From a virus, in IMG/VR virus record IMGVR_UViG_3300021602_000471, positions 1 through 44,470 of that record: DNA of 44,470 nt; one strand, given 5' to 3'. The notes beneath the pieces were generated by a model that had not been told where the DNA came from, did not search any database, and worked only from the letters and a program-made list of their open reading frames with translations. A program made the translations under genes and the position numbers. Below are positions 1 to 44,470 of this stretch, in pieces (position 1 is the first letter of the stretch; every line of letters begins with the position of its first letter).

Positions 1-1
1 A

Positions 2-1792
2 TTTAGTGGTTGGTCAGGCACATCGGGATACTCAGGTTTCTCAGGAACTTCTGGTGTATCTGGTTGGTCTGGCACTTCTGGTGTCAGTGGATGGTCTGGC
101 ACTTCCGGTTACTCAGGATTTAGTGGTTGGTCAGGCACATCGGGATACTCAGGTTTCTCAGGAACTTCTGGTGTATCTGGTTGGTCTGGCACTTCTGGTG
201 TCAGTGGATGGTCTGGTACTTCAGGTAAGTCAGGCTACTCAGGCATCAGCGGATATTCTGGCTTCTCTGGCTATTCAGGCGATTCAGGTGTATCTGGTTG
301 GTCAGGCACTTCGGGTGTCAGTGGCTGGTCAGGAACGTCAGGCAAATCAGGCTACTCCGGCATCAGCGGATATTCTGGCTTCTCTGGCTACTCAGGAATC
401 AGTGGATACTCAGGATTCAGTGGAACATCTGGCATCTCTGGCTACTCAGGATTCAGTGGAACATCTGGCATCTCTGGCTACTCGGGATTCAGTGGCTGGT
501 CTGGTACATCCGGCTACTCAGGGTTCAGTGGAACATCTGGCATCTCTGGCTACTCGGGATTCAGTGGCTGGTCTGGAACATCAGGTATTAGTGGTTACTC
601 AGGATTCAGTGGCTGGTCTGGTACATCCGGCTACTCAGGGTTCAGTGGAACATCTGGCATCTCTGGCTACTCGGGATTCAGTGGCTGGTCCGGTACATCT
701 GGATACTCAGGTTTCTCGGGTACATCTGGTGTCTCTGGCTGGTCTGGAACATCTGGCATCTCTGGATACTCAGGCTTCTCAGGAACATCAGGCATTAGTG
801 GATACTCAGGATTCAGTGGAACATCCGGTACTAGTGGCATCTCTGGATACTCAGGCTTCTCAGGAACCAGTGGTATCTCCGGATACTCGGGCTTCTCAGG
901 AACCAGCGGTGTCTCTGGTTGGTCAGGCACATCTGGTGTCAGTGGATGGTCAGGCACTTCAGGTACATCGGGATACTCAGGATTCTCAGGAACTTCTGGC
1001 ATCTCTGGTTACTCGGGCTTCTCTGGAACTTCTGGTATCTCTGGATACTCAGGCATCAGTGGTTGGTCTGGCACATCGGGATACTCAGGGTTCAGTGGTT
1101 GGTCTGGCACATCAGGATACTCAGGGATTAGTGGATGGTCTGGTACATCTGGTACATCGGGATACTCAGGATTCTCAGGAACTTCTGGCATCTCTGGTTA
1201 CTCGGGCTTCTCTGGAACTTCTGGTATCTCTGGATACTCAGGCATCAGTGGATGGTCTGGTATATCTGGCTACTCAGGCATCAGTGGATGGTCTGGTATA
1301 TCTGGCTACTCAGGCATCAGTGGATGGTCTGGAACATCTGGTGTCCCGGGTCCGGCAACTGCCATCAATGCCACATCAGTTGTAACTGGAACATTCTACA
1401 TCGTTGGTGTTGCAGCAACTGGCTCTAATCAGACGCCAAGTGCAGCAACAGGTGCGTCGATTACTAACACCATTAGTTTCAATGCTCTTGATGGAACGGT
1501 CAATGCGGTGATATTCAACACAACGTCGGATATCACACAGAAATCTAACATCGTTAATATTGTCAACGCGGTGGATACGGTGACTAAACTACGCGGTGCT
1601 GAGTTTGATTTGACAAAGTATGGAACTAAATCGTCTGGTGTCATCGCTCAAGAGTTAGAAAAGATCATTCCGCATCTGGTGTCAACTGACATAAATGGTT
1701 TGAAGAGTGTGAACTACGCCGGTCTTGCAGGCTACTTCATCGAAGCCATCAAGGAACTTGGCGCGCAAGTAAAAACTCTACGAGACAAATAA
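2..1792 (+). CDS. Gly-X-Ser repeat tail fibre with C-terminal S74 chaperone domain (5' end outside window)
   Basis: The reading frame is open from the left edge, so the start is missing; 596 residues are visible. Residues 1 to about 450 are an uninterrupted collagen-like array with glycine every third residue and serine before it, the variable position being Tyr, Phe, Trp, Thr, Ile or Val (units such as [13 protein letters not shown]). After GVPGP comes a short beta-rich stretch, then a C-terminal domain like the phage intramolecular chaperone (peptidase S74): a Ser-Lys pair in S-D-I-T-Q-K at residues 509-514, then [14 protein letters not shown] and a final helix. In this family the domain trimerises the fibre and then cuts itself off before the serine. 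The repeat part is probably a rod-like host-contact fibre. The next gene starts one base after the stop. Family call is strong; the adhesin role is inferred. Confidence 0.85.
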
Positions 1793-1793
1793 T

Positions 1794-2174
1794 ATGACAA
1801 TATTTTTAGATCACTTTCTATCTTCAGTTGGGATGGCAGGTGCCAAAGGCGATAAGGGTGATGCTGGAGCCAGAGGACCTTCGGGAGGTGGGGGAGGTGG
1901 TCTTACTCCTACTGTGATCAAAATATCGGCGTTTACGGCAGCGGCAAATGATCTTGTTCGAATTGACTCAACAGCCGGTGCGTTCACCGTTACCCTTCCT
2001 GCTGGTGCAGACGGTGATTGCATTTCGATATTGGATGTGGCATGTAAGTGTGCCATAAATAATGTGCTTGTTGCTGCATCAGGATCAGATACCGTTTCAG
2101 GTGACCCTACTGGATTGAATATCAACATCGGTGACGCATACGTGCCGCCTACATTTCAGGGACACCCGCGATAG
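1794..2174 (+). CDS. short collagen-like virion protein, C-terminus apparently replaced
   Basis: 126 residues, starting at an ATG one base after the preceding stop. Residues 14-32 are a classical Gly-X-Y collagen stretch (GAKGDKGDAGARGPSGG) followed by a glycine run. Residues 38-120 look like a phage beta-sandwich or fibre tip domain (alternating hydrophobic pattern, AGAFTVTLPAGADGD, VSGDPTGLNINIGDAYV). The last nine residues (PPTFQGHPR) do not continue that pattern. They coincide with a sharp rise in GC and with the start of the variable-domain cassette, so the original C-terminus has probably been lost to recombination near 2145-2160. Its stop overlaps the GTG of the next frame (taGTG). Minor fibre or tip protein is a guess. 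Confidence 0.65.
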   Translation: MTIFLDHFLSSVGMAGAKGDKGDAGARGPSGGGGGGLTPTVIKISAFTAAANDLVRIDSTAGAFTVTLPAGADGDCISILDVACKCAINNVLVAASGSDTVSGDPTGLNINIGDAYVPPTFQGHPR

Positions 2175-2371
2175 TGGCAGCAGGCAAGAACTTCCGCACT
2201 GGTGAATCCGAGGCTTTTGCCTCCGGCTCGTACGACTACTGGTCGGCGTCGGAGTACTCCACGACGTACTCGTGGTACCAGTACTGGAACTCGGGCTATC
2301 CCGGCTGCCAGACCCTCAACTCTAAGACGCTTGTCAGCCATGTACGGGCTGTCAGGCGATCAATCATCTAA
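2174..2371 (+). CDS. DGR-type variable C-terminal domain (Lcl/DUF1566-like), fragment
   Basis: The 65-residue product has the signature of the C-terminal half of Lcl_C/DUF1566-like C-type-lectin-fold domains that are common targets of diversity-generating retroelements: YDYWSASEYSTTYSWYQYW, an aromatic/Asn/Gly variable stretch, then a constant VRAVRR end. Many putative variable positions are NNC codons (tac, tcc, aac, tgc), as expected when template adenines are mutagenised. In frame, codons continue upstream to a stop at 2132 and read YISGTPAIVAAGKNFRTGE, so the domain appears cut from a longer parent. The GTG at 2174 with AGGGA at 2158-2162 could allow reinitiation; otherwise this is a remnant. 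No template repeat or reverse transcriptase is visible in the window. Confidence 0.6.
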   Translation: MAAGKNFRTGESEAFASGSYDYWSASEYSTTYSWYQYWNSGYPGCQTLNSKTLVSHVRAVRRSII

Positions 2372-2380
2372 GGACATCCC

Positions 2381-2788
2381 ATGAAATACCTCAAATTCAC
2401 CTACGTCGATGCCCAGACCGGCCCCAAGTTCCCGCCCGTGGTAGGCCTGTCATTCGTGTGGGCGCGTGAGTCGGCCTACCCAACCGATGTGCCGCAGTTC
2501 TTTGGCACCTGCCCGGACGACAGTGACACGCAGATCGACGGCGTGCTGGGCATCTTTAATCAGGCCGATTGGGAGCAGATGCAAGCCGATGAAATGGAGC
2601 GTCGGCCAAACTCAGCAACAAGCCTCAGAGCAGAGCGTGATAAGCGCCTCGCCGCCTGTGACTGGACCCAAGTTGCTGATGCTCCTGTGGTTCAGGTTGC
2701 ATGGGCCGCATACCGCCAAGCCTTGCGTGATGTTCCCGCACAGGCAGGTTTCCCCTTGACTGTTGAATGGCCCAGCAAACCGGAATAA
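2381..2788 (+). CDS. tail fibre assembly chaperone-like protein
   Basis: 135 residues. The C-terminal third (LRAERDKRLAACDWTQVAD, then VAWAAYRQALRDVPAQAGFP and VEWPSKPE) matches the phage tail-assembly-chaperone signature (Phage_tail_APC type, tandem Arg-Asp-x-Leu / DWTQ / YRQALRD / W-P). Such proteins help fold or attach the preceding fibre tip. An AGGA at 2371-2374 lies 7 bases before the ATG. With the preceding variable domain it forms a GC-rich unit whose codon use differs from the flanking genes, as if the tip and its chaperone had been acquired together. The family is clear; its partner here is inferred from position. Confidence 0.75.
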   Translation: MKYLKFTYVDAQTGPKFPPVVGLSFVWARESAYPTDVPQFFGTCPDDSDTQIDGVLGIFNQADWEQMQADEMERRPNSATSLRAERDKRLAACDWTQVADAPVVQVAWAAYRQALRDVPAQAGFPLTVEWPSKPE

Positions 2789-2791
2789 ACC

Positions 2792-2845
2792 ATGTCCAAA
2801 AACCTAAACACAATTATCAACGCGGCACCAGCAGGTATCGAATGA
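2792..2845 (+). CDS. possible 17-residue leader or truncated ORF
   Basis: An ATG three bases after the chaperone stop opens a 17-codon frame (MSKNLNTIINAAPAGIE). It reads like the N-terminus of a phage protein but stops at once. It may be the truncated start of the gene that followed in the donor of the GC-rich cassette. Weak evidence for expression. Confidence 0.25.
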   Translation: MSKNLNTIINAAPAGIE

Positions 2846-2853
2846 GGCTGCTT

Positions 2854-2870
2854 GGCTGGCTTCGCCAGTC
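2854..2870 (+). terminator. hairpin at the end of the fibre cluster
   Basis: A 7-bp stem with one mismatch (GGCTGGC, loop TTC, GCCAGTC) follows the last small ORF and precedes about 80 bases without genes. There is no T-run, so it is a hairpin with possible terminator or RNA-stability function, not a classical intrinsic terminator. Confidence 0.3.
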
Positions 2871-2939
2871 GGGGCACCAGGTTCCTAACAATTCTTAATA
2901 TAGTTTCTGTCTAATAATTTTCTCTGCTAATAGGGGCAC

Positions 2940-2947
2940 TATAAATA
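2940..2947 (+). promoter_or_regulatory. T4-type late promoter motif TATAAATA
   Basis: A perfect TATAAATA lies four bases before the ATG at 2952. In T4 the start site is about six bases past this box, which would place +1 on the start codon. No Shine-Dalgarno sequence is close by. Confidence 0.6.
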
Positions 2948-2951
2948 CTAC

Positions 2952-5900
2952 ATGAAGTATTCGATAGTAATCCCTACCTATAACCATTGCGCTGATTTTC
3001 TCATCCCCTGTCTTGATTCCATTCAAAAGTTCTCCTCAATGGCAGAGGTTGAACTGGTCATTGTGGCTAATGGATGCACTGATGATACCATTGCGTATAT
3101 TCACTCACTGACCCATCTCAATCTGCAACTCGTTTGGACAACAGAGGCACTCGGATACACAAAAGCAACCAATCTCGGCATACGACAAGCCAGTGGCGAC
3201 TATGTTGTGCTGATGAACAACGATCTTGTTCTGCTGGAACAACCAAAGGATCAATGGTTAGAGATGCTTTCGGCACCGTTTTCAGAAAAAACAACAGGTA
3301 TCACCGGTCCGGTCAAATTTGATTGGGATTGCGGCGGTAACACATACGAGTGCATGGCATTCTGGCTGGTGATGATGCGTCGAGAACTATTCAGTGAAAT
3401 CGGTATTCTTGACGAAATCTATTCACCTGGCATGGGTGAAGATGGCGACTTCTGTATCAGAACAACCCGGGCTGGATATTCTCTTGTTGGTGTTCCGCAG
3501 GATGTTAAGGGACATTTTGATACCGGTATTGTCTCACAGCAGTTTCCCATCTTTCATGTAGGCAACGGCACGTTTGCTGATGATAATGATGAAAAGAACG
3601 CTGTCATTGCCCGTAACAACATCATCCTTGCTGAAAAATACGGCAGAAAAGAAAATAGCAACGTAGGCAAGTGGACATGGTATCAGGGTATGGAAGACAA
3701 AATCCCATACGGTGACACACTGACATACGCCCTTGGTGCTGACTTCCTAAAAGAATGTGATATCGTTGAAGACTGGGGATGCGGCACCTGCTTCATGTCA
3801 ACCGTGTTAGATCCTGCTATTACATATGTGGGTGTTGACGGATCATTCTCAAAGTTTGCCGATAAGATAGTTGATCTGGTGCAGTATCGTCCGGCGATTC
3901 GTCCACATGGTATTTTCATGCGTCATGTCATTGAGCATAATACTGAATGGAAGGCTGTTTTAGAGAACGCCGTGGCAAGTTTTCAGGACAAAATGGTTCT
4001 GGTAATCTTCACTCCTATCAACACCACAGGAACGGTGGTTCTTTCACATGATCCTACTATTGGTGTCCCTGATGTGTCCCTGAGCATGACTGATCTGTTA
4101 GATTGTCTGCATGGGCTGAAGTTCAGCATGGAAGAACTGCCGTCAGGCACGATGTATGGCAAAGAATACATCTTTTACATTGAACGCTCCACAAAACAAC
4201 TAACAACAAGCATCGTCATCCCTACATATAATCATCTGGATGATGCGCTTCGTCCGTGCCTGGATAACATGCTGGCATACACCAATCTTGCCGACAAAGA
4301 AATAATCGTTGTGGCAAACGGCTGCACAGACAACACCAGAGAGTATCTGAAAAGCAAGTCAGAGATAAGAACAATCTGGCTTACTGAACCGCATGGGTAT
4401 ATCAAGACGGTGAACTGGGGCATTGCATCATCATCCGCACCGCTTGTGGTGCTGAACGACAATGATTCTATTCTGATGCCGCAAGCCATGGATGCATGGA
4501 TTGATATTCTTGCGGCGCCATTCAGTGATGAAAAAGTAGGAGCCACAAGCCCGTTCGCCAATGAATACACCAATCTGGGTCTGGTTCTTCACTCCGGTTG
4601 CACCATGTATAATCGTCAACTGCTCAGAAACATTGGTATGTTTGATGAAATCTACCATCCCGGATACATGAGCGACTCAGATGTGTCCATGAAAATCTGG
4701 TCTGCCGGATACAAATGCCTGGAAGTTCCTGAGAGTCAAAAAGATAGAGTGTATGCCGGAGGCATGTTCCAGATCAACTTCCCAGTGGTTCATACCGGAC
4801 ATGTGCAGACCATGGACAAAGTCAAAGACGAACCCATCATCAAAAAGAATCATGAGATTCTCTACTCTCGTTACGGCAAGAAGAAATATTCCATTGTCAT
4901 TCCGACATACAATCATTGCGATGATCTGTTGAAGCCATGTATTGATTCCATCAAAGAGTTCACTGATTTGTCTGATGTTGAGATTATCGTTGTGGCAAAC
5001 GGATGTGTTGATAACACCCGAGAGTATCTGGCCGGATCAACGATCCCGATAAAGGTTCTATGGTTTGATCAAGGCATCGGATACACCCGAGCTACTAACG
5101 AAGGTATCAAAATCTCCACTGGTGAGTATGTCATTCTGCTGAATAACGACACAATGTTTCTGCCGCAGGCCAGAAATGACTGGCTTACTCGACTGGTGAC
5201 CCCATTCGAAGATCCTAAGACGGGCGTCACTGGCGTTCTTGAGTTATACGACAAGTCAGCAGAATCTCACTTTCTGGTGTTCTTCTGTGTGATGATCAAA
5301 CGCACTCTGTTCGATGAGATAGGCATCCTTGATGAGATATTCTCACCGGGATACGGTGAAGATATTGACTTCTGTATTAGGGCGAAGCGCGCCGGATACG
5401 AATGTAAATGGGTGAACACGGTGTTCTATCAAGACGACCGCCGATGCACCACTTTCCCGATCTGGCATAAGAATAACCAGACGTTCGGGGAGATTCCTGA
5501 ATACGGTTCAGAGATAGTTATACGAAACAGCAAAGTGCTGGCACAACGATATGGAAAAAAAATGAAATACTCAATAGTTATACCGACATACAACCACTGT
5601 GACGATCTGTTACAGCCGCTGTGCGAGAGTATTCAAAAATATACAGACATGAGCAACCTTGAAGTTATCATCGTGGCCAATGGATGTACAGACAACACCA
5701 GAGCATATGTGGAGAGTCTCGGTGCTCCATTCAAACTAGTGTGGTCCGAAGAGGCTATTGGATATACCAAGGCAACTAATCTTGGCATCAAGGTTGCCAT
5801 TGGCGAGTTTGTAGTTCTGTTGAACAACGACACTGAGATGCTGCCACAAGAACAGAATAAATGGTTGGACATGCTTGAGAAGCCGTTCGCTGACCCTAAA

Positions 5901-7421
5901 GTAGGCATCGTCGGTCCTCTGGAATTGTTTGACACCTACTCAAATCATCATGTGCTAATCTTCTTCTGCGTCATGGTCCGAAACACAATCTTTGCTGAGA
6001 TTGGCATTCTTGACGAGATTTACTCACCGGGTGGAGGAGAAGATATTGACTTCACCATCAGGGTGAAGAAGGCCGGATACAAGTCAGTTCCTGTATCTTC
6101 TGTGGTATACAGTCCCGAAGAGGCTACAAATGTCGGTCCGATGCCTATCTGGCACAAAGACAACCAGACCTTCAAGGATATCCCTGAATACGGCAAAGTC
6201 ATCATCAAGAAGAACGGTCTGCTGAACTGCCGGCGATACAACGACAATCTAAAACTCAATATCGGTGCCGGCGGCATTGACTACCCGGGCTTTCTGTCAG
6301 TTGATCTGTATGATAAACGCGCCCTGATTAAAATGGACATCACAAAGTTGGAGTTTGATGATAACTCAGCCACAGAACTCATGGCAAGTCATGTGTTTGA
6401 GCATCTGAACCCGTATCACTCGGTTGACATTTTGAAGGACTGGCTGCGTGTGCTGAAGCCGGGTGGCAAACTATCTATGGAGATGCCTGATATTGAGAAG
6501 TCATGTCGCAGTTTTCTGGAGAAGCCCGACTACTTCTCTCGTCTCGGAGTCATCAATGTGATCTATGGCAGCGTAAACACCACAGAAGAAGGTGGACCTG
6601 ACAACATCACTGCGCCTCATCTGTTCGGATGGTGGCCAGAGTCAATGTTCTATCATCTACAGCAAGCCGGGTATGTTGATATTAGTTTCCCTTCAGAGAA
6701 ATGGCCTCATCCTGGTGACAACTTCCGCGTTGAAGCGTACAAACCCGCAAGGACGATAGATCGTGAAAGTCTCCGGTCGCAAGAACCAATGACATACGAA
6801 GAAATATTTGTACTTGATTCTTACGGAGTTGAAACCGACGATGTACGTGGTAAGCAGGTAATTGATGTTGGTGGGAATCTTGGCATGTTCTCATTGGCAT
6901 GCGTAGAAAAGGGCGCATCCAAAGTCATATGTGTAGAGGCCCAGCCGGTGATATTCTCACTGGGGTTAGTGAATAATGTAAAACAATACCCAATGATAGT
7001 TCCGGTGAACCTTGCCATGACTGCCACGGACTGCGGCCAAGTTCATATCCTGAACGAACATGTGGGTTCTAAGGTAGGTGGTGAAATCGGGGAGTTAGTA
7101 GAAACTATTACACTGGGCTCTCTGTTATATCAACACAATATACTAGGTGACGATTTGGTATTGAAGCTGGACTGTGAGGGGTCTGAATTTGATATTTTAA
7201 TGGAAGCTGATAAGGAGACCATCCGTCGCTTCGGTGTTATTTTCATTGAGATTCATAATAATACAAACCCTGATCCACGATACAAGGACTCCGGCATTGT
7301 CATTGACCGACTACAAGAATTTGGCTTTACCAGAGTAAAGGATGGAGGCATGGTGGTGTATAATTCAGACGGCACCGCAACAAGTTTAGGAGTGTTTGTA
7401 CAGAAATGGAAGCGCGTATGA
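2952..7421 (+). CDS. multidomain glycosyltransferase/methyltransferase fusion (4 GT2 + 3 MTase)
   Basis: 1489 residues. Domains in order: GT2 (1-235; YSIVIPTYNH, ANGCTDDT, NNDLV, GMGEDGDFCIR), a SAM methyltransferase (about 240-415; EDWGCGTCF), GT2 (about 418-640), GT2 (about 645-868), GT2 (about 871-1090), a type-11 methyltransferase (about 1100-1270; LNIGAGG, HVFEHL, LKPGG) and an FkbM-type methyltransferase (about 1280-1489; VIDVGGNLG, KLDCEGSE). The GT2 copies are clearly paralogous, each opening KYSIVIPTYNHC or close. The fourth begins with an internal ATG (5562) right after GKK, so it looks like a former separate gene. GT2 number two has NDND where the others have NNDT. Such an enzyme would add and methylate several sugars of one glycan. 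It heads an operon coupled by ATGA overlaps. The acceptor is unknown; the flanking fibres or host surface glycan are candidates. Confidence 0.85.
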   Translation: MKYSIVIPTYNHCADFLIPCLDSIQKFSSMAEVELVIVANGCTDDTIAYIHSLTHLNLQLVWTTEALGYTKATNLGIRQASGDYVVLMNNDLVLLEQPKDQWLEMLSAPFSEKTTGITGPVKFDWDCGGNTYECMAFWLVMMRRELFSEIGILDEIYSPGMGEDGDFCIRTTRAGYSLVGVPQDVKGHFDTGIVSQQFPIFHVGNGTFADDNDEKNAVIARNNIILAEKYGRKENSNVGKWTWYQGMEDKIPYGDTLTYALGADFLKECDIVEDWGCGTCFMSTVLDPAITYVGVDGSFSKFADKIVDLVQYRPAIRPHGIFMRHVIEHNTEWKAVLENAVASFQDKMVLVIFTPINTTGTVVLSHDPTIGVPDVSLSMTDLLDCLHGLKFSMEELPSGTMYGKEYIFYIERSTKQLTTSIVIPTYNHLDDALRPCLDNMLAYTNLADKEIIVVANGCTDNTREYLKSKSEIRTIWLTEPHGYIKTVNWGIASSSAPLVVLNDNDSILMPQAMDAWIDILAAPFSDEKVGATSPFANEYTNLGLVLHSGCTMYNRQLLRNIGMFDEIYHPGYMSDSDVSMKIWSAGYKCLEVPESQKDRVYAGGMFQINFPVVHTGHVQTMDKVKDEPIIKKNHEILYSRYGKKKYSIVIPTYNHCDDLLKPCIDSIKEFTDLSDVEIIVVANGCVDNTREYLAGSTIPIKVLWFDQGIGYTRATNEGIKISTGEYVILLNNDTMFLPQARNDWLTRLVTPFEDPKTGVTGVLELYDKSAESHFLVFFCVMIKRTLFDEIGILDEIFSPGYGEDIDFCIRAKRAGYECKWVNTVFYQDDRRCTTFPIWHKNNQTFGEIPEYGSEIVIRNSKVLAQRYGKKMKYSIVIPTYNHCDDLLQPLCESIQKYTDMSNLEVIIVANGCTDNTRAYVESLGAPFKLVWSEEAIGYTKATNLGIKVAIGEFVVLLNNDTEMLPQEQNKWLDMLEKPFADPKVGIVGPLELFDTYSNHHVLIFFCVMVRNTIFAEIGILDEIYSPGGGEDIDFTIRVKKAGYKSVPVSSVVYSPEEATNVGPMPIWHKDNQTFKDIPEYGKVIIKKNGLLNCRRYNDNLKLNIGAGGIDYPGFLSVDLYDKRALIKMDITKLEFDDNSATELMASHVFEHLNPYHSVDILKDWLRVLKPGGKLSMEMPDIEKSCRSFLEKPDYFSRLGVINVIYGSVNTTEEGGPDNITAPHLFGWWPESMFYHLQQAGYVDISFPSEKWPHPGDNFRVEAYKPARTIDRESLRSQEPMTYEEIFVLDSYGVETDDVRGKQVIDVGGNLGMFSLACVEKGASKVICVEAQPVIFSLGLVNNVKQYPMIVPVNLAMTATDCGQVHILNEHVGSKVGGEIGELVETITLGSLLYQHNILGDDLVLKLDCEGSEFDILMEADKETIRRFGVIFIEIHNNTNPDPRYKDSGIVIDRLQEFGFTRVKDGGMVVYNSDGTATSLGVFVQKWKRV

Positions 7422-8377
7422 TTTTATGTTGCGTATGTACCCGTGGGCGGTACGACACCACGCTGCCGCTGGCCATTCAGGCCGTGGTCAATCAGACAAA
7501 GAAGATTGACAAACTGGTCATCTTCGATGACAACGATGAGCCGAAAGACCTAAGAGAAAATCAAATCTACAAACATCTGCTTGAATCGCTGAACTACAAA
7601 GGCATCGAATGGGAGTGGGTGTATGCTCTAAGGAAGGGTCAGCACTACTCTCATCAGATGGCAAACGAAAAGGGATATGAGTTTGTCTGGCGCGTAGATG
7701 ATGACTGTCGCCCGGAACAGAATGTTCTGGAGAACCTGCTTAGTCATATGACTCCGACAGTCGGTGCGGTTGGCGGTTCAATACTGACCCCACCATTCGC
7801 TCCTGTCACCAACGCCACTGGCAGAATTGAAGATATCTACACAGAGCCGAACCTGCAATGGGACATGATCAAAGAGGTGAAGTCAGTTGACCATCTTCAC
7901 TGTTCGTTCCTTTATCGTGCCGGCATTCATGATTACAATCTCAACCTTAGTAGAGTGGCACACCGCGAGGAAACGCTGTTCACTTACGGACTGAAGCAAA
8001 AGGGATATGACATTCTTGTGGTGCCTGATGCAGTCACCTGGCATATGAAGTATAACAACGGAGGCATCAGATCAGACAACCGAGAGTTATTTGAGCATGA
8101 TGAACGAATCTTCCAGAATACCATTGGCTTCAAAGACAACACCGTCGTGGTGCTTGATAACGGCATAGGCGATCATATTGTGTTTAAGCATGTGTTGCCG
8201 CTGCTCAAGAATCCTGTGGTATTCTCATGCTATCCTGAAGTTATTCCAGGCAGATCAATACAAGAAGCAAAGGACCTGTTTGGTCCACTTGATCAATGGA
8301 GTATCTATCGAAAAATGGACGAGTGGCACTGGACTGACTCGTTAGAAAATGCCTTTAGAAAGATGTATAAAGTATGA
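7418..8377 (+). CDS. GT2-type glycosyltransferase with GT9-like N-terminal half at its end
   Basis: 319 residues from the ATG at 7418, chosen because it gives the 4-bp ATGA overlap used throughout this operon; an in-frame ATG at 7406 also exists. Residues 1-230 are a GT-A fold (ILCCVCTRGRYDTT, then VWRVDDDCRP with the metal-binding acidic triplet, and AVGGSILTPPF). The last about 80 residues (VVVLDNGIGDHIVFKHVLP) resemble the N-terminal start of GT9 heptosyltransferase-like GT-B enzymes. A matching C-terminal GT9 half is encoded three genes downstream at 9533, suggesting a GT9 enzyme split by insertion of two genes. Substrates unknown. Confidence 0.75.
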   Translation: MILCCVCTRGRYDTTLPLAIQAVVNQTKKIDKLVIFDDNDEPKDLRENQIYKHLLESLNYKGIEWEWVYALRKGQHYSHQMANEKGYEFVWRVDDDCRPEQNVLENLLSHMTPTVGAVGGSILTPPFAPVTNATGRIEDIYTEPNLQWDMIKEVKSVDHLHCSFLYRAGIHDYNLNLSRVAHREETLFTYGLKQKGYDILVVPDAVTWHMKYNNGGIRSDNRELFEHDERIFQNTIGFKDNTVVVLDNGIGDHIVFKHVLPLLKNPVVFSCYPEVIPGRSIQEAKDLFGPLDQWSIYRKMDEWHWTDSLENAFRKMYKV

Positions 8378-8865
8378 AACTAAATCTGGGTTGTGGAACT
8401 GATTACCAAGAAGGGTATATCAACGTTGATATGTATACCGACTCAAAAGTCGATGCGAAATTTGACATCAGCAAAATTCCATATGAGGATAACACCGTGG
8501 ATGAAATCAAGGCGTTTCATGTCATTGAACACTTTGACTTTCATGAAGGTATGGCGGCACTAAAGGAGTGGTGTCGGGTATTAAAACCTGGTGGACGACT
8601 CTATATGGAAACGCCGGACTTCATGGCATCATGTAAAGATTTTGTCAACGGTGACATTGCTTATCAGAATCATCTCTACGGTCATTTCTTTGCCACACCG
8701 TGGATTCCTGGACAGACGCATAAGTTCCTATTTACTGAGTATCAACTTCGTGTTCAACTAGGTTGGTGTGGATTTGAAAATATGAACCGACTTCCGGCGG
8801 CATCTGGCTATCTTGAACACTATCCTGCTCATATATTTCTGACCATGGAAGCCTTTAAGAAATGA
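8374..8865 (+). CDS. SAM-dependent methyltransferase (type 11)
   Basis: 163 residues, ATGA overlap with the previous gene. Motif I is MKLNLGCGTDYQEGY at the extreme N-terminus, followed by the acidic ribose-binding VDMY, FHVIEHF and LKPGGRLYMETPDF. This is a compact class I methyltransferase. It is close in pattern to the sixth domain of the 1489-residue fusion (LNIGAGG...LKPGG), so the two are probably paralogues. It likely methylates a sugar made by the neighbouring glycosyltransferases. Confidence 0.8.
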   Translation: MKLNLGCGTDYQEGYINVDMYTDSKVDAKFDISKIPYEDNTVDEIKAFHVIEHFDFHEGMAALKEWCRVLKPGGRLYMETPDFMASCKDFVNGDIAYQNHLYGHFFATPWIPGQTHKFLFTEYQLRVQLGWCGFENMNRLPAASGYLEHYPAHIFLTMEAFKK

Positions 8866-9536
8866 GAGTATCCATTGTAATACCGGCGTATCAACCGGCA
8901 TCCCTCCTTGAGGGGTGTTTGATGGGCATATGTAAAAACACCACGCTAACTGACGTTGAAGTTATCGTGGTATGCAATGGCAGCGATGAACCAAGTGCTT
9001 CAATGGTAATAGGCACCGGGTTCAAACTATACTGGACACCAGAGGCCCTCGGTTTCACCAAGGCAGCCAATATAGGATTCAAACTGGCCACAGGTGACCT
9101 TGTGGTCATTCTCAACACTGATGCACACATTCTAGATTATGCTCCGAAAGATGCATGGTTGAATAGATTGACACGCCCGTTTGACGACCCGAGAGTCGGT
9201 ATCACCGGGCTCGGGTTCATGGGGTCACGACACGGCACATACGCCCCGTTTTATTGCACCGGCATTCGTCGCTCTCTGTTTGACGAACTGGGGTATCTTG
9301 ATGAACGCTTCTCACCAGGATACGGCGAAGATGCTGACTTCTGCTATCGTGTCAGAGCAGCCGGATATGAGTTGGTGCAGGTTGATGTGGCTACACCGAC
9401 CGCGGATAATCTAAGTACTGTCACGGACTTCCCAGTATGGCATGCCGGTGAGCAATCATTCATGGACAAAGAAAAGCGCCAGCAGTATGTAAATAACGGG
9501 TATAAACTACTTGAAGAAAAATGGGGAAAAGAATGA
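8862..9536 (+). CDS. GT2 family glycosyltransferase
   Basis: 224 residues, ATGA overlap on both sides. A single GT2 domain: VSIVIPAYQPASLLEGC, VVCNGSDEPS, ALGFTKAANIG, ILNTDAHIL (the DxD-region equivalent) and GYGEDADFCYR near residue 155. It is a stand-alone relative of the four GT2 domains of the large fusion, with the same domain size, which supports repeated duplication and fusion of one ancestral gene in this phage lineage. Confidence 0.85.
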   Translation: MRVSIVIPAYQPASLLEGCLMGICKNTTLTDVEVIVVCNGSDEPSASMVIGTGFKLYWTPEALGFTKAANIGFKLATGDLVVILNTDAHILDYAPKDAWLNRLTRPFDDPRVGITGLGFMGSRHGTYAPFYCTGIRRSLFDELGYLDERFSPGYGEDADFCYRVRAAGYELVQVDVATPTADNLSTVTDFPVWHAGEQSFMDKEKRQQYVNNGYKLLEEKWGKE

Positions 9537-9964
9537 TTATCATATCACCGTACGCACAAAAACTACCAAACGGTCAGGAGAACCCGAAGAACTACCCTTA
9601 CTGGGCTGAACTGATATCAATGATCAACGAGCCAATAGTTCAAATCGGTGTCGCCGGAGAGAAGGCCTTGGTACCTGACTTCAGAACTAATCTGCCGTTT
9701 ACTGAACTGACCAAGCTGGTGAATGAATGTCGCACCTGGATATCAGTTGATTCTTTCTTTCAACACTTTTGTTGGGACCTTAATAAGCCCGGGATAGTAA
9801 TATTCAGTCAATCAGATCCGAAGATATTTGGCCACCCGGAGAATACTAATCTACTTAAAGACCGTAAATATCTTCGTCCAAATCAGTTTTGGCTATGGAC
9901 ACAAACCGTATATGACATAGATGCGTATGTCTCACCTGAAGTAGTATTCGGTCATCTAAGATAA
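9533..9964 (+). CDS. GT9-like C-terminal domain protein
   Basis: 143 residues from the ATG at 9533 (ATGA overlap; an earlier in-frame ATG at 9521 is less likely). It contains the donor-binding half of heptosyltransferase-like GT-B enzymes: ISPYAQKL, then TWISVDSFFQHFCWDLN and IVIFSQSDPKIFGHP. The N-terminal half typical of GT9 is absent here but resembles the tail of the gene at 7418. Either the two halves work together or this is a decayed enzyme. Confidence 0.6.
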   Translation: MIIISPYAQKLPNGQENPKNYPYWAELISMINEPIVQIGVAGEKALVPDFRTNLPFTELTKLVNECRTWISVDSFFQHFCWDLNKPGIVIFSQSDPKIFGHPENTNLLKDRKYLRPNQFWLWTQTVYDIDAYVSPEVVFGHLR

Positions 9965-9967
9965 ATA
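9960..9967 (+). promoter_or_regulatory. late promoter motif GATAAATA
   Basis: GATAAATA overlaps the stop codon of the preceding gene, 42 bases before the giant fibre ATG. A small C(TTCG)G hairpin (9977-9988) and a strong AGGGAG ribosome site (9998-10003) lie between it and the start, so this is a late promoter with a normal leader. Confidence 0.55.
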
Positions 9968-10009
9968 CTAGGACGAGTTCTTCGGAACAATGATGTCAGG
10001 GAGTACTAA

Positions 10010-13000
10010 ATGTCAATTAAAATAAGCGGCAATACAATCTTGCCAGATTCAAACGGGAATGCACGCGGCGAGGTTGCAATCGGCGTAGGTGTCGGACTTG
10101 CAACGAGCACCGGTACAAATAATACCGCAATCGGCACTGGCGCTCTGGCGTCCAATACAACAGGTGCCAACAATTTGGCTATTGGTGTAGGTGCGTTATG
10201 TAAGAACACCACTGGCTGTAATAACACCGCAATCGGTTGCTGTGCTTTATACGCGTCAAACGCTACTGGCAATAACATCGCAATCGGAGCAAACGCTGGA
10301 AACGCAATCACCACTGGTGTCAACAACACTATCATCGGACCGTATGTAGGCGCTGCCGATCTGATCAACACAATCTACCTTCAAGCAGGTACTAACTGTC
10401 TACAGGTAACTGGCGCCGGAGCATTAACGGTTAATGGTGCGGCTCCTCCTAGTGGCCCACCAAGTTTGTCAGCCACATACAACAACCTCGGCATTGGCAC
10501 TGGCGCTCTGGCGTCCAATACTACAGGTGCCAACAATTTGGCTATTGGTGTAGGTGCGCTCTGTAAAAACACCACCGGCAGGAATAACACCGCAATAGGA
10601 TGCGGTGCGCTCTACGGCAACACCACCGGCAACAATAACTTCGCCCAAGGATTCCAGGCGCTCCGCAGCAACACCGTCGGCAGTAATAACACTGCCCAAG
10701 GTTATCTGGCGCTCAAGTGCAACACCTACGGCTGTAATAACACTGCCCAAGGATACCAGGCGCTCTTCTGCAACACCTACGGCAGTAATAACTTCGCCCA
10801 AGGACCCTCTGCGCTCAAGTGCAACACCACCGGCAACAATAACTTCGCCCAAGGACTCTGGGCGCTCCGCAGCAACACCACCGGCTGTAATAACTTCGCC
10901 CAAGGATATCTGGCGCTCTATGGCAACACCTACGGCAATAATAACTTCGCCCAAGGATACAAGGCGCTCTACTGCAACTCCACCGGCAGTAACAATACCG
11001 CGATAGGATTGACGGCGCTCCTCAGCAACACCTACGGCAATAATAACTTCGCCCAAGGAAACCAGGCGCTCTATGGCAACACCACCGGCAGTCATAACAC
11101 CGCAATAGGATACCTGGCGCTCGGCTCCAACACCACCGGCTGTAATAACTTCGCCTCAGGATACCAGGCGCTCTACAGCAACTCCACCGGTTGTAATAAC
11201 ATTGCAATAGGAAACTTTGCGCTCTACTACAACACCTACGGCAAACATAACACTGCCCAAGGTTATAAAACCCTCTACAGCAACACCACCGGCAGTAATA
11301 ACTTCGCCCAAGGAAACCAGGCGCTCTCCAGTAACACCACCGGCAGTCATAACATTGCAATAGGATACTACGGGCTCTACAACAACACATATGGCAGTAA
11401 TAACTTCGCCTCAGGATACCTGGCGCTCTACAGAAACTCCACAGGCAATAGTAACTTCGCCCAAGGTTCCAATGCGCTCTACGGCAACACCTCCGGCAAT
11501 AACAACTTCGCCTCAGGATTATGTGCGCTCGCCAAAAACACCACCGGTTGTAATAACTTCGCCCAAGGTTATAAAACCCTCTACGGCAACACCTCCGGCA
11601 TCAATAACACCGCGATAGGAAATAAGGCGCTCTACAACAACACCACCGGCAGTAATAACATTGCCCAAGGATACTGGGCCCTCTATGGCAACACCACCGG
11701 CTGTAATAACATTGCCCAAGGATACTGGGCCCTCTATGGCAACACCACCGGCAGGAATAACTTCGCCTCAGGACGCGGGGCGCTCAGCAAAAACACCACT
11801 GGCAGTAATAACACCACTATAGGATCCTGTGCGCTCGGCTTCAACACCACCGGCAGTAATAACACCGCGATAGGATCCTGTGCGCTCTACTGCAACACCT
11901 ACGGCAGTAATAACTTCGCCCAGGGATACAAGGCGCTCTACTGCAACACCACCGGTTGTAATAACTTCGCCTCAGGGGCCAACGCGCTCACCAGCAACAC
12001 CTCTGGCTGTAATAACACCGCAATAGGATGCCAGGCGCTCCGAAACAACACCATTGGCAATAGTAACTTCGCCCAAGGATACAAGGCGCTCGGCTCCAAC
12101 ACCACCGGCAGTAATAACTTCGCCCAAGGATATCAGGCGCTCTACGGCAACACCACCGGCAGTAATAACACCGCAATAGGATGGCGGGCGCTCTTCAACA
12201 ACACCACTAGCTGCAATAACACCGCAATAGGAAACTCGGCGCTCGCCAGCAACACCACCGGCGTTAATAACACCGCAATAGGATTATGTGCGCTCGCCAA
12301 GAACACCACCGGCCACAACAACTTCGCCTCCGGATACCAGGCGCTCTACAACAACATCGCCGGCTGTAATAACTTCGCCCAAGGATGCAATGCGCTCCGC
12401 AGCAACACCGGCAAGCATAACTTCGCCCAAGGATCCCAGGTGCTCTGCAGTAACACCACCGGCTGTAATAACTTTGCCCAAGGATACTTTGCGCTTCGCA
12501 ACAACACCACCGGCAATAACAACACCGCCCAAGGTTACAGGGCGCTCTATGGGAACACCATCGGCTGTAATAACGTCGCCCAAGGATACCGGGCGCTCTA
12601 CAGCAACACTTGCGGCAATAACAACACCGCCCAAGGATACCGGGCGCTCTACGGCAACACCACAGGCGCTAATAACCTTGCCATTGGTTGCTGTGCGTTA
12701 TGTAAGAACACAACAGGCAGTCATAACTTTGCATCAGGATTCCTGGCGCTCTACAGCAACACCACCGGCATCAATAACATCGGTATTGGTTGCTGCTCGT
12801 TATATAGCTCAAACGCCACTGGTAATAATATTGCTATTGGAGCAGATGCAGGTAAGGCAATAACTACTGGTGTTAACAACACGGTCATAGGCTCCTTGGT
12901 CGGTGCTGCGGGTTGCGTCTGTACCTTGTTGCTTGGTGCTGGCACCTGCGAACGTATCAGGGTTGACAATGGTGGGCTGTATGTTAACAATGTATTAACT

Positions 13001-15229
13001 GGCGGAGTATCACTAACTGCCACATACAACAACCTCGGTATTGGCACTGGCGCTCTGGCGTCCAATACTACAGGGTCGAATAACCTAGCTATTGGTGTAG
13101 GTGCGTTATGTAAGAACACCACCGGCTGTAATAACACCGCCCAAGGATACTATGCGCTCAACAGCAACACCACCGGCAGGAATAACACTGCAATAGGATA
13201 CTGTGCGCTCTACAACAATACCATCGGCAGTAATAATATCGGTATTGGGTGCCTGGCGCTCTGTAAGAACACCACCGGCTGTAATAACACCGCCCAAGGA
13301 TACTATGCACTCGCCACCAACACCACCGGCTGTAATAACTTCGCCCAAGGATTCCTGGCGCTCCGGTGCAACACCACCGGCTGTAATAACATCGCGATAG
13401 GATATCTGGCGCTCCAAGTCAACAACGTCGGCAGTAATAACACCGCCCAAGGATACTATGCGCTCAACAGCAACACCACCGGCAGTAATAACACGGCCAT
13501 AGGATACAAGGCGCTCTACGGCAACACCACGGGCTGTAATAACTTCGCCCAAGGATTATGTGCGCTCACCAGCAACTCCACCGGCTGTAACAACTTCGCC
13601 TCAGGATTACAGGCGCTCTACAACAACACCACCGGTTGTAATAACACCGCAATAGGATCCAAGGCGCTCTATGGCAACACCACCGGCAGCAATAACTTCG
13701 CCCAGGGATACAGGGCGCTCAATGCAAACACCACAGGCAGTAACAATATTGGTATTGGTTGCTGTGCATTGTATAACTCAAACGCCACTAGTAATAATAT
13801 TGCTATTGGTGCAGATGCAGGAAAGTCAATAACTACTGGTGTTAACAATACTGTGATCGGCAGCTTAGTAGCGGCCGCAGGCTGCGTCTGTACATTGCTT
13901 CTTGGAGCGGGGACATGTGAACGGATTCGTGTTGACAACGGCGGTCTATACGTCAACAACACTGGCCCGTATCCTACATCGAGTAGTCCAAGTCTGACAG
14001 CTACCTACAACAATCTAGGTATTGGTACTGGTGCTCTGGCGTCCAATACTACAGGGTCGAATAACCTAGCTATTGGTATTGGTGCTCTATGTAAGAATAC
14101 TACCGGCATTAATAACACCGCAATAGGATGCAAGGCTCTCCTCAGCAACTCCATCGGCAATAATAACGTCGCCCAAGGATACCGGGCGCTCTACGGCAAC
14201 ACCACCGGCTGTAACAACTTCGCCCAAGGATACTGTGCGCTCAACGCCAACACCACCGGCAGGAATAACTTCGCCCAAGGTTACAAGGCGCTCAACGCCA
14301 ACACCACCGGCTGGAATAACTTCGCCCAAGGTTACAAGGCGCTCAACGCCAACACCACCGGCTGTAATAACACTGCTATAGGATACCAGGCGCTCTACAG
14401 TAACACCTACGGCAGTCATAACTTCGCCCAAGGATGCAGTGCGCTCTACAGCAACACCACTGGCTGTAATAACTTCGCCCAAGGATATCTGGCGCTCTGC
14501 AGAAACACCACCGGCTGTAACAACTTCGCCCAGGGATACAAGGCGCTCGTCAGCAACTCCTACGGCAATAATAACACCGCTATAGGAAATAAGGCGCTCT
14601 ACTGCAACGCCGACGGCAATAACAACTTCGCACAGGGGTGTACGGCGCTCTACGGCAACACCTTCGGCAGTTACAACTTCGCCCAAGGATACAAGGCGCT
14701 CAACAAAAACACCACCGGCTGTAATAACATCGGTATTGGTTGCTGTGCTGGATACACTGTTAACGGTGGCTCTAATAACATCCTGATAGGTGGCTGCGCT
14801 CTCCCATTAGCAGCAGCTTGTTCTAATACTATCACACTTGGTAATTCTAGCATTGCAACCATCCGTGCCCAAGTAACGTCAATCACGGCGCTATCTGACG
14901 CCAGAGATAAGAAAGACATCGTTGACATACCGCTCGGCCTCGACTTCATCCGTCAGATCAGGCCAGTGAAATTCACATGGAACATGCGGGATGGGTCGAA
15001 GGTTGGTCAAGGATACGCTGGTTTCATAGCCCAAGAACTCAAGCAAGTAATGGACTACCACCAGGCTAAGGAATGGCTTGAACTTGTTATCTCTAATGAA
15101 GATGAATCAAGGTATGAAGCTGCCCCGGGTAAGTTATTACCAGTTATGGTAAAAGCAATACAGGAACTCGCTCAACAGAACGACTCCTTGAAAAAGCGTA
15201 TAGAGGCTTTGGAGCAACTAAATAGTTGA
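10010..15229 (+). CDS. giant repeat tail fibre, YadA-head-like repeats, C-terminal S74 chaperone
   Basis: 1739 residues. Almost the whole protein is a tandem 17-residue repeat of the type NNTAIG-xx-AL-xx-NTTG-x (51 bp), related in pattern to head repeats of trimeric autotransporters and found in phage fibres. Positions 4-6 alternate AIG, AQG and ASG. The array falls into four super-modules, each opening NLGIGTGALASNTTG (about 10130, 10490, 13030, 14015). The first three end with a cap such as LLLGAGTCERIRVDNGGLYV and a short Pro/Ser linker. The C-terminus (about 1625-1739) has S-D-A-R-D-K, GFIAQELKQVM and a coiled-coil end: the S74 self-cleaving chaperone. The protein should form a long trimeric beta-solenoid. 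Nearly every repeat carries N-T-T or N-N-T, i.e. N-X-T sequons, notable next to glycosyltransferases. Strong AGGGAG six bases before the ATG. Confidence 0.9.
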   Translation: MSIKISGNTILPDSNGNARGEVAIGVGVGLATSTGTNNTAIGTGALASNTTGANNLAIGVGALCKNTTGCNNTAIGCCALYASNATGNNIAIGANAGNAITTGVNNTIIGPYVGAADLINTIYLQAGTNCLQVTGAGALTVNGAAPPSGPPSLSATYNNLGIGTGALASNTTGANNLAIGVGALCKNTTGRNNTAIGCGALYGNTTGNNNFAQGFQALRSNTVGSNNTAQGYLALKCNTYGCNNTAQGYQALFCNTYGSNNFAQGPSALKCNTTGNNNFAQGLWALRSNTTGCNNFAQGYLALYGNTYGNNNFAQGYKALYCNSTGSNNTAIGLTALLSNTYGNNNFAQGNQALYGNTTGSHNTAIGYLALGSNTTGCNNFASGYQALYSNSTGCNNIAIGNFALYYNTYGKHNTAQGYKTLYSNTTGSNNFAQGNQALSSNTTGSHNIAIGYYGLYNNTYGSNNFASGYLALYRNSTGNSNFAQGSNALYGNTSGNNNFASGLCALAKNTTGCNNFAQGYKTLYGNTSGINNTAIGNKALYNNTTGSNNIAQGYWALYGNTTGCNNIAQGYWALYGNTTGRNNFASGRGALSKNTTGSNNTTIGSCALGFNTTGSNNTAIGSCALYCNTYGSNNFAQGYKALYCNTTGCNNFASGANALTSNTSGCNNTAIGCQALRNNTIGNSNFAQGYKALGSNTTGSNNFAQGYQALYGNTTGSNNTAIGWRALFNNTTSCNNTAIGNSALASNTTGVNNTAIGLCALAKNTTGHNNFASGYQALYNNIAGCNNFAQGCNALRSNTGKHNFAQGSQVLCSNTTGCNNFAQGYFALRNNTTGNNNTAQGYRALYGNTIGCNNVAQGYRALYSNTCGNNNTAQGYRALYGNTTGANNLAIGCCALCKNTTGSHNFASGFLALYSNTTGINNIGIGCCSLYSSNATGNNIAIGADAGKAITTGVNNTVIGSLVGAAGCVCTLLLGAGTCERIRVDNGGLYVNNVLTGGVSLTATYNNLGIGTGALASNTTGSNNLAIGVGALCKNTTGCNNTAQGYYALNSNTTGRNNTAIGYCALYNNTIGSNNIGIGCLALCKNTTGCNNTAQGYYALATNTTGCNNFAQGFLALRCNTTGCNNIAIGYLALQVNNVGSNNTAQGYYALNSNTTGSNNTAIGYKALYGNTTGCNNFAQGLCALTSNSTGCNNFASGLQALYNNTTGCNNTAIGSKALYGNTTGSNNFAQGYRALNANTTGSNNIGIGCCALYNSNATSNNIAIGADAGKSITTGVNNTVIGSLVAAAGCVCTLLLGAGTCERIRVDNGGLYVNNTGPYPTSSSPSLTATYNNLGIGTGALASNTTGSNNLAIGIGALCKNTTGINNTAIGCKALLSNSIGNNNVAQGYRALYGNTTGCNNFAQGYCALNANTTGRNNFAQGYKALNANTTGWNNFAQGYKALNANTTGCNNTAIGYQALYSNTYGSHNFAQGCSALYSNTTGCNNFAQGYLALCRNTTGCNNFAQGYKALVSNSYGNNNTAIGNKALYCNADGNNNFAQGCTALYGNTFGSYNFAQGYKALNKNTTGCNNIGIGCCAGYTVNGGSNNILIGGCALPLAAACSNTITLGNSSIATIRAQVTSITALSDARDKKDIVDIPLGLDFIRQIRPVKFTWNMRDGSKVGQGYAGFIAQELKQVMDYHQAKEWLELVISNEDESRYEAAPGKLLPVMVKAIQELAQQNDSLKKRIEALEQLNS
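10130..14790 (+). repeat. 51-bp tandem coding repeats in four super-modules
   Basis: The giant fibre gene is an array of imperfect 51-bp units (17 codons), roughly 80-90 copies, with block boundaries near 10490, 13030 and 14015 marked by the repeated NNLGIGTGAL segment. The second block is by far the longest. Such arrays change length readily by slippage or recombination and may be collapsed in short-read assemblies. Confidence 0.85.
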
Positions 15230-16107
15230 TGAAACCACGAGGCGGCACCGAACTTTTATACTCAAACCTGAAAAAATATGTTCAGGCAGACTGGGCAAAA
15301 TTCAATCTACTTCTTAGCTTTTGCCACCAAGGGTTAATAAACCCAAATAAAATAAATGTCATGTGGCAACATCTATATACAGATCAGGGTGCCATCACCG
15401 GCATGTCAAACCAGAACTTCATTGACGCCATTCAACATTTTGTTTGGGTCAGTAACTGGCAAATGAATCAGTTCAAAGAAAAATACGATTTATCAAATGC
15501 CAATAATCATGTCATTAAAAACGCCATTGAACCTATTCCATATATGGAGAAACCAACAGATCGGCTGCGGTTGATATATACATCCATGCCAAATCGTGGT
15601 TTGGAAATATTACTTGATGCTTTTCCATTGGTTCAGCGTGATGTGGAACTTGTTATCTATTCGTCAAACATCATATATGGCAAAGGATATCATGACATGA
15701 TGGGCGCTGCCCACGATCAATTATTTGTCAGAGCCAAAGCAATGAAAAATGTCATATACAAAGGGTATGTCATGAATAAAGCAATTCGGTTGGCTCTACA
15801 ACAATCTCATATTCTGGCATATCCAAGTATCTTTCCTGAGACCAGTTGTCTTGCTGCCATTGAAGCAGGCGCAGCCGGTTGTAAAATTGTCACCACGGAT
15901 TTTGGTGCCCTTCCCGAAACATGCGGAGAATATGCCACTTATGTACCATACACCATGGATCGCCGGGCTCTGGCACATACATATGCTCAAGTGCTAACCG
16001 AAACTATTGACACCTACCAAAATAACATGTATAATCAATCAAACTGGTTTAACACCCAGTACTCTTGGGAAAACAGAAAACACGAATGGGAACATCTCTT
16101 AGCATAA
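15229..16107 (+). CDS. GT4 family glycosyltransferase
   Basis: 292 residues from the ATG at 15229, which overlaps the fibre stop (tgATG); a TTG one codon upstream is unlikely. GT-B enzyme of the group 1/GT4 kind: PRGGTELLYSNL at the N-terminus, RLRLIYTSMPNRGLEILLDAF at the start of the donor domain and YPSIFPETSCLAAIEAGAAG with the conserved E-x7-E region, then ALPE. Opens the second glycan operon. From here the sequence is visibly more AT-rich than the first cassette, suggesting a different origin. Confidence 0.85.
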   Translation: MKPRGGTELLYSNLKKYVQADWAKFNLLLSFCHQGLINPNKINVMWQHLYTDQGAITGMSNQNFIDAIQHFVWVSNWQMNQFKEKYDLSNANNHVIKNAIEPIPYMEKPTDRLRLIYTSMPNRGLEILLDAFPLVQRDVELVIYSSNIIYGKGYHDMMGAAHDQLFVRAKAMKNVIYKGYVMNKAIRLALQQSHILAYPSIFPETSCLAAIEAGAAGCKIVTTDFGALPETCGEYATYVPYTMDRRALAHTYAQVLTETIDTYQNNMYNQSNWFNTQYSWENRKHEWEHLLA

Positions 16108-16724
16108 GTCATCACTCCATTGAACACCGGATCGGTTATGTATTGAATATGCTTTCAAAGTGCCGTGACGAAAACCCGAACTACAGGGTTATTGACATCG
16201 GCGGCGCCATCAATAGTTGGTCTGCGCCAGTCGTTGACACAATAGTGGATATTAATCCTGGGGCTAAGACCATGATAATGGATATCTGTGTCTCCGGCGC
16301 ATGGGATAAAGTGCTTAACTTAGTTGATCATCATGGTAAATATGATTATGCCATTTGCACCCATATCCTAGAGGACGTATACGATCCGTTTGTAACTTTG
16401 AACATGCTGCCTAGGATTGCCAAACGAGGTATCATTACCATGCCAAGCATCAGAACTGAACTAAGTAATGTGGAGAGTTCCTTCTATCTGGGATACATCC
16501 ATCATCGTTGGTTATTCGGAGCAGAGGACAACGAGATGTTGGTCATTCCCAAACTTGGGATGCTGGAAGCATTGGCCAGAAATAAAATGGTGTATGAGAA
16601 AGACGTAGAAGAAATATGGTACGAGTGGGAAGATACCATCCCATATAAAATATTTATGGATAACTACCTCGGCCCAGATTCCAAAACAGTGGTAAAGCAT
16701 TATAGTAAATTGATAGATATATGA
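16086..16724 (+). CDS. SAM-methyltransferase-like protein
   Basis: 212 residues from the ATG at 16086 (22-base overlap with the GT4 gene; a TTG at 16065 is the alternative). YRVIDIGGAINSWS looks like motif I, VDTIVDINPGAK the acidic loop, and YDYAICTHILEDVYDPF resembles the motif between strands 4 and 5 of class I methyltransferases. The C-terminal half (HHRWLFG, EIWYEWEDTIPYKIF) is unfamiliar. Probably a sugar or nucleotide-sugar modifying methyltransferase of the glycan operon. Confidence 0.55.
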   Translation: MGTSLSISHHSIEHRIGYVLNMLSKCRDENPNYRVIDIGGAINSWSAPVVDTIVDINPGAKTMIMDICVSGAWDKVLNLVDHHGKYDYAICTHILEDVYDPFVTLNMLPRIAKRGIITMPSIRTELSNVESSFYLGYIHHRWLFGAEDNEMLVIPKLGMLEALARNKMVYEKDVEEIWYEWEDTIPYKIFMDNYLGPDSKTVVKHYSKLIDI

Positions 16725-17440
16725 AAAAAGTAATGATCGGCACCCCATCATATTCAGGCCAATTAGATGTTTGGTATGTGAATTCTCTATGTAATACGAT
16801 TAAAATGTCGTATGAAAAAGATATTGAAATTATTCCTATGTGGATCAGTTTCGATGCCCTATTACAACGGGCCAGAAATGATACAATTGATGTTGCGCTA
16901 AAATCAGATGTGGACGAATTGATTTGGATTGACAGTGATATTGAATGGCAACCCGAATGGTTTTTTAAGCTATTAGAACACCCAGTCGATGTTGTGGGCG
17001 GGACTTATCGTAAAAAAGGCGATAGAGAAGAATATGTCATACGGCAATTAGAACGAAGAAAGCCAGACCCCGATACTGGTTTGATAGAAGTTGAAGGGCT
17101 TGGCACGGGATTTGTACGAATGAGTCGTAAATCAATGCAATATCTGTGGGATACTTCTAAGGCTTATATTGATCCTAAAGATAATAAAGAACGTCGAATG
17201 ATATTTGATGTAGTCATCGAAAATGAAAGTTTGGTTAGCGAAGATATACATGCCTTTAATAAATTAGCGGCTGGAGGATTTAAGATCTGGCTCGACCCTT
17301 CTATGACATGTAATCATATAGGGCCGTATAAATTCAAAGGTGATTTCTTACCTTGGTATAAGCAAGGAATGTTAAGTCCTGGTAAACTAACCGAACCGGC
17401 AATATTGTCTAAAACTTTTTTACCTCCACGACAACTATGA
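16721..17440 (+). CDS. GT-A type glycosyltransferase
   Basis: 239 residues, ATGA overlap. Shows MIGTPSYSGQLDVWYV, RARNDTIDVAL and the metal-binding ELIWIDSDIEW near residue 69, followed by VVGGTYRKKG and GLGTGFVRMSR. This pattern is typical of phage-encoded GT2-like enzymes. Part of the translationally coupled glycan operon. Confidence 0.75.
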   Translation: MKKVMIGTPSYSGQLDVWYVNSLCNTIKMSYEKDIEIIPMWISFDALLQRARNDTIDVALKSDVDELIWIDSDIEWQPEWFFKLLEHPVDVVGGTYRKKGDREEYVIRQLERRKPDPDTGLIEVEGLGTGFVRMSRKSMQYLWDTSKAYIDPKDNKERRMIFDVVIENESLVSEDIHAFNKLAAGGFKIWLDPSMTCNHIGPYKFKGDFLPWYKQGMLSPGKLTEPAILSKTFLPPRQL

Positions 17441-17892
17441 TTATTCCTATCGTTAGCTTAGATCGAAACTGTAATGGTTGCACGGTCTGTTGTGAAGGGT
17501 GGGCCACCGGTGTAGCTCACGGGCACAAATTTTATCCAGGTAGAAAATGTCATTATGTAAGTGACTCTGGCTGCACTATTTATGAAGATCGCCCAGAACA
17601 GCCGTGTAAGAATTTCAAGTGTGTTTGGTTGACAGATAAAACAGTCCCCGAATGGCTCAAACCTAATTTATCAGGAGCCTTAATGGCCCTCGAGGAAACC
17701 AAAGGAATAAAATTCATTACGATAAAGGAAACAGGAAAGAAGTTGGACGTACATGTATTATCATGGTTAATACACGCCTGTCAATCGGGCGCCATTACTA
17801 ATTTCAGATATGAACTTGACGGTGGCTGGAATTTTATGGGAACGCCAGAATTTATGAAAATGATGGGCTCCACCAGGAAAAAACAATTATGA
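17437..17892 (+). CDS. YkgJ-type cysteine-cluster protein
   Basis: 151 residues, ATGA overlap on both sides. Cysteines CNGCTVCCEGW at residues 12-20, then GRKCHYVSDSGCTIYEDRP and PCKNFKC, the metal-binding pattern of the YkgJ/CxxCxxCC family (zinc or iron chelating, Fe-S suspected). In this operon it may be a metalloenzyme that modifies a sugar or peptide side chain; its exact reaction is unknown for most of the family. Confidence 0.7.
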   Translation: MIIPIVSLDRNCNGCTVCCEGWATGVAHGHKFYPGRKCHYVSDSGCTIYEDRPEQPCKNFKCVWLTDKTVPEWLKPNLSGALMALEETKGIKFITIKETGKKLDVHVLSWLIHACQSGAITNFRYELDGGWNFMGTPEFMKMMGSTRKKQL

Positions 17893-18680
17893 ACTTTGTA
17901 ATGCTCTCTGGTATTCCACGATCCGGTTCCCAAGTCCTATCTTCGTTGTTAAATCAACACCCGGATATATTCTCGTCAACAACTTCGCCGGTTATTGATC
18001 TATTGGATATCATTCATACCAACTGGCCTAGATTGTCATCACCACTGACTAATCCGGATCCGGACCAATACAAAAACATCATCAATGGTATGATTCATGG
18101 CGCGTATCATCATGTGAAGAAACCAGTTATCATTGACAAGAACAGAATATGGCCGAGACATGGGAAACTAATGAAAATGGCATTAGGGTGCCCACCGAAG
18201 ATCATATGCACCATTAGACCTATTCCGGAAGTTCTGGCATCGTATATCCTACTTATTAACAAAAACAGTCATAAGACCACCTATATAGATCAGGATCTGA
18301 TTGATCTTGGGTATGCCATTAATACAAAGAATAGATGTAAAATACTATGGGAGAAATACATAAACCAACCGTATACAAGTTTGCGAATAGGGCATAATGC
18401 CAAGTATGCTGATATGTGTTTTATTCAGTATGACGACATAGTAAACAATAGTCAGATGGTCATGGACAGGATAACAAAGTTCATTGGTATTCAAGATTGT
18501 ATGGTGGATACAAACGCCCTGCAGCCAATGGATGAAAATGATTCGTACCATGGCGGGTTAGATGGATTACATGAGGTACGACCGGTTATGAAACGCACAA
18601 GCCCGCCGGCAGAAGAAGTAATAGGAAAAGACCTTGTGAGATTATATACTGAGATGAAACTGGATTTCTGGAATGATTGA
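17889..18680 (+). CDS. sulfotransferase family protein
   Basis: 263 residues, ATGA overlap. The N-terminus FVMLSGIPRSGSQVLSSLL is the 5'-phosphosulfate binding loop of PAPS-dependent sulfotransferases; ICTIRPIPEVLASY at about residue 110 fits the 3'-phosphate binding segment. One of two sulfotransferases in the operon (see 21933). Likely sulfates the phage-made or host glycan, using PAPS possibly supplied with help from the kinase at 23358. Confidence 0.8.
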   Translation: MNFVMLSGIPRSGSQVLSSLLNQHPDIFSSTTSPVIDLLDIIHTNWPRLSSPLTNPDPDQYKNIINGMIHGAYHHVKKPVIIDKNRIWPRHGKLMKMALGCPPKIICTIRPIPEVLASYILLINKNSHKTTYIDQDLIDLGYAINTKNRCKILWEKYINQPYTSLRIGHNAKYADMCFIQYDDIVNNSQMVMDRITKFIGIQDCMVDTNALQPMDENDSYHGGLDGLHEVRPVMKRTSPPAEEVIGKDLVRLYTEMKLDFWND

Positions 18681-19314
18681 TTCATTTGCTCGCCGATTTA
18701 ATGTGATGAAGAAAAATCAATGCCATATTCAATATGTTCTTGATATCGGTGCCTACCGCGGTGATTTTACCACTACTATCAAATCGGTTTGGCCTACAGC
18801 AATAGTCAGACAGTTTGAAGCTGACGAGCGCCAATTGCCGTGGCTGCAAAGTAACGCCATAATCGCTCTTTTGGGCGATGTTGAAAAAGAAGTGGATTTT
18901 TACACCCTGGACGAAAGTAAAATCACCACAGGAAGTTCTATTTTTAAAGAACTTACACCTCATTACACTAATGCCAGTACCATAGTACAAAAGAAGCGGA
19001 TGACCACGCTTGACATACTTCATCAGAAACACAATTTTTTTGGTAATTGGAACACACACGGGCTGATCAAGATAGATACCCAAGGATCTGAGTTGTTGAT
19101 ACTGGCTGGTGCTAAAAACTTTTTAGAAAAGCAAGAACCAAGATTTATCTTGTTAGAGTGTTCTGTTGCTAAATACAATCAAGGAGCACCAGTGCTTGAT
19201 GAAGTGATTAGGGAGATGTCCGAAATGCGCTACCTTGTAAAAGACATATTTGATTTATCGTATGATAACCTAGGAACTTTGTTACAGACTGACATTTTAT
19301 TTGAACTGACATGA
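18673..19314 (+). CDS. FkbM family methyltransferase
   Basis: 213 residues, 8-base overlap with the sulfotransferase. QYVLDIGAYRGDFTTTI is motif I, RQFEADERQLPWL the acidic loop, MTTLDIL and LIKIDTQGSELLILAGA the FkbM signature. O-methylation of a sugar is the usual role. A similar domain closes the 1489-residue fusion. Confidence 0.8.
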   Translation: MIDSFARRFNVMKKNQCHIQYVLDIGAYRGDFTTTIKSVWPTAIVRQFEADERQLPWLQSNAIIALLGDVEKEVDFYTLDESKITTGSSIFKELTPHYTNASTIVQKKRMTTLDILHQKHNFFGNWNTHGLIKIDTQGSELLILAGAKNFLEKQEPRFILLECSVAKYNQGAPVLDEVIREMSEMRYLVKDIFDLSYDNLGTLLQTDILFELT

Positions 19315-20237
19315 AAATATTTTTTATAGATGGCGGCGCCGGCCGAGTTGTTGCAGCGATACCTGCACTGTTGAAGTATCACAGGCTAAATCCAAATACA
19401 GACTGGGCAGTATTGGTGGCAGCATGGGATTTTATGTTTTGGGGAATCCCAGAGTTACAGGACCGAACTTATGGTCTGGACACCAAGGGACTATTCGATA
19501 ACGTAGTTAGTGGAGCCACTCAGATTATTACGCCGGAGCCGTATAGACTTCCTGCGTATTTTAAGCAGGAGCTTTCATTGGCACAAGCATTTGACCGCGA
19601 AATCAATAATACCATGGATCACAGTGATCTTGGTGTGCCTAAGTTAGTTTTTAATTATCAAGAGCAACAAGTGGCAAAAAGCACCATTGCCGATTTGAAG
19701 GTGGCCCAGAAAAGACAAAAAACAATCGTTTTTCAGCCATTTGGCCGTGGCGCTAAGGTTGATAAGACAGTGGTGTACGATGAGGAATCGCGCAGTCTTA
19801 GTCAGAAAGATTATCTTACCTTGGCAAGAAAGTTATCATCTCGTTACAACATGATCTTTTTCGGGGAACCAGACTTCCAGATGAAGGAAGACACCTTTGC
19901 GTCTAAGTACACATGTGATCTGCGCCAATGGGGAGCGTTAATAGAAGAGGCAGATTATTTCGTAGGATGTGATAGCGTTGGTCAACATATGGCCCGGGCA
20001 GTTGGTACACCCGGCACAGTTATATTTGGCTCTACCTTCCCAGTTAATACATCATACACGGATTTTTTCCAGATTATTGAAAACGAATCTGTCAGAAAAT
20101 ATGCCCCAATACGCATTGCAGGTCTAGATTCGGCGTTGGCAAACAGATTAAACGAATCCACAATGAAGTTCACCAGTAATGAGTTGAATGACGTTTTCGC
20201 AGCGATAGTAGCAGACATAGAAAAGAAGGTAAAATAA
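19311..20237 (+). CDS. GT9-like (heptosyltransferase-fold) glycosyltransferase
   Basis: 308 residues, ATGA overlap. N-terminus KIFFIDGGAGRVVAAIPALLKY is a GT9-like opening with GAGRVV in place of the usual GDxVL. TIVFQPFGRGAKVDKT and EEADYFVGCDSVGQHMARAVG match the donor-binding site of GT9 enzymes (D-S-x-x-x-H). Here both halves are in one chain, unlike the split pair in the first cassette. Transfers a sugar, possibly heptose-like. Confidence 0.75.
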   Translation: MKIFFIDGGAGRVVAAIPALLKYHRLNPNTDWAVLVAAWDFMFWGIPELQDRTYGLDTKGLFDNVVSGATQIITPEPYRLPAYFKQELSLAQAFDREINNTMDHSDLGVPKLVFNYQEQQVAKSTIADLKVAQKRQKTIVFQPFGRGAKVDKTVVYDEESRSLSQKDYLTLARKLSSRYNMIFFGEPDFQMKEDTFASKYTCDLRQWGALIEEADYFVGCDSVGQHMARAVGTPGTVIFGSTFPVNTSYTDFFQIIENESVRKYAPIRIAGLDSALANRLNESTMKFTSNELNDVFAAIVADIEKKVK

Positions 20238-21946
20238 TGTATTCGATTTTAGCAATCAACCCGGGGCACAATGGCTCAGCAGCAATAGTAGTAGACGGTG
20301 AGTTAATTTATTACTCAGAGGAAGAACGTCTTAGCAGAATGAAATATGATGGTAACCCGTTTAGGGCTATGTTACAGGTTCTTGTTAACCATGCAGTGGA
20401 TGAGTTAGTAATTGGCGGCACGGAGTCTCAACTGGCACAATTGCCGTGGAACAGAGAAGATGCCTACACAGCATTGGTAAGAAAGTTCAATCCTAATGTT
20501 AAGGTAACAAGGATGGGACATCTTCATCATCTCGGGCACGCCGCAAGTGCATTTTATAATTCCGGATTTGAGACTGCCGCCGCAGTGATTGTTGATGGCG
20601 CCGGATCGCTTCACCAAGAACAAGTTGGTGAGAATGGACCAGTTGCATCGGGATATGAGACAGAAACCATTTACCAATGTGCTTATCCCCATGAGTTCAA
20701 TGCAGTGTACAAGCGATATTCAGATGGGGCCAACGGCATGTACTATGACAACGGCATTCAAGAATTTGATGGGTCTGTGACTATTACCAAGGCATATGAA
20801 GCCGCTTCTTATTACTTGGGTTTCGGATTCATTGAAGCAGGAAAAACAATGGGGCTGGCGCCTTATGGAACAGACGATGAACTTATCCCGCCATTATTCA
20901 TTAATGGAAAAGGCAACAGGAATTTATTATTGCCTATGTACCCAATGGGCGCCCTTATTGATGAAAATAGATTTCCATATCTGAAACGATACGGACAGTT
21001 TGAATGGCATACTGATCCTGATCAGGTTCGTCCGCAGGATAAAAATATCGCTTTTAAGGTACAACAAGCAACTGAACTTCAAGTAATGGAACTTATTCAA
21101 AAGGCACTTGATACCACAGCAGAAACTAATATTGTTATTTCGGGTGGATATGGACTCAACTGTGTGGCCAACTACAAGTTCGTAAAGCAGTTCCCTAATG
21201 TCAAATTTTATGTTGACCCAGTGGCACATGACGGCGGCACTGCAATTGGTTTGGCACAATACGCATGGTTTACTCACTCAGAAGAAACCACTGGCCGAAA
21301 ATTGAAATCAGTTTATCTTGGTCCACCGCCGAACTATGATCAACTAACACTGGCGCAACAGAATAATGCGTCTATTGTTGTATCTGATACTACAATAGAT
21401 GATGTAGTCAATCTGATTGATCAGGGGGGTATAGTTGCGTTATACCAAGGACAAGCTGAAGGTGGACCAAGGGCACTGGGTAACAGGAGTATTCTATTTG
21501 ATCCACGCCGAGCAGATGGCAAAGATATCATCAATGGTGTTAAACACCGCGAATGGTTCCGTCCGTTTGCAGGATCGGTCATGGAAGAATACGCCGGCGA
21601 GTGGTTTGATATGGCAGGCATGGAATCATCCCCGTATATGATGTATGCCGTTGGAGTCAAAGAAGATAAAGTATCACTGATCCCAGCGGTTACCCACGTG
21701 GATAACACCTGTCGTGTGCAGACAGTCAACAAAGAACAAAATGAAAAGTACTATGAATTGATAGAAGCTTTTTATAAAAAGACCGGGGTTCCGGTGTTAT
21801 TCAACACAAGCTTTAATCTAGCTGGTCAACCGTTGGTTGATTCAGTATTTGATGCATTGGTGACTTTATTCAACAGCGACATTCAATATATCTATATGCC
21901 AGATATTGGCAAATTAGTGTCAAAACGAACAAATGAGAACGTATAA
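20237..21946 (+). CDS. carbamoyltransferase (NodU/CmcH/TobZ family)
   Basis: 569 residues; ATG overlaps the previous stop (taATG). N-terminal Kae1-like domain: ILAINPGHNGSAAIV, EERLSRMKYDG, and HLHHLGHAASAFYNSG with metal-binding histidines. C-terminal YrdC-like domain: GIVALYQGQAEGGPRALGNRS, FDPRRADGK and HREWFRPFAGSV. The length is normal for the family. Such enzymes transfer carbamoyl from carbamoyl phosphate and ATP to a sugar hydroxyl (NodU on Nod factors, TobZ on tobramycin). In this operon a carbamoylated phage or host glycan is expected. Confidence 0.9.
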   Translation: MYSILAINPGHNGSAAIVVDGELIYYSEEERLSRMKYDGNPFRAMLQVLVNHAVDELVIGGTESQLAQLPWNREDAYTALVRKFNPNVKVTRMGHLHHLGHAASAFYNSGFETAAAVIVDGAGSLHQEQVGENGPVASGYETETIYQCAYPHEFNAVYKRYSDGANGMYYDNGIQEFDGSVTITKAYEAASYYLGFGFIEAGKTMGLAPYGTDDELIPPLFINGKGNRNLLLPMYPMGALIDENRFPYLKRYGQFEWHTDPDQVRPQDKNIAFKVQQATELQVMELIQKALDTTAETNIVISGGYGLNCVANYKFVKQFPNVKFYVDPVAHDGGTAIGLAQYAWFTHSEETTGRKLKSVYLGPPPNYDQLTLAQQNNASIVVSDTTIDDVVNLIDQGGIVALYQGQAEGGPRALGNRSILFDPRRADGKDIINGVKHREWFRPFAGSVMEEYAGEWFDMAGMESSPYMMYAVGVKEDKVSLIPAVTHVDNTCRVQTVNKEQNEKYYELIEAFYKKTGVPVLFNTSFNLAGQPLVDSVFDALVTLFNSDIQYIYMPDIGKLVSKRTNENV

Positions 21947-22805
21947 TTTCATATCAGGTCTGCCAAGATCAGGCACCACGCTGCTGAGTGCGATATTTAA
22001 GCAAAATCCCAGGTTCACCACTGGGATTAGCGATCCATTAAGTATGTATGTTAATAGCATCATCAAGGATACCAATATGGCAGCTGGTATGGATAGTGTG
22101 GTGTCTATTAGTAAACGTCGAGAGCTAATCTATGGTTTGTTTGATTCATTTTATAGCGATGGGAATGAGGTATGTTTCAATACCAACCGCGGATGGACCG
22201 CTGATACCCCTCTATTAGCTGATCTATTTCCTAATTTTAAAATGATCGTATGTGTACGAGATATACCGTGGATTCTAGACTCATTTGAGCAGTTAAATGC
22301 TAAAAACCCATACACAGTTAAACCGTTATATCATCATCAAATGTTAGGTACAGTGTACGACCGATCTAATATGTTGTTGGGCAATATGCCTAATTTTGCG
22401 GGATACGTGGCCGGCCCGTTAGCTAACGTAAAACAATCAATGTATTGTAATGAGAGAAAACAAATATGCTATGTAGAATACGATGCTTTTGTTAAAAATC
22501 CACTTGCTACTCTGCAACAAATTTACCAATTTCTAGGAGAACCGTGGTTTAATCATGATTTTAATAGCGTTGAAGACACATACGACGAATTTGACGAACA
22601 GGCAAAAATTATTGGATTGCACACTGTTCGTAAAAAGGTTGAATTTAAAGTAAGAAATACAATCCTACCCGAGGGTCTATTTAAGGAAGCCGACCAATTA
22701 TCATTCTGGAAACACAATTTTGAACAAAAACGATTATTAAATTGGATTAATCCTAGCGTGATAAATACTGTTAGATCTGCTGCCACTATTAGCAGACAAC
22801 TTTAA
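21933..22805 (+). CDS. sulfotransferase family protein
   Basis: 290 residues, 14-base overlap with the carbamoyltransferase. NFISGLPRSGTTLLSAIFKQ is a canonical PAPS-binding loop; KMIVCVRDIPWILDSFEQL is the 3'-phosphate segment. QICYVEYDAFVKNPLATLQQIYQFLG is typical of the family C-terminal region. Second sulfotransferase of the operon, and the last gene of the coupled series; the next gene has its own ribosome site. Confidence 0.85.
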   Translation: MRTYNFISGLPRSGTTLLSAIFKQNPRFTTGISDPLSMYVNSIIKDTNMAAGMDSVVSISKRRELIYGLFDSFYSDGNEVCFNTNRGWTADTPLLADLFPNFKMIVCVRDIPWILDSFEQLNAKNPYTVKPLYHHQMLGTVYDRSNMLLGNMPNFAGYVAGPLANVKQSMYCNERKQICYVEYDAFVKNPLATLQQIYQFLGEPWFNHDFNSVEDTYDEFDEQAKIIGLHTVRKKVEFKVRNTILPEGLFKEADQLSFWKHNFEQKRLLNWINPSVINTVRSAATISRQL

Positions 22806-22814
22806 GGAAATAAA

Positions 22815-23129
22815 ATGACAACACTTTCAAAAGATTATGTAGTTACACCAGCAACTCCTGCTGTTACAGTAACCGAGTTTAGTCTAGTTGACGTACAAGA
22901 GAACTATGGATATCAACTAGCCAATCAAACCCCGGATCAACCGGGTTTCAGAGAAAACTGGGGCCGAGGTCAACCTAACTCCGTGCAGGCAATAATTTCG
23001 TTCCCGACAACTCCTGTGACTACCCGCAATGTTACAGCATGGCAAGGCGATGAGTATCTGGCGGTTCGTGGAACATGGACTGACGACACACTTCGCGCCC
23101 GCATCAAAGAAATTCTAGAAGCAGAATAA
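22815..23129 (+). CDS. hypothetical protein
   Basis: 104 residues with an AAGGAA site before the ATG. Begins with a Thr/Val/Pro-rich stretch and ends WQGDEYLAVRGTWTDDTLRARIKEIL. No family recognised. The compact, acidic, soluble profile resembles small accessory proteins of large phages. Separates the glycan operon from the kinase. Confidence 0.6.
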   Translation: MTTLSKDYVVTPATPAVTVTEFSLVDVQENYGYQLANQTPDQPGFRENWGRGQPNSVQAIISFPTTPVTTRNVTAWQGDEYLAVRGTWTDDTLRARIKEILEAE

Positions 23130-23144
23130 TTTAAAGGAAACTAA

Positions 23145-23348
23145 ATGAACGAGACCAACAAACCACCTCGCTTATCTATTCAACTTACTGTTGACCAGAT
23201 TAATGTAGTTTTAGCAACTATGGGTAAATTACCCTACGAAACTATTGCTCCATTAATGAATTCTATTCAATATCAAGCTAGTCAACAATTGGCTGAATTG
23301 CAGGCCGCTGCGCCTGCTGCACCTGAAGATGCAACAAATCTACAATAA
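23145..23348 (+). CDS. hypothetical small phage protein
   Basis: 67 residues, good AAAGGAAA site. LSIQLTVDQINVVLATMGKLPYE followed by a helix and an Ala/Pro-rich tail. Small proteins with this pattern occur in large tailed phages without a known role. No membrane segment or signal. Confidence 0.6.
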   Translation: MNETNKPPRLSIQLTVDQINVVLATMGKLPYETIAPLMNSIQYQASQQLAELQAAAPAAPEDATNLQ

Positions 23349-23357
23349 GAGGGATGT

Positions 23358-24206
23358 ATGAGTAAGATCTTAATCATGGGCCTGCCTGGCTCGGGTAAAA
23401 CATTTTTGGCAACAGCACTCAAGAAATATCTTGAAGATAACGGCACTGCTAATAACATGTCGTTATCTAACGCAATGACCACTGATATGCTACTCGGTGA
23501 TTACAGAGTCAACGTAGACTGGTTCAATGCTGACGAAATCCGAAAGCGATTCAATGACTGGGACTTCTCACACGACGGTCGCATCCGGCAGTCACTTCGC
23601 ATGGCTGAGTTTGCCCTCAAATCAACCGGAGATTATGTCATTGCCGACTTTGTGGCCCCACTGGTTGAGATGCGTAACAACTTCAAGGCAGACTGGACAA
23701 TCTGGATGGACACCATTGAACAGGGTCGGTTTGAAGATACCAATAAGGCATTTGTCCCACCGGAACAATACGACTTCCGGGTGACAGAGAAGAACGCAGA
23801 CAAGTGGGCCGAGTTCATAGGACAACATATTTTGGAGAATCGCCGCCGACCAGTATTCAACTGGAAGAAGGAGACTGTGCAAATGTTAGGTAGATGGCAA
23901 CCCTGGCACCAAGGACACCGTGCGCTCTTTGATCGCCTGATTCAGAAAACAGGACAAGTAGTAATTCAGATCCGTGATGTTCAAGGATGGCAGAACTCTA
24001 ACCCCTTTGAGTTACGTCAAGTAACTGACTTCATCCGGCATGATCTTGACCCCCTTTATCAGGGCCAATACGAGATTCAAGTGGTGCCTAACATCGTTCA
24101 TATTGGATACGGCCGTGGTGTAGGTTATACTATGGAACAGGAAGTATTTGATGATGCCACACATGCCATCTCTGCTACAGCGATTCGTCAGCAGTTGGGC
24201 CTATAA
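23358..24206 (+). CDS. APS-kinase-like protein fused to HxGH nucleotidyltransferase domain
   Basis: 282 residues. N-terminal kinase (1-175): P-loop IMGLPGSGKTFL, then DWFNADEIRKRFNDWDFS with RIRQSLRMAEFA, and GRFEDTNKAFVPPEQYDF, the order seen in adenylylsulfate kinases. C-terminal domain (176-282): QMLGRWQPWHQGHRALF with an HxGH motif and a final ISATAIRQQLGL, which is the cytidylyl/adenylyltransferase fold, closest in pattern to NadM. Together with two sulfotransferases upstream, the kinase suggests local PAPS supply. The second domain need not be an ATP sulfurylase. An alternative role as an unrelated nucleotide kinase remains possible. Confidence 0.75.
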   Translation: MSKILIMGLPGSGKTFLATALKKYLEDNGTANNMSLSNAMTTDMLLGDYRVNVDWFNADEIRKRFNDWDFSHDGRIRQSLRMAEFALKSTGDYVIADFVAPLVEMRNNFKADWTIWMDTIEQGRFEDTNKAFVPPEQYDFRVTEKNADKWAEFIGQHILENRRRPVFNWKKETVQMLGRWQPWHQGHRALFDRLIQKTGQVVIQIRDVQGWQNSNPFELRQVTDFIRHDLDPLYQGQYEIQVVPNIVHIGYGRGVGYTMEQEVFDDATHAISATAIRQQLGL

Positions 24207-24309
24207 CGGTGAGTCAGGTGTACGTTCTCTGGTAAAAGCATATAGTTATCGGATGTGCGGAACCCTGACAACCATTATAATCTCATACTCTGAAACTGAT
24301 AAGTAGAGC

Positions 24310-24744
24310 ATGAATGTATTTCAGTTGAACTATGATGCCAGGCTTCGGTCCTGGCATGATCTTCGTACAAAAATAGAAAAAGCAGACACCCAGACTAAGT
24401 GCGTTGAAATAGACGATTGGTGGCAGCAAGCGCCAATGGTCGCTCACCATCTCCACCCATCTGACATTCAACAATGGCCCGATCCTTGGGACCTGTTAGT
24501 TGATAATACCTATTGCCCAATTGCCAGAGGCCTTGGCATGGTGTATACGCTATCGCTTGTGGGCATCACCGCTATTGACTTTGTCCTCGGAAAAGACGAT
24601 AATGATGATGTAACATTAGTCATGGTAGATCACGCAAAATATATACTTAATCATCATCCACATTCGGTGATAAGTAGTGGTCTACCGGAATTAAAAATAA
24701 CTCAGCATATTGAGTTGGAAACGCTAATCAAAAAAATAAAATGA
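24310..24744 (+). CDS. conserved hypothetical phage protein
   Basis: 144 residues. MNVFQLNYDARLRSWHDLR, then CVEIDDWWQQAPMV, HHLHPSDIQQWPDPWDLL and NTYCPIARGLGMVYTL, a Trp/His-rich pattern I associate with uncharacterised proteins of T4-like and other large phages. Overlaps the RNR start by ATGA, so it may act in nucleotide metabolism or simply be co-translated. The 103 bases upstream hold no gene. Confidence 0.65.
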   Translation: MNVFQLNYDARLRSWHDLRTKIEKADTQTKCVEIDDWWQQAPMVAHHLHPSDIQQWPDPWDLLVDNTYCPIARGLGMVYTLSLVGITAIDFVLGKDDNDDVTLVMVDHAKYILNHHPHSVISSGLPELKITQHIELETLIKKIK

Positions 24745-26669
24745 AAGAAAAAATGAAAAAAATAAACACCCCCTGGAGTTCAGTTGGATACCTCACATAT
24801 AAACGCACATATTCCCGTCGATTAGACGAACTTGATATCAATAGCCTCACAGAAGAATTTCCTGATACTGTAAACCGTGTGGTAAATGCAGCGCAAACTC
24901 AGTTGAAATGTAACTTCTCCAAAGACGAATCTGAGCGATTACGACGATACCTATTGGAACTAAAGGGCGCCGTCGCCGGTAGATTTTTCTGGCAATTAGG
25001 GACACCTACTGTGGAGCGTCTCGGGCTGTCCAGTCTCCAAAACTGCGCCTTCACTGTTGTTGACAAGCCAGTGGAGCCGTTCACTTGGGCCATGGATCTG
25101 CTGATGTTAGGATCCGGTGTCGGATACAACATTCAAAAAGAGCATGTGGATAAGATCCCAATGGTCAATGCTGACTTCAAATGCCCTACACGTAACAACG
25201 TGAATGACGCAGATTACATCGTTCCTGATAGTCGTGAAGGCTGGGTTGCCCTCATTGGCAAGACACTCAAAGCAGCATTTCTGGCTCATAAATCAGGTAA
25301 ACAAACATTCACTTATTCCACTCAGTTGATCCGTTCAAAGGGCGCCCCCATCAAGGGTTTCGGCGGCACAGCAAGCGGTCCAGAAGATTTAGTATGGGGT
25401 GTTCAGAAGATCGGCATGATTCTGGAACGCCGAGCAGGTCGCAAGGTTCGTCCTATTGACTGTCTGGATATCATGAATATCATCGGCGCCGTCGTTGTGG
25501 CCGGTAACGTCCGTAGATCAGCGCAAATCGCCATTGGCGATGACGATGACGTTGAGTTCTTGTTGGCAAAGCGTTGGGACATGGGTAATATTCCTTCTTG
25601 GCGCGCCATGAGTAACAACTCTGTAGTCTGCAACGACATCAATAATCTGCATGACTATTTCTGGGAAGGGTATGAAGGTAAGGGTGAACCCTACGGCCTG
25701 ATCAATCTGAAACTCTCGCGCAAGATCGGTCGTTTAGGTGAGACACAATATCCCGATGCGGAAGTAATGGGATACAATCCATGTGCCGAACAATCATTGG
25801 CAGACAAAGAAACATGCTGTCTGGCTGAAATCTTTTTGCCGAACATCACCAGTAAGGAAGAGTTTCTTGATGTGGCAACTCTGCTCTATCGTGTGAACAA
25901 ACACTCTCTGGCTCTGCCGTGTCATCTGGATTCCACTGAAACAATCGTTCATAAGAACATGCGTATGGGCATCGGTATTACCGGTGTGCTTGAAGCAACA
26001 GAAGAACAAAAGAGTTGGTTGAGTGAAACATATCCTAAACTCCGTGCATACGACGATGAATACAGCGCCGCTAACGGATTCAACAAGTCAATCAAACTGA
26101 CCACGGTGAAACCAAGTGGAACTCTGTCGTTGTTACCAGGTGTCACCCCTGGTGCCCACCCTGCGTATGCTCGTTTCATGGTCAGACGTATTCGTATCTC
26201 TGCTAATCATTCACTGGTTCAGACATGTCGTGATCATGGTTACCCAGTGGAATATCAACAGAACTTTGATGGATCCATAGATCACAGCACTGTAGTTGTA
26301 TCATTCCCGTTTAGACATTCAGCGAATGCCATCCTGGCAAAAGATGTCACAGCCATTCAACAACTTGAAACCGTTAAGTGGTTGCAAACAGTATGGAGCG
26401 ATAACAGCGTTTCATGCACAATTTATTACCGAAAGGAAGAACTTCCTGAGATTCGTAAGTATCTGAAAAAGAACTACAAGACGAATCACAAGAGTTTATC
26501 TTTCCTGTTACATTCTGAACACGGCTTTAAGCAAGCTCCATTGGAAGAAATTACAGAAGATCAGTATAATGCGCTTGTGGCATCCACAAAATTGATTACA
26601 GAAATTACCGAAGGCAACATTGGATTAGATGATGCTGAATGCTCCACCGGCGCATGCCCAATAAGATAA
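24741..26669 (+). CDS. nrdJ: adenosylcobalamin-dependent (class II) ribonucleotide reductase, monomeric
   Basis: 642 residues. AGRFFWQLGTPTVERLGLSSLQNCAF, MLGSGVGYNIQ, VVAGNVRRSAQIAIGD, NPCAEQSLADKETCCLAEI, VKPSGTLSLLPGVTPGAHPAY and the C-terminal AECSTGACPIR redox cysteine pair are all present, in the pattern of monomeric B12-dependent RTP reductases. It reduces ribonucleotides to deoxyribonucleotides for phage replication without oxygen dependence. Somewhat shorter than the Lactobacillus enzyme. ATGA overlap with the preceding gene; a second ATG four codons in is an alternative start. Requires host cobalamin. Confidence 0.9.
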   Translation: MKEKMKKINTPWSSVGYLTYKRTYSRRLDELDINSLTEEFPDTVNRVVNAAQTQLKCNFSKDESERLRRYLLELKGAVAGRFFWQLGTPTVERLGLSSLQNCAFTVVDKPVEPFTWAMDLLMLGSGVGYNIQKEHVDKIPMVNADFKCPTRNNVNDADYIVPDSREGWVALIGKTLKAAFLAHKSGKQTFTYSTQLIRSKGAPIKGFGGTASGPEDLVWGVQKIGMILERRAGRKVRPIDCLDIMNIIGAVVVAGNVRRSAQIAIGDDDDVEFLLAKRWDMGNIPSWRAMSNNSVVCNDINNLHDYFWEGYEGKGEPYGLINLKLSRKIGRLGETQYPDAEVMGYNPCAEQSLADKETCCLAEIFLPNITSKEEFLDVATLLYRVNKHSLALPCHLDSTETIVHKNMRMGIGITGVLEATEEQKSWLSETYPKLRAYDDEYSAANGFNKSIKLTTVKPSGTLSLLPGVTPGAHPAYARFMVRRIRISANHSLVQTCRDHGYPVEYQQNFDGSIDHSTVVVSFPFRHSANAILAKDVTAIQQLETVKWLQTVWSDNSVSCTIYYRKEELPEIRKYLKKNYKTNHKSLSFLLHSEHGFKQAPLEEITEDQYNALVASTKLITEITEGNIGLDDAECSTGACPIR

Positions 26670-26678
26670 AGGAAAAAT

Positions 26679-26978
26679 ATGAACGTAACATTAAATGAAA
26701 CATACACCTTCAAGGTAACCAGCGGCGAAGAACTCGTTGCTAAAGTGGTAGAGATTGAGGGGCAGTATGTTGTACTGTCTAACCCAGTCTCAATCATTCC
26801 CAGCCAACGCGGTGTAGGTCTCCAACCGAGCATGTTCACTGCCGATCCTGACAGTTTAGTTCGGATAAATACTAATAACGTCACGCTATACGCACCGACG
26901 GAAGATGGTGTCAAGATGAAATACATCGAGGCAATCACCGGAATCAAGGTACCGGACAAGAAACTGATATTGGGTTAA
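26679..26978 (+). CDS. hypothetical protein, small beta-barrel (Sm-like) pattern
   Basis: 99 residues, AAAGGAAA ribosome site. Alternating beta pattern at the start (TYTFKVTSGEELVAKVVEIEG, VVLSNPVSIIPSQRGVG) reminiscent of Sm-like small proteins of T4-like cyanophages, followed by LYAPTEDGVKMKYIEAITG. Its stop overlaps the PAAR gene start (taATG). Function unknown. Confidence 0.6.
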   Translation: MNVTLNETYTFKVTSGEELVAKVVEIEGQYVVLSNPVSIIPSQRGVGLQPSMFTADPDSLVRINTNNVTLYAPTEDGVKMKYIEAITGIKVPDKKLILG

Positions 26979-27259
26979 TGGCACAATTAAGCAGATTAGG
27001 AGACACTGATGAACCGGGCGGCGCAATTATGCGCGGCGCCGGAACCGTCTTTGCCAACGGCATTCCCGTCGGTCTTCATGTCAGCCAGATTACACCACAT
27101 GCTCCATGGGGGAAACCGCATCCTCCGCATGCCGCAGCCATGACCACAGAAGGTAGTCCGACGGTGTTCGCAGAAAATTGCCCGGTGCTGCGAGTCGGGT
27201 CTGGAAACTCTTGTGGACACTCCATCATTCAGGGTTCTCCTGACGTTTTCTGTCCATAA
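26978..27259 (+). CDS. PAAR-domain tail spike tip protein
   Basis: 93 residues, fully PAAR: RLGDTDEPGGAIMRGAGTVF, NGIPVGLHVSQITPH, GSPTVFAENCPVLRVG and SCGHSIIQGSPDVF. Metal-binding His residues and repeated G-S-P turns are seen. In T4 the equivalent gp5.4 caps the central spike and pierces the outer membrane. Strong evidence for a contractile tail. The next gene, one base away, is a large virion protein. Confidence 0.9.
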   Translation: MAQLSRLGDTDEPGGAIMRGAGTVFANGIPVGLHVSQITPHAPWGKPHPPHAAAMTTEGSPTVFAENCPVLRVGSGNSCGHSIIQGSPDVFCP

Positions 27260-27260
27260 T

Positions 27261-30227
27261 ATGTCTGACTCCGGTAAACAATCTCCTCTTGGCGCCAATG
27301 CACTATGTTCATTGTTGCAAAACTCCGGCCTTAATATAAACCCAGTAATGGCAGCACACATGGGAGTAAGTCCTTCTGAAACGGGCTATGTTCTAGGTAC
27401 AATGTGCAACAATACTTGTCTGCGGTTACTTACATATGCCATTCACGATGCGTTTGTAAGAGGATATGCAAGTGGTGCAGACATTTCTGTGTCCAAGACG
27501 GTGTATGATGAACTGATCTACATTGGTGCCGGAATGGTACCTGCGCTTGGAAATTCTAAACCAACTACATTTAATTGGAGCGGTCCCGCAGATGCAGGAG
27601 ACTCCACTAGTTTAGCAGCGCAAGTAAGATCGTGGATTCCATATACCTCGGCAAATCCGTATCCTGAGATTACAAGTTGGGGGTATATCAGATTATTGGC
27701 TCTGCAAGCCAGACATGAATTCAATTACAATAGCACGTATTACAGTACCAGTGAATACAAAGACTTTCTGTCCTCATTCATGTGTTCATACGCATTTGTA
27801 GAGTATTCAAATGCAGCTATCACTGCTGTTCAGAACTCTAAGACATATCTGGATGGCACTTATTCAAATATGAATGATCTGATTAGTGCCGATATTCTCG
27901 GTGTTAATCTATCAGCCAAGATGTTTGGTCTGGATCTGATTGATATTGGTAAGGCCATTGATCTATCATCTATTGACTCATTTGGTCTGCCGTCTAAACT
28001 ATTAGTGTCTTTGCAAAAATACAATGCCATTACACCCTCATTGACTTTGGCTTTGTTGTCGTCGGGCCTATCGCAGGCAGAGGTAAACACCATTCTCGCC
28101 TCAGGTACTCCGACGGTTGAACAGGAGACTAAGATATACGGCGCCTTCACTATCATTGCCGATCAGGATCTGATTGATATTCTGGTGCCACTGAACTGTA
28201 AGATTGCTCTAAACACTCTGGCTGATCTGCTAAACGTAAAAAAGATGTTCCCGAGAAGTTATAGTTCCATGACAGTCCCGGTGTACAATACCACTTTCTC
28301 AAATGCCAATAGCAAAATATACTATCCGATATACGTTGGCTCCGCGCTGAATCCAAATCTAACCTCAGCCCCTGTGATGAGTGCAGTAGGAACAATAATT
28401 CCGACGAGTATGCCGCCTGAGGTAACTTCTGTTACTAATCCGGTGTTCACACCACAAGAACCGTTTATTGGTTTCGGCTCATATCTCTTTACCATAATAC
28501 CAACAGATATTGGTATTGCAGCAGGCGCCTTCAGTGTGTCCATGTTGCAAATAAAGAACATCCTGTCTGTCCCAATTGAGAAGTTCGCACAATCAGTAAT
28601 TAATCTGGAAACTATCAATGGGTTGGCGGTTAATGGGTCATCTGTGCCGGCTCATCTGCCGTTGATCATGCCCGGTTCTAATTTGATTGCTCTTGGGAGT
28701 GGACCACAGGGCACCTACACCATGTCTAATTTCTTCGGATGCATGTCCGGTCTGCCGTATAGTGTGGCACGAATACAAGAAATAACGGCTATGGTGCGCG
28801 ATGTTCCAGGAGAAGCCGCAAAGTCAGGTGGTTCCAGTCTGTACGACATTTACAAAGAGTTGTATCTGGCGGTGACTTGGGAAAGGGCTATCGCATCAGT
28901 ACAGTATACCACATACGAGGTAGAAAGCCCGCCACTGACATTTACTACATGGTATCATGCTACCGGAGTCACTATTACAGATCAGGGAGGCGGCTATGGA
29001 AGGGCCGGCGCATCACCACCTGTTATCACTATGACCGGCGGATCTGCCACATCAACGATAGGCACAGATAAAACGAATGTGGGGACATTTGGACGAGTCA
29101 CCGCATTATCTTTTTCTTCGGGTGCCGACCTACTCTCACCCCCTACAATATCAATTGATTTTCCCCCTGGTACAGGATCATTTTCAAATTCAATAGTTCA
29201 AGGATATATTGATCTGGCAAACGCAGAAATCGCAGCTATCCGAACAAAGTTCCCGGCACTCAGCGCCGAACTCAACACACTATGGGATGCCACCGGTACT
29301 CAATTAACCAGAGAACAACGTTCAAGGTCAATCGCCTTACCACCAGTTCCTGTTCCGAAAAACACCTGGTTATCATCGTTTCCGATTACTCATTACTCTT
29401 TCGTTGACTCCATACCAAGATATGCTCTGAACACCAATCCACATATGTATGCACAGACGTTAGAGGCTATTTCAAACATGTCAACAGTTGGTGGACAGAG
29501 TATCGTGGCAATGATGCGCCAAGAAAGAAACCAAGCACGGCTGGCTCCTGTCGGAATTCCACTTGATAACAATATTCCGGTGATGCCACCGTTAACAGAG
29601 CAGAGTTCCCTATTAGCTAATGGATTGGATGGAGGCAGCATTATGTCCTTCATGAACCAAGCGGTTTCGGCAACTGCGTTGATAGAGGTTACTGCTGACA
29701 CAACTATTGATGGAGGTGGCATTGTTGACACAATTACGGTTACTAACCCGGGTTCAGGGTATACTGAGGCACCTACCGTTACTATCGTGCCCACCGGGCT
29801 AGGTGACGGCGCCACCGCAACTACTATATTAAACTCAGACGGTACCATTGATGTGATTCTTGATTCCGGTGGTAGCGGATACACGGAACCACCATTGGTT
29901 ACTTTTACTGGCGGGGTCAGTACCACACTAGTTTCGCCGTCGTCTAGTGGGACATATGACTCAGTTAATAATACCTATTACATTACAGATCCATTGTTTG
30001 GTTCCACTGGTGGATCCGGCAATAATATAAGTGGACAATCACATGCAGTAGATACCGGTGGAGCAGTGGAGCCAGGTAGTCTATCGGGTTCACCATACTC
30101 AAACCTTATTCCACCAAACCTAAATACACTATACACTTCGGGTATATTATTGCCCGCTTCGCAAACACCAACTGAAGCAATCGGTGAAGTCACCGTTAAT
30201 AATTGCGACTGCTGGACCCAACCATAG
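27261..30227 (+). CDS. large virion structural protein (baseplate region)
   Basis: 988 residues from the ATG at 27261; the in-frame TTG at 27213 lies within the PAAR gene. The N-terminal two thirds are mostly helical and hydrophobic-patterned (NTCLRLLTYAIHDAFVRGY, DLIDIGKAIDLSSIDSFGLP). From about residue 560 there are three beta repeats of the form VTITDQGGGYGRAGASPPVI or VTNPGSGYTEAPTV, known from phage tail proteins. The C-terminus is Ser/Gly-rich. Directly after PAAR, it fits a baseplate or tail-tip structural protein like those of T4-like cyanophages. No catalytic motif seen. Confidence 0.7.
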   Translation: MSDSGKQSPLGANALCSLLQNSGLNINPVMAAHMGVSPSETGYVLGTMCNNTCLRLLTYAIHDAFVRGYASGADISVSKTVYDELIYIGAGMVPALGNSKPTTFNWSGPADAGDSTSLAAQVRSWIPYTSANPYPEITSWGYIRLLALQARHEFNYNSTYYSTSEYKDFLSSFMCSYAFVEYSNAAITAVQNSKTYLDGTYSNMNDLISADILGVNLSAKMFGLDLIDIGKAIDLSSIDSFGLPSKLLVSLQKYNAITPSLTLALLSSGLSQAEVNTILASGTPTVEQETKIYGAFTIIADQDLIDILVPLNCKIALNTLADLLNVKKMFPRSYSSMTVPVYNTTFSNANSKIYYPIYVGSALNPNLTSAPVMSAVGTIIPTSMPPEVTSVTNPVFTPQEPFIGFGSYLFTIIPTDIGIAAGAFSVSMLQIKNILSVPIEKFAQSVINLETINGLAVNGSSVPAHLPLIMPGSNLIALGSGPQGTYTMSNFFGCMSGLPYSVARIQEITAMVRDVPGEAAKSGGSSLYDIYKELYLAVTWERAIASVQYTTYEVESPPLTFTTWYHATGVTITDQGGGYGRAGASPPVITMTGGSATSTIGTDKTNVGTFGRVTALSFSSGADLLSPPTISIDFPPGTGSFSNSIVQGYIDLANAEIAAIRTKFPALSAELNTLWDATGTQLTREQRSRSIALPPVPVPKNTWLSSFPITHYSFVDSIPRYALNTNPHMYAQTLEAISNMSTVGGQSIVAMMRQERNQARLAPVGIPLDNNIPVMPPLTEQSSLLANGLDGGSIMSFMNQAVSATALIEVTADTTIDGGGIVDTITVTNPGSGYTEAPTVTIVPTGLGDGATATTILNSDGTIDVILDSGGSGYTEPPLVTFTGGVSTTLVSPSSSGTYDSVNNTYYITDPLFGSTGGSGNNISGQSHAVDTGGAVEPGSLSGSPYSNLIPPNLNTLYTSGILLPASQTPTEAIGEVTVNNCDCWTQP

Positions 30228-30255
30228 TGACACCTACTCTGTAGTGTGTTATAAT
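30227..30255 (+). promoter_or_regulatory. sigma70-like promoter, extended -10
   Basis: GTGACA, 17-bp spacer, TGT-TATAAT. The -10 box ends six bases before the ATG of the hydrolase gene, so the start site would fall on or beside the start codon. Confidence 0.6.
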
Positions 30256-30260
30256 AAGAT

Positions 30261-30794
30261 ATGCCGTATCCACTGAAAATTTCGTTCATCCTACTTTTTA
30301 TGCTTTTCAGTCTGATGATGTCCATACCATTGGCTTCTCCTCCGCAACCTGTATCAATGCCTAAAATTGACATGAAACAAATTACTTGCATGGCAAAGAA
30401 CATCTTTTATGAGGCAGCTGGTGAGCCAATACTTGGGCAGGCAGCTGTGGCCAGAGTCGTGCTAAATCGGGTCAACCATGGTTTTGCTAAAACGCCATGT
30501 AATGTAATCTATCAAACGGCTACCGTTGAAAAAGAGATAGACGGTGAACCCGAAGTAGTCAAAGTATGTCAGTTCAGCTGGGTATGCGCCGACAGACCAG
30601 ATCCGAACAAAAACAGCCCCGACTATGTTCTGGCAAAGCAAATCGCATATGACGTTATGGTCAACAATGCGTACAAAGAGGTTGTACCAAAAACTGCTTT
30701 ATTTTTTCACAATTTATCTATTACTCCGTCGTGGTCTTATGCCATGGCGAAGCAAATAGGAAATCACATTTTTTATTCTAAAAGGATCCTATGA
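30261..30794 (+). CDS. SleB-type cell wall hydrolase with N-terminal membrane anchor or signal
   Basis: 177 residues. Residues 4-27 are a hydrophobic helix (ISFILLFMLFSLMM) with one lysine before it and no clear signal-peptidase site, suiting a signal-arrest-release or anchored endolysin. The catalytic part is Hydrolase_2/SleB: CMAKNIFYEAAGEPILGQAAVARVVLNRV, QFSWVCADR and FFHNLSITPSW; the Glu in FYEAAGE is the expected active residue. Probably the lysis enzyme or a virion peptidoglycan hydrolase. No ribosome site upstream; the promoter at 30227-30255 would give a leaderless message. Confidence 0.8.
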   Translation: MPYPLKISFILLFMLFSLMMSIPLASPPQPVSMPKIDMKQITCMAKNIFYEAAGEPILGQAAVARVVLNRVNHGFAKTPCNVIYQTATVEKEIDGEPEVVKVCQFSWVCADRPDPNKNSPDYVLAKQIAYDVMVNNAYKEVVPKTALFFHNLSITPSWSYAMAKQIGNHIFYSKRIL

Positions 30795-30985
30795 GTTTCT
30801 ATGTGGAGACAGAAGATGCTGCCAAAGCCAGACATCTTACTAAATGGATTCAGGAAAATGTTGACCTAACACCTAAGGGCATCATTGACCGTTTTGATCT
30901 GTTCCGGCCGATCTATAAACCCACTACAAACTACGGCCACTTCGGTAAACCCGGTATGCCATGGGAAAAACTGGATCTGTTCTGA
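30791..30985 (+). CDS. MetK C-terminal-like mini-protein
   Basis: 64 residues, ATGA overlap with the hydrolase. The sequence from residue 20 (WIQENVDLTPKGIIDRFDLF, RPIYKPTTNYGHFGKPGMPW, EKLDLF) closely follows the C-terminal end of S-adenosylmethionine synthetase (in bacterial MetK: DLRPxGII, LDLxxPIY, TAAYGHFGR, WExTD). Catalytic N-terminal and central domains are absent and there is no other metK piece nearby. It may be a regulator or partner of host MetK, or an evolutionary remnant kept for another job. The next gene overlaps by tgATG. Confidence 0.65.
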   Translation: MSFYVETEDAAKARHLTKWIQENVDLTPKGIIDRFDLFRPIYKPTTNYGHFGKPGMPWEKLDLF

Positions 30986-31539
30986 TGATAAGTCGCAGTC
31001 CGGGACGTAACTCGTTTCAATCTCAAAAGCATAGAGATGCTTTGGCTGCTGATCCGACTAACGAAATGGCAAAAAGTATGGTTGATCTGTATGATTCATG
31101 GGCGAAAAGAGACCTTGACAATGAGGTTGATCCCGAATGGGCCAAAGATAATCTGGAACACGATCTGCGCTCAACAGATTGGGTTCTTGAAAAGGCCCGA
31201 GAGAGTAGGATATACGCGCAGAACCTGTATGCTGCAATGTGTAACAGAGAGTTCACCAGAAACGAAGTATGGCCATTGCTCCAGGACAAACGCTGGAGTT
31301 GTTCCTGGAGACATGCAGGTGGAATTATTGCTGATATTCTACAAGAAGGTGACTACGTTGATTGGTATTGTACTGGTATCAGGGAAATGGAAGAAATGGA
31401 TCCTGTGGAGTTTAATAACCTAACCGAAGAACAACAGATGGCGTTTAAAGAATCTCAGGCGTTTGTCTCTGAAGGTGTAATAACCGACGAGATACGAGAA
31501 GACCTGTTCAAACTGGGATGGCTCCCAGATAACGACTAA
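30985..31539 (+). CDS. conserved hypothetical phage protein
   Basis: 184 residues from the ATG at 30985 (tgATG overlap). Acidic, helical, Trp-rich: VDLYDSWAKRDLDNEVDPEWA, REFTRNEVWPLLQDKRWSCSWR, DYVDWYCTGIREMEEMD. The central part (R-S-C-S-W-R-x-A-G-G-I-I-A-D) may be a small folded domain. No function recognised. Confidence 0.6.
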   Translation: MISRSPGRNSFQSQKHRDALAADPTNEMAKSMVDLYDSWAKRDLDNEVDPEWAKDNLEHDLRSTDWVLEKARESRIYAQNLYAAMCNREFTRNEVWPLLQDKRWSCSWRHAGGIIADILQEGDYVDWYCTGIREMEEMDPVEFNNLTEEQQMAFKESQAFVSEGVITDEIREDLFKLGWLPDND

Positions 31540-31542
31540 ATA
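31535..31542 (+). promoter_or_regulatory. late promoter motif ACTAAATA
   Basis: ACTAAATA overlaps the preceding stop codon and lies 14 bases before the small gene at 31557, which has an AAGGA ribosome site in between. Confidence 0.45.
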
Positions 31543-31556
31543 CCAAAAGGAAGCAC

Positions 31557-31724
31557 ATGAACCTAAATAGAACAGGCGCCGGGCGTCATTTAATAAATCA
31601 AGTTTTGTTGAAGGCACAGCCTAGAATCAAAACTCTGACTAAACAGCAGGAAACTCCTAATCTTATTGACCAGACACCAAAGGGTATTCAGACTCCACGG
31701 TCAAAGTTTTCAGCACGAAAATGA
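31557..31724 (+). CDS. small basic hypothetical protein
   Basis: 55 residues (MNLNRTGAGRHLINQVLLKA...), strongly basic, no cysteines, no membrane segment. Preceded by AAGGAAG at good spacing and by a late promoter motif. Its TGA overlaps the IscA ATG (ATGA), which argues that it is really translated. Confidence 0.6.
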   Translation: MNLNRTGAGRHLINQVLLKAQPRIKTLTKQQETPNLIDQTPKGIQTPRSKFSARK

Positions 31725-32041
31725 TTACCATTACGGATCTGGCAGCAAGAAAAGTAACACAGACCATTGCTAAACGCGGACATGGTGAGGGTATCCGTCT
31801 CGGAGTAAAAACAACCGGGTGTTCTGGGCTGGCGTATGTTCTTGAGTATGTAGACTGTCCAAATCCAGAAGATATGTGTTATGAATGTAAAGGGTGCAAA
31901 CTATACGTTGACCCTAAAAGTGGCGCATACATAGAAGGTCTGGAGATTGACTATGTGCGACAGGGACTCAACGAGGGATTTGAGTTTAGAAACCCTAATG
32001 AACGTGACCGCTGCGGATGCGGAGAATCTTTCAGAGTGTAA
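31721..32041 (+). CDS. iscA: A-type Fe-S carrier (IscA/HesB family)
   Basis: 106 residues. GVKTTGCSGLAYVLEYV holds the first ligand cysteine and the C-terminal RCGCGESFRV the CxC pair. Between them is an unusual insertion with four more cysteines (CPNPEDMCYECKGCKLYV) that most IscA proteins lack. A-type carriers move Fe-S clusters from IscU to target enzymes. The neighbouring iscU starts one base after the stop. Confidence 0.85.
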   Translation: MITITDLAARKVTQTIAKRGHGEGIRLGVKTTGCSGLAYVLEYVDCPNPEDMCYECKGCKLYVDPKSGAYIEGLEIDYVRQGLNEGFEFRNPNERDRCGCGESFRV

Positions 32042-32042
32042 T

Positions 32043-32423
32043 ATGGCTTATTCAGATAAAGTAGTTGATCATTACGAACACCCCCGAAATGTTGGCAGGT
32101 TTGAAAAGGGAGACTCAGATGTTGGTGTAGGTTTAGTAGGTGCCCCTGCCTGTGGTGATTTACTTCAGTTGAGTCTAAAAGTGGATCCTGTGACAAAGAT
32201 CATCACTGATGCCAAGTTCAAGACATACGGCTGCGGCTCAGCAATCGCCTCATCATCTCTGGTGACAGAATGGGTCAAGGGAAAGACAATGGAGGAGGCA
32301 GTCCTTATCACCAACAGAGAAATCGCAGAGGAACTGGCGCTGCCTCCGGTCAAGATTCACTGCTCTATTTTAGCGGAAGATGCCATCAAGGCAGCAATCG
32401 CCGACTACCAAAAGAATCATTGA
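32043..32423 (+). CDS. iscU: Fe-S cluster scaffold IscU
   Basis: 126 residues from the ATG at 32043, which aligns with normal IscU N-termini (MAYSDKVVDHYEHPRNVGRF). All key residues are present: Cys37 and Asp39 in GAPACGD, Cys63 in YGCGSAIASSS, Cys106 in KIHCSIL, and the HscA-recognition motif LPPVK. The protein should be a working scaffold able to use the host HscA/HscB and IscS. Targets in the window could include the YkgJ-like protein. Full IscU plus IscA in a phage is unusual. Confidence 0.92.
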   Translation: MAYSDKVVDHYEHPRNVGRFEKGDSDVGVGLVGAPACGDLLQLSLKVDPVTKIITDAKFKTYGCGSAIASSSLVTEWVKGKTMEEAVLITNREIAEELALPPVKIHCSILAEDAIKAAIADYQKNH

Positions 32424-32448
32424 CATAAAATACAGTTTATGCTATAAT
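32420..32448 (+). promoter_or_regulatory. consensus sigma70 promoter, extended -10
   Basis: TTGACA, 17-bp spacer, TGC-TATAAT, a full consensus. It overlaps the end of iscU. The ATG at 32455 lies six bases past the -10, so the transcript would start at or next to the start codon. Confidence 0.85.
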
Positions 32449-32454
32449 ACGAGT

Positions 32455-32922
32455 ATGGCTAAATGTTATATATTAGTAGGTGTTCCGGGCTCTGGTAAGT
32501 CCACTTGGATCCATCAACAAAACTTTGATTGGACCAACACGGTCGTTGCCAGCACAGATGACTATGTTGAACGTGCGGCCGCCTTGGCCCACATGACCTA
32601 CTCCGAAGTATTCAAGGAAACAATGCCTGATGCCGTGAAGTATATGACGCATGTTGTCGTAGAGGCCGTGAAGGCAAGCAAGGACATCATCTGGGACCAA
32701 ACGTCCGTGACCGTTCCTTCTCGCCGGAAGAAGTTTCATATGTTGCCGAACTACGATGTGATTGCTGTAGTTTTCCGTACGCCCGACGAGCCAGAACTTG
32801 CTCGTCGGTTGGAGTCGCGCCCGGGCAAGGTAATCCCGAAGTATGTCATAGAAAGCATGCGGGCCAACTGGCAAGAGCCGACGTTGGCAGAAGGATTTGG
32901 GAGCATCATCCATGTTGGTTAA
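32455..32922 (+). CDS. P-loop kinase, polynucleotide-kinase-like
   Basis: 155 residues from the ATG at 32455, chosen because it follows the consensus promoter; a longer frame back to 32380 would run through iscU. Walker A is LVGVPGSGKSTWIHQ at residue 8. VVASTDDYVERAAAL and IWDQTSVTVPSRRKK, with a lid-like RRLESRPGKVIP, match the AAA_33/T4 polynucleotide kinase N-terminal domain. No phosphatase domain. In T4 this activity repairs tRNAs cut by the anticodon nuclease PrrC, which is of interest given the tRNA island downstream. No RNA ligase is visible here. Confidence 0.75.
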   Translation: MAKCYILVGVPGSGKSTWIHQQNFDWTNTVVASTDDYVERAAALAHMTYSEVFKETMPDAVKYMTHVVVEAVKASKDIIWDQTSVTVPSRRKKFHMLPNYDVIAVVFRTPDEPELARRLESRPGKVIPKYVIESMRANWQEPTLAEGFGSIIHVG

Positions 32923-33379
32923 AGAAATAGACTTCGCCACGATTGAGCAAATTTGGCGCACCCAACTCTGGCCCGGCCGAGAGAGTGCGATTGAACCATA
33001 CAGCGCCATGAGATTCATGGACGACAAGTATGATGGATCGTTTGCTGATCGTCCGCAGATTTTTCTCGGCGGTTATTTTGAAGAGGACCGACTAGAAAAC
33101 ATCATGGCAGTGAACAGCCTTCACCTTGCTGAGAGTTACATGGCCAGATCACGTGGTTTATGGTTGGCACCTAAACTTCGTGGAATGGGATTGGGGAAGC
33201 AGATGTTAGTGGCCACGAATGATCGGGCCAGAGAGTTGGGCGCAGAAGCAATCTGGTCTTTCTCCAGGAAGAGTAGCATCACCACATACGAAGCAGCCGG
33301 CTACGTTCGAACATCATCTTGGATGGATCACGGAGAGTTCGGTCCTAATGCTTATGTCATTGCCTCATTGAATAAATAG
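32912..33379 (+). CDS. GNAT N-acetyltransferase
   Basis: 155 residues from the ATG at 32912, which has GGGAG eight bases upstream; overlaps the kinase by 11 bases. GLWLAPKLRGMGLGKQMLVATNDRA carries the acetyl-CoA binding R-G-x-G-x-G, and TYEAAGYVRTSSWMDHG fits the C-terminal GNAT motif B. Substrate unknown. Two of the GNAT toxin and modification families act on aminoacyl-tRNA, but nothing here decides that. Confidence 0.75.
   Translation: MLVKEIDFATIEQIWRTQLWPGRESAIEPYSAMRFMDDKYDGSFADRPQIFLGGYFEEDRLENIMAVNSLHLAESYMARSRGLWLAPKLRGMGLGKQMLVATNDRARELGAEAIWSFSRKSSITTYEAAGYVRTSSWMDHGEFGPNAYVIASLNK
33371..33378 (+). promoter_or_regulatory. late promoter motif AATAAATA
   Basis: AATAAATA overlaps the GNAT stop and ends exactly four bases before the lipoprotein ATG; no Shine-Dalgarno sequence lies between. 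Confidence 0.5.
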
Positions 33380-33382
33380 AAC

Positions 33383-33703
33383 ATGAACTATCTTTTACCT
33401 CTGCTCCTTCTAGTCGTTGCCTGCTCACCTTCTTCCTCGCAATACGAGATGACTTCAAATGCCAAATGGAAGATGGCGACCATTGAGGTACATTGGATGC
33501 ACTCTCAAGCGGAAGTTGACACGGTGTGTTCAGCAATGAAGGATATGGGAATGGGCAATCACTACAACGCTTGTGCCCGTAGCAAGCCTGACAGCAACGT
33601 GTGTGAGATATACACACTGCAACCAAACGACTTTGATGATACAAAGAATTTGGTAACACTAGGTCACGAATCCTGGCACTGTTTCGGTGCCACACACAAG
33701 TAG
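33383..33703 (+). CDS. small lipoprotein with HExxH-type motif
   Basis: 106 residues. Signal peptide MNYLLPLLLLVVAC with a lipobox (VVA-C at residue 14) followed by Ser/Pro, so a lipid-anchored periplasmic or outer-membrane protein. The C-terminus has LGHESWHCFGATHK: HESWH matches the HExxH zinc-binding motif of metallopeptidases, with another His five residues later. Cysteines in TVCSAM, NACAR and NVCEIY could form disulfides. Possibly a small metallopeptidase or a lysis or exclusion lipoprotein. Convergent with the gene at 33704. Confidence 0.65.
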   Translation: MNYLLPLLLLVVACSPSSSQYEMTSNAKWKMATIEVHWMHSQAEVDTVCSAMKDMGMGNHYNACARSKPDSNVCEIYTLQPNDFDDTKNLVTLGHESWHCFGATHK

Positions 33704-33862
33704 CTACTTTTCTACTGGTGGATTGTTTTTTGGATAAGATGATCCGCCGGGGTTCGGTAAGGAGTCAGGGGTCGGCGGCTTTTTGTCTTTAATTTGGTTG
33801 TATACACTGTATGCAATTACAACAACAAATAGAACCAGAATGAGTATCGAAGATGTGTCCAT
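33704..33862 (-). CDS. small single-span membrane protein
   Basis: 52 residues from the ATG at 33862 (minus strand), chosen because GGGAGA stands just upstream. Residues 5-21 are a membrane helix (ILILVLFVVVIAYSVY), followed by a basic then Pro/Asn/Gly-rich tail. It is the only clear minus-strand gene in the window. With the hydrolase and lipoprotein nearby it could be a holin- or spanin-like lysis protein, but it lacks any diagnostic motif. Its stop abuts the convergent lipoprotein stop. Confidence 0.6.
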   Translation of the reverse strand: MDTSSILILVLFVVVIAYSVYNQIKDKKPPTPDSLPNPGGSSYPKNNPPVEK

Positions 33863-33878
33863 ATTTTTTCTCCCATTG

Positions 33879-33886
33879 TATTTATC
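33879..33886 (-). promoter_or_regulatory. late promoter motif GATAAATA on the minus strand
   Basis: Reading the minus strand, GATAAATAC lies 16 bases before the ATG of the membrane protein, with GGGAGA in between. Correct orientation for the only minus-strand gene supports the motif as a real promoter element. Confidence 0.6.
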
Positions 33887-33891
33887 AAGGC

Positions 33892-33920
33892 TTGACTTTA
33901 ATTCAACCGTGTGATACAAT
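33892..33920 (+). promoter_or_regulatory. sigma70-like promoter, extended -10
   Basis: TTGACT, 17-bp spacer, TGA-TACAAT. Followed by a tiny frame (ATG at 33933, seven codons) and then by a second promoter. Confidence 0.6.
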
Positions 33921-33973
33921 AGCGTTTAGCAAATGAGGAAAGTAGTTTTTGGGTAACAAGAGGTCAAATAAAT

Positions 33974-34002
33974 TTGACTTTTAATCAAAAAACTGCTATA
34001 AT
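33974..34002 (+). promoter_or_regulatory. sigma70-like promoter, extended -10
   Basis: TTGACT, 17-bp spacer, TGC-TATAAT. Reads toward the small ORF at 34049; the next intrinsic terminator is at 34219. Confidence 0.75.
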
Positions 34003-34035
34003 ACACACATAAACAATTACTTATTGGATACACGG

Positions 34036-34043
34036 ACTAAATA
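34036..34043 (+). promoter_or_regulatory. late promoter motif ACTAAATA
   Basis: Ends five bases before the ATG at 34049, with no Shine-Dalgarno sequence. Confidence 0.45.
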
Positions 34044-34048
34044 GATTT

Positions 34049-34195
34049 ATGAAAAACTTTACTTGTCACCTACAGCATATGCTCTGGCCATTATCGGCAG
34101 AGTCCTTTACAGGCATGTATCCGGTGACACCTGCGGCCTCTAAAAATATTGGACGTAGTAATGAATCAGATAAGTTTGAGGGGTTGGATGAATAA
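34049..34195 (+). CDS. small hypothetical protein
   Basis: 48 residues (MKNFTCHLQHMLWPLSAESF, then a polar Ser/Asp/Glu tail). It sits between a sigma70-like promoter plus late motif and a strong terminator 24 bases after the stop, so it forms a complete transcription unit of its own. No similarity recognised; the start lacks a ribosome site. Confidence 0.5.
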   Translation: MKNFTCHLQHMLWPLSAESFTGMYPVTPAASKNIGRSNESDKFEGLDE

Positions 34196-34218
34196 CTAGC
34201 ACACGCTGTTACATCACG

Positions 34219-34253
34219 AACCCTGAGAACTTGAAAGAGTCTCAGGGTTTTTT
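34219..34253 (+). terminator. intrinsic terminator
   Basis: Perfect 10-bp stem AACCCTGAGA / TCTCAGGGTT with an 11-base loop, followed by a run of T. Ends the small unit at 34049. A second weaker hairpin (GCTATGT / ACATAGC, 34254-34279) follows. Confidence 0.9.
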
Positions 34254-34289
34254 GCTATGTGAACGAAAAACAACATAGCAAAAAATAGA

Positions 34290-34318
34290 TAGACAATAAA
34301 TCGAAAATATGTTATAAT
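34290..34318 (+). promoter_or_regulatory. sigma70-like promoter, extended -10
   Basis: TAGACA, 17-bp spacer, TGT-TATAAT. Placed just after the terminator and before the RNA island; the likely entry promoter for the first part of the tRNA array. Confidence 0.75.
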
Positions 34319-34335
34319 AGATCAAGGAAAAGAAT

Positions 34336-34461
34336 TTGACAAAACAAGATTGGTGCAGACAGCACATGCTAACGAAGGAACAAGTCAGGCAACTGATAGA
34401 AAACAAGTTAGAACGTGCTAGACAGCATCTGGAAGCGAGAGAGAAATCTCTGGCAGATTAA
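34336..34461 (+). CDS. possible 41-residue coiled-coil protein with TTG start
   Basis: TTG at 34336 with AAGGAA six bases upstream opens a 41-codon frame (MTKQDWCRQHMLTKEQVRQL, then ENKLERARQHLEAREKSLAD), a highly charged amphipathic helix. An internal ATG at 34366 is the other start. It would be the first gene after the promoter and precedes the structured RNA region. Expression uncertain. Confidence 0.45.
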   Translation: MTKQDWCRQHMLTKEQVRQLIENKLERARQHLEAREKSLAD

Positions 34462-34610
34462 ACAGTGTGAACATAGAGGAAACGAGGTCCTCGCTCTGCA
34501 CTTAAAACATGGAGCAAACGGGCGGATGAGCGGATGAACGTGCGGCGATAACGCATCAGTATAAATGCTTGTAGAGGTATCAACCTCTACTATCCTCTGG
34601 TAACAGAGGG
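34462..34610 (+). ncRNA. structured non-coding segment ahead of the tRNA array
   Basis: No coding frame. Clear hairpins: CGAG-GTC-CTCG within AGAG...CTCT (about 34475-34500), GTAGAGG-TATCAA-CCTCTAC (34571-34590) and CCTCTG-GTAA-CAGAGG with a GNRA loop (34594-34609). It runs directly into the long-stem element at 34611. Compact helices with a GNRA loop suggest a folded RNA, not spacer. Not recognised as RNase P, tmRNA or 6S. Confidence 0.5.
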
Positions 34611-34693
34611 TATTCTAAAACATGCTAGAAGCCTTCGTGACTGTAGGCAAGTGTTGTGTTCAAAGTCGTTCCCGACTAGTGTGTTTTAGAATA
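34611..34693 (+). ncRNA. long-stem RNA element H1
   Basis: A perfect 12-bp stem TATTCTAAAACA / TGTTTTAGAATA (34611-34622 with 34682-34693) encloses about 59 bases. Inside, CTAG pairs with CTAG below the closing stem, and AGTCG-TTCC-CGACT forms a hairpin. Ends three bases before tRNA-Gln. Member of the long-stem family H described under findings. Confidence 0.65.
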
Positions 34694-34696
34694 TGT

Positions 34697-34773
34697 TGGG
34701 GAATCGCCTAGTTGGCCTAAGGCACTGGTCTTTGAAATCAGTATCGTGAGTTCGAATCTCTCTTCCCCTGCCA
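34697..34773 (+). tRNA. tRNA-Gln (TTG)
   Basis: Full cloverleaf with encoded CCA, loop CTTTGAA. The weak U1-U72 end and G73 resemble bacterial tRNA-Gln. First gene of the array. Confidence 0.9.
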
Positions 34774-34779
34774 GAATAT

Positions 34780-34853
34780 ATCCGCGTAGCACAAAAGTAG
34801 AGCGTTCGGCTGATAACCGAGAGACGAAGGAGCGTTACCTTCCGTGGATACCA
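34780..34853 (+). tRNA. tRNA-Ile (GAT), elbow motifs missing
   Basis: Acceptor ATCCGCG/CGTGGAT, anticodon arm TTCGG-CTGATAA-CCGAG, CCA encoded. The D-loop (AAAAGTA) lacks GG and the T-loop is AGCGTTA instead of TTCGANN although its stem GAAGG/CCTTC is perfect. Confidence 0.75.
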
Positions 34854-34861
34854 AAGAATTT

Positions 34862-34951
34862 GGAACGGTCCCATAATGGTATTGGAGTGGATTGCTAATC
34901 CATCGACTTGCGAAAGCAGGTTTCTCGGTTCGAGCCCGAGTCGTTCCGCCA
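34862..34951 (+). tRNA. tRNA-Ser (GCT)
   Basis: Class II tRNA with long variable arm, loop TTGCTAA, G73 and CCA, T-loop TTCGAGC. Regular. Confidence 0.92.
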
Positions 34952-34956
34952 AGTAT

Positions 34957-35031
34957 ATGCCTCTAGTGTCAACGGCAGCACAGCACACTCCAAACGTGCA
35001 TGTCAAGGTTCGAATCCTTGGAGGTATGCCA
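34957..35031 (+). tRNA. tRNA-Trp (CCA)
   Basis: Loop CTCCAAA, acceptor ATGCCTC/GAGGTAT, T-arm CAAGG-TTCGAAT-CCTTG, encoded CCA. A31-C39 mismatch at the base of the anticodon loop. A second Trp tRNA is at 39700. Confidence 0.88.
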
Positions 35032-35035
35032 ATTA

Positions 35036-35122
35036 GGATCATAGGTACGCCGGGCGTTAAGTGGCTTCGAATACCACCCCGTCTAGTAATAGGCGATTGT
35101 TCAACTCAATTATGATCCGCCA
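35036..35122 (+). tRNA. tRNA-Ser (probably CGA), unusual D-arm
   Basis: Acceptor GGATCAT/ATGATCC, variable arm GTCTA-GTAA-TAGGC, T-arm GATTG-TTCAACT-CAATT, G73-CCA, all fitting class II tRNA-Ser. Loop TTCGAAT gives anticodon CGA with a C31-A39 mismatch. The D-arm (GTACGCCGGGCGTTA) pairs poorly. Confidence 0.6.
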
Positions 35123-35127
35123 AGTTT

Positions 35128-35189
35128 AGGATGCCTGCTGCAAAACACAAAACTTTCACTTTTAATGAAAAAAAATGTGCATCCTGTTA
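35128..35189 (+). ncRNA. armless minihelix E1 with UUU anticodon-like loop
   Basis: Closing stem AGGATGC / GCATCCT (35128-35134 with 35179-35185), then GTTA and a T-run instead of NCCA. Inside, only one hairpin: TTTCA-CTTTTAA-TGAAA (35154-35170), a perfect 5-bp stem with a 7-base loop C-U-UUU-A-A, exactly the form of a Lys anticodon arm. No D- or T-arm; linkers are A-rich. It occupies a tRNA-sized slot between two tRNAs. The array has no ordinary Lys(TTT) tRNA. Confidence 0.7.
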
Positions 35190-35194
35190 TTTTC

Positions 35195-35269
35195 ATCCCC
35201 GTAGGTCAATGGATAGACTTGAAGCCTGCGAAGTTTCAGATCCAGGTTCGATTCCTGGCGGGGGTACCA
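35195..35269 (+). tRNA. tRNA-Arg (GCG)
   Basis: Loop CTGCGAA, acceptor ATCCCCG/CGGGGGT, T-arm CCAGG-TTCGATT-CCTGG, CCA encoded. Confidence 0.88.
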
Positions 35270-35276
35270 AATTTAT

Positions 35277-35350
35277 GTTGTGCTTAGTGTAGTGGTAGCA
35301 AACTTGACTGTGAATCAAGAGGCGAGGGTTCGATTCCCCAGTACAACCCA
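35277..35350 (+). tRNA. tRNA-His (GTG)
   Basis: Loop CTGTGAA; G-1 opposite C73, the hallmark of tRNA-His, with acceptor TTGTGCT/AGTACAA and CCA. Confidence 0.92.
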
Positions 35351-35359
35351 AACAATTTC

Positions 35360-35434
35360 GCCCCTGTAGTTCAATGGCCAGAACACATCTTTGGTAAAGA
35401 TGAGACCGGTGTTCAATTCACCACTGGGGCACCA
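35360..35434 (+). tRNA. tRNA-Thr (GGT)
   Basis: Anticodon arm CATCT-TTGGTAA-AGATG, acceptor GCCCCTG/CTGGGGC with a U6-U67 mismatch, A73-CCA. Confidence 0.88.
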
Positions 35435-35436
35435 TA

Positions 35437-35573
35437 TTTCAGAGTAGACGTTGGAGTCGAGTCGCAAGTAACGGCGAGATGGTATCGCATGTTTGAACGT
35501 GAAAGATGCAAGACCTCCTCCAAACGAGACAAACTATTGAGTCCCCTCAACAAGGATAGGTAGCCCTCTGAAA
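35437..35573 (+). ncRNA. long-stem RNA element H2
   Basis: Closing stem TTTCAGAG / CTCTGAAA (8 bp, 35437-35444 with 35566-35573), second stem TTGGAG / CTCCAA (35451-35456 with 35518-35523), inner hairpins GCGA-GATGGTA-TCGC and TTGAG-TCCC-CTCAA. No tRNA and no ORF inside. Lies between two Thr tRNAs. Confidence 0.55.
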
Positions 35574-35581
35574 AACTATTA

Positions 35582-35657
35582 GCCCGCGAAGTATTAGCTG
35601 GTGGTATGCGACATTCGTAACGTCGAGGATCGGGTTCGAGGCCTGGCGTGGGCACCA
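35582..35657 (+). tRNA. tRNA-Thr (CGT)
   Basis: Loop TTCGTAA, A31-C39 mismatch, acceptor GCCCGCG/CGTGGGC, T-loop TTCGAGG, A73-CCA. Second gene with the same anticodon at 35748. Confidence 0.85.
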
Positions 35658-35664
35658 AATTTAT

Positions 35665-35743
35665 AGCAGAGTAGAGGAGTCCAGTCGTCCTCGCCAGTCT
35701 CATAAGCTGGAGATCGGTGGTGCGAATCCATCTTCTGCAACCA
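35665..35743 (+). tRNA. tRNA-Met or Ile2 (CAT)
   Basis: Anticodon arm CCAGT-CTCATAA-GCTGG, D-stem GAGG/CCTC, T-loop TGCGAAT. A1-A72 mismatch is initiator-like, but the three G-C pairs of initiator anticodon stems are absent. One of three CAT tRNAs. Confidence 0.8.
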
Positions 35744-35747
35744 ATAT

Positions 35748-35822
35748 GCCGTGTTAGTTTAACGAGTAAAATGACGGTCTCGTAAATCGTAGTAGAGGGT
35801 GCAAGTCCTTCACGCGGCTCCA
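35748..35822 (+). tRNA. tRNA-Thr (CGT), second copy type
   Basis: Loop CTCGTAA, acceptor GCCGTGT/ACGCGGC, U73-CCA, T-loop TGCAAGT. Sequence unlike the other CGT tRNA, so not a recent duplicate. Confidence 0.82.
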
Positions 35823-35827
35823 ATAAT

Positions 35828-35903
35828 GCGACTTTAGCTGATGTGGTCATAGCGGGGGCCTGAAGAGTCTCGGAAGTAGGTTCGATTCCTACAGGTTGCA
35901 CCA
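35828..35903 (+). tRNA. tRNA-Phe (GAA)
   Basis: Loop CTGAAGA, acceptor GCGACTT/AGGTTGC, T-arm GTAGG-TTCGATT-CCTAC, A73-CCA. Confidence 0.9.
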
Positions 35904-35910
35904 AATTTAC

Positions 35911-35985
35911 CGAGCTATAGTTCAGCGGTAGAACGCCTTCTTCATACGGAGGATGTCGGGTGTTCAATTCACCCTAGCTCGACCA
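35911..35985 (+). tRNA. tRNA-Met or Ile2 (CAT)
   Basis: Loop TTCATAC, acceptor CGAGCTA/TAGCTCG, D-loop with GG, T-loop TTCAATT, A73-CCA. Which CAT tRNA is initiator, elongator or lysidine-type Ile cannot be settled here. Confidence 0.87.
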
Positions 35986-35990
35986 GTTAT

Positions 35991-36067
35991 GCGTGGTTAG
36001 CTCAGTTTGGTAGAGCAGTTCGTTGCCAACGAACAGGTCGCAGGTTCGAACCCTGTACCCCGCACCA
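35991..36067 (+). tRNA. tRNA-Gly (GCC)
   Basis: Anticodon arm GTTCG-TTGCCAA-CGAAC, typical D- and T-loops. U4-C69 mismatch in the acceptor stem, shared with the Gly(TCC) gene at 37946. Confidence 0.92.
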
Positions 36068-36073
36068 AGTTAT

Positions 36074-36148
36074 GTCTCTATCGGCTAAAGGTAGGCCGGC
36101 AGTCCTTCAAACTGCAAATCGTGAGTTCAATTCTCCGTAGGGACGCCA
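36074..36148 (+). tRNA. tRNA-Glu (TTC) with C33
   Basis: Anticodon arm GCAGT-CCTTCAA-ACTGC; position 33 is C instead of the near-universal U. Acceptor GTCTCTA/TAGGGAC, G73-CCA, T-loop TTCAATT. Confidence 0.85.
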
Positions 36149-36156
36149 AAATATAT

Positions 36157-36230
36157 GGGGTGCAAACATTAAGGTGATGTAACTGGCTCTTACCCAGTAA
36201 AACACGGATCGTTACCGTGGCGCCCCACCA
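36157..36230 (+). tRNA. tRNA-Lys (CTT)
   Basis: Anticodon arm ACTGG-CTCTTAC-CCAGT, acceptor GGGGTGC/GCGCCCC, A73-CCA. T-stem CACGG/CCGTG is perfect but the T-loop is ATCGTTA. Confidence 0.85.
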
Positions 36231-36236
36231 ATTTAT

Positions 36237-36310
36237 ATCAGTATCGTCTAAGAGTAGGACGGTTGCCCCTCAAGCAGCAAATCGGATTGCAATTATCCGT
36301 ACTGATTCCA
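36237..36310 (+). tRNA. tRNA-Glu (CTC) with C33
   Basis: Anticodon arm GTTGC-CCCTCAA-GCAGC; C at position 33. Perfect acceptor ATCAGTA/TACTGAT, T-loop TGCAATT, U73-CCA. Confidence 0.82.
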
Positions 36311-36315
36311 ATTAT

Positions 36316-36391
36316 GTGCGTGTGACCCGAAAGGCTAGGGAACAGATTGCAACCCTGTTATATGTAGGTTCGACTCCTATCATGCACTCCA
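36316..36391 (+). tRNA. tRNA-Cys (GCA)
   Basis: Loop TTGCAAC with A31-C39 mismatch, acceptor GTGCGTG/CATGCAC, U73-CCA, T-loop TTCGACT. Confidence 0.87.
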
Positions 36392-36396
36392 GTTAT

Positions 36397-36471
36397 GCCC
36401 GGTTAGTTCAGTGGAAGAACGTCTGCCCGATTAGCGGAATGTCCAAGGTTCGAATCCTTGACCAGGTACCA
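36397..36471 (+). tRNA. tRNA with anticodon read as GAT (Ile), C33 and U37
   Basis: Cloverleaf with normal D-arm GTTC/GAAC and T-arm CAAGG-TTCGAAT-CCTTG. The anticodon arm TCTGC-CCGATTA-GCGGA gives GAT with C33 and an unusual U37, so the identity is uncertain. C4-A69 mismatch in the acceptor. Confidence 0.65.
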
Positions 36472-36476
36472 GTTTT

Positions 36477-36538
36477 AGGATAGTTACAGCAAACAATAAG
36501 CTAACTTTGGATGTCTAGCGACAAAAGCTATCCTGTTA
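36477..36538 (+). ncRNA. armless minihelix E2 (possible UGG loop)
   Basis: Closing stem AGGATAG / CTATCCT (36477-36483 with 36528-36534), followed by GTTA and T-run. Shares CAGCAAACAATAA with E4. Inner hairpin GCTAAC / GT(C)TAGC with one bulged C leaves the 7-base loop TTTGGAT, in which UGG would be the anticodon-like triplet (Pro). The ASL likeness is weaker than in E1, E3 and E5. Confidence 0.55.
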
Positions 36539-36543
36539 TTTTT

Positions 36544-36599
36544 AGGATGCCTACTGCAATTAACTTTCACTGTAAATGAAACCAATGTGCATCCTGTTA
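36544..36599 (+). ncRNA. armless minihelix E3 with GUA anticodon-like loop
   Basis: Closing stem AGGATGC / GCATCCT (36544-36550 with 36589-36595) identical to E1, then GTTA. Inner hairpin TTTCA-CTGTAAA-TGAAA (36565-36581): perfect 5-bp stem, 7-base loop C-U-GUA-A-A, exactly a Tyr anticodon loop. Ordinary tRNA-Tyr genes exist elsewhere in the array. Confidence 0.7.
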
Positions 36600-36604
36600 T
36601 TTTT

Positions 36605-36699
36605 AGGTTCGGTTCAGCAAACAATAAATCACGGTAATTGCCGTATCATGTGAGTTTGGATTTCTCACGCAAATCAAAAAGTACAAAACGAACCTGTTA
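36605..36699 (+). ncRNA. minihelix E4, longer variant
   Basis: Closing stem AGGTTCG / CGAACCT (36605-36611 with 36689-36695), then GTTA. Two inner hairpins: ACGG-TAATTG-CCGT and GTGAG-TTTGGATTT-CTCAC; the latter repeats the TTTGGAT of E2. Contains the family segment CAGCAAACAATAA. Confidence 0.5.
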
Positions 36700-36725
36700 T
36701 ATTTCTCCGATAGTTGTTACGGTAG

Positions 36726-36733
36726 CATAAATA
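36726..36733 (+). promoter_or_regulatory. late promoter motif CATAAATA
   Basis: Ends four bases before the GIY-YIG gene ATG at 36738; no ribosome site between. Confidence 0.5.
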
Positions 36734-36737
36734 CATT

Positions 36738-37283
36738 ATGTTCTACTATCTATACGAAATTAAAAACCACACCAACGATAAAATATATCGAGGAGTCCAT
36801 AAGACAGAAAATATAGACGACGGGTATATGGGGTCGGGTGCTGCTATTTGTAAAGCAATTCGATTGGAAGGAATAGATAATTTCTCTAAAATAATATTAG
36901 AGACTTTTGAGAATTCCGATGATATGTATGCTAGAGAACGAGAAGTAGTAAATAATGAATTCCTATCAAGACCTGATGTTTACAATATTCAGCCAGGTGG
37001 TGGCGGTGGATGGAACCTCGACAGTGAGCAACAAGCGAAAGCGAAAAATAGAAAAATAGAAATATACGGTGAAGATTATTTCTCGCGTATAGCGTCAATT
37101 CCAAAGTCAGCCTCGCATAAGGCAAATATAGCAGAAGCTATTAATAAGCTAAACGCAACTTATGCAGTCCATCCGAATCTTGGAAAAAAGAGACAGATAG
37201 TCCAGTGTCCGCATTGCGCGAAAACAGGTGCTATTAATGGAATGCAACAATGGCATTTCGACAAATGTAAACACAGGGTATGA
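36738..37283 (+). CDS. GIY-YIG homing endonuclease
   Basis: 181 residues. N-terminal GIY-YIG domain: YYLYEIKNHTNDKIYRGVH (the GIY and YIG elements as YLYEI and IYRG), DDGYMGSGAAICKAI, and the catalytic-type REREVVNNEFL and VYNIQPGGGGGWN. C-terminal CPHCAKTGAINGMQQWHFDKC is a zinc-finger DNA-binding tail, as in phage Seg-type free-standing homing enzymes. It lies between the minihelices E2-E4 and tRNA-Pro, and its last ten bases overlap that tRNA. Confidence 0.85.
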   Translation: MFYYLYEIKNHTNDKIYRGVHKTENIDDGYMGSGAAICKAIRLEGIDNFSKIILETFENSDDMYAREREVVNNEFLSRPDVYNIQPGGGGGWNLDSEQQAKAKNRKIEIYGEDYFSRIASIPKSASHKANIAEAINKLNATYAVHPNLGKKRQIVQCPHCAKTGAINGMQQWHFDKCKHRV

Positions 37284-37347
37284 TGAAATGGTATCATACG
37301 ACCTTCGGAGCGTTGAAGTCCAAGTTCGATTCTTGGTACCCTGACCA
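37274..37347 (+). tRNA. tRNA-Pro (CGG), overlapping the endonuclease gene
   Basis: Perfect acceptor CAGGGTA/TACCCTG with C1-G72 typical of Pro, loop TTCGGAG, T-loop TTCGATT, A73-CCA. A C31-C39 mismatch. The first ten bases are also the last codons and stop of the GIY-YIG gene. Confidence 0.85.
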
Positions 37348-37354
37348 AATTTAT

Positions 37355-37433
37355 TCCGTGAAATCCAAGCAAGGTGCAAGGACTTGACTGTTAATCAATG
37401 ACTAGGTGAGTTCGATCCTCACACACGGAGCCA
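37355..37433 (+). tRNA. tRNA-Asn (GTT)
   Basis: Loop CTGTTAA, U1-A72 and G73 as in bacterial tRNA-Asn, T-arm GTGAG-TTCGATC-CTCAC. Final A of CCA is also the first base of the long-stem element that follows. Confidence 0.88.
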
Positions 37434-37558
37434 TTATTGAAACATATTCATCATTGGTTGTGGGCCTTAGGCGGATAGTATCCGGGACTACACAACGAAG
37501 CAGCAGTAACTAGCGCGATGAAAAGCATACTTTATTTGCGAGAGTGTGTTTCAATAAT
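37433..37558 (+). ncRNA. long-stem RNA element H3
   Basis: Perfect 12-bp closing stem ATTATTGAAACA / TGTTTCAATAAT (37433-37444 with 37547-37558). Inside is a near-linear rod: TTCATC/GATGAA, GTTGTG/CACAAC and CGGAT-AGT-ATCCG. No tRNA features, no ORF. It fits exactly between the CCA of tRNA-Asn and the first base of tRNA-Ala. Confidence 0.7.
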
Positions 37559-37633
37559 GGGGGCAGCAGAGGGCTGCGGATCTGCCTTGCAAGTAGATTG
37601 TCTAGAGGGGTTCGATACCCCCGGCCTCCACCA
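37559..37633 (+). tRNA. tRNA-Ala (TGC), odd D-arm
   Basis: Loop CTTGCAA, acceptor GGGGGC/GCCTCC, T-loop TTCGATA, A73-CCA. The D-arm folds as CAGC-AGAGG-GCTG, shifted from the usual position. A regular Ala(TGC) is at 37775. Confidence 0.75.
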
Positions 37634-37680
37634 AAGAAAATCTCCAAAGGGCCAATGATGACAAACTTAGGGTCCACCAA
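37634..37680 (+). other. tRNA 3'-end remnant or spacer
   Basis: About 45 bases with no cloverleaf, ending in GGGTCCACCA, which looks like an acceptor 3' strand with CCA. Possibly the tail of a deleted tRNA. Confidence 0.3.
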
Positions 37681-37685
37681 ACAAC

Positions 37686-37764
37686 GGGGTGTGACTGTCA
37701 CATATGGGAGACAGCAGTGTGTAACTCACGCTGGTCGGCAGTTCAACTCTGCTACACTCCACCA
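37686..37764 (+). tRNA. tRNA, anticodon uncertain (AAC by position)
   Basis: Acceptor GGGGTGT/ACACTCC, D-stem CTGT/ACAG, T-arm GGCAG-TTCAACT-CTGCT and CCA are clear. Standard numbering gives the loop GTAACTC (AAC, Val), but U37 and A34 are abnormal; alternative pairing gives loop TGTAACT. Confidence 0.6.
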
Positions 37765-37774
37765 AACAATTCAT

Positions 37775-37848
37775 GGGCTGCTAGTATAATGGGATTACAC
37801 TGGCCTTGCAAGTCATTCATCGGGGTTCGATTCCCCGGCGGTCCACCA
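37775..37848 (+). tRNA. tRNA-Ala (TGC)
   Basis: Loop CTTGCAA, acceptor GGGCTGC/GCGGTCC, T-arm CGGGG-TTCGATT-CCCCG, A73-CCA. Confidence 0.88.
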
Positions 37849-37856
37849 AACAATTC

Positions 37857-37939
37857 GGAGACGGAAAGCTGATGGCTTCAGCAGCGAGTCTGTAAAACTC
37901 GCCCTTCGGGGAGTGGATCGAAACCACACGGCTCCACCA
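37857..37939 (+). tRNA. tRNA-Tyr (GTA)
   Basis: Anticodon arm CGAGT-CTGTAAA-ACTCG, class II variable arm with CCCTTCGGGG, T-loop ATCGAAA. One of three Tyr(GTA) genes. Confidence 0.88.
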
Positions 37940-37945
37940 AACAAT

Positions 37946-38020
37946 GCGTGATAAGTGTCATTGGTTACACGACTGGCTTCCACCCAGTAATAGAGATTTC
38001 GATTATCTCATCCCGCACCA
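37946..38020 (+). tRNA. tRNA-Gly (TCC)
   Basis: Anticodon arm ACTGG-CTTCCAC-CCAGT, D-stem GTGT/ACAC, U4-C69 acceptor mismatch as in Gly(GCC), A73-CCA. Confidence 0.88.
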
Positions 38021-38026
38021 AATTAC

Positions 38027-38100
38027 GGCGAGTTCATATAATGGTAATATCGCGGATTGTCTATCCGTAGCCAGGAGTTCGATTCTCCTACTCGTCGCCA
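38027..38100 (+). tRNA. tRNA-Asp (GTC)
   Basis: Loop TTGTCTA, acceptor GGCGAGT/ACTCGTC, G73-CCA, T-arm AGGAG-TTCGATT-CTCCT. Confidence 0.9.
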
Positions 38101-38107
38101 AAATTAT

Positions 38108-38185
38108 GCCCTATTAGACAAATTGGTAAAGTCAGCAGTCTCAAAAGCTGTTATTCTCTCAGTTCGAATCTGAGATAGGGTACCA
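38108..38185 (+). tRNA. tRNA-Leu (CAA) with short variable loop
   Basis: Leu-type D-arm GAC-AAATTGGTAAA-GTC; anticodon arm GCAGT-CTCAAAA-GCTGT; T-arm CTCAG-TTCGAAT-CTGAG. The variable region is only about six bases, not the long arm expected for Leu. Confidence 0.8.
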
Positions 38186-38191
38186 AAATAT

Positions 38192-38265
38192 GCCTCGGTA
38201 GTTTAATGGTAGAACACCGCTCCTACAAAGCGGATACGGGAGTTCAATTCTCCAACGAGGTACCA
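38192..38265 (+). tRNA. tRNA-Val (TAC) with C33
   Basis: Anticodon arm CCGCT-CCTACAA-AGCGG with C at position 33. D-loop AATGGTA, T-loop TTCAATT, A73-CCA. Confidence 0.85.
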
Positions 38266-38270
38266 AAATG

Positions 38271-38444
38271 TGTTCTTAAGGCTGTTCGACGCCAATCGTC
38301 AGCAGTCTGGAATCTGACATATTATTCTAGTGTTGGCGCACGAAAAATGATATGAGGTGTTAACTCATTGGAAGAGTACCGGGTTGTACCGGGAGCAGCG
38401 GGTTCGATTCCCGTACACTGTATCAGAGGACAGCCTTAAGAATA
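38271..38444 (+). ncRNA. long-stem RNA element H4 enclosing a tRNA-like unit
   Basis: Closing stem TGTTCTTAAGGCTGT / ACAGCCTTAAGAATA (15 pairs, one G-T; 38271-38285 with 38430-38444). Inside, a hairpin closed by CGCCAA/TTGGCG, then the degenerate tRNA at 38354. Ends one base before the tRNA at 38446. Confidence 0.65.
38354..38425 (+). pseudogene. degenerate tRNA inside H4, ending TCA
   Basis: D-arm ACTC-ATTGGAA-GAGT and T-arm GCGGG-TTCGATT-CCCGT are textbook, but the anticodon arm is replaced by a tandem GTACCGGG-TT-GTACCGGG, the acceptor pairs poorly and the end is TCA, not CCA. Probably not an ordinary charged tRNA. Confidence 0.5.
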
Positions 38445-38445
38445 T

Positions 38446-38539
38446 GGTCCCTTAGTTTAATGGTAGAACGCCAGACTTATACCCTGGATAAGCTCTAGAT
38501 TGGGGCACAGTGAAGGTTCGATTCCTTCAGGGACTACCA
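38446..38539 (+). tRNA. tRNA with anticodon TAT (Ile) and long variable arm
   Basis: Anticodon arm CCAGA-CTTATAC-CCTGG (A31-C39 mismatch), D-loop AATGGTA, T-arm GAAGG-TTCGATT-CCTTC, A73-CCA. Unlike any normal Ile tRNA it has a variable region of about 24 bases with GCTC/GGGC pairing. Confidence 0.75.
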
Positions 38540-38545
38540 AATTTT

Positions 38546-38620
38546 CTCGGTATAGTTCAATGGATAGATCGGAAGTTTCCTAAACTTTAGATCGAGGTTC
38601 GACTCCTCGTGCCGGGACCA
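38546..38620 (+). tRNA. tRNA-Arg (CCT)
   Basis: Anticodon arm GAAGT-TTCCTAA-ACTTT, acceptor CTCGGTA/TGCCGGG, T-arm CGAGG-TTCGACT-CCTCG, A73-CCA. Confidence 0.88.
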
Positions 38621-38625
38621 GGTTA

Positions 38626-38685
38626 AGGATACGAACAGCAAAAATCAAAAATTCAACTTGTAATTGAAAAATAAGTATCCTGTTA
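38626..38685 (+). ncRNA. armless minihelix E5 with UGU anticodon-like loop
   Basis: Closing stem AGGATAC / GTATCCT (38626-38632 with 38675-38681), then GTTA and T-run. Inner hairpin TTCAA-CTTGTAA-TTGAA (38652-38668): perfect 5-bp stem and loop C-U-UGU-A-A, the form of a Thr(UGU) anticodon arm. Contains the family segment CAGCAAA. Confidence 0.68.
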
Positions 38686-38690
38686 TTTTC

Positions 38691-38767
38691 GCCCTTGTAG
38701 ACAAATTGGTAAAGTCGCCATCCTCAGAAGGTGGAACCTGAGAGTTCGAATCTCTCCTTGGGCACCA
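38691..38767 (+). tRNA. tRNA-Leu (CAG) with short variable loop
   Basis: Anticodon arm CCATC-CTCAGAA-GGTGG, D-arm GAC/GTC as in the other Leu genes, variable loop of five bases, two U-U mismatches in the acceptor, A73-CCA. Confidence 0.8.
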
Positions 38768-38772
38768 AAATT

Positions 38773-38898
38773 GGAGATGTGATGTAATGGTAGCATAGAA
38801 AAGCAAAAAAATTATCCTGACAAGGATAAGTTCTGCAATCACCTAGCTCAACTCTGTAAAAGTTCTTGACCGCGGTTCGATTCCCGGCGTCTCCACCA
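38773..38898 (+). tRNA. tRNA-Tyr (GTA) interrupted by a ~50-base insertion
   Basis: Acceptor GGAGATG/CGTCTCC, D-arm ATGT-AATGGTA-GCAT, anticodon arm CAACT-CTGTAAA-AGTTC and CCA end are recognisable. Between D-arm and anticodon arm lie about 50 extra bases with a perfect hairpin TTATCC-TGACAA-GGATAA. The T-stem is also imperfect. Intron-like insertion or pseudogene. Confidence 0.6.
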
Positions 38899-38976
38899 AT
38901 ATAGTACAAATTAAGTAGATGTCTACTATGTACTCAAATAGTAAATAGTGTTACACTGTAATTTTACTGGAACACT

Positions 38977-39432
38977 ATGAAAAACTTACTTACTGCCCTA
39001 TCAATCGCCATGTTCAGCATGGCATCCTTCGCTGACGGATCATTTGATCAGATCACCACCGATAATCTTGGTGTGTACAACCCGCTAGGCGGAGCTTGGA
39101 TTTCCAAAGGTAATTCCCAAGGAACATTCAACAACCAGTACACCTTTCATACTGAGCAGGATATGAATTTGGAAACAAACATCCGCTCATCTTGGGGAAC
39201 GATCAACAACTTTGAAAGTTCAGTTGATGGTCATTCGCTTGTTGGCAATCATGGTATCCTCTTTCTGTCAGCCGGTGATCACACATACGATGTGCGTGGT
39301 TACTCAGGTCTGTATGGTTCGGGATATGATGCTGACATTCGCGTGACACCAGTACCGGAACCAGAAACATGGGCAATGATTCTAGCAGGTCTAGGATTGA
39401 TTGGCTTCATGGTTCGTCGCAAAAGCAAATAA
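38977..39432 (+). CDS. PEP-CTERM sorting-signal protein
   Basis: 151 residues. N-terminal signal peptide (MKNLLTALSIAMFSMASFAD) and a textbook C-terminal exosortase signal: VPEPETWAMILAGLGLIGFM then VRRKSK, i.e. Pro-Glu-Pro, a hydrophobic helix and a basic tail. The middle part is a small beta-rich, Gly/Asn-rich domain. In host bacteria such proteins are exported, cut by exosortase and placed on the surface or in extracellular polysaccharide. It stands alone inside the tRNA array, ends five bases before tRNA-Val, and was probably taken from a host. The 78 bases upstream hold a nested hairpin (AGTACA/TGTACT around AGTAGA/TCTACT) and no clear promoter. Confidence 0.9.
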   Translation: MKNLLTALSIAMFSMASFADGSFDQITTDNLGVYNPLGGAWISKGNSQGTFNNQYTFHTEQDMNLETNIRSSWGTINNFESSVDGHSLVGNHGILFLSAGDHTYDVRGYSGLYGSGYDADIRVTPVPEPETWAMILAGLGLIGFMVRRKSK

Positions 39433-39437
39433 AATTC

Positions 39438-39511
39438 GCCCCCATAGTTCAATGGTAGAACACCGTCACGACATGGCGGCTACGAAGGCTCGATTCCTTC
39501 TGAGGGTACCA
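39438..39511 (+). tRNA. tRNA-Val (GAC) with C33
   Basis: Anticodon arm CCGTC-ACGACAT-GGCGG with C at position 33, acceptor GCCCCCA/TGAGGGT, T-loop CTCGATT, A73-CCA. Confidence 0.82.
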
Positions 39512-39518
39512 AACAAAT

Positions 39519-39526
39519 GATAAATA
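39519..39526 (+). promoter_or_regulatory. late promoter motif GATAAATA before a tRNA
   Basis: GATAAATA lies seven bases before tRNA-Met at 39534, the expected distance for a start site at the tRNA 5' end. Confidence 0.4.
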
Positions 39527-39533
39527 GTTATAT

Positions 39534-39607
39534 TGCGGGTAGTGCAGCCAACACTCCGGTCTCATAAGCCAGGAGCATCCCAGGTGCGAATCCTGGACCC
39601 GCATCCA
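39534..39607 (+). tRNA. tRNA-Met or Ile2 (CAT)
   Basis: Perfect acceptor TGCGGGT/ACCCGCA, loop CTCATAA, short D-stem GTG/CAC without GG in the loop, T-loop TGCGAAT, U73-CCA. Confidence 0.82.
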
Positions 39608-39611
39608 ATTT

Positions 39612-39689
39612 CTCCGTGTCGCGTAGTCTGGTCTAACGCACCTGCTTTGGGAGCAGGAAACCGAGGTTCGAATCCTCGCATGGAGACCA
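39612..39689 (+). tRNA. tRNA-Pro (TGG)
   Basis: Anticodon arm CCTGC-TTTGGGA-GCAGG, C1-G72, T-arm CGAGG-TTCGAAT-CCTCG, A73-CCA. Confidence 0.92.
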
Positions 39690-39699
39690 ACAATTTAAT

Positions 39700-39774
39700 G
39701 GGTGAATGGTGTAATTGGCAGCACCGCGGTCTCCAAAACCGTCAGTCTAGGTTCGAGTCCTAGTTCGCCCGCCA
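39700..39774 (+). tRNA. tRNA-Trp (CCA), second gene
   Basis: Anticodon arm GCGGT-CTCCAAA-ACCGT, acceptor GGGTGAA/TTCGCCC, G73-CCA. More regular than the Trp gene at 34957. Confidence 0.92.
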
Positions 39775-39779
39775 AACAT

Positions 39780-39854
39780 ACGGGATTAGAGTAATTGGTA
39801 ACTCTACAGCCTCTGAAGCTGTCGTTCGGGGTTCGAATCCCTGGTCCTGTGCCA
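39780..39854 (+). tRNA. tRNA-Gln (CTG)
   Basis: Anticodon arm ACAGC-CTCTGAA-GCTGT, A1-U72 end, G73-CCA, T-loop TTCGAAT. Confidence 0.9.
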
Positions 39855-39856
39855 AT

Positions 39857-39934
39857 GCCCCGGTAGACAAATCTGGTAAAGTCAACGGTCTAAGAAGCCG
39901 TAGTTTGTGGGTTCGACTCCCATCTGGGGTACCA
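39857..39934 (+). tRNA. tRNA-Leu (AAG) with short variable loop
   Basis: Anticodon arm ACGGT-CTAAGAA-GCCGT, Leu-type D-arm GAC/GTC, short variable loop, T-arm GTGGG-TTCGACT-CCCAT, A73-CCA. A34 in a Leu tRNA is rare in bacteria. Confidence 0.78.
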
Positions 39935-39997
39935 AAAATTTAGGGTGAGTGGTCTATGGTACTAAAATAGTGAATTATTGCGATAAGGCATAAGCCA

Positions 39998-40144
39998 ATG
40001 ATTCTTGACCACATTAATGGTATAAATAATGATAATAGATTAGAAAATCTTAGATTTGTGTGTAGTAATTGTGATTCTCAATTGCCAACATATAAAGCCA
40101 AGAACAAACGGAAGATAGAGTCCATGGTGGACAAGCAGCCTTGA
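39998..40144 (+). pseudogene. HNH homing endonuclease C-terminal remnant
   Basis: In-frame MILDHINGINNDNRLENLRF then VCSNCDSQLPTYKAKNKRK: the HNH core (DHINGxxxDNRLENLR) and CxxC of phage homing endonucleases. The N-terminal zinc and DNA-binding part is absent, and upstream codons are only partly open. The end shares YKAKNK with the intact HNH gene at 41735. Its 3' end overlaps the start of tRNA-Ser(TGA), so it is a decayed mobile gene fixed between tRNA pieces. Confidence 0.75.
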
Positions 40145-40199
40145 AAACTGTTCCATTGGTTAGTAGCCGGTGATGGTTCGATTCCATTATCTTCCTCCA
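40110..40199 (+). tRNA. tRNA-Ser (TGA)
   Basis: Class II: acceptor GGAAGAT/ATCTTCC, D-stem GTCC/GGAC, loop CTTGAAA with C31-A39, long variable arm, T-arm GATGG-TTCGATT-CCATT, CCA. Overlaps the HNH remnant. Confidence 0.82.
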
Positions 40200-40238
40200 A
40201 TATTGGGCGTGAGTTCGAATCTCACCGCACCCGCCATT

Positions 40239-40313
40239 GCGTCTTTAGTGAAATGGATATCATTTCGGTCTTCGAAACCGAAGGTGCAGGTTCGATTCCT
40301 GCAAGACGCGCCA
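40239..40313 (+). tRNA. tRNA-Arg (TCG)
   Basis: Perfect acceptor GCGTCTT/AAGACGC, anticodon arm TCGGT-CTTCGAA-ACCGA, T-arm GCAGG-TTCGATT-CCTGC, G73-CCA. Confidence 0.93.
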
Positions 40314-40318
40314 AGCAC

Positions 40319-40326
40319 ACTAAATA
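40319..40326 (+). promoter_or_regulatory. late promoter motif ACTAAATA
   Basis: Ends four bases before the ATG at 40331; no Shine-Dalgarno sequence. Confidence 0.55.
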
Positions 40327-40330
40327 CCGT

Positions 40331-40993
40331 ATGAATCTTTATACGATATTTGATACGCACCAAGGTAAGGAAATGCTCAAGTGGCATCACTACTTTCCGG
40401 TGTACGAGAAACATTTTGCATCCTGGGTCAACAAGCCAACTACTTTTCTGGAGATCGGCGTATTTCACGGTGGTTCCCTGCAGATGTGGCGAAGATACTT
40501 CGGGCCTCTGGCAACGATCATCGGGATTGATATCAACCCGGAATGTAAAGCACACGAAGAAAACGGAGTCCATGTTCGCATCGGCGATCAGAGTGACCCG
40601 GTCTTCCTACAACAAATTATTGATGAGTTCGGCATACCCGATGTTGTCATTGACGACGGCAGTCATGTGTCTGATCATCAACGCGCAACATTTGAGTTTC
40701 TGTACCCGCTGATGCCCAAGATGGGATGCTACGTGGTAGAAGATGTTCATACTGCCTTCTTGCCCGAAGATTACGGGTTCAACGGCGGAGTAAACAATCC
40801 GAACTCTTTTGCAAATTACTCAAAGAAATTAATTGACGATCTAAATGCAGATCATACAGTCGGGGCCATTGTTCCTACTGACTTTACTAAATACACATGG
40901 TGTATGAGTTTTTATGACAGCATGATTGTCTTTGACCGAGGTACTATCCCACGTAAGGGAATGGTATATAGTGGAACTAAACCTAAGGAGTAA
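40331..40993 (+). CDS. class I methyltransferase, CmcI/rhamnosyl O-methyltransferase-like
   Basis: 220 residues from the ATG at 40331, chosen because a longer frame upstream would run through tRNA-Arg. Motif I TTFLEIGVFHGGSLQMWRRYFG, IIGIDINPECK, then DVVIDDGSHVSDHQRATFEF with the metal-ligand Asp/His residues typical of the CmcI and macrolide/rhamnosyl O-methyltransferase group, and VVEDVHTAF. Likely methylates a sugar; may belong functionally to the glycan cassettes although it sits in the RNA island. No ribosome site; a late motif ends four bases before the start. Confidence 0.8.
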   Translation: MNLYTIFDTHQGKEMLKWHHYFPVYEKHFASWVNKPTTFLEIGVFHGGSLQMWRRYFGPLATIIGIDINPECKAHEENGVHVRIGDQSDPVFLQQIIDEFGIPDVVIDDGSHVSDHQRATFEFLYPLMPKMGCYVVEDVHTAFLPEDYGFNGGVNNPNSFANYSKKLIDDLNADHTVGAIVPTDFTKYTWCMSFYDSMIVFDRGTIPRKGMVYSGTKPKE

Positions 40994-40996
40994 ATT

Positions 40997-41557
40997 ATGT
41001 CAGTTCTGGCCCTTGATATCTCTGGAATCCCGCGTCGGTGGATTTCAGCAGATGACGCAATCTTTTACCACGCAACGGATTCCGTAGCCTGGTCACTAGG
41101 TGAAGTCATGGTCAAGTATCGTGGCGGAACTCAGCATGACGGCTCCACAAGTTACCTTGAATCAAAGAGCATTATCGCCATCAAGGGACACGGATTCAAT
41201 CCTATGAAGCACGGCACTGTTGCCCTGACTAACCGGACGTTGTTCGGTCGGGACCGGTACATCTGTGCATACTGCGGCGAACATCTGCCGAACTATCATC
41301 ATCTGTCTAGGGACCACATTGTCCCTAAATTTTTGGGCGGTGAAAACACGTGGATGAACTGCGTCACAGCATGTAAGGAATGTAACAGCAAGAAGGGTCA
41401 CAAGACTCTGAAGGAAGCTCACATGGCTTTGCTGTATGTACCGTACGCTCCGAATCATTTCGAATCTCTGCTGTTGCAAAACAGGACGATTCTTGCTGAT
41501 CAAATGGATTACCTGATGTCTGGAGTGCCAAAGCACTCTCGACTTAGGTTGAACTAA
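40997..41557 (+). CDS. HNH endonuclease (McrA-type zinc HNH)
   Basis: 186 residues, three bases after the methyltransferase. Two CxxC pairs around an HNH core: YICAYCGEHLPNYHHLSRDHIVPKFLGG, ENTWMNCVTACKECNSKKG. The N-terminal domain (about 80 residues) and C-terminal LLYVPYAPNHFESLLLQNR are those of a widespread stand-alone HNH protein found in phages and their hosts. Could be a homing enzyme or a DNA-processing nuclease. Confidence 0.85.
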   Translation: MSVLALDISGIPRRWISADDAIFYHATDSVAWSLGEVMVKYRGGTQHDGSTSYLESKSIIAIKGHGFNPMKHGTVALTNRTLFGRDRYICAYCGEHLPNYHHLSRDHIVPKFLGGENTWMNCVTACKECNSKKGHKTLKEAHMALLYVPYAPNHFESLLLQNRTILADQMDYLMSGVPKHSRLRLN

Positions 41558-41600
41558 AAGCCCGGGTGTCCTGAAAAGTCCAGGCCTCGGCAGTAATTAC

Positions 41601-41675
41601 TCCCTCAAAGCATAGACAGCGATGTACCGGTTTTGTAATCCGGATAGTGGCGGGCAGGTCGTCATGGGGGAACCA
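41601..41675 (+). tRNA. tRNA-Thr (TGT), both elbow loops non-canonical
   Basis: Acceptor TCCCTCA/TGGGGGA, D-stem GCAT/ATGT, anticodon loop TTTGTAA (stem CCGGT/TCCGG, one mismatch), T-stem TGGCG/CGTCA, A73-CCA. The D-loop AGACAGCG has no GG and the T-loop GGCAGGT has no TTC. The preceding 43 bases (41558-41600) hold no recognised gene. Confidence 0.65.
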
Positions 41676-41678
41676 AGC

Positions 41679-41707
41679 TATAAATAATAAACGAACTAGG
41701 ATAAATA
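41679..41707 (+). promoter_or_regulatory. two late promoter motifs before the HNH gene
   Basis: TATAAATA at 41679-41686 and GATAAATA at 41700-41707; the HNH gene at 41735 has its own AAGGAG (41722-41727). Confidence 0.5.
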
Positions 41708-41734
41708 CTAAATAACAGTATAAGGAGTTCGTTT

Positions 41735-42415
41735 ATGACAATGAGCAAATCGGAAGCAGGAAAGTTGGGCGCTTTGAAAAGTGCCGCAATCGTAGAGCAA
41801 AACAAACAAGACAGGATAGCCAAATACTTAGAGGATCCAAAGAAATGTAAGTGTTGTTCCTCCCCACTCTCATATGATAAAAGGCGCAATTCCTTTTGCG
41901 GTCACAGTTGTGGAGCGACATATAGTAATGCTCGTAAAGATTGGTCAAACATAATCACCGGACCGACGCCTAAGACATTTGAGCAACATATTGCCAGGGC
42001 ACAACGAGCAAAATTGATCCGAACAGCAGCAGTATGTTTGAGTTGTGGTGCTGCCCTTTTTAGGGGCGGACATGGCGGGAAATTTTGTAACCGGGTTTGC
42101 CAAACAGAATTTATTCGGAAATCCAAGATTACTGAATGGAAAGAAGGAGGAAAAATCTCTGCCCGAGTGATAAAGCGATACATCCAAGAAAAATACGGCA
42201 AGGTCTGTTCAGTATGCGGACTCACTGATTGGAACAACAAACCAATCACTTTAGAACTTGAACATAAGGATGGCAACTCCGAGAACAACTTGGAAGAAAA
42301 TTTGTGTCTCATTTGCCCCAATTGTCATAGTCAAACTGATACCTATAAAGCGAAGAACAAAGGCAACGGAAGACATAGTAGAAGGGCGCGATACGCCGAG
42401 GGAAAGAGTTACTGA
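41735..42415 (+). CDS. HNH homing endonuclease with three zinc motifs
   Basis: 226 residues, strong AAGGAG seven bases before the ATG. Two N-terminal treble-clef-like zinc motifs (CKCCSSPLSYDKRRNSFCGHSC and VCLSCGAALF...FCNRVC), then the HNH nuclease VCSVCGLTDWNNKPITLELEHKDGN, SENNLEENLCLICPNCHSQ. Typical phage homing enzyme, intact, and a likely relative of the decayed copy at 39998 (both end YKAKNK). Inserted between tRNA-Thr(TGT) and the SpeD-like gene. Confidence 0.88.
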   Translation: MTMSKSEAGKLGALKSAAIVEQNKQDRIAKYLEDPKKCKCCSSPLSYDKRRNSFCGHSCGATYSNARKDWSNIITGPTPKTFEQHIARAQRAKLIRTAAVCLSCGAALFRGGHGGKFCNRVCQTEFIRKSKITEWKEGGKISARVIKRYIQEKYGKVCSVCGLTDWNNKPITLELEHKDGNSENNLEENLCLICPNCHSQTDTYKAKNKGNGRHSRRARYAEGKSY

Positions 42416-42421
42416 TAAATA
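42414..42421 (+). promoter_or_regulatory. late promoter motif GATAAATA
   Basis: Overlaps the HNH stop. It ends four bases before the second of two adjacent ATGs (42426), matching the spacing seen at other genes. Confidence 0.55.
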
Positions 42422-42425
42422 GATG

Positions 42426-42821
42426 ATGAACTATTTTGGCCATCATCTCATGCTCGATTGCGCGGGCTGTAACAAAAACATCGCAATCAGAGGACAGATT
42501 ATACAATTTGTCAAAGACCTCGTTGTCAGAATAGACATGGAGGCACATGGCGAGCCAATCGTGGAGTATCTTCTTGAAGGCGATCCGAAGCAAGGCTACA
42601 GTCTGATGCAGTTGATCACCACAAGCAACATCTGTGGTCATTTCATGGAACTCGATGGCACAGCATATTTCGATGTGTTCAGTTGCCGCGAATTTGATCC
42701 GGAAATAGCTAAACAGTGCGTTCGTGATTATTTTTCTCCTGGAAGTATCAGACAACACTTCCTTCATCGTCAAGCCGACATCGATTTTAGATTTTCGGGT
42801 CTTGACATCAACCCACCATAA
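42426..42821 (+). CDS. S-adenosylmethionine decarboxylase-like protein
   Basis: 131 residues from the ATG at 42426 (another ATG directly precedes it at 42423). NYFGHHLMLDCAGCNK, LEGDPKQGYSLMQLITTSNI, CGHFMELDGTAYFDVFSC and a C-terminal FSPGSIRQHFLHR follow the SpeD/SpeH fold of prokaryotic AdoMet decarboxylases, as seen in many large phages. The usual processing motif around the pyruvoyl serine (SHLSIHTWPE) is not present as such: the region reads TTSNICGHFMELD, so activity is doubtful. tRNA-Arg(TCT) begins four bases after the stop. Confidence 0.65.
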   Translation: MNYFGHHLMLDCAGCNKNIAIRGQIIQFVKDLVVRIDMEAHGEPIVEYLLEGDPKQGYSLMQLITTSNICGHFMELDGTAYFDVFSCREFDPEIAKQCVRDYFSPGSIRQHFLHRQADIDFRFSGLDINPP

Positions 42822-42824
42822 TTT

Positions 42825-42900
42825 CTGGCGCTCGTATAACGGATTAATACCGCGGTCTTCTAAGCCGTGAATAGAGGTTCGATTCCTCTGCGCCGGACCA
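42825..42900 (+). tRNA. tRNA-Arg (TCT)
   Basis: Acceptor CTGGCGC/GCGCCGG, anticodon arm GCGGT-CTTCTAA-GCCGT, T-arm AGAGG-TTCGATT-CCTCT, A73-CCA. Confidence 0.92.
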
Positions 42901-42903
42901 AAT

Positions 42904-42932
42904 TTGACATTAAATGGACTTTCTGCTATAAT
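42904..42932 (+). promoter_or_regulatory. consensus sigma70 promoter, extended -10
   Basis: TTGACA, 17-bp spacer ending CTTTCTGC, TATAAT. Almost the same -10 context as the promoter 99 bases downstream. Drives the non-coding right end. Confidence 0.85.
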
Positions 42933-43002
42933 AGTGGCTTAGATTGATTGACAAGCCGATTTTACAAGTGGTAGGATCGCAAGTGAGTTAGGAGACTCAG
43001 AC

Positions 43003-43031
43003 TTGACAATTAATCAACTTTCTGCTATAAT
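43003..43031 (+). promoter_or_regulatory. consensus sigma70 promoter, extended -10
   Basis: TTGACA, 17-bp spacer ending CTTTCTGC, TATAAT. Second of a tandem pair upstream of the structured RNA region. Confidence 0.88.
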
Positions 43032-43156
43032 ACAGCATACGTTGATAAAGCATCGTCTTTAAAAACAAGGTTCATTAACAATCTGTCAAATTGATTTCCT
43101 CGGATCCGAGAGCCGCAAGGCAAAGGCATGCTGTGAAGCATCCCTAGGACGAGGAG

Positions 43157-43289
43157 TCATATTAAAACACATTGATGCCTATTAGGTCGTCGGGTTGATC
43201 ACCGAAGATACGGCGTGTGATGTGTGTTTTAATATGACTTTGGGAGTAATTACCCTGAAATCAGAGTCGGAAGTAATTACCCGACGACC
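43157..43289 (+). ncRNA. long-stem RNA element H5 with predicted pseudoknot
   Basis: Perfect 15-bp stem TCATATTAAAACACA / TGTGTTTTAATATGA (43157-43171 with 43223-43237). In its loop, GGTCGTCGGGT (43185-43195) is perfectly complementary to ACCCGACGACC (43279-43289) outside it, which would make an H-type pseudoknot of two long helices. Confidence 0.7.
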
Positions 43290-43417
43290 TCGCGAAGTGT
43301 TAAGGTAACACGCAAGAGATGGAGTGTTCGAATCCTCCCAGGGGCCCGTAACGGCCTTTGTAGTTCAATCGGTAAGAACGCAACGAATTTCGGGTTTCGA
43401 AGTCCCGACGCTAGGGG
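43290..43417 (+). other. spacer with tRNA-like pieces
   Basis: Contains hairpin GTGTTA-AGG-TAACAC, a T-loop-like TTCGAAT between GGAG and CTCC, and a D-arm-like TAGTTC-AATCGGTAA-GAAC followed by CGGG-TTTCGAAGT-CCCG. These look like tRNA fragments, but no complete cloverleaf with CCA can be built. Confidence 0.35.
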
Positions 43418-43508
43418 TCATATTCAAATGCTCAGCCGGCAGTACATCATGAGTCACGGCTCTTTGGCGAAAGCGCAAAGCGTAAACAAGTCGAGCATTT
43501 GAATATGA
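43418..43508 (+). ncRNA. long-stem RNA element H6
   Basis: Perfect 16-bp stem TCATATTCAAATGCTC / GAGCATTTGAATATGA (43418-43433 with 43493-43508). Loop includes CTTTG-GC-GAAA-GC-G-CAAAG with a GNRA tetraloop. Confidence 0.75.
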
Positions 43509-43510
43509 TT

Positions 43511-43607
43511 ATATTCAAGGGTGTTGTTCATATAAGTGGATAATATGGGATTCCCGGACCCCGGCCTAAATATGAGTTTCGATTACTCATACAGCACCCT
43601 TGAATAT
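43511..43607 (+). ncRNA. long-stem RNA element H7, tRNA-like core
   Basis: Perfect 13-bp stem ATATTCAAGGGTG / CACCCTTGAATAT (43511-43523 with 43595-43607). The inner part of the stem plus a canonical T-arm (TGAGT-TTCGATT-ACTCA) resemble a tRNA acceptor/T half extended by the ATATTCAA/TTGAATAT segment; no CCA and no clear anticodon arm. Confidence 0.65.
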
Positions 43608-43612
43608 GATTT

Positions 43613-43689
43613 TCACTGGAAGATGCGTCCAACCTTAACACTGTCGCAATACGGTGTGACGTAACAAATAAAGAGGAGCAGTGCTTGAA
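43613..43689 (+). ncRNA. possible long-stem element H8 (weak)
   Basis: CACTG pairs with CAGTG, and the 3' side CTTGAATATG repeats the H6 and H7 edge, but the 5' partner is not intact. It may instead offer an alternative partner for the ATATTCAA of H7. Confidence 0.3.
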
Positions 43690-43693
43690 TATG

Positions 43694-43820
43694 ATCATAA
43701 GCAAGTGTAGCGGACGGGCATGAGGTGGCAATGATAAGCGACCGATTGTTCGGTGGCCCTGGCAGGCTGCGAAAAGTTTGGTGCCAGCTAGATGAGTTAT
43801 CCCTTGCACTTACTTATGAT
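43694..43820 (+). ncRNA. long-stem RNA element H10
   Basis: 14-bp stem with one mismatch, ATCATAAGCAAGTG / CACTTACTTATGAT (43694-43707 with 43807-43820), enclosing about 99 bases. An 80-codon frame crossing it is not supported as a gene. Confidence 0.6.
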
Positions 43821-43914
43821 AGAAAGTCAGTTTTAAATATGGGTACTCAGAATATCCGTTGTCTAGGGTGCAACACCTTTCACGGTAAGACCGGACTAAC
43901 AAAGAACAGACTTG

Positions 43915-44021
43915 TCATATCTAAACGCTGGTGTAAATGGGCACACGACTTCCTGGACGCAGGATGAAAAAGTTGGTGAACACGCGCCCCCAAAGGGAGA
44001 TGCGAGTGCGTTTAGATATGA
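43915..44021 (+). ncRNA. long-stem RNA element H9
   Basis: Perfect 14-bp stem TCATATCTAAACGC / GCGTTTAGATATGA (43915-43928 with 44008-44021). Ends four bases before tRNA-Tyr. Confidence 0.72.
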
Positions 44022-44025
44022 TTTT

Positions 44026-44111
44026 GGAGATGTGGCAGAGCGGTTGATTGCACCAGACTGTAAATCTGGCCCCTAAAAAGCACGGTGGTTCAAATCCATC
44101 CATCTCCACCA
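44026..44111 (+). tRNA. tRNA-Tyr (GTA)
   Basis: Acceptor GGAGATG/CATCTCC, anticodon arm CCAGA-CTGTAAA-TCTGG, class II variable arm, T-arm GGTGG-TTCAAAT-CCATC, A73-CCA. The most regular of the three Tyr genes. Confidence 0.93.
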
Positions 44112-44470
44112 AGAAAAGTCACATTGTCTGCCGTTCTGAGCGCCATGAAATCAGAGCGTGATCAAGACAGTGTGCATCATTTAGATACTCCTGATTTGCG
44201 AGGATCAGGCTCACACAGCAATAGCTAGATCACCGCGTAATCGGTAGGGGCTATAGTCTCATTTTACAAGTAGTCTCTGTCTGGGCAAACTACAGGCAGC
44301 GCAGCGTTTAGTAAACGGTCAGTGCGATATCTGACTCCGTAGTCGTAAGCGGAATTTATATCAAAGCATACTCCTGGGAATCCAAGAGACTGTGTGCAAA
44401 ATAAACATCGTGTTCCTAGGAACTGCGGTGGTGAGCGCGGCAGGTGCGCGTGAGAACATCGGTGTGCTTT

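What the first reader, a model, noticed from the sequence alone, without database searches (positions are those of the whole stretch)
35128..38685. Five armless, tRNA-slot minihelices (E1-E5), three holding perfect anticodon-arm mimics (UUU, GUA, UGU)
Seen: five elements (35128, 36477, 36544, 36605, 38626) share AGG(A/T)TNN...NN(A/T)... with a 7-bp closing stem, an internal GCAA(A/T) segment and the end CCT-GTTAT-T-run. E1, E3 and E5 contain only one internal hairpin, each a perfect 5-bp stem with a 7-base loop C-U-NNN-A-A, the canonical anticodon loop. The triplets are UUU (Lys), GUA (Tyr) and UGU (Thr). E2 and E4 share a TTTGGAT loop (UGG). There are no D- or T-arms and no CCA. Known: phage tRNAs can rescue or dodge host defence nucleases that cut anticodon loops, including Lys(UUU) and Tyr(GUA) targets. 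Inference: E elements could be anticodon-arm decoys for such nucleases, or minimal tRNAs. I know of no described phage family like this.
Basis: partly seen in the sequence, partly recalled or inferred. Interest (0 to 1): 0.88.

Follow-up and report, generated by a model that had tools for sequence, protein, structure and literature searches.

The report
Phage Y-RNA-like partners of Ro-like protein
Five small tRNA-sized hairpin RNAs in a phage tRNA array belong to a large, undescribed family of phage non-coding RNAs that travels with a phage version of the human Ro60 RNA-binding protein and closely resembles the unexplained Class I RNAs of the slime mould Dictyostelium.

Summary
The five elements are real, at the stated places, and far beyond chance. 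A covariance model built without them finds exactly these five in the window. They belong to a widespread phage RNA family (457 distinct copies collected): 7-bp closing stem, 3 nt, conserved C(A)GCAA, variable middle, then G(UUA). The stem covaries strongly. The anticodon-arm look is genuine (112 of 457 carry a perfect 5-bp/7-nt YU-NNN-RA hairpin; about 1 expected) but is only one of several interchangeable middles, so 'minimal tRNA' and 'decoy' do not describe the family.

The family sits beside, and on the strand of, a phage gene for a DUF2828/DUF7788 protein whose predicted fold matches Ro60/TROVE. In two isolate sets not chosen for the RNA, 10 of 11 Ro-like-encoding phages have it and 0 of 11 without Ro-like do. 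I conclude these are probably Y-RNA-like subunits of a phage Ro60-family RNP. Binding is not shown, and the window's own 44-kb record has no Ro-like gene.

Unexpectedly, Rfam's Dictyostelium Class I RNA model (RF01414) picks out these elements (40 of 42 best matches), below its curated threshold; Class I RNAs were reported as unique to dictyostelids.

The parts
35128..35189 (+). E1: element with anticodon-type arm (loop CTTTTAA, triplet UUU), 3' tail GTTA
   Evidence: R1 51.7 bits; RF01414 25.0 bits
36477..36538 (+). E2: element with pseudoknot-type middle (GCTA / TGTC-TAGC-GACA, TTTGGAT)
   Evidence: R1 54.4 bits; RF01414 16.0 bits
36544..36599 (+). E3: element with anticodon-type arm (loop CTGTAAA, triplet GUA)
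   Evidence: R1 38.0 bits; RF01414 20.2 bits
36605..36699 (+). E4: longer element, stem AGGTTCG/CGAACCT, two inner hairpins, TTTGGAT
   Evidence: R1 23.1 bits, E 0.001; perfect stem and motif
38626..38685 (+). E5: element with anticodon-type arm (loop CTTGTAA, triplet UGU)
   Evidence: R1 54.0 bits; RF01414 19.0 bits

Best explanation
The elements are small non-coding RNAs that work as Y-RNA-like subunits of a phage-encoded Ro60-family ribonucleoprotein. The constant end (7-bp closing stem, 3-nt spacer, CAGCAA, unpaired 3' G(UUA)) is the handle bound by the phage Ro-like protein (DUF2828 alpha-helical domain plus DUF7788 vWA/MIDAS domain). The variable middle (anticodon-arm mimic, ATTGG hairpin, small pseudoknot and others) is an exchangeable module that gates the protein's RNA-binding site or tethers it to a client, such as host tRNA-handling enzymes or damaged tRNAs, so one phage can carry several RNAs with different middles. 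Shown here: the RNA family, its covarying stem and conserved motif, its association with the Ro-like gene, and the Ro60 fold of that protein by prediction. Inferred: that these RNAs are made and bind the protein, what the middles do, and that the phage in this window has the protein outside the 44 kb recovered.
For: Co-occurrence: DUF2828 is in 27 of 36 element-bearing IMG/VR records and in 3 of 3 element-bearing isolates, against 681 of 50,697 phage records overall by tblastn. Loci fetched with the protein alone: 46 of 80 carry elements (model R1); all 67 matches are on the Ro gene's strand, 59 within 600 nt of it, median 207 nt. A simple motif test on the same loci: 58 same-strand, 3 opposite-strand, mean 6.6 over all 60 hexamer permutations including the true one. 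Isolates chosen for the protein: R1 hits in 9 of 10. Twelve phages chosen without regard to it: the only one with elements, Synechococcus phage BUCT-ZZ01 (5 copies, two directly upstream of the gene), is the only one with DUF2828. Together 10/11 against 0/11, Fisher p about 2e-5 (my arithmetic). Protein: Pfam DUF7788 and DUF2828 with weak vWA_Ro60; AlphaFold2 model, pLDDT 79, with best PDB matches TROVE/Ro60: 9kop E 4.6e-12, Thermus phage phiLo Ro60, Xenopus Ro 1yvr 1e-7. RNA: 99% of stem pairs kept with changes on both sides in 227 cells against 62 shuffled. Expression: in Listeria phage CKA15 three elements lie just upstream of the Ro-like gene CKA15_055 behind a TTGACA-N17-TATCAT promoter; RNA-seq of that phage found three highly transcribed non-coding regions within 2 kb upstream of that gene and suggested Y RNAs without defining any (PMC12282133).
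Against: No binding data. The window's record has no DUF2828, DUF7788 or TROVE, and two long element-bearing records, 114 kb and 250 kb, also lack them, though none of these is known to be complete. 34 of 80 Ro-like loci show no element within about 4 kb. Rfam's Y RNA and YrlA models do not match the elements. The most transcribed CKA15 region is ROOL RNA, not these elements, so their expression is inferred. RNA-repair ligases, which accompany bacterial Ro RNPs, are not enriched with the elements.
Confidence: 0.73

Rival explanations
1. Anticodon-arm decoys or minimal armless tRNAs: the RNAs present an anticodon loop to host anticodon nucleases or to tRNA enzymes, and the rest is scaffold.
For: 112 of 457 copies have a perfect 5-bp arm with YU-NNN-RA loop against about 1 by shuffling, with triplets UUU, UGU, UCU, GUU, GUA and others; 256 of 457 lie within 100 nt of a same-strand tRNA gene.
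Against: Most copies have no such arm; arm stems do not resemble tRNAs of the same anticodon; conservation is in the closing stem and CAGCAA; copies next to Ro-like genes away from tRNA arrays; no CCA.
Confidence: 0.12
2. True homologues of Dictyostelium Class I RNAs: one RNA family shared by phages and social amoebae, by descent or transfer, with the protein partner still open.
For: RF01414 matches elements over its whole length, up to 33.7 bits; 40 of 42 best matches are elements; the four window matches are E1, E3, E5 and E2. Published Class I features (42-65 nt, end-closing stem of free sequence, motif next to the 5' stem, AAG start, CUGU end, variable middle; PMC7919456) are those of the phage family.
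Against: Best score is below the curated 41.5; the spacer is one nt shorter; such a simple layout could converge; no dictyostelid sequences were available; the known Class I binder Rnp1A is an RRM protein. Not exclusive with the best explanation.
Confidence: 0.3
3. Processing or termination hairpins of the tRNA array without a function as separate RNAs.
For: Position between tRNAs, stem-loop, T-rich downstream sequence in this window.
Against: T-run in only 108 of 457 copies; unpaired CAGCAA at a fixed 3-nt spacing is unexplained; tandem copies beside Ro-like genes.
Confidence: 0.04

Closest known systems
Y RNAs and bacterial Y RNAs (Y_RNA RF00019; YrlA RF02553), partners of Ro60/Rsr
   Same: Small RNA whose ends pair to a stem, variable inner part sometimes mimicking tRNA parts, gene next to that of a Ro60-fold protein.
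   Different: No Rfam Y RNA model match; about 58 nt rather than 80-110; motif CAGCAA instead of the known Ro-binding helix; partner is a DUF2828/DUF7788 protein outside the Pfam TROVE family; often several different RNAs per phage.
Dictyostelium Class I RNAs (RF01414; PMC7919456)
   Same: Length, end-closing stem with free sequence, (UU)ACAGCAA motif just inside the 5' stem, AAG...CUGU ends, variable middle, multicopy.
   Different: Scores below the curated threshold (33.7 at best against 41.5); spacer one nt shorter; phage not amoeba; Ro-like neighbour rather than the RRM protein Rnp1A.
tRNA anticodon arms
   Same: 5-bp stem with YU-NNN-RA 7-nt loop in about a quarter of copies, three of five here.
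   Different: Other arms and CCA missing; stems unrelated to tRNAs of the same anticodon; arm not conserved in the family.
ROOL and GOLLD RNAs of phage tRNA arrays
   Same: Non-coding RNAs of unknown role placed among phage tRNA genes.
   Different: ROOL is about 570 nt; a separate ROOL lies near the elements in Listeria phage CKA15.

Membership tests
Dictyostelium Class I RNA (RF01414) | Covariance-model score at or above the gathering score (41.5 bits) | tested here: not met
   Best 33.7 bits in any record, 25.0 in the window
Dictyostelium Class I RNA (RF01414) | Short stem joining 5' and 3' ends, sequence free, structure kept | tested here: met
   7 bp, 99% paired, strong covariation
Dictyostelium Class I RNA (RF01414) | Conserved motif next to the 5' stem | tested here: inconclusive
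   (U)UACAGCAA shared, but the spacer is 3 nt rather than 4 and flanking letters vary
Dictyostelium Class I RNA (RF01414) | DUSE promoter and dictyostelid origin | tested here: not met
   Phage genomes; Class I reported only from Dictyostelia (PMC7919456). The DUSE itself was not searched for.
Y RNA / YrlA | Match to Rfam Y RNA models | tested here: not met
   No RF00019 or RF02553 match on any of the five at E up to 5
Y RNA / YrlA | Gene next to a Ro60-family gene | tested here: met
   In the family, 59 of 67 copies within 600 nt; not seen in the window's own 44-kb record
Y RNA / YrlA | Bound by the Ro60-family protein | not testable with these tools
   Needs a binding assay or CLIP
Ro60/TROVE (partner protein) | Helical ring plus vWA domain fold of Ro60 | tested here: met
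   Predicted model; Foldseek best matches are TROVE/Ro60, top six with TM 0.50-0.59
Ro60/TROVE (partner protein) | Pfam TROVE (PF05731) match | tested here: not met
   LAh_6 and PhiImVa-1 proteins match DUF7788 and DUF2828 instead; no TROVE match in the genomes of the Ro-like-encoding phages KVP40 and LPCS28
tRNA | Cloverleaf or tRNA model match, CCA end | tested here: not met
   ARAGORN and RF00005 negative on all five
Intrinsic terminator | G+C-rich hairpin directly followed by a U-run | tested here: not met
   GUUA lies between stem and T's; T's just downstream in 108 of 457 copies

The most novel reading that the evidence does not exclude
Phage elements and Dictyostelium Class I RNAs are one ancient RNA kind whose constant end is the recognition site of DUF2828-type Ro-like proteins, so Class I RNAs are the missing Y RNAs of a second, DUF2828 branch of the Ro60 RNP world, and phages use interchangeable middles, including anticodon-arm mimics, to aim that RNP at host translation factors.
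Probability: 0.3. Interest if true: 0.93.

Novelty: new variant of a known kind. Interest (0 to 1): 0.82.

Why it matters
It gives a sequence definition to the RNA side of a Ro60-like protein found in 681 of 50,697 phage records, among them Felixounavirus, KVP40, Listeria P100 and mycobacteriophages. It also gives a testable lead on what Dictyostelium Class I RNAs do, which is unexplained and was reported as restricted to dictyostelids. The number of copies and the swappable middles make it a natural system for learning what Y RNA modules are for.

Tried and rejected
(1) Chance or low-complexity artefact: rejected by the independent model, hexamer permutations and gap controls. (2) Host chromosomal family: the stringent motif gives 13 hits in 257 billion bases of genomes, about the number expected by chance; none lies in a tRNA array (one tRNA in the twelve loci scanned). 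(3) RNA-repair operon model (Ro plus RtcB or T4-type RNA ligase, as in the bacterial rtc operon): RtcB in 3 of 31 element- or Ro-like-bearing records against 0 of 11 controls, T4-type ligase in 10 of 31 against 5 of 11; not supported. (4) Known Rfam families: only RF01414 matches several of the five, below threshold; isolated sub-threshold matches to other families look like chance. (5) Arm stems copying the tRNA of the same anticodon: no (only the five GUU cases lean that way). (6) Canonical TROVE or DUF7788 in the window record: none. (7) BLAST with single elements against isolate phages is too weak to count members but led to the isolates. (8) The bacterial Y RNA papers I wanted were not held.
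Full report
WHAT IS THERE. The window is a 44,470-base IMG/VR virus record with carbohydrate-modification genes and a ribonucleotide reductase followed by a long tRNA array on the + strand. Each has a perfect 7-bp closing stem, three free nucleotides, C(A/T)GCAA, a variable middle, the 3' stem and GTTAT. The anticodon-type arms in E1, E3 and E5 are as described. E2's middle is better read as a pseudoknot (GCTA with TAGC in the loop of a TGTC/GACA hairpin); this is my reading of the sequence, supported by recurrence (about 40 copies), not by probing.

A LARGE FAMILY. In the first set of loci, elements with a full stem numbered 178 against 2 to 8 for altered motifs or tails, with 132 near same-strand tRNAs; these loci were chosen by the pattern, so this is only a rough control. 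In bacterial and archaeal genomes the pattern occurs at about chance level. I collected 457 distinct copies, defined by near-perfect stem (at most one G-U), motif, G at stem position 2 and G after the stem. A covariance model R1 from 50 of these, none from this window, finds exactly E1 to E5.

ISOLATED PHAGES AND THE RO-LIKE GENE. Similarity led to elements in Aeromonas phage LAh_6 and Vibrio phages PhiImVa-1 and EniLVp02. In LAh_6 and PhiImVa-1 the array adjoins a gene whose protein matches Pfam DUF2828 and DUF7788, with weak vWA_Ro60. DUF2828 is then found in 27 of 36 element-bearing IMG/VR records and all three isolates. tblastn finds the protein in 681 of 50,697 phage records, in mycobacteriophages named 'Ro-like RNA binding protein' by depositors. 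Reading phages chosen for the protein, elements with a full stem lie directly beside the gene in Listeria P100 (three), Mycobacterium GuuelaD (two), a Felixounavirus (three), Campylobacter PC14 (two), Enterococcus EfV12 and a Staphylococcus phage (three).

TESTS OF THE LINK. Eighty loci fetched with the protein alone contain 58 distinct same-strand motif elements against 3 on the other strand. Over the 60 permutations of the hexamer the mean is 6.6; the next highest, ACAGCA, is a one-base shift of the motif at 29, and the rest are at most 11. A 3-nt spacer gives 58 against 8 to 26 for other spacers. With R1, 67 matches in 46 of these loci are all on the gene's strand and 59 lie within 600 nt. 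Among isolates chosen by the protein 9 of 10 have R1 matches (the tenth, Lak-A2, has a weak candidate beside the gene). Among 12 phages chosen without regard to the protein, one has elements, Synechococcus phage BUCT-ZZ01, and it alone has DUF2828, with two elements directly upstream. That is 10 of 11 against 0 of 11. Four of these twelve had been weak BLAST hits to an element query, so the choice was not fully blind.

THE PROTEIN. An AlphaFold2 model from 28 phage sequences (pLDDT 79, pTM 0.78) has a helical N-terminal half and a vWA domain with a DxSxS motif. Its best PDB matches are TROVE/Ro60 structures, including Thermus phage phiLo Ro60 and Xenopus Ro, top six TM-scores 0.50 to 0.59. Sequence search alone is suggestive only (E 0.16). 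So it is a Ro60-fold protein by prediction, outside the Pfam TROVE family.

THE RNA. In the 104 R1 matches the closing stem is 99% paired, with 227 cells changed on both sides against 62 in shuffles and a covariation score of 0.93 against 0.20. The alignment was fitted to the model and the model built from full stems, so this leans towards the structure; the motif test compares hexamers and spacers under one rule and so does not. Middles: 5-bp hairpins with 7-nt loops in 223 of 457 (38.8 shuffled), of which 112 have an anticodon-type loop (1.0 shuffled, maximum 3), triplets UUU 37, UGU 25, UCU 12. Related copies inherit the loop, so the counts are not independent events. About 40 copies have the pseudoknot, about 40 ATTGG-type loops, and about half are unclassified.

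DICTYOSTELIUM CLASS I RNA. Rfam's RF01414 matches E1 with 25.0 bits over its whole length. In 36 IMG/VR records it gives matches up to 33.7 bits, and in isolates up to 29.8 and 33.7 bits. Of 42 best matches examined 40 are elements by the independent definition, and the four window matches at E up to 1 are E1, E3, E5 and E2. Kjellin et al. 2021 describe Class I RNAs as 42-65 nt, with a 6-bp stem of free sequence joining the ends, an 11-nt motif next to the 5' stem, AAG start and CUGU end, a variable middle, and no match outside Dictyostelia (PMC7919456). The layout is the same; the score is below the curated threshold. Whether this is homology or convergence cannot be decided here. No dictyostelid genome or proteome was available.

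EXPRESSION. In Listeria phage CKA15 the three elements lie between the Ro-like gene CKA15_055 and CKA15_056, behind a TTGACA-N17-TATCAT promoter. Published RNA-seq of this phage found three highly transcribed non-coding regions within 2 kb upstream of CKA15_055, two of them unannotated and near tRNAs, and suggested Y RNAs; the protein was also found in virions (PMC12282133). The most transcribed region, 26,236-26,727, is ROOL RNA. The element array is probably one of the other two, but the passages I read do not give their coordinates.

HOW IT PROBABLY WORKS. By analogy with Ro60 and Rsr (established knowledge), the constant end should be held by the Ro-like protein and the middle should gate or aim it. 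The anticodon-type middle would suit tRNA-handling enzymes. A link to RNA-repair ligases was tested and not supported.

LIMITS. The window's own record lacks the protein. Of the 36 element-bearing records 9 lack it; most are short, but two are 114 and 250 kb, and none is known to be complete. No interaction was tested.

Noticed in passing
window 38773-38898: tRNA-like ends (GGAGA...TCTCC) around a roughly 60-nt insert with TTATCCTGACAAGGATAA; weak tmRNA match (14.4 bits, E 0.0077).
   Followed up: no
window 38270-38440: A tRNA-like sequence with a 2-base anticodon call sits between long inverted repeats TTCTTAAGGCTGT / ACAGCCTTAAGAA, suggesting a larger structured RNA.
   Followed up: no
window 34610-34691 and 37435-37560: Two other spacers closed by long inverted repeats (TTCTAAAACA/TGTTTTAGAA; TTATTGAAACA/TGTTTCAATAA), not called by Rfam.
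   Followed up: no
L407 4196-4747 (Listeria phage cka15 26195-26746, minus strand): The most abundant unexplained transcript of this phage in PMC12282133 is ROOL RNA (RF03087, 90.1 bits, just under the gathering score).
   Followed up: partly
window 38977-39432: ORF with a PEP-CTERM sorting motif (Pfam E 1.7e-9) inside the phage tRNA array.
   Followed up: no
L013 2777-3297: Permuted tmRNA (RF04321, 82.9 bits) in a phage tRNA array that also carries an element.
   Followed up: no
window 36738-37283: Homing endonuclease gene (PHROG 314, GIY-YIG type by my reading) directly after the E2-E4 tandem.
   Followed up: no
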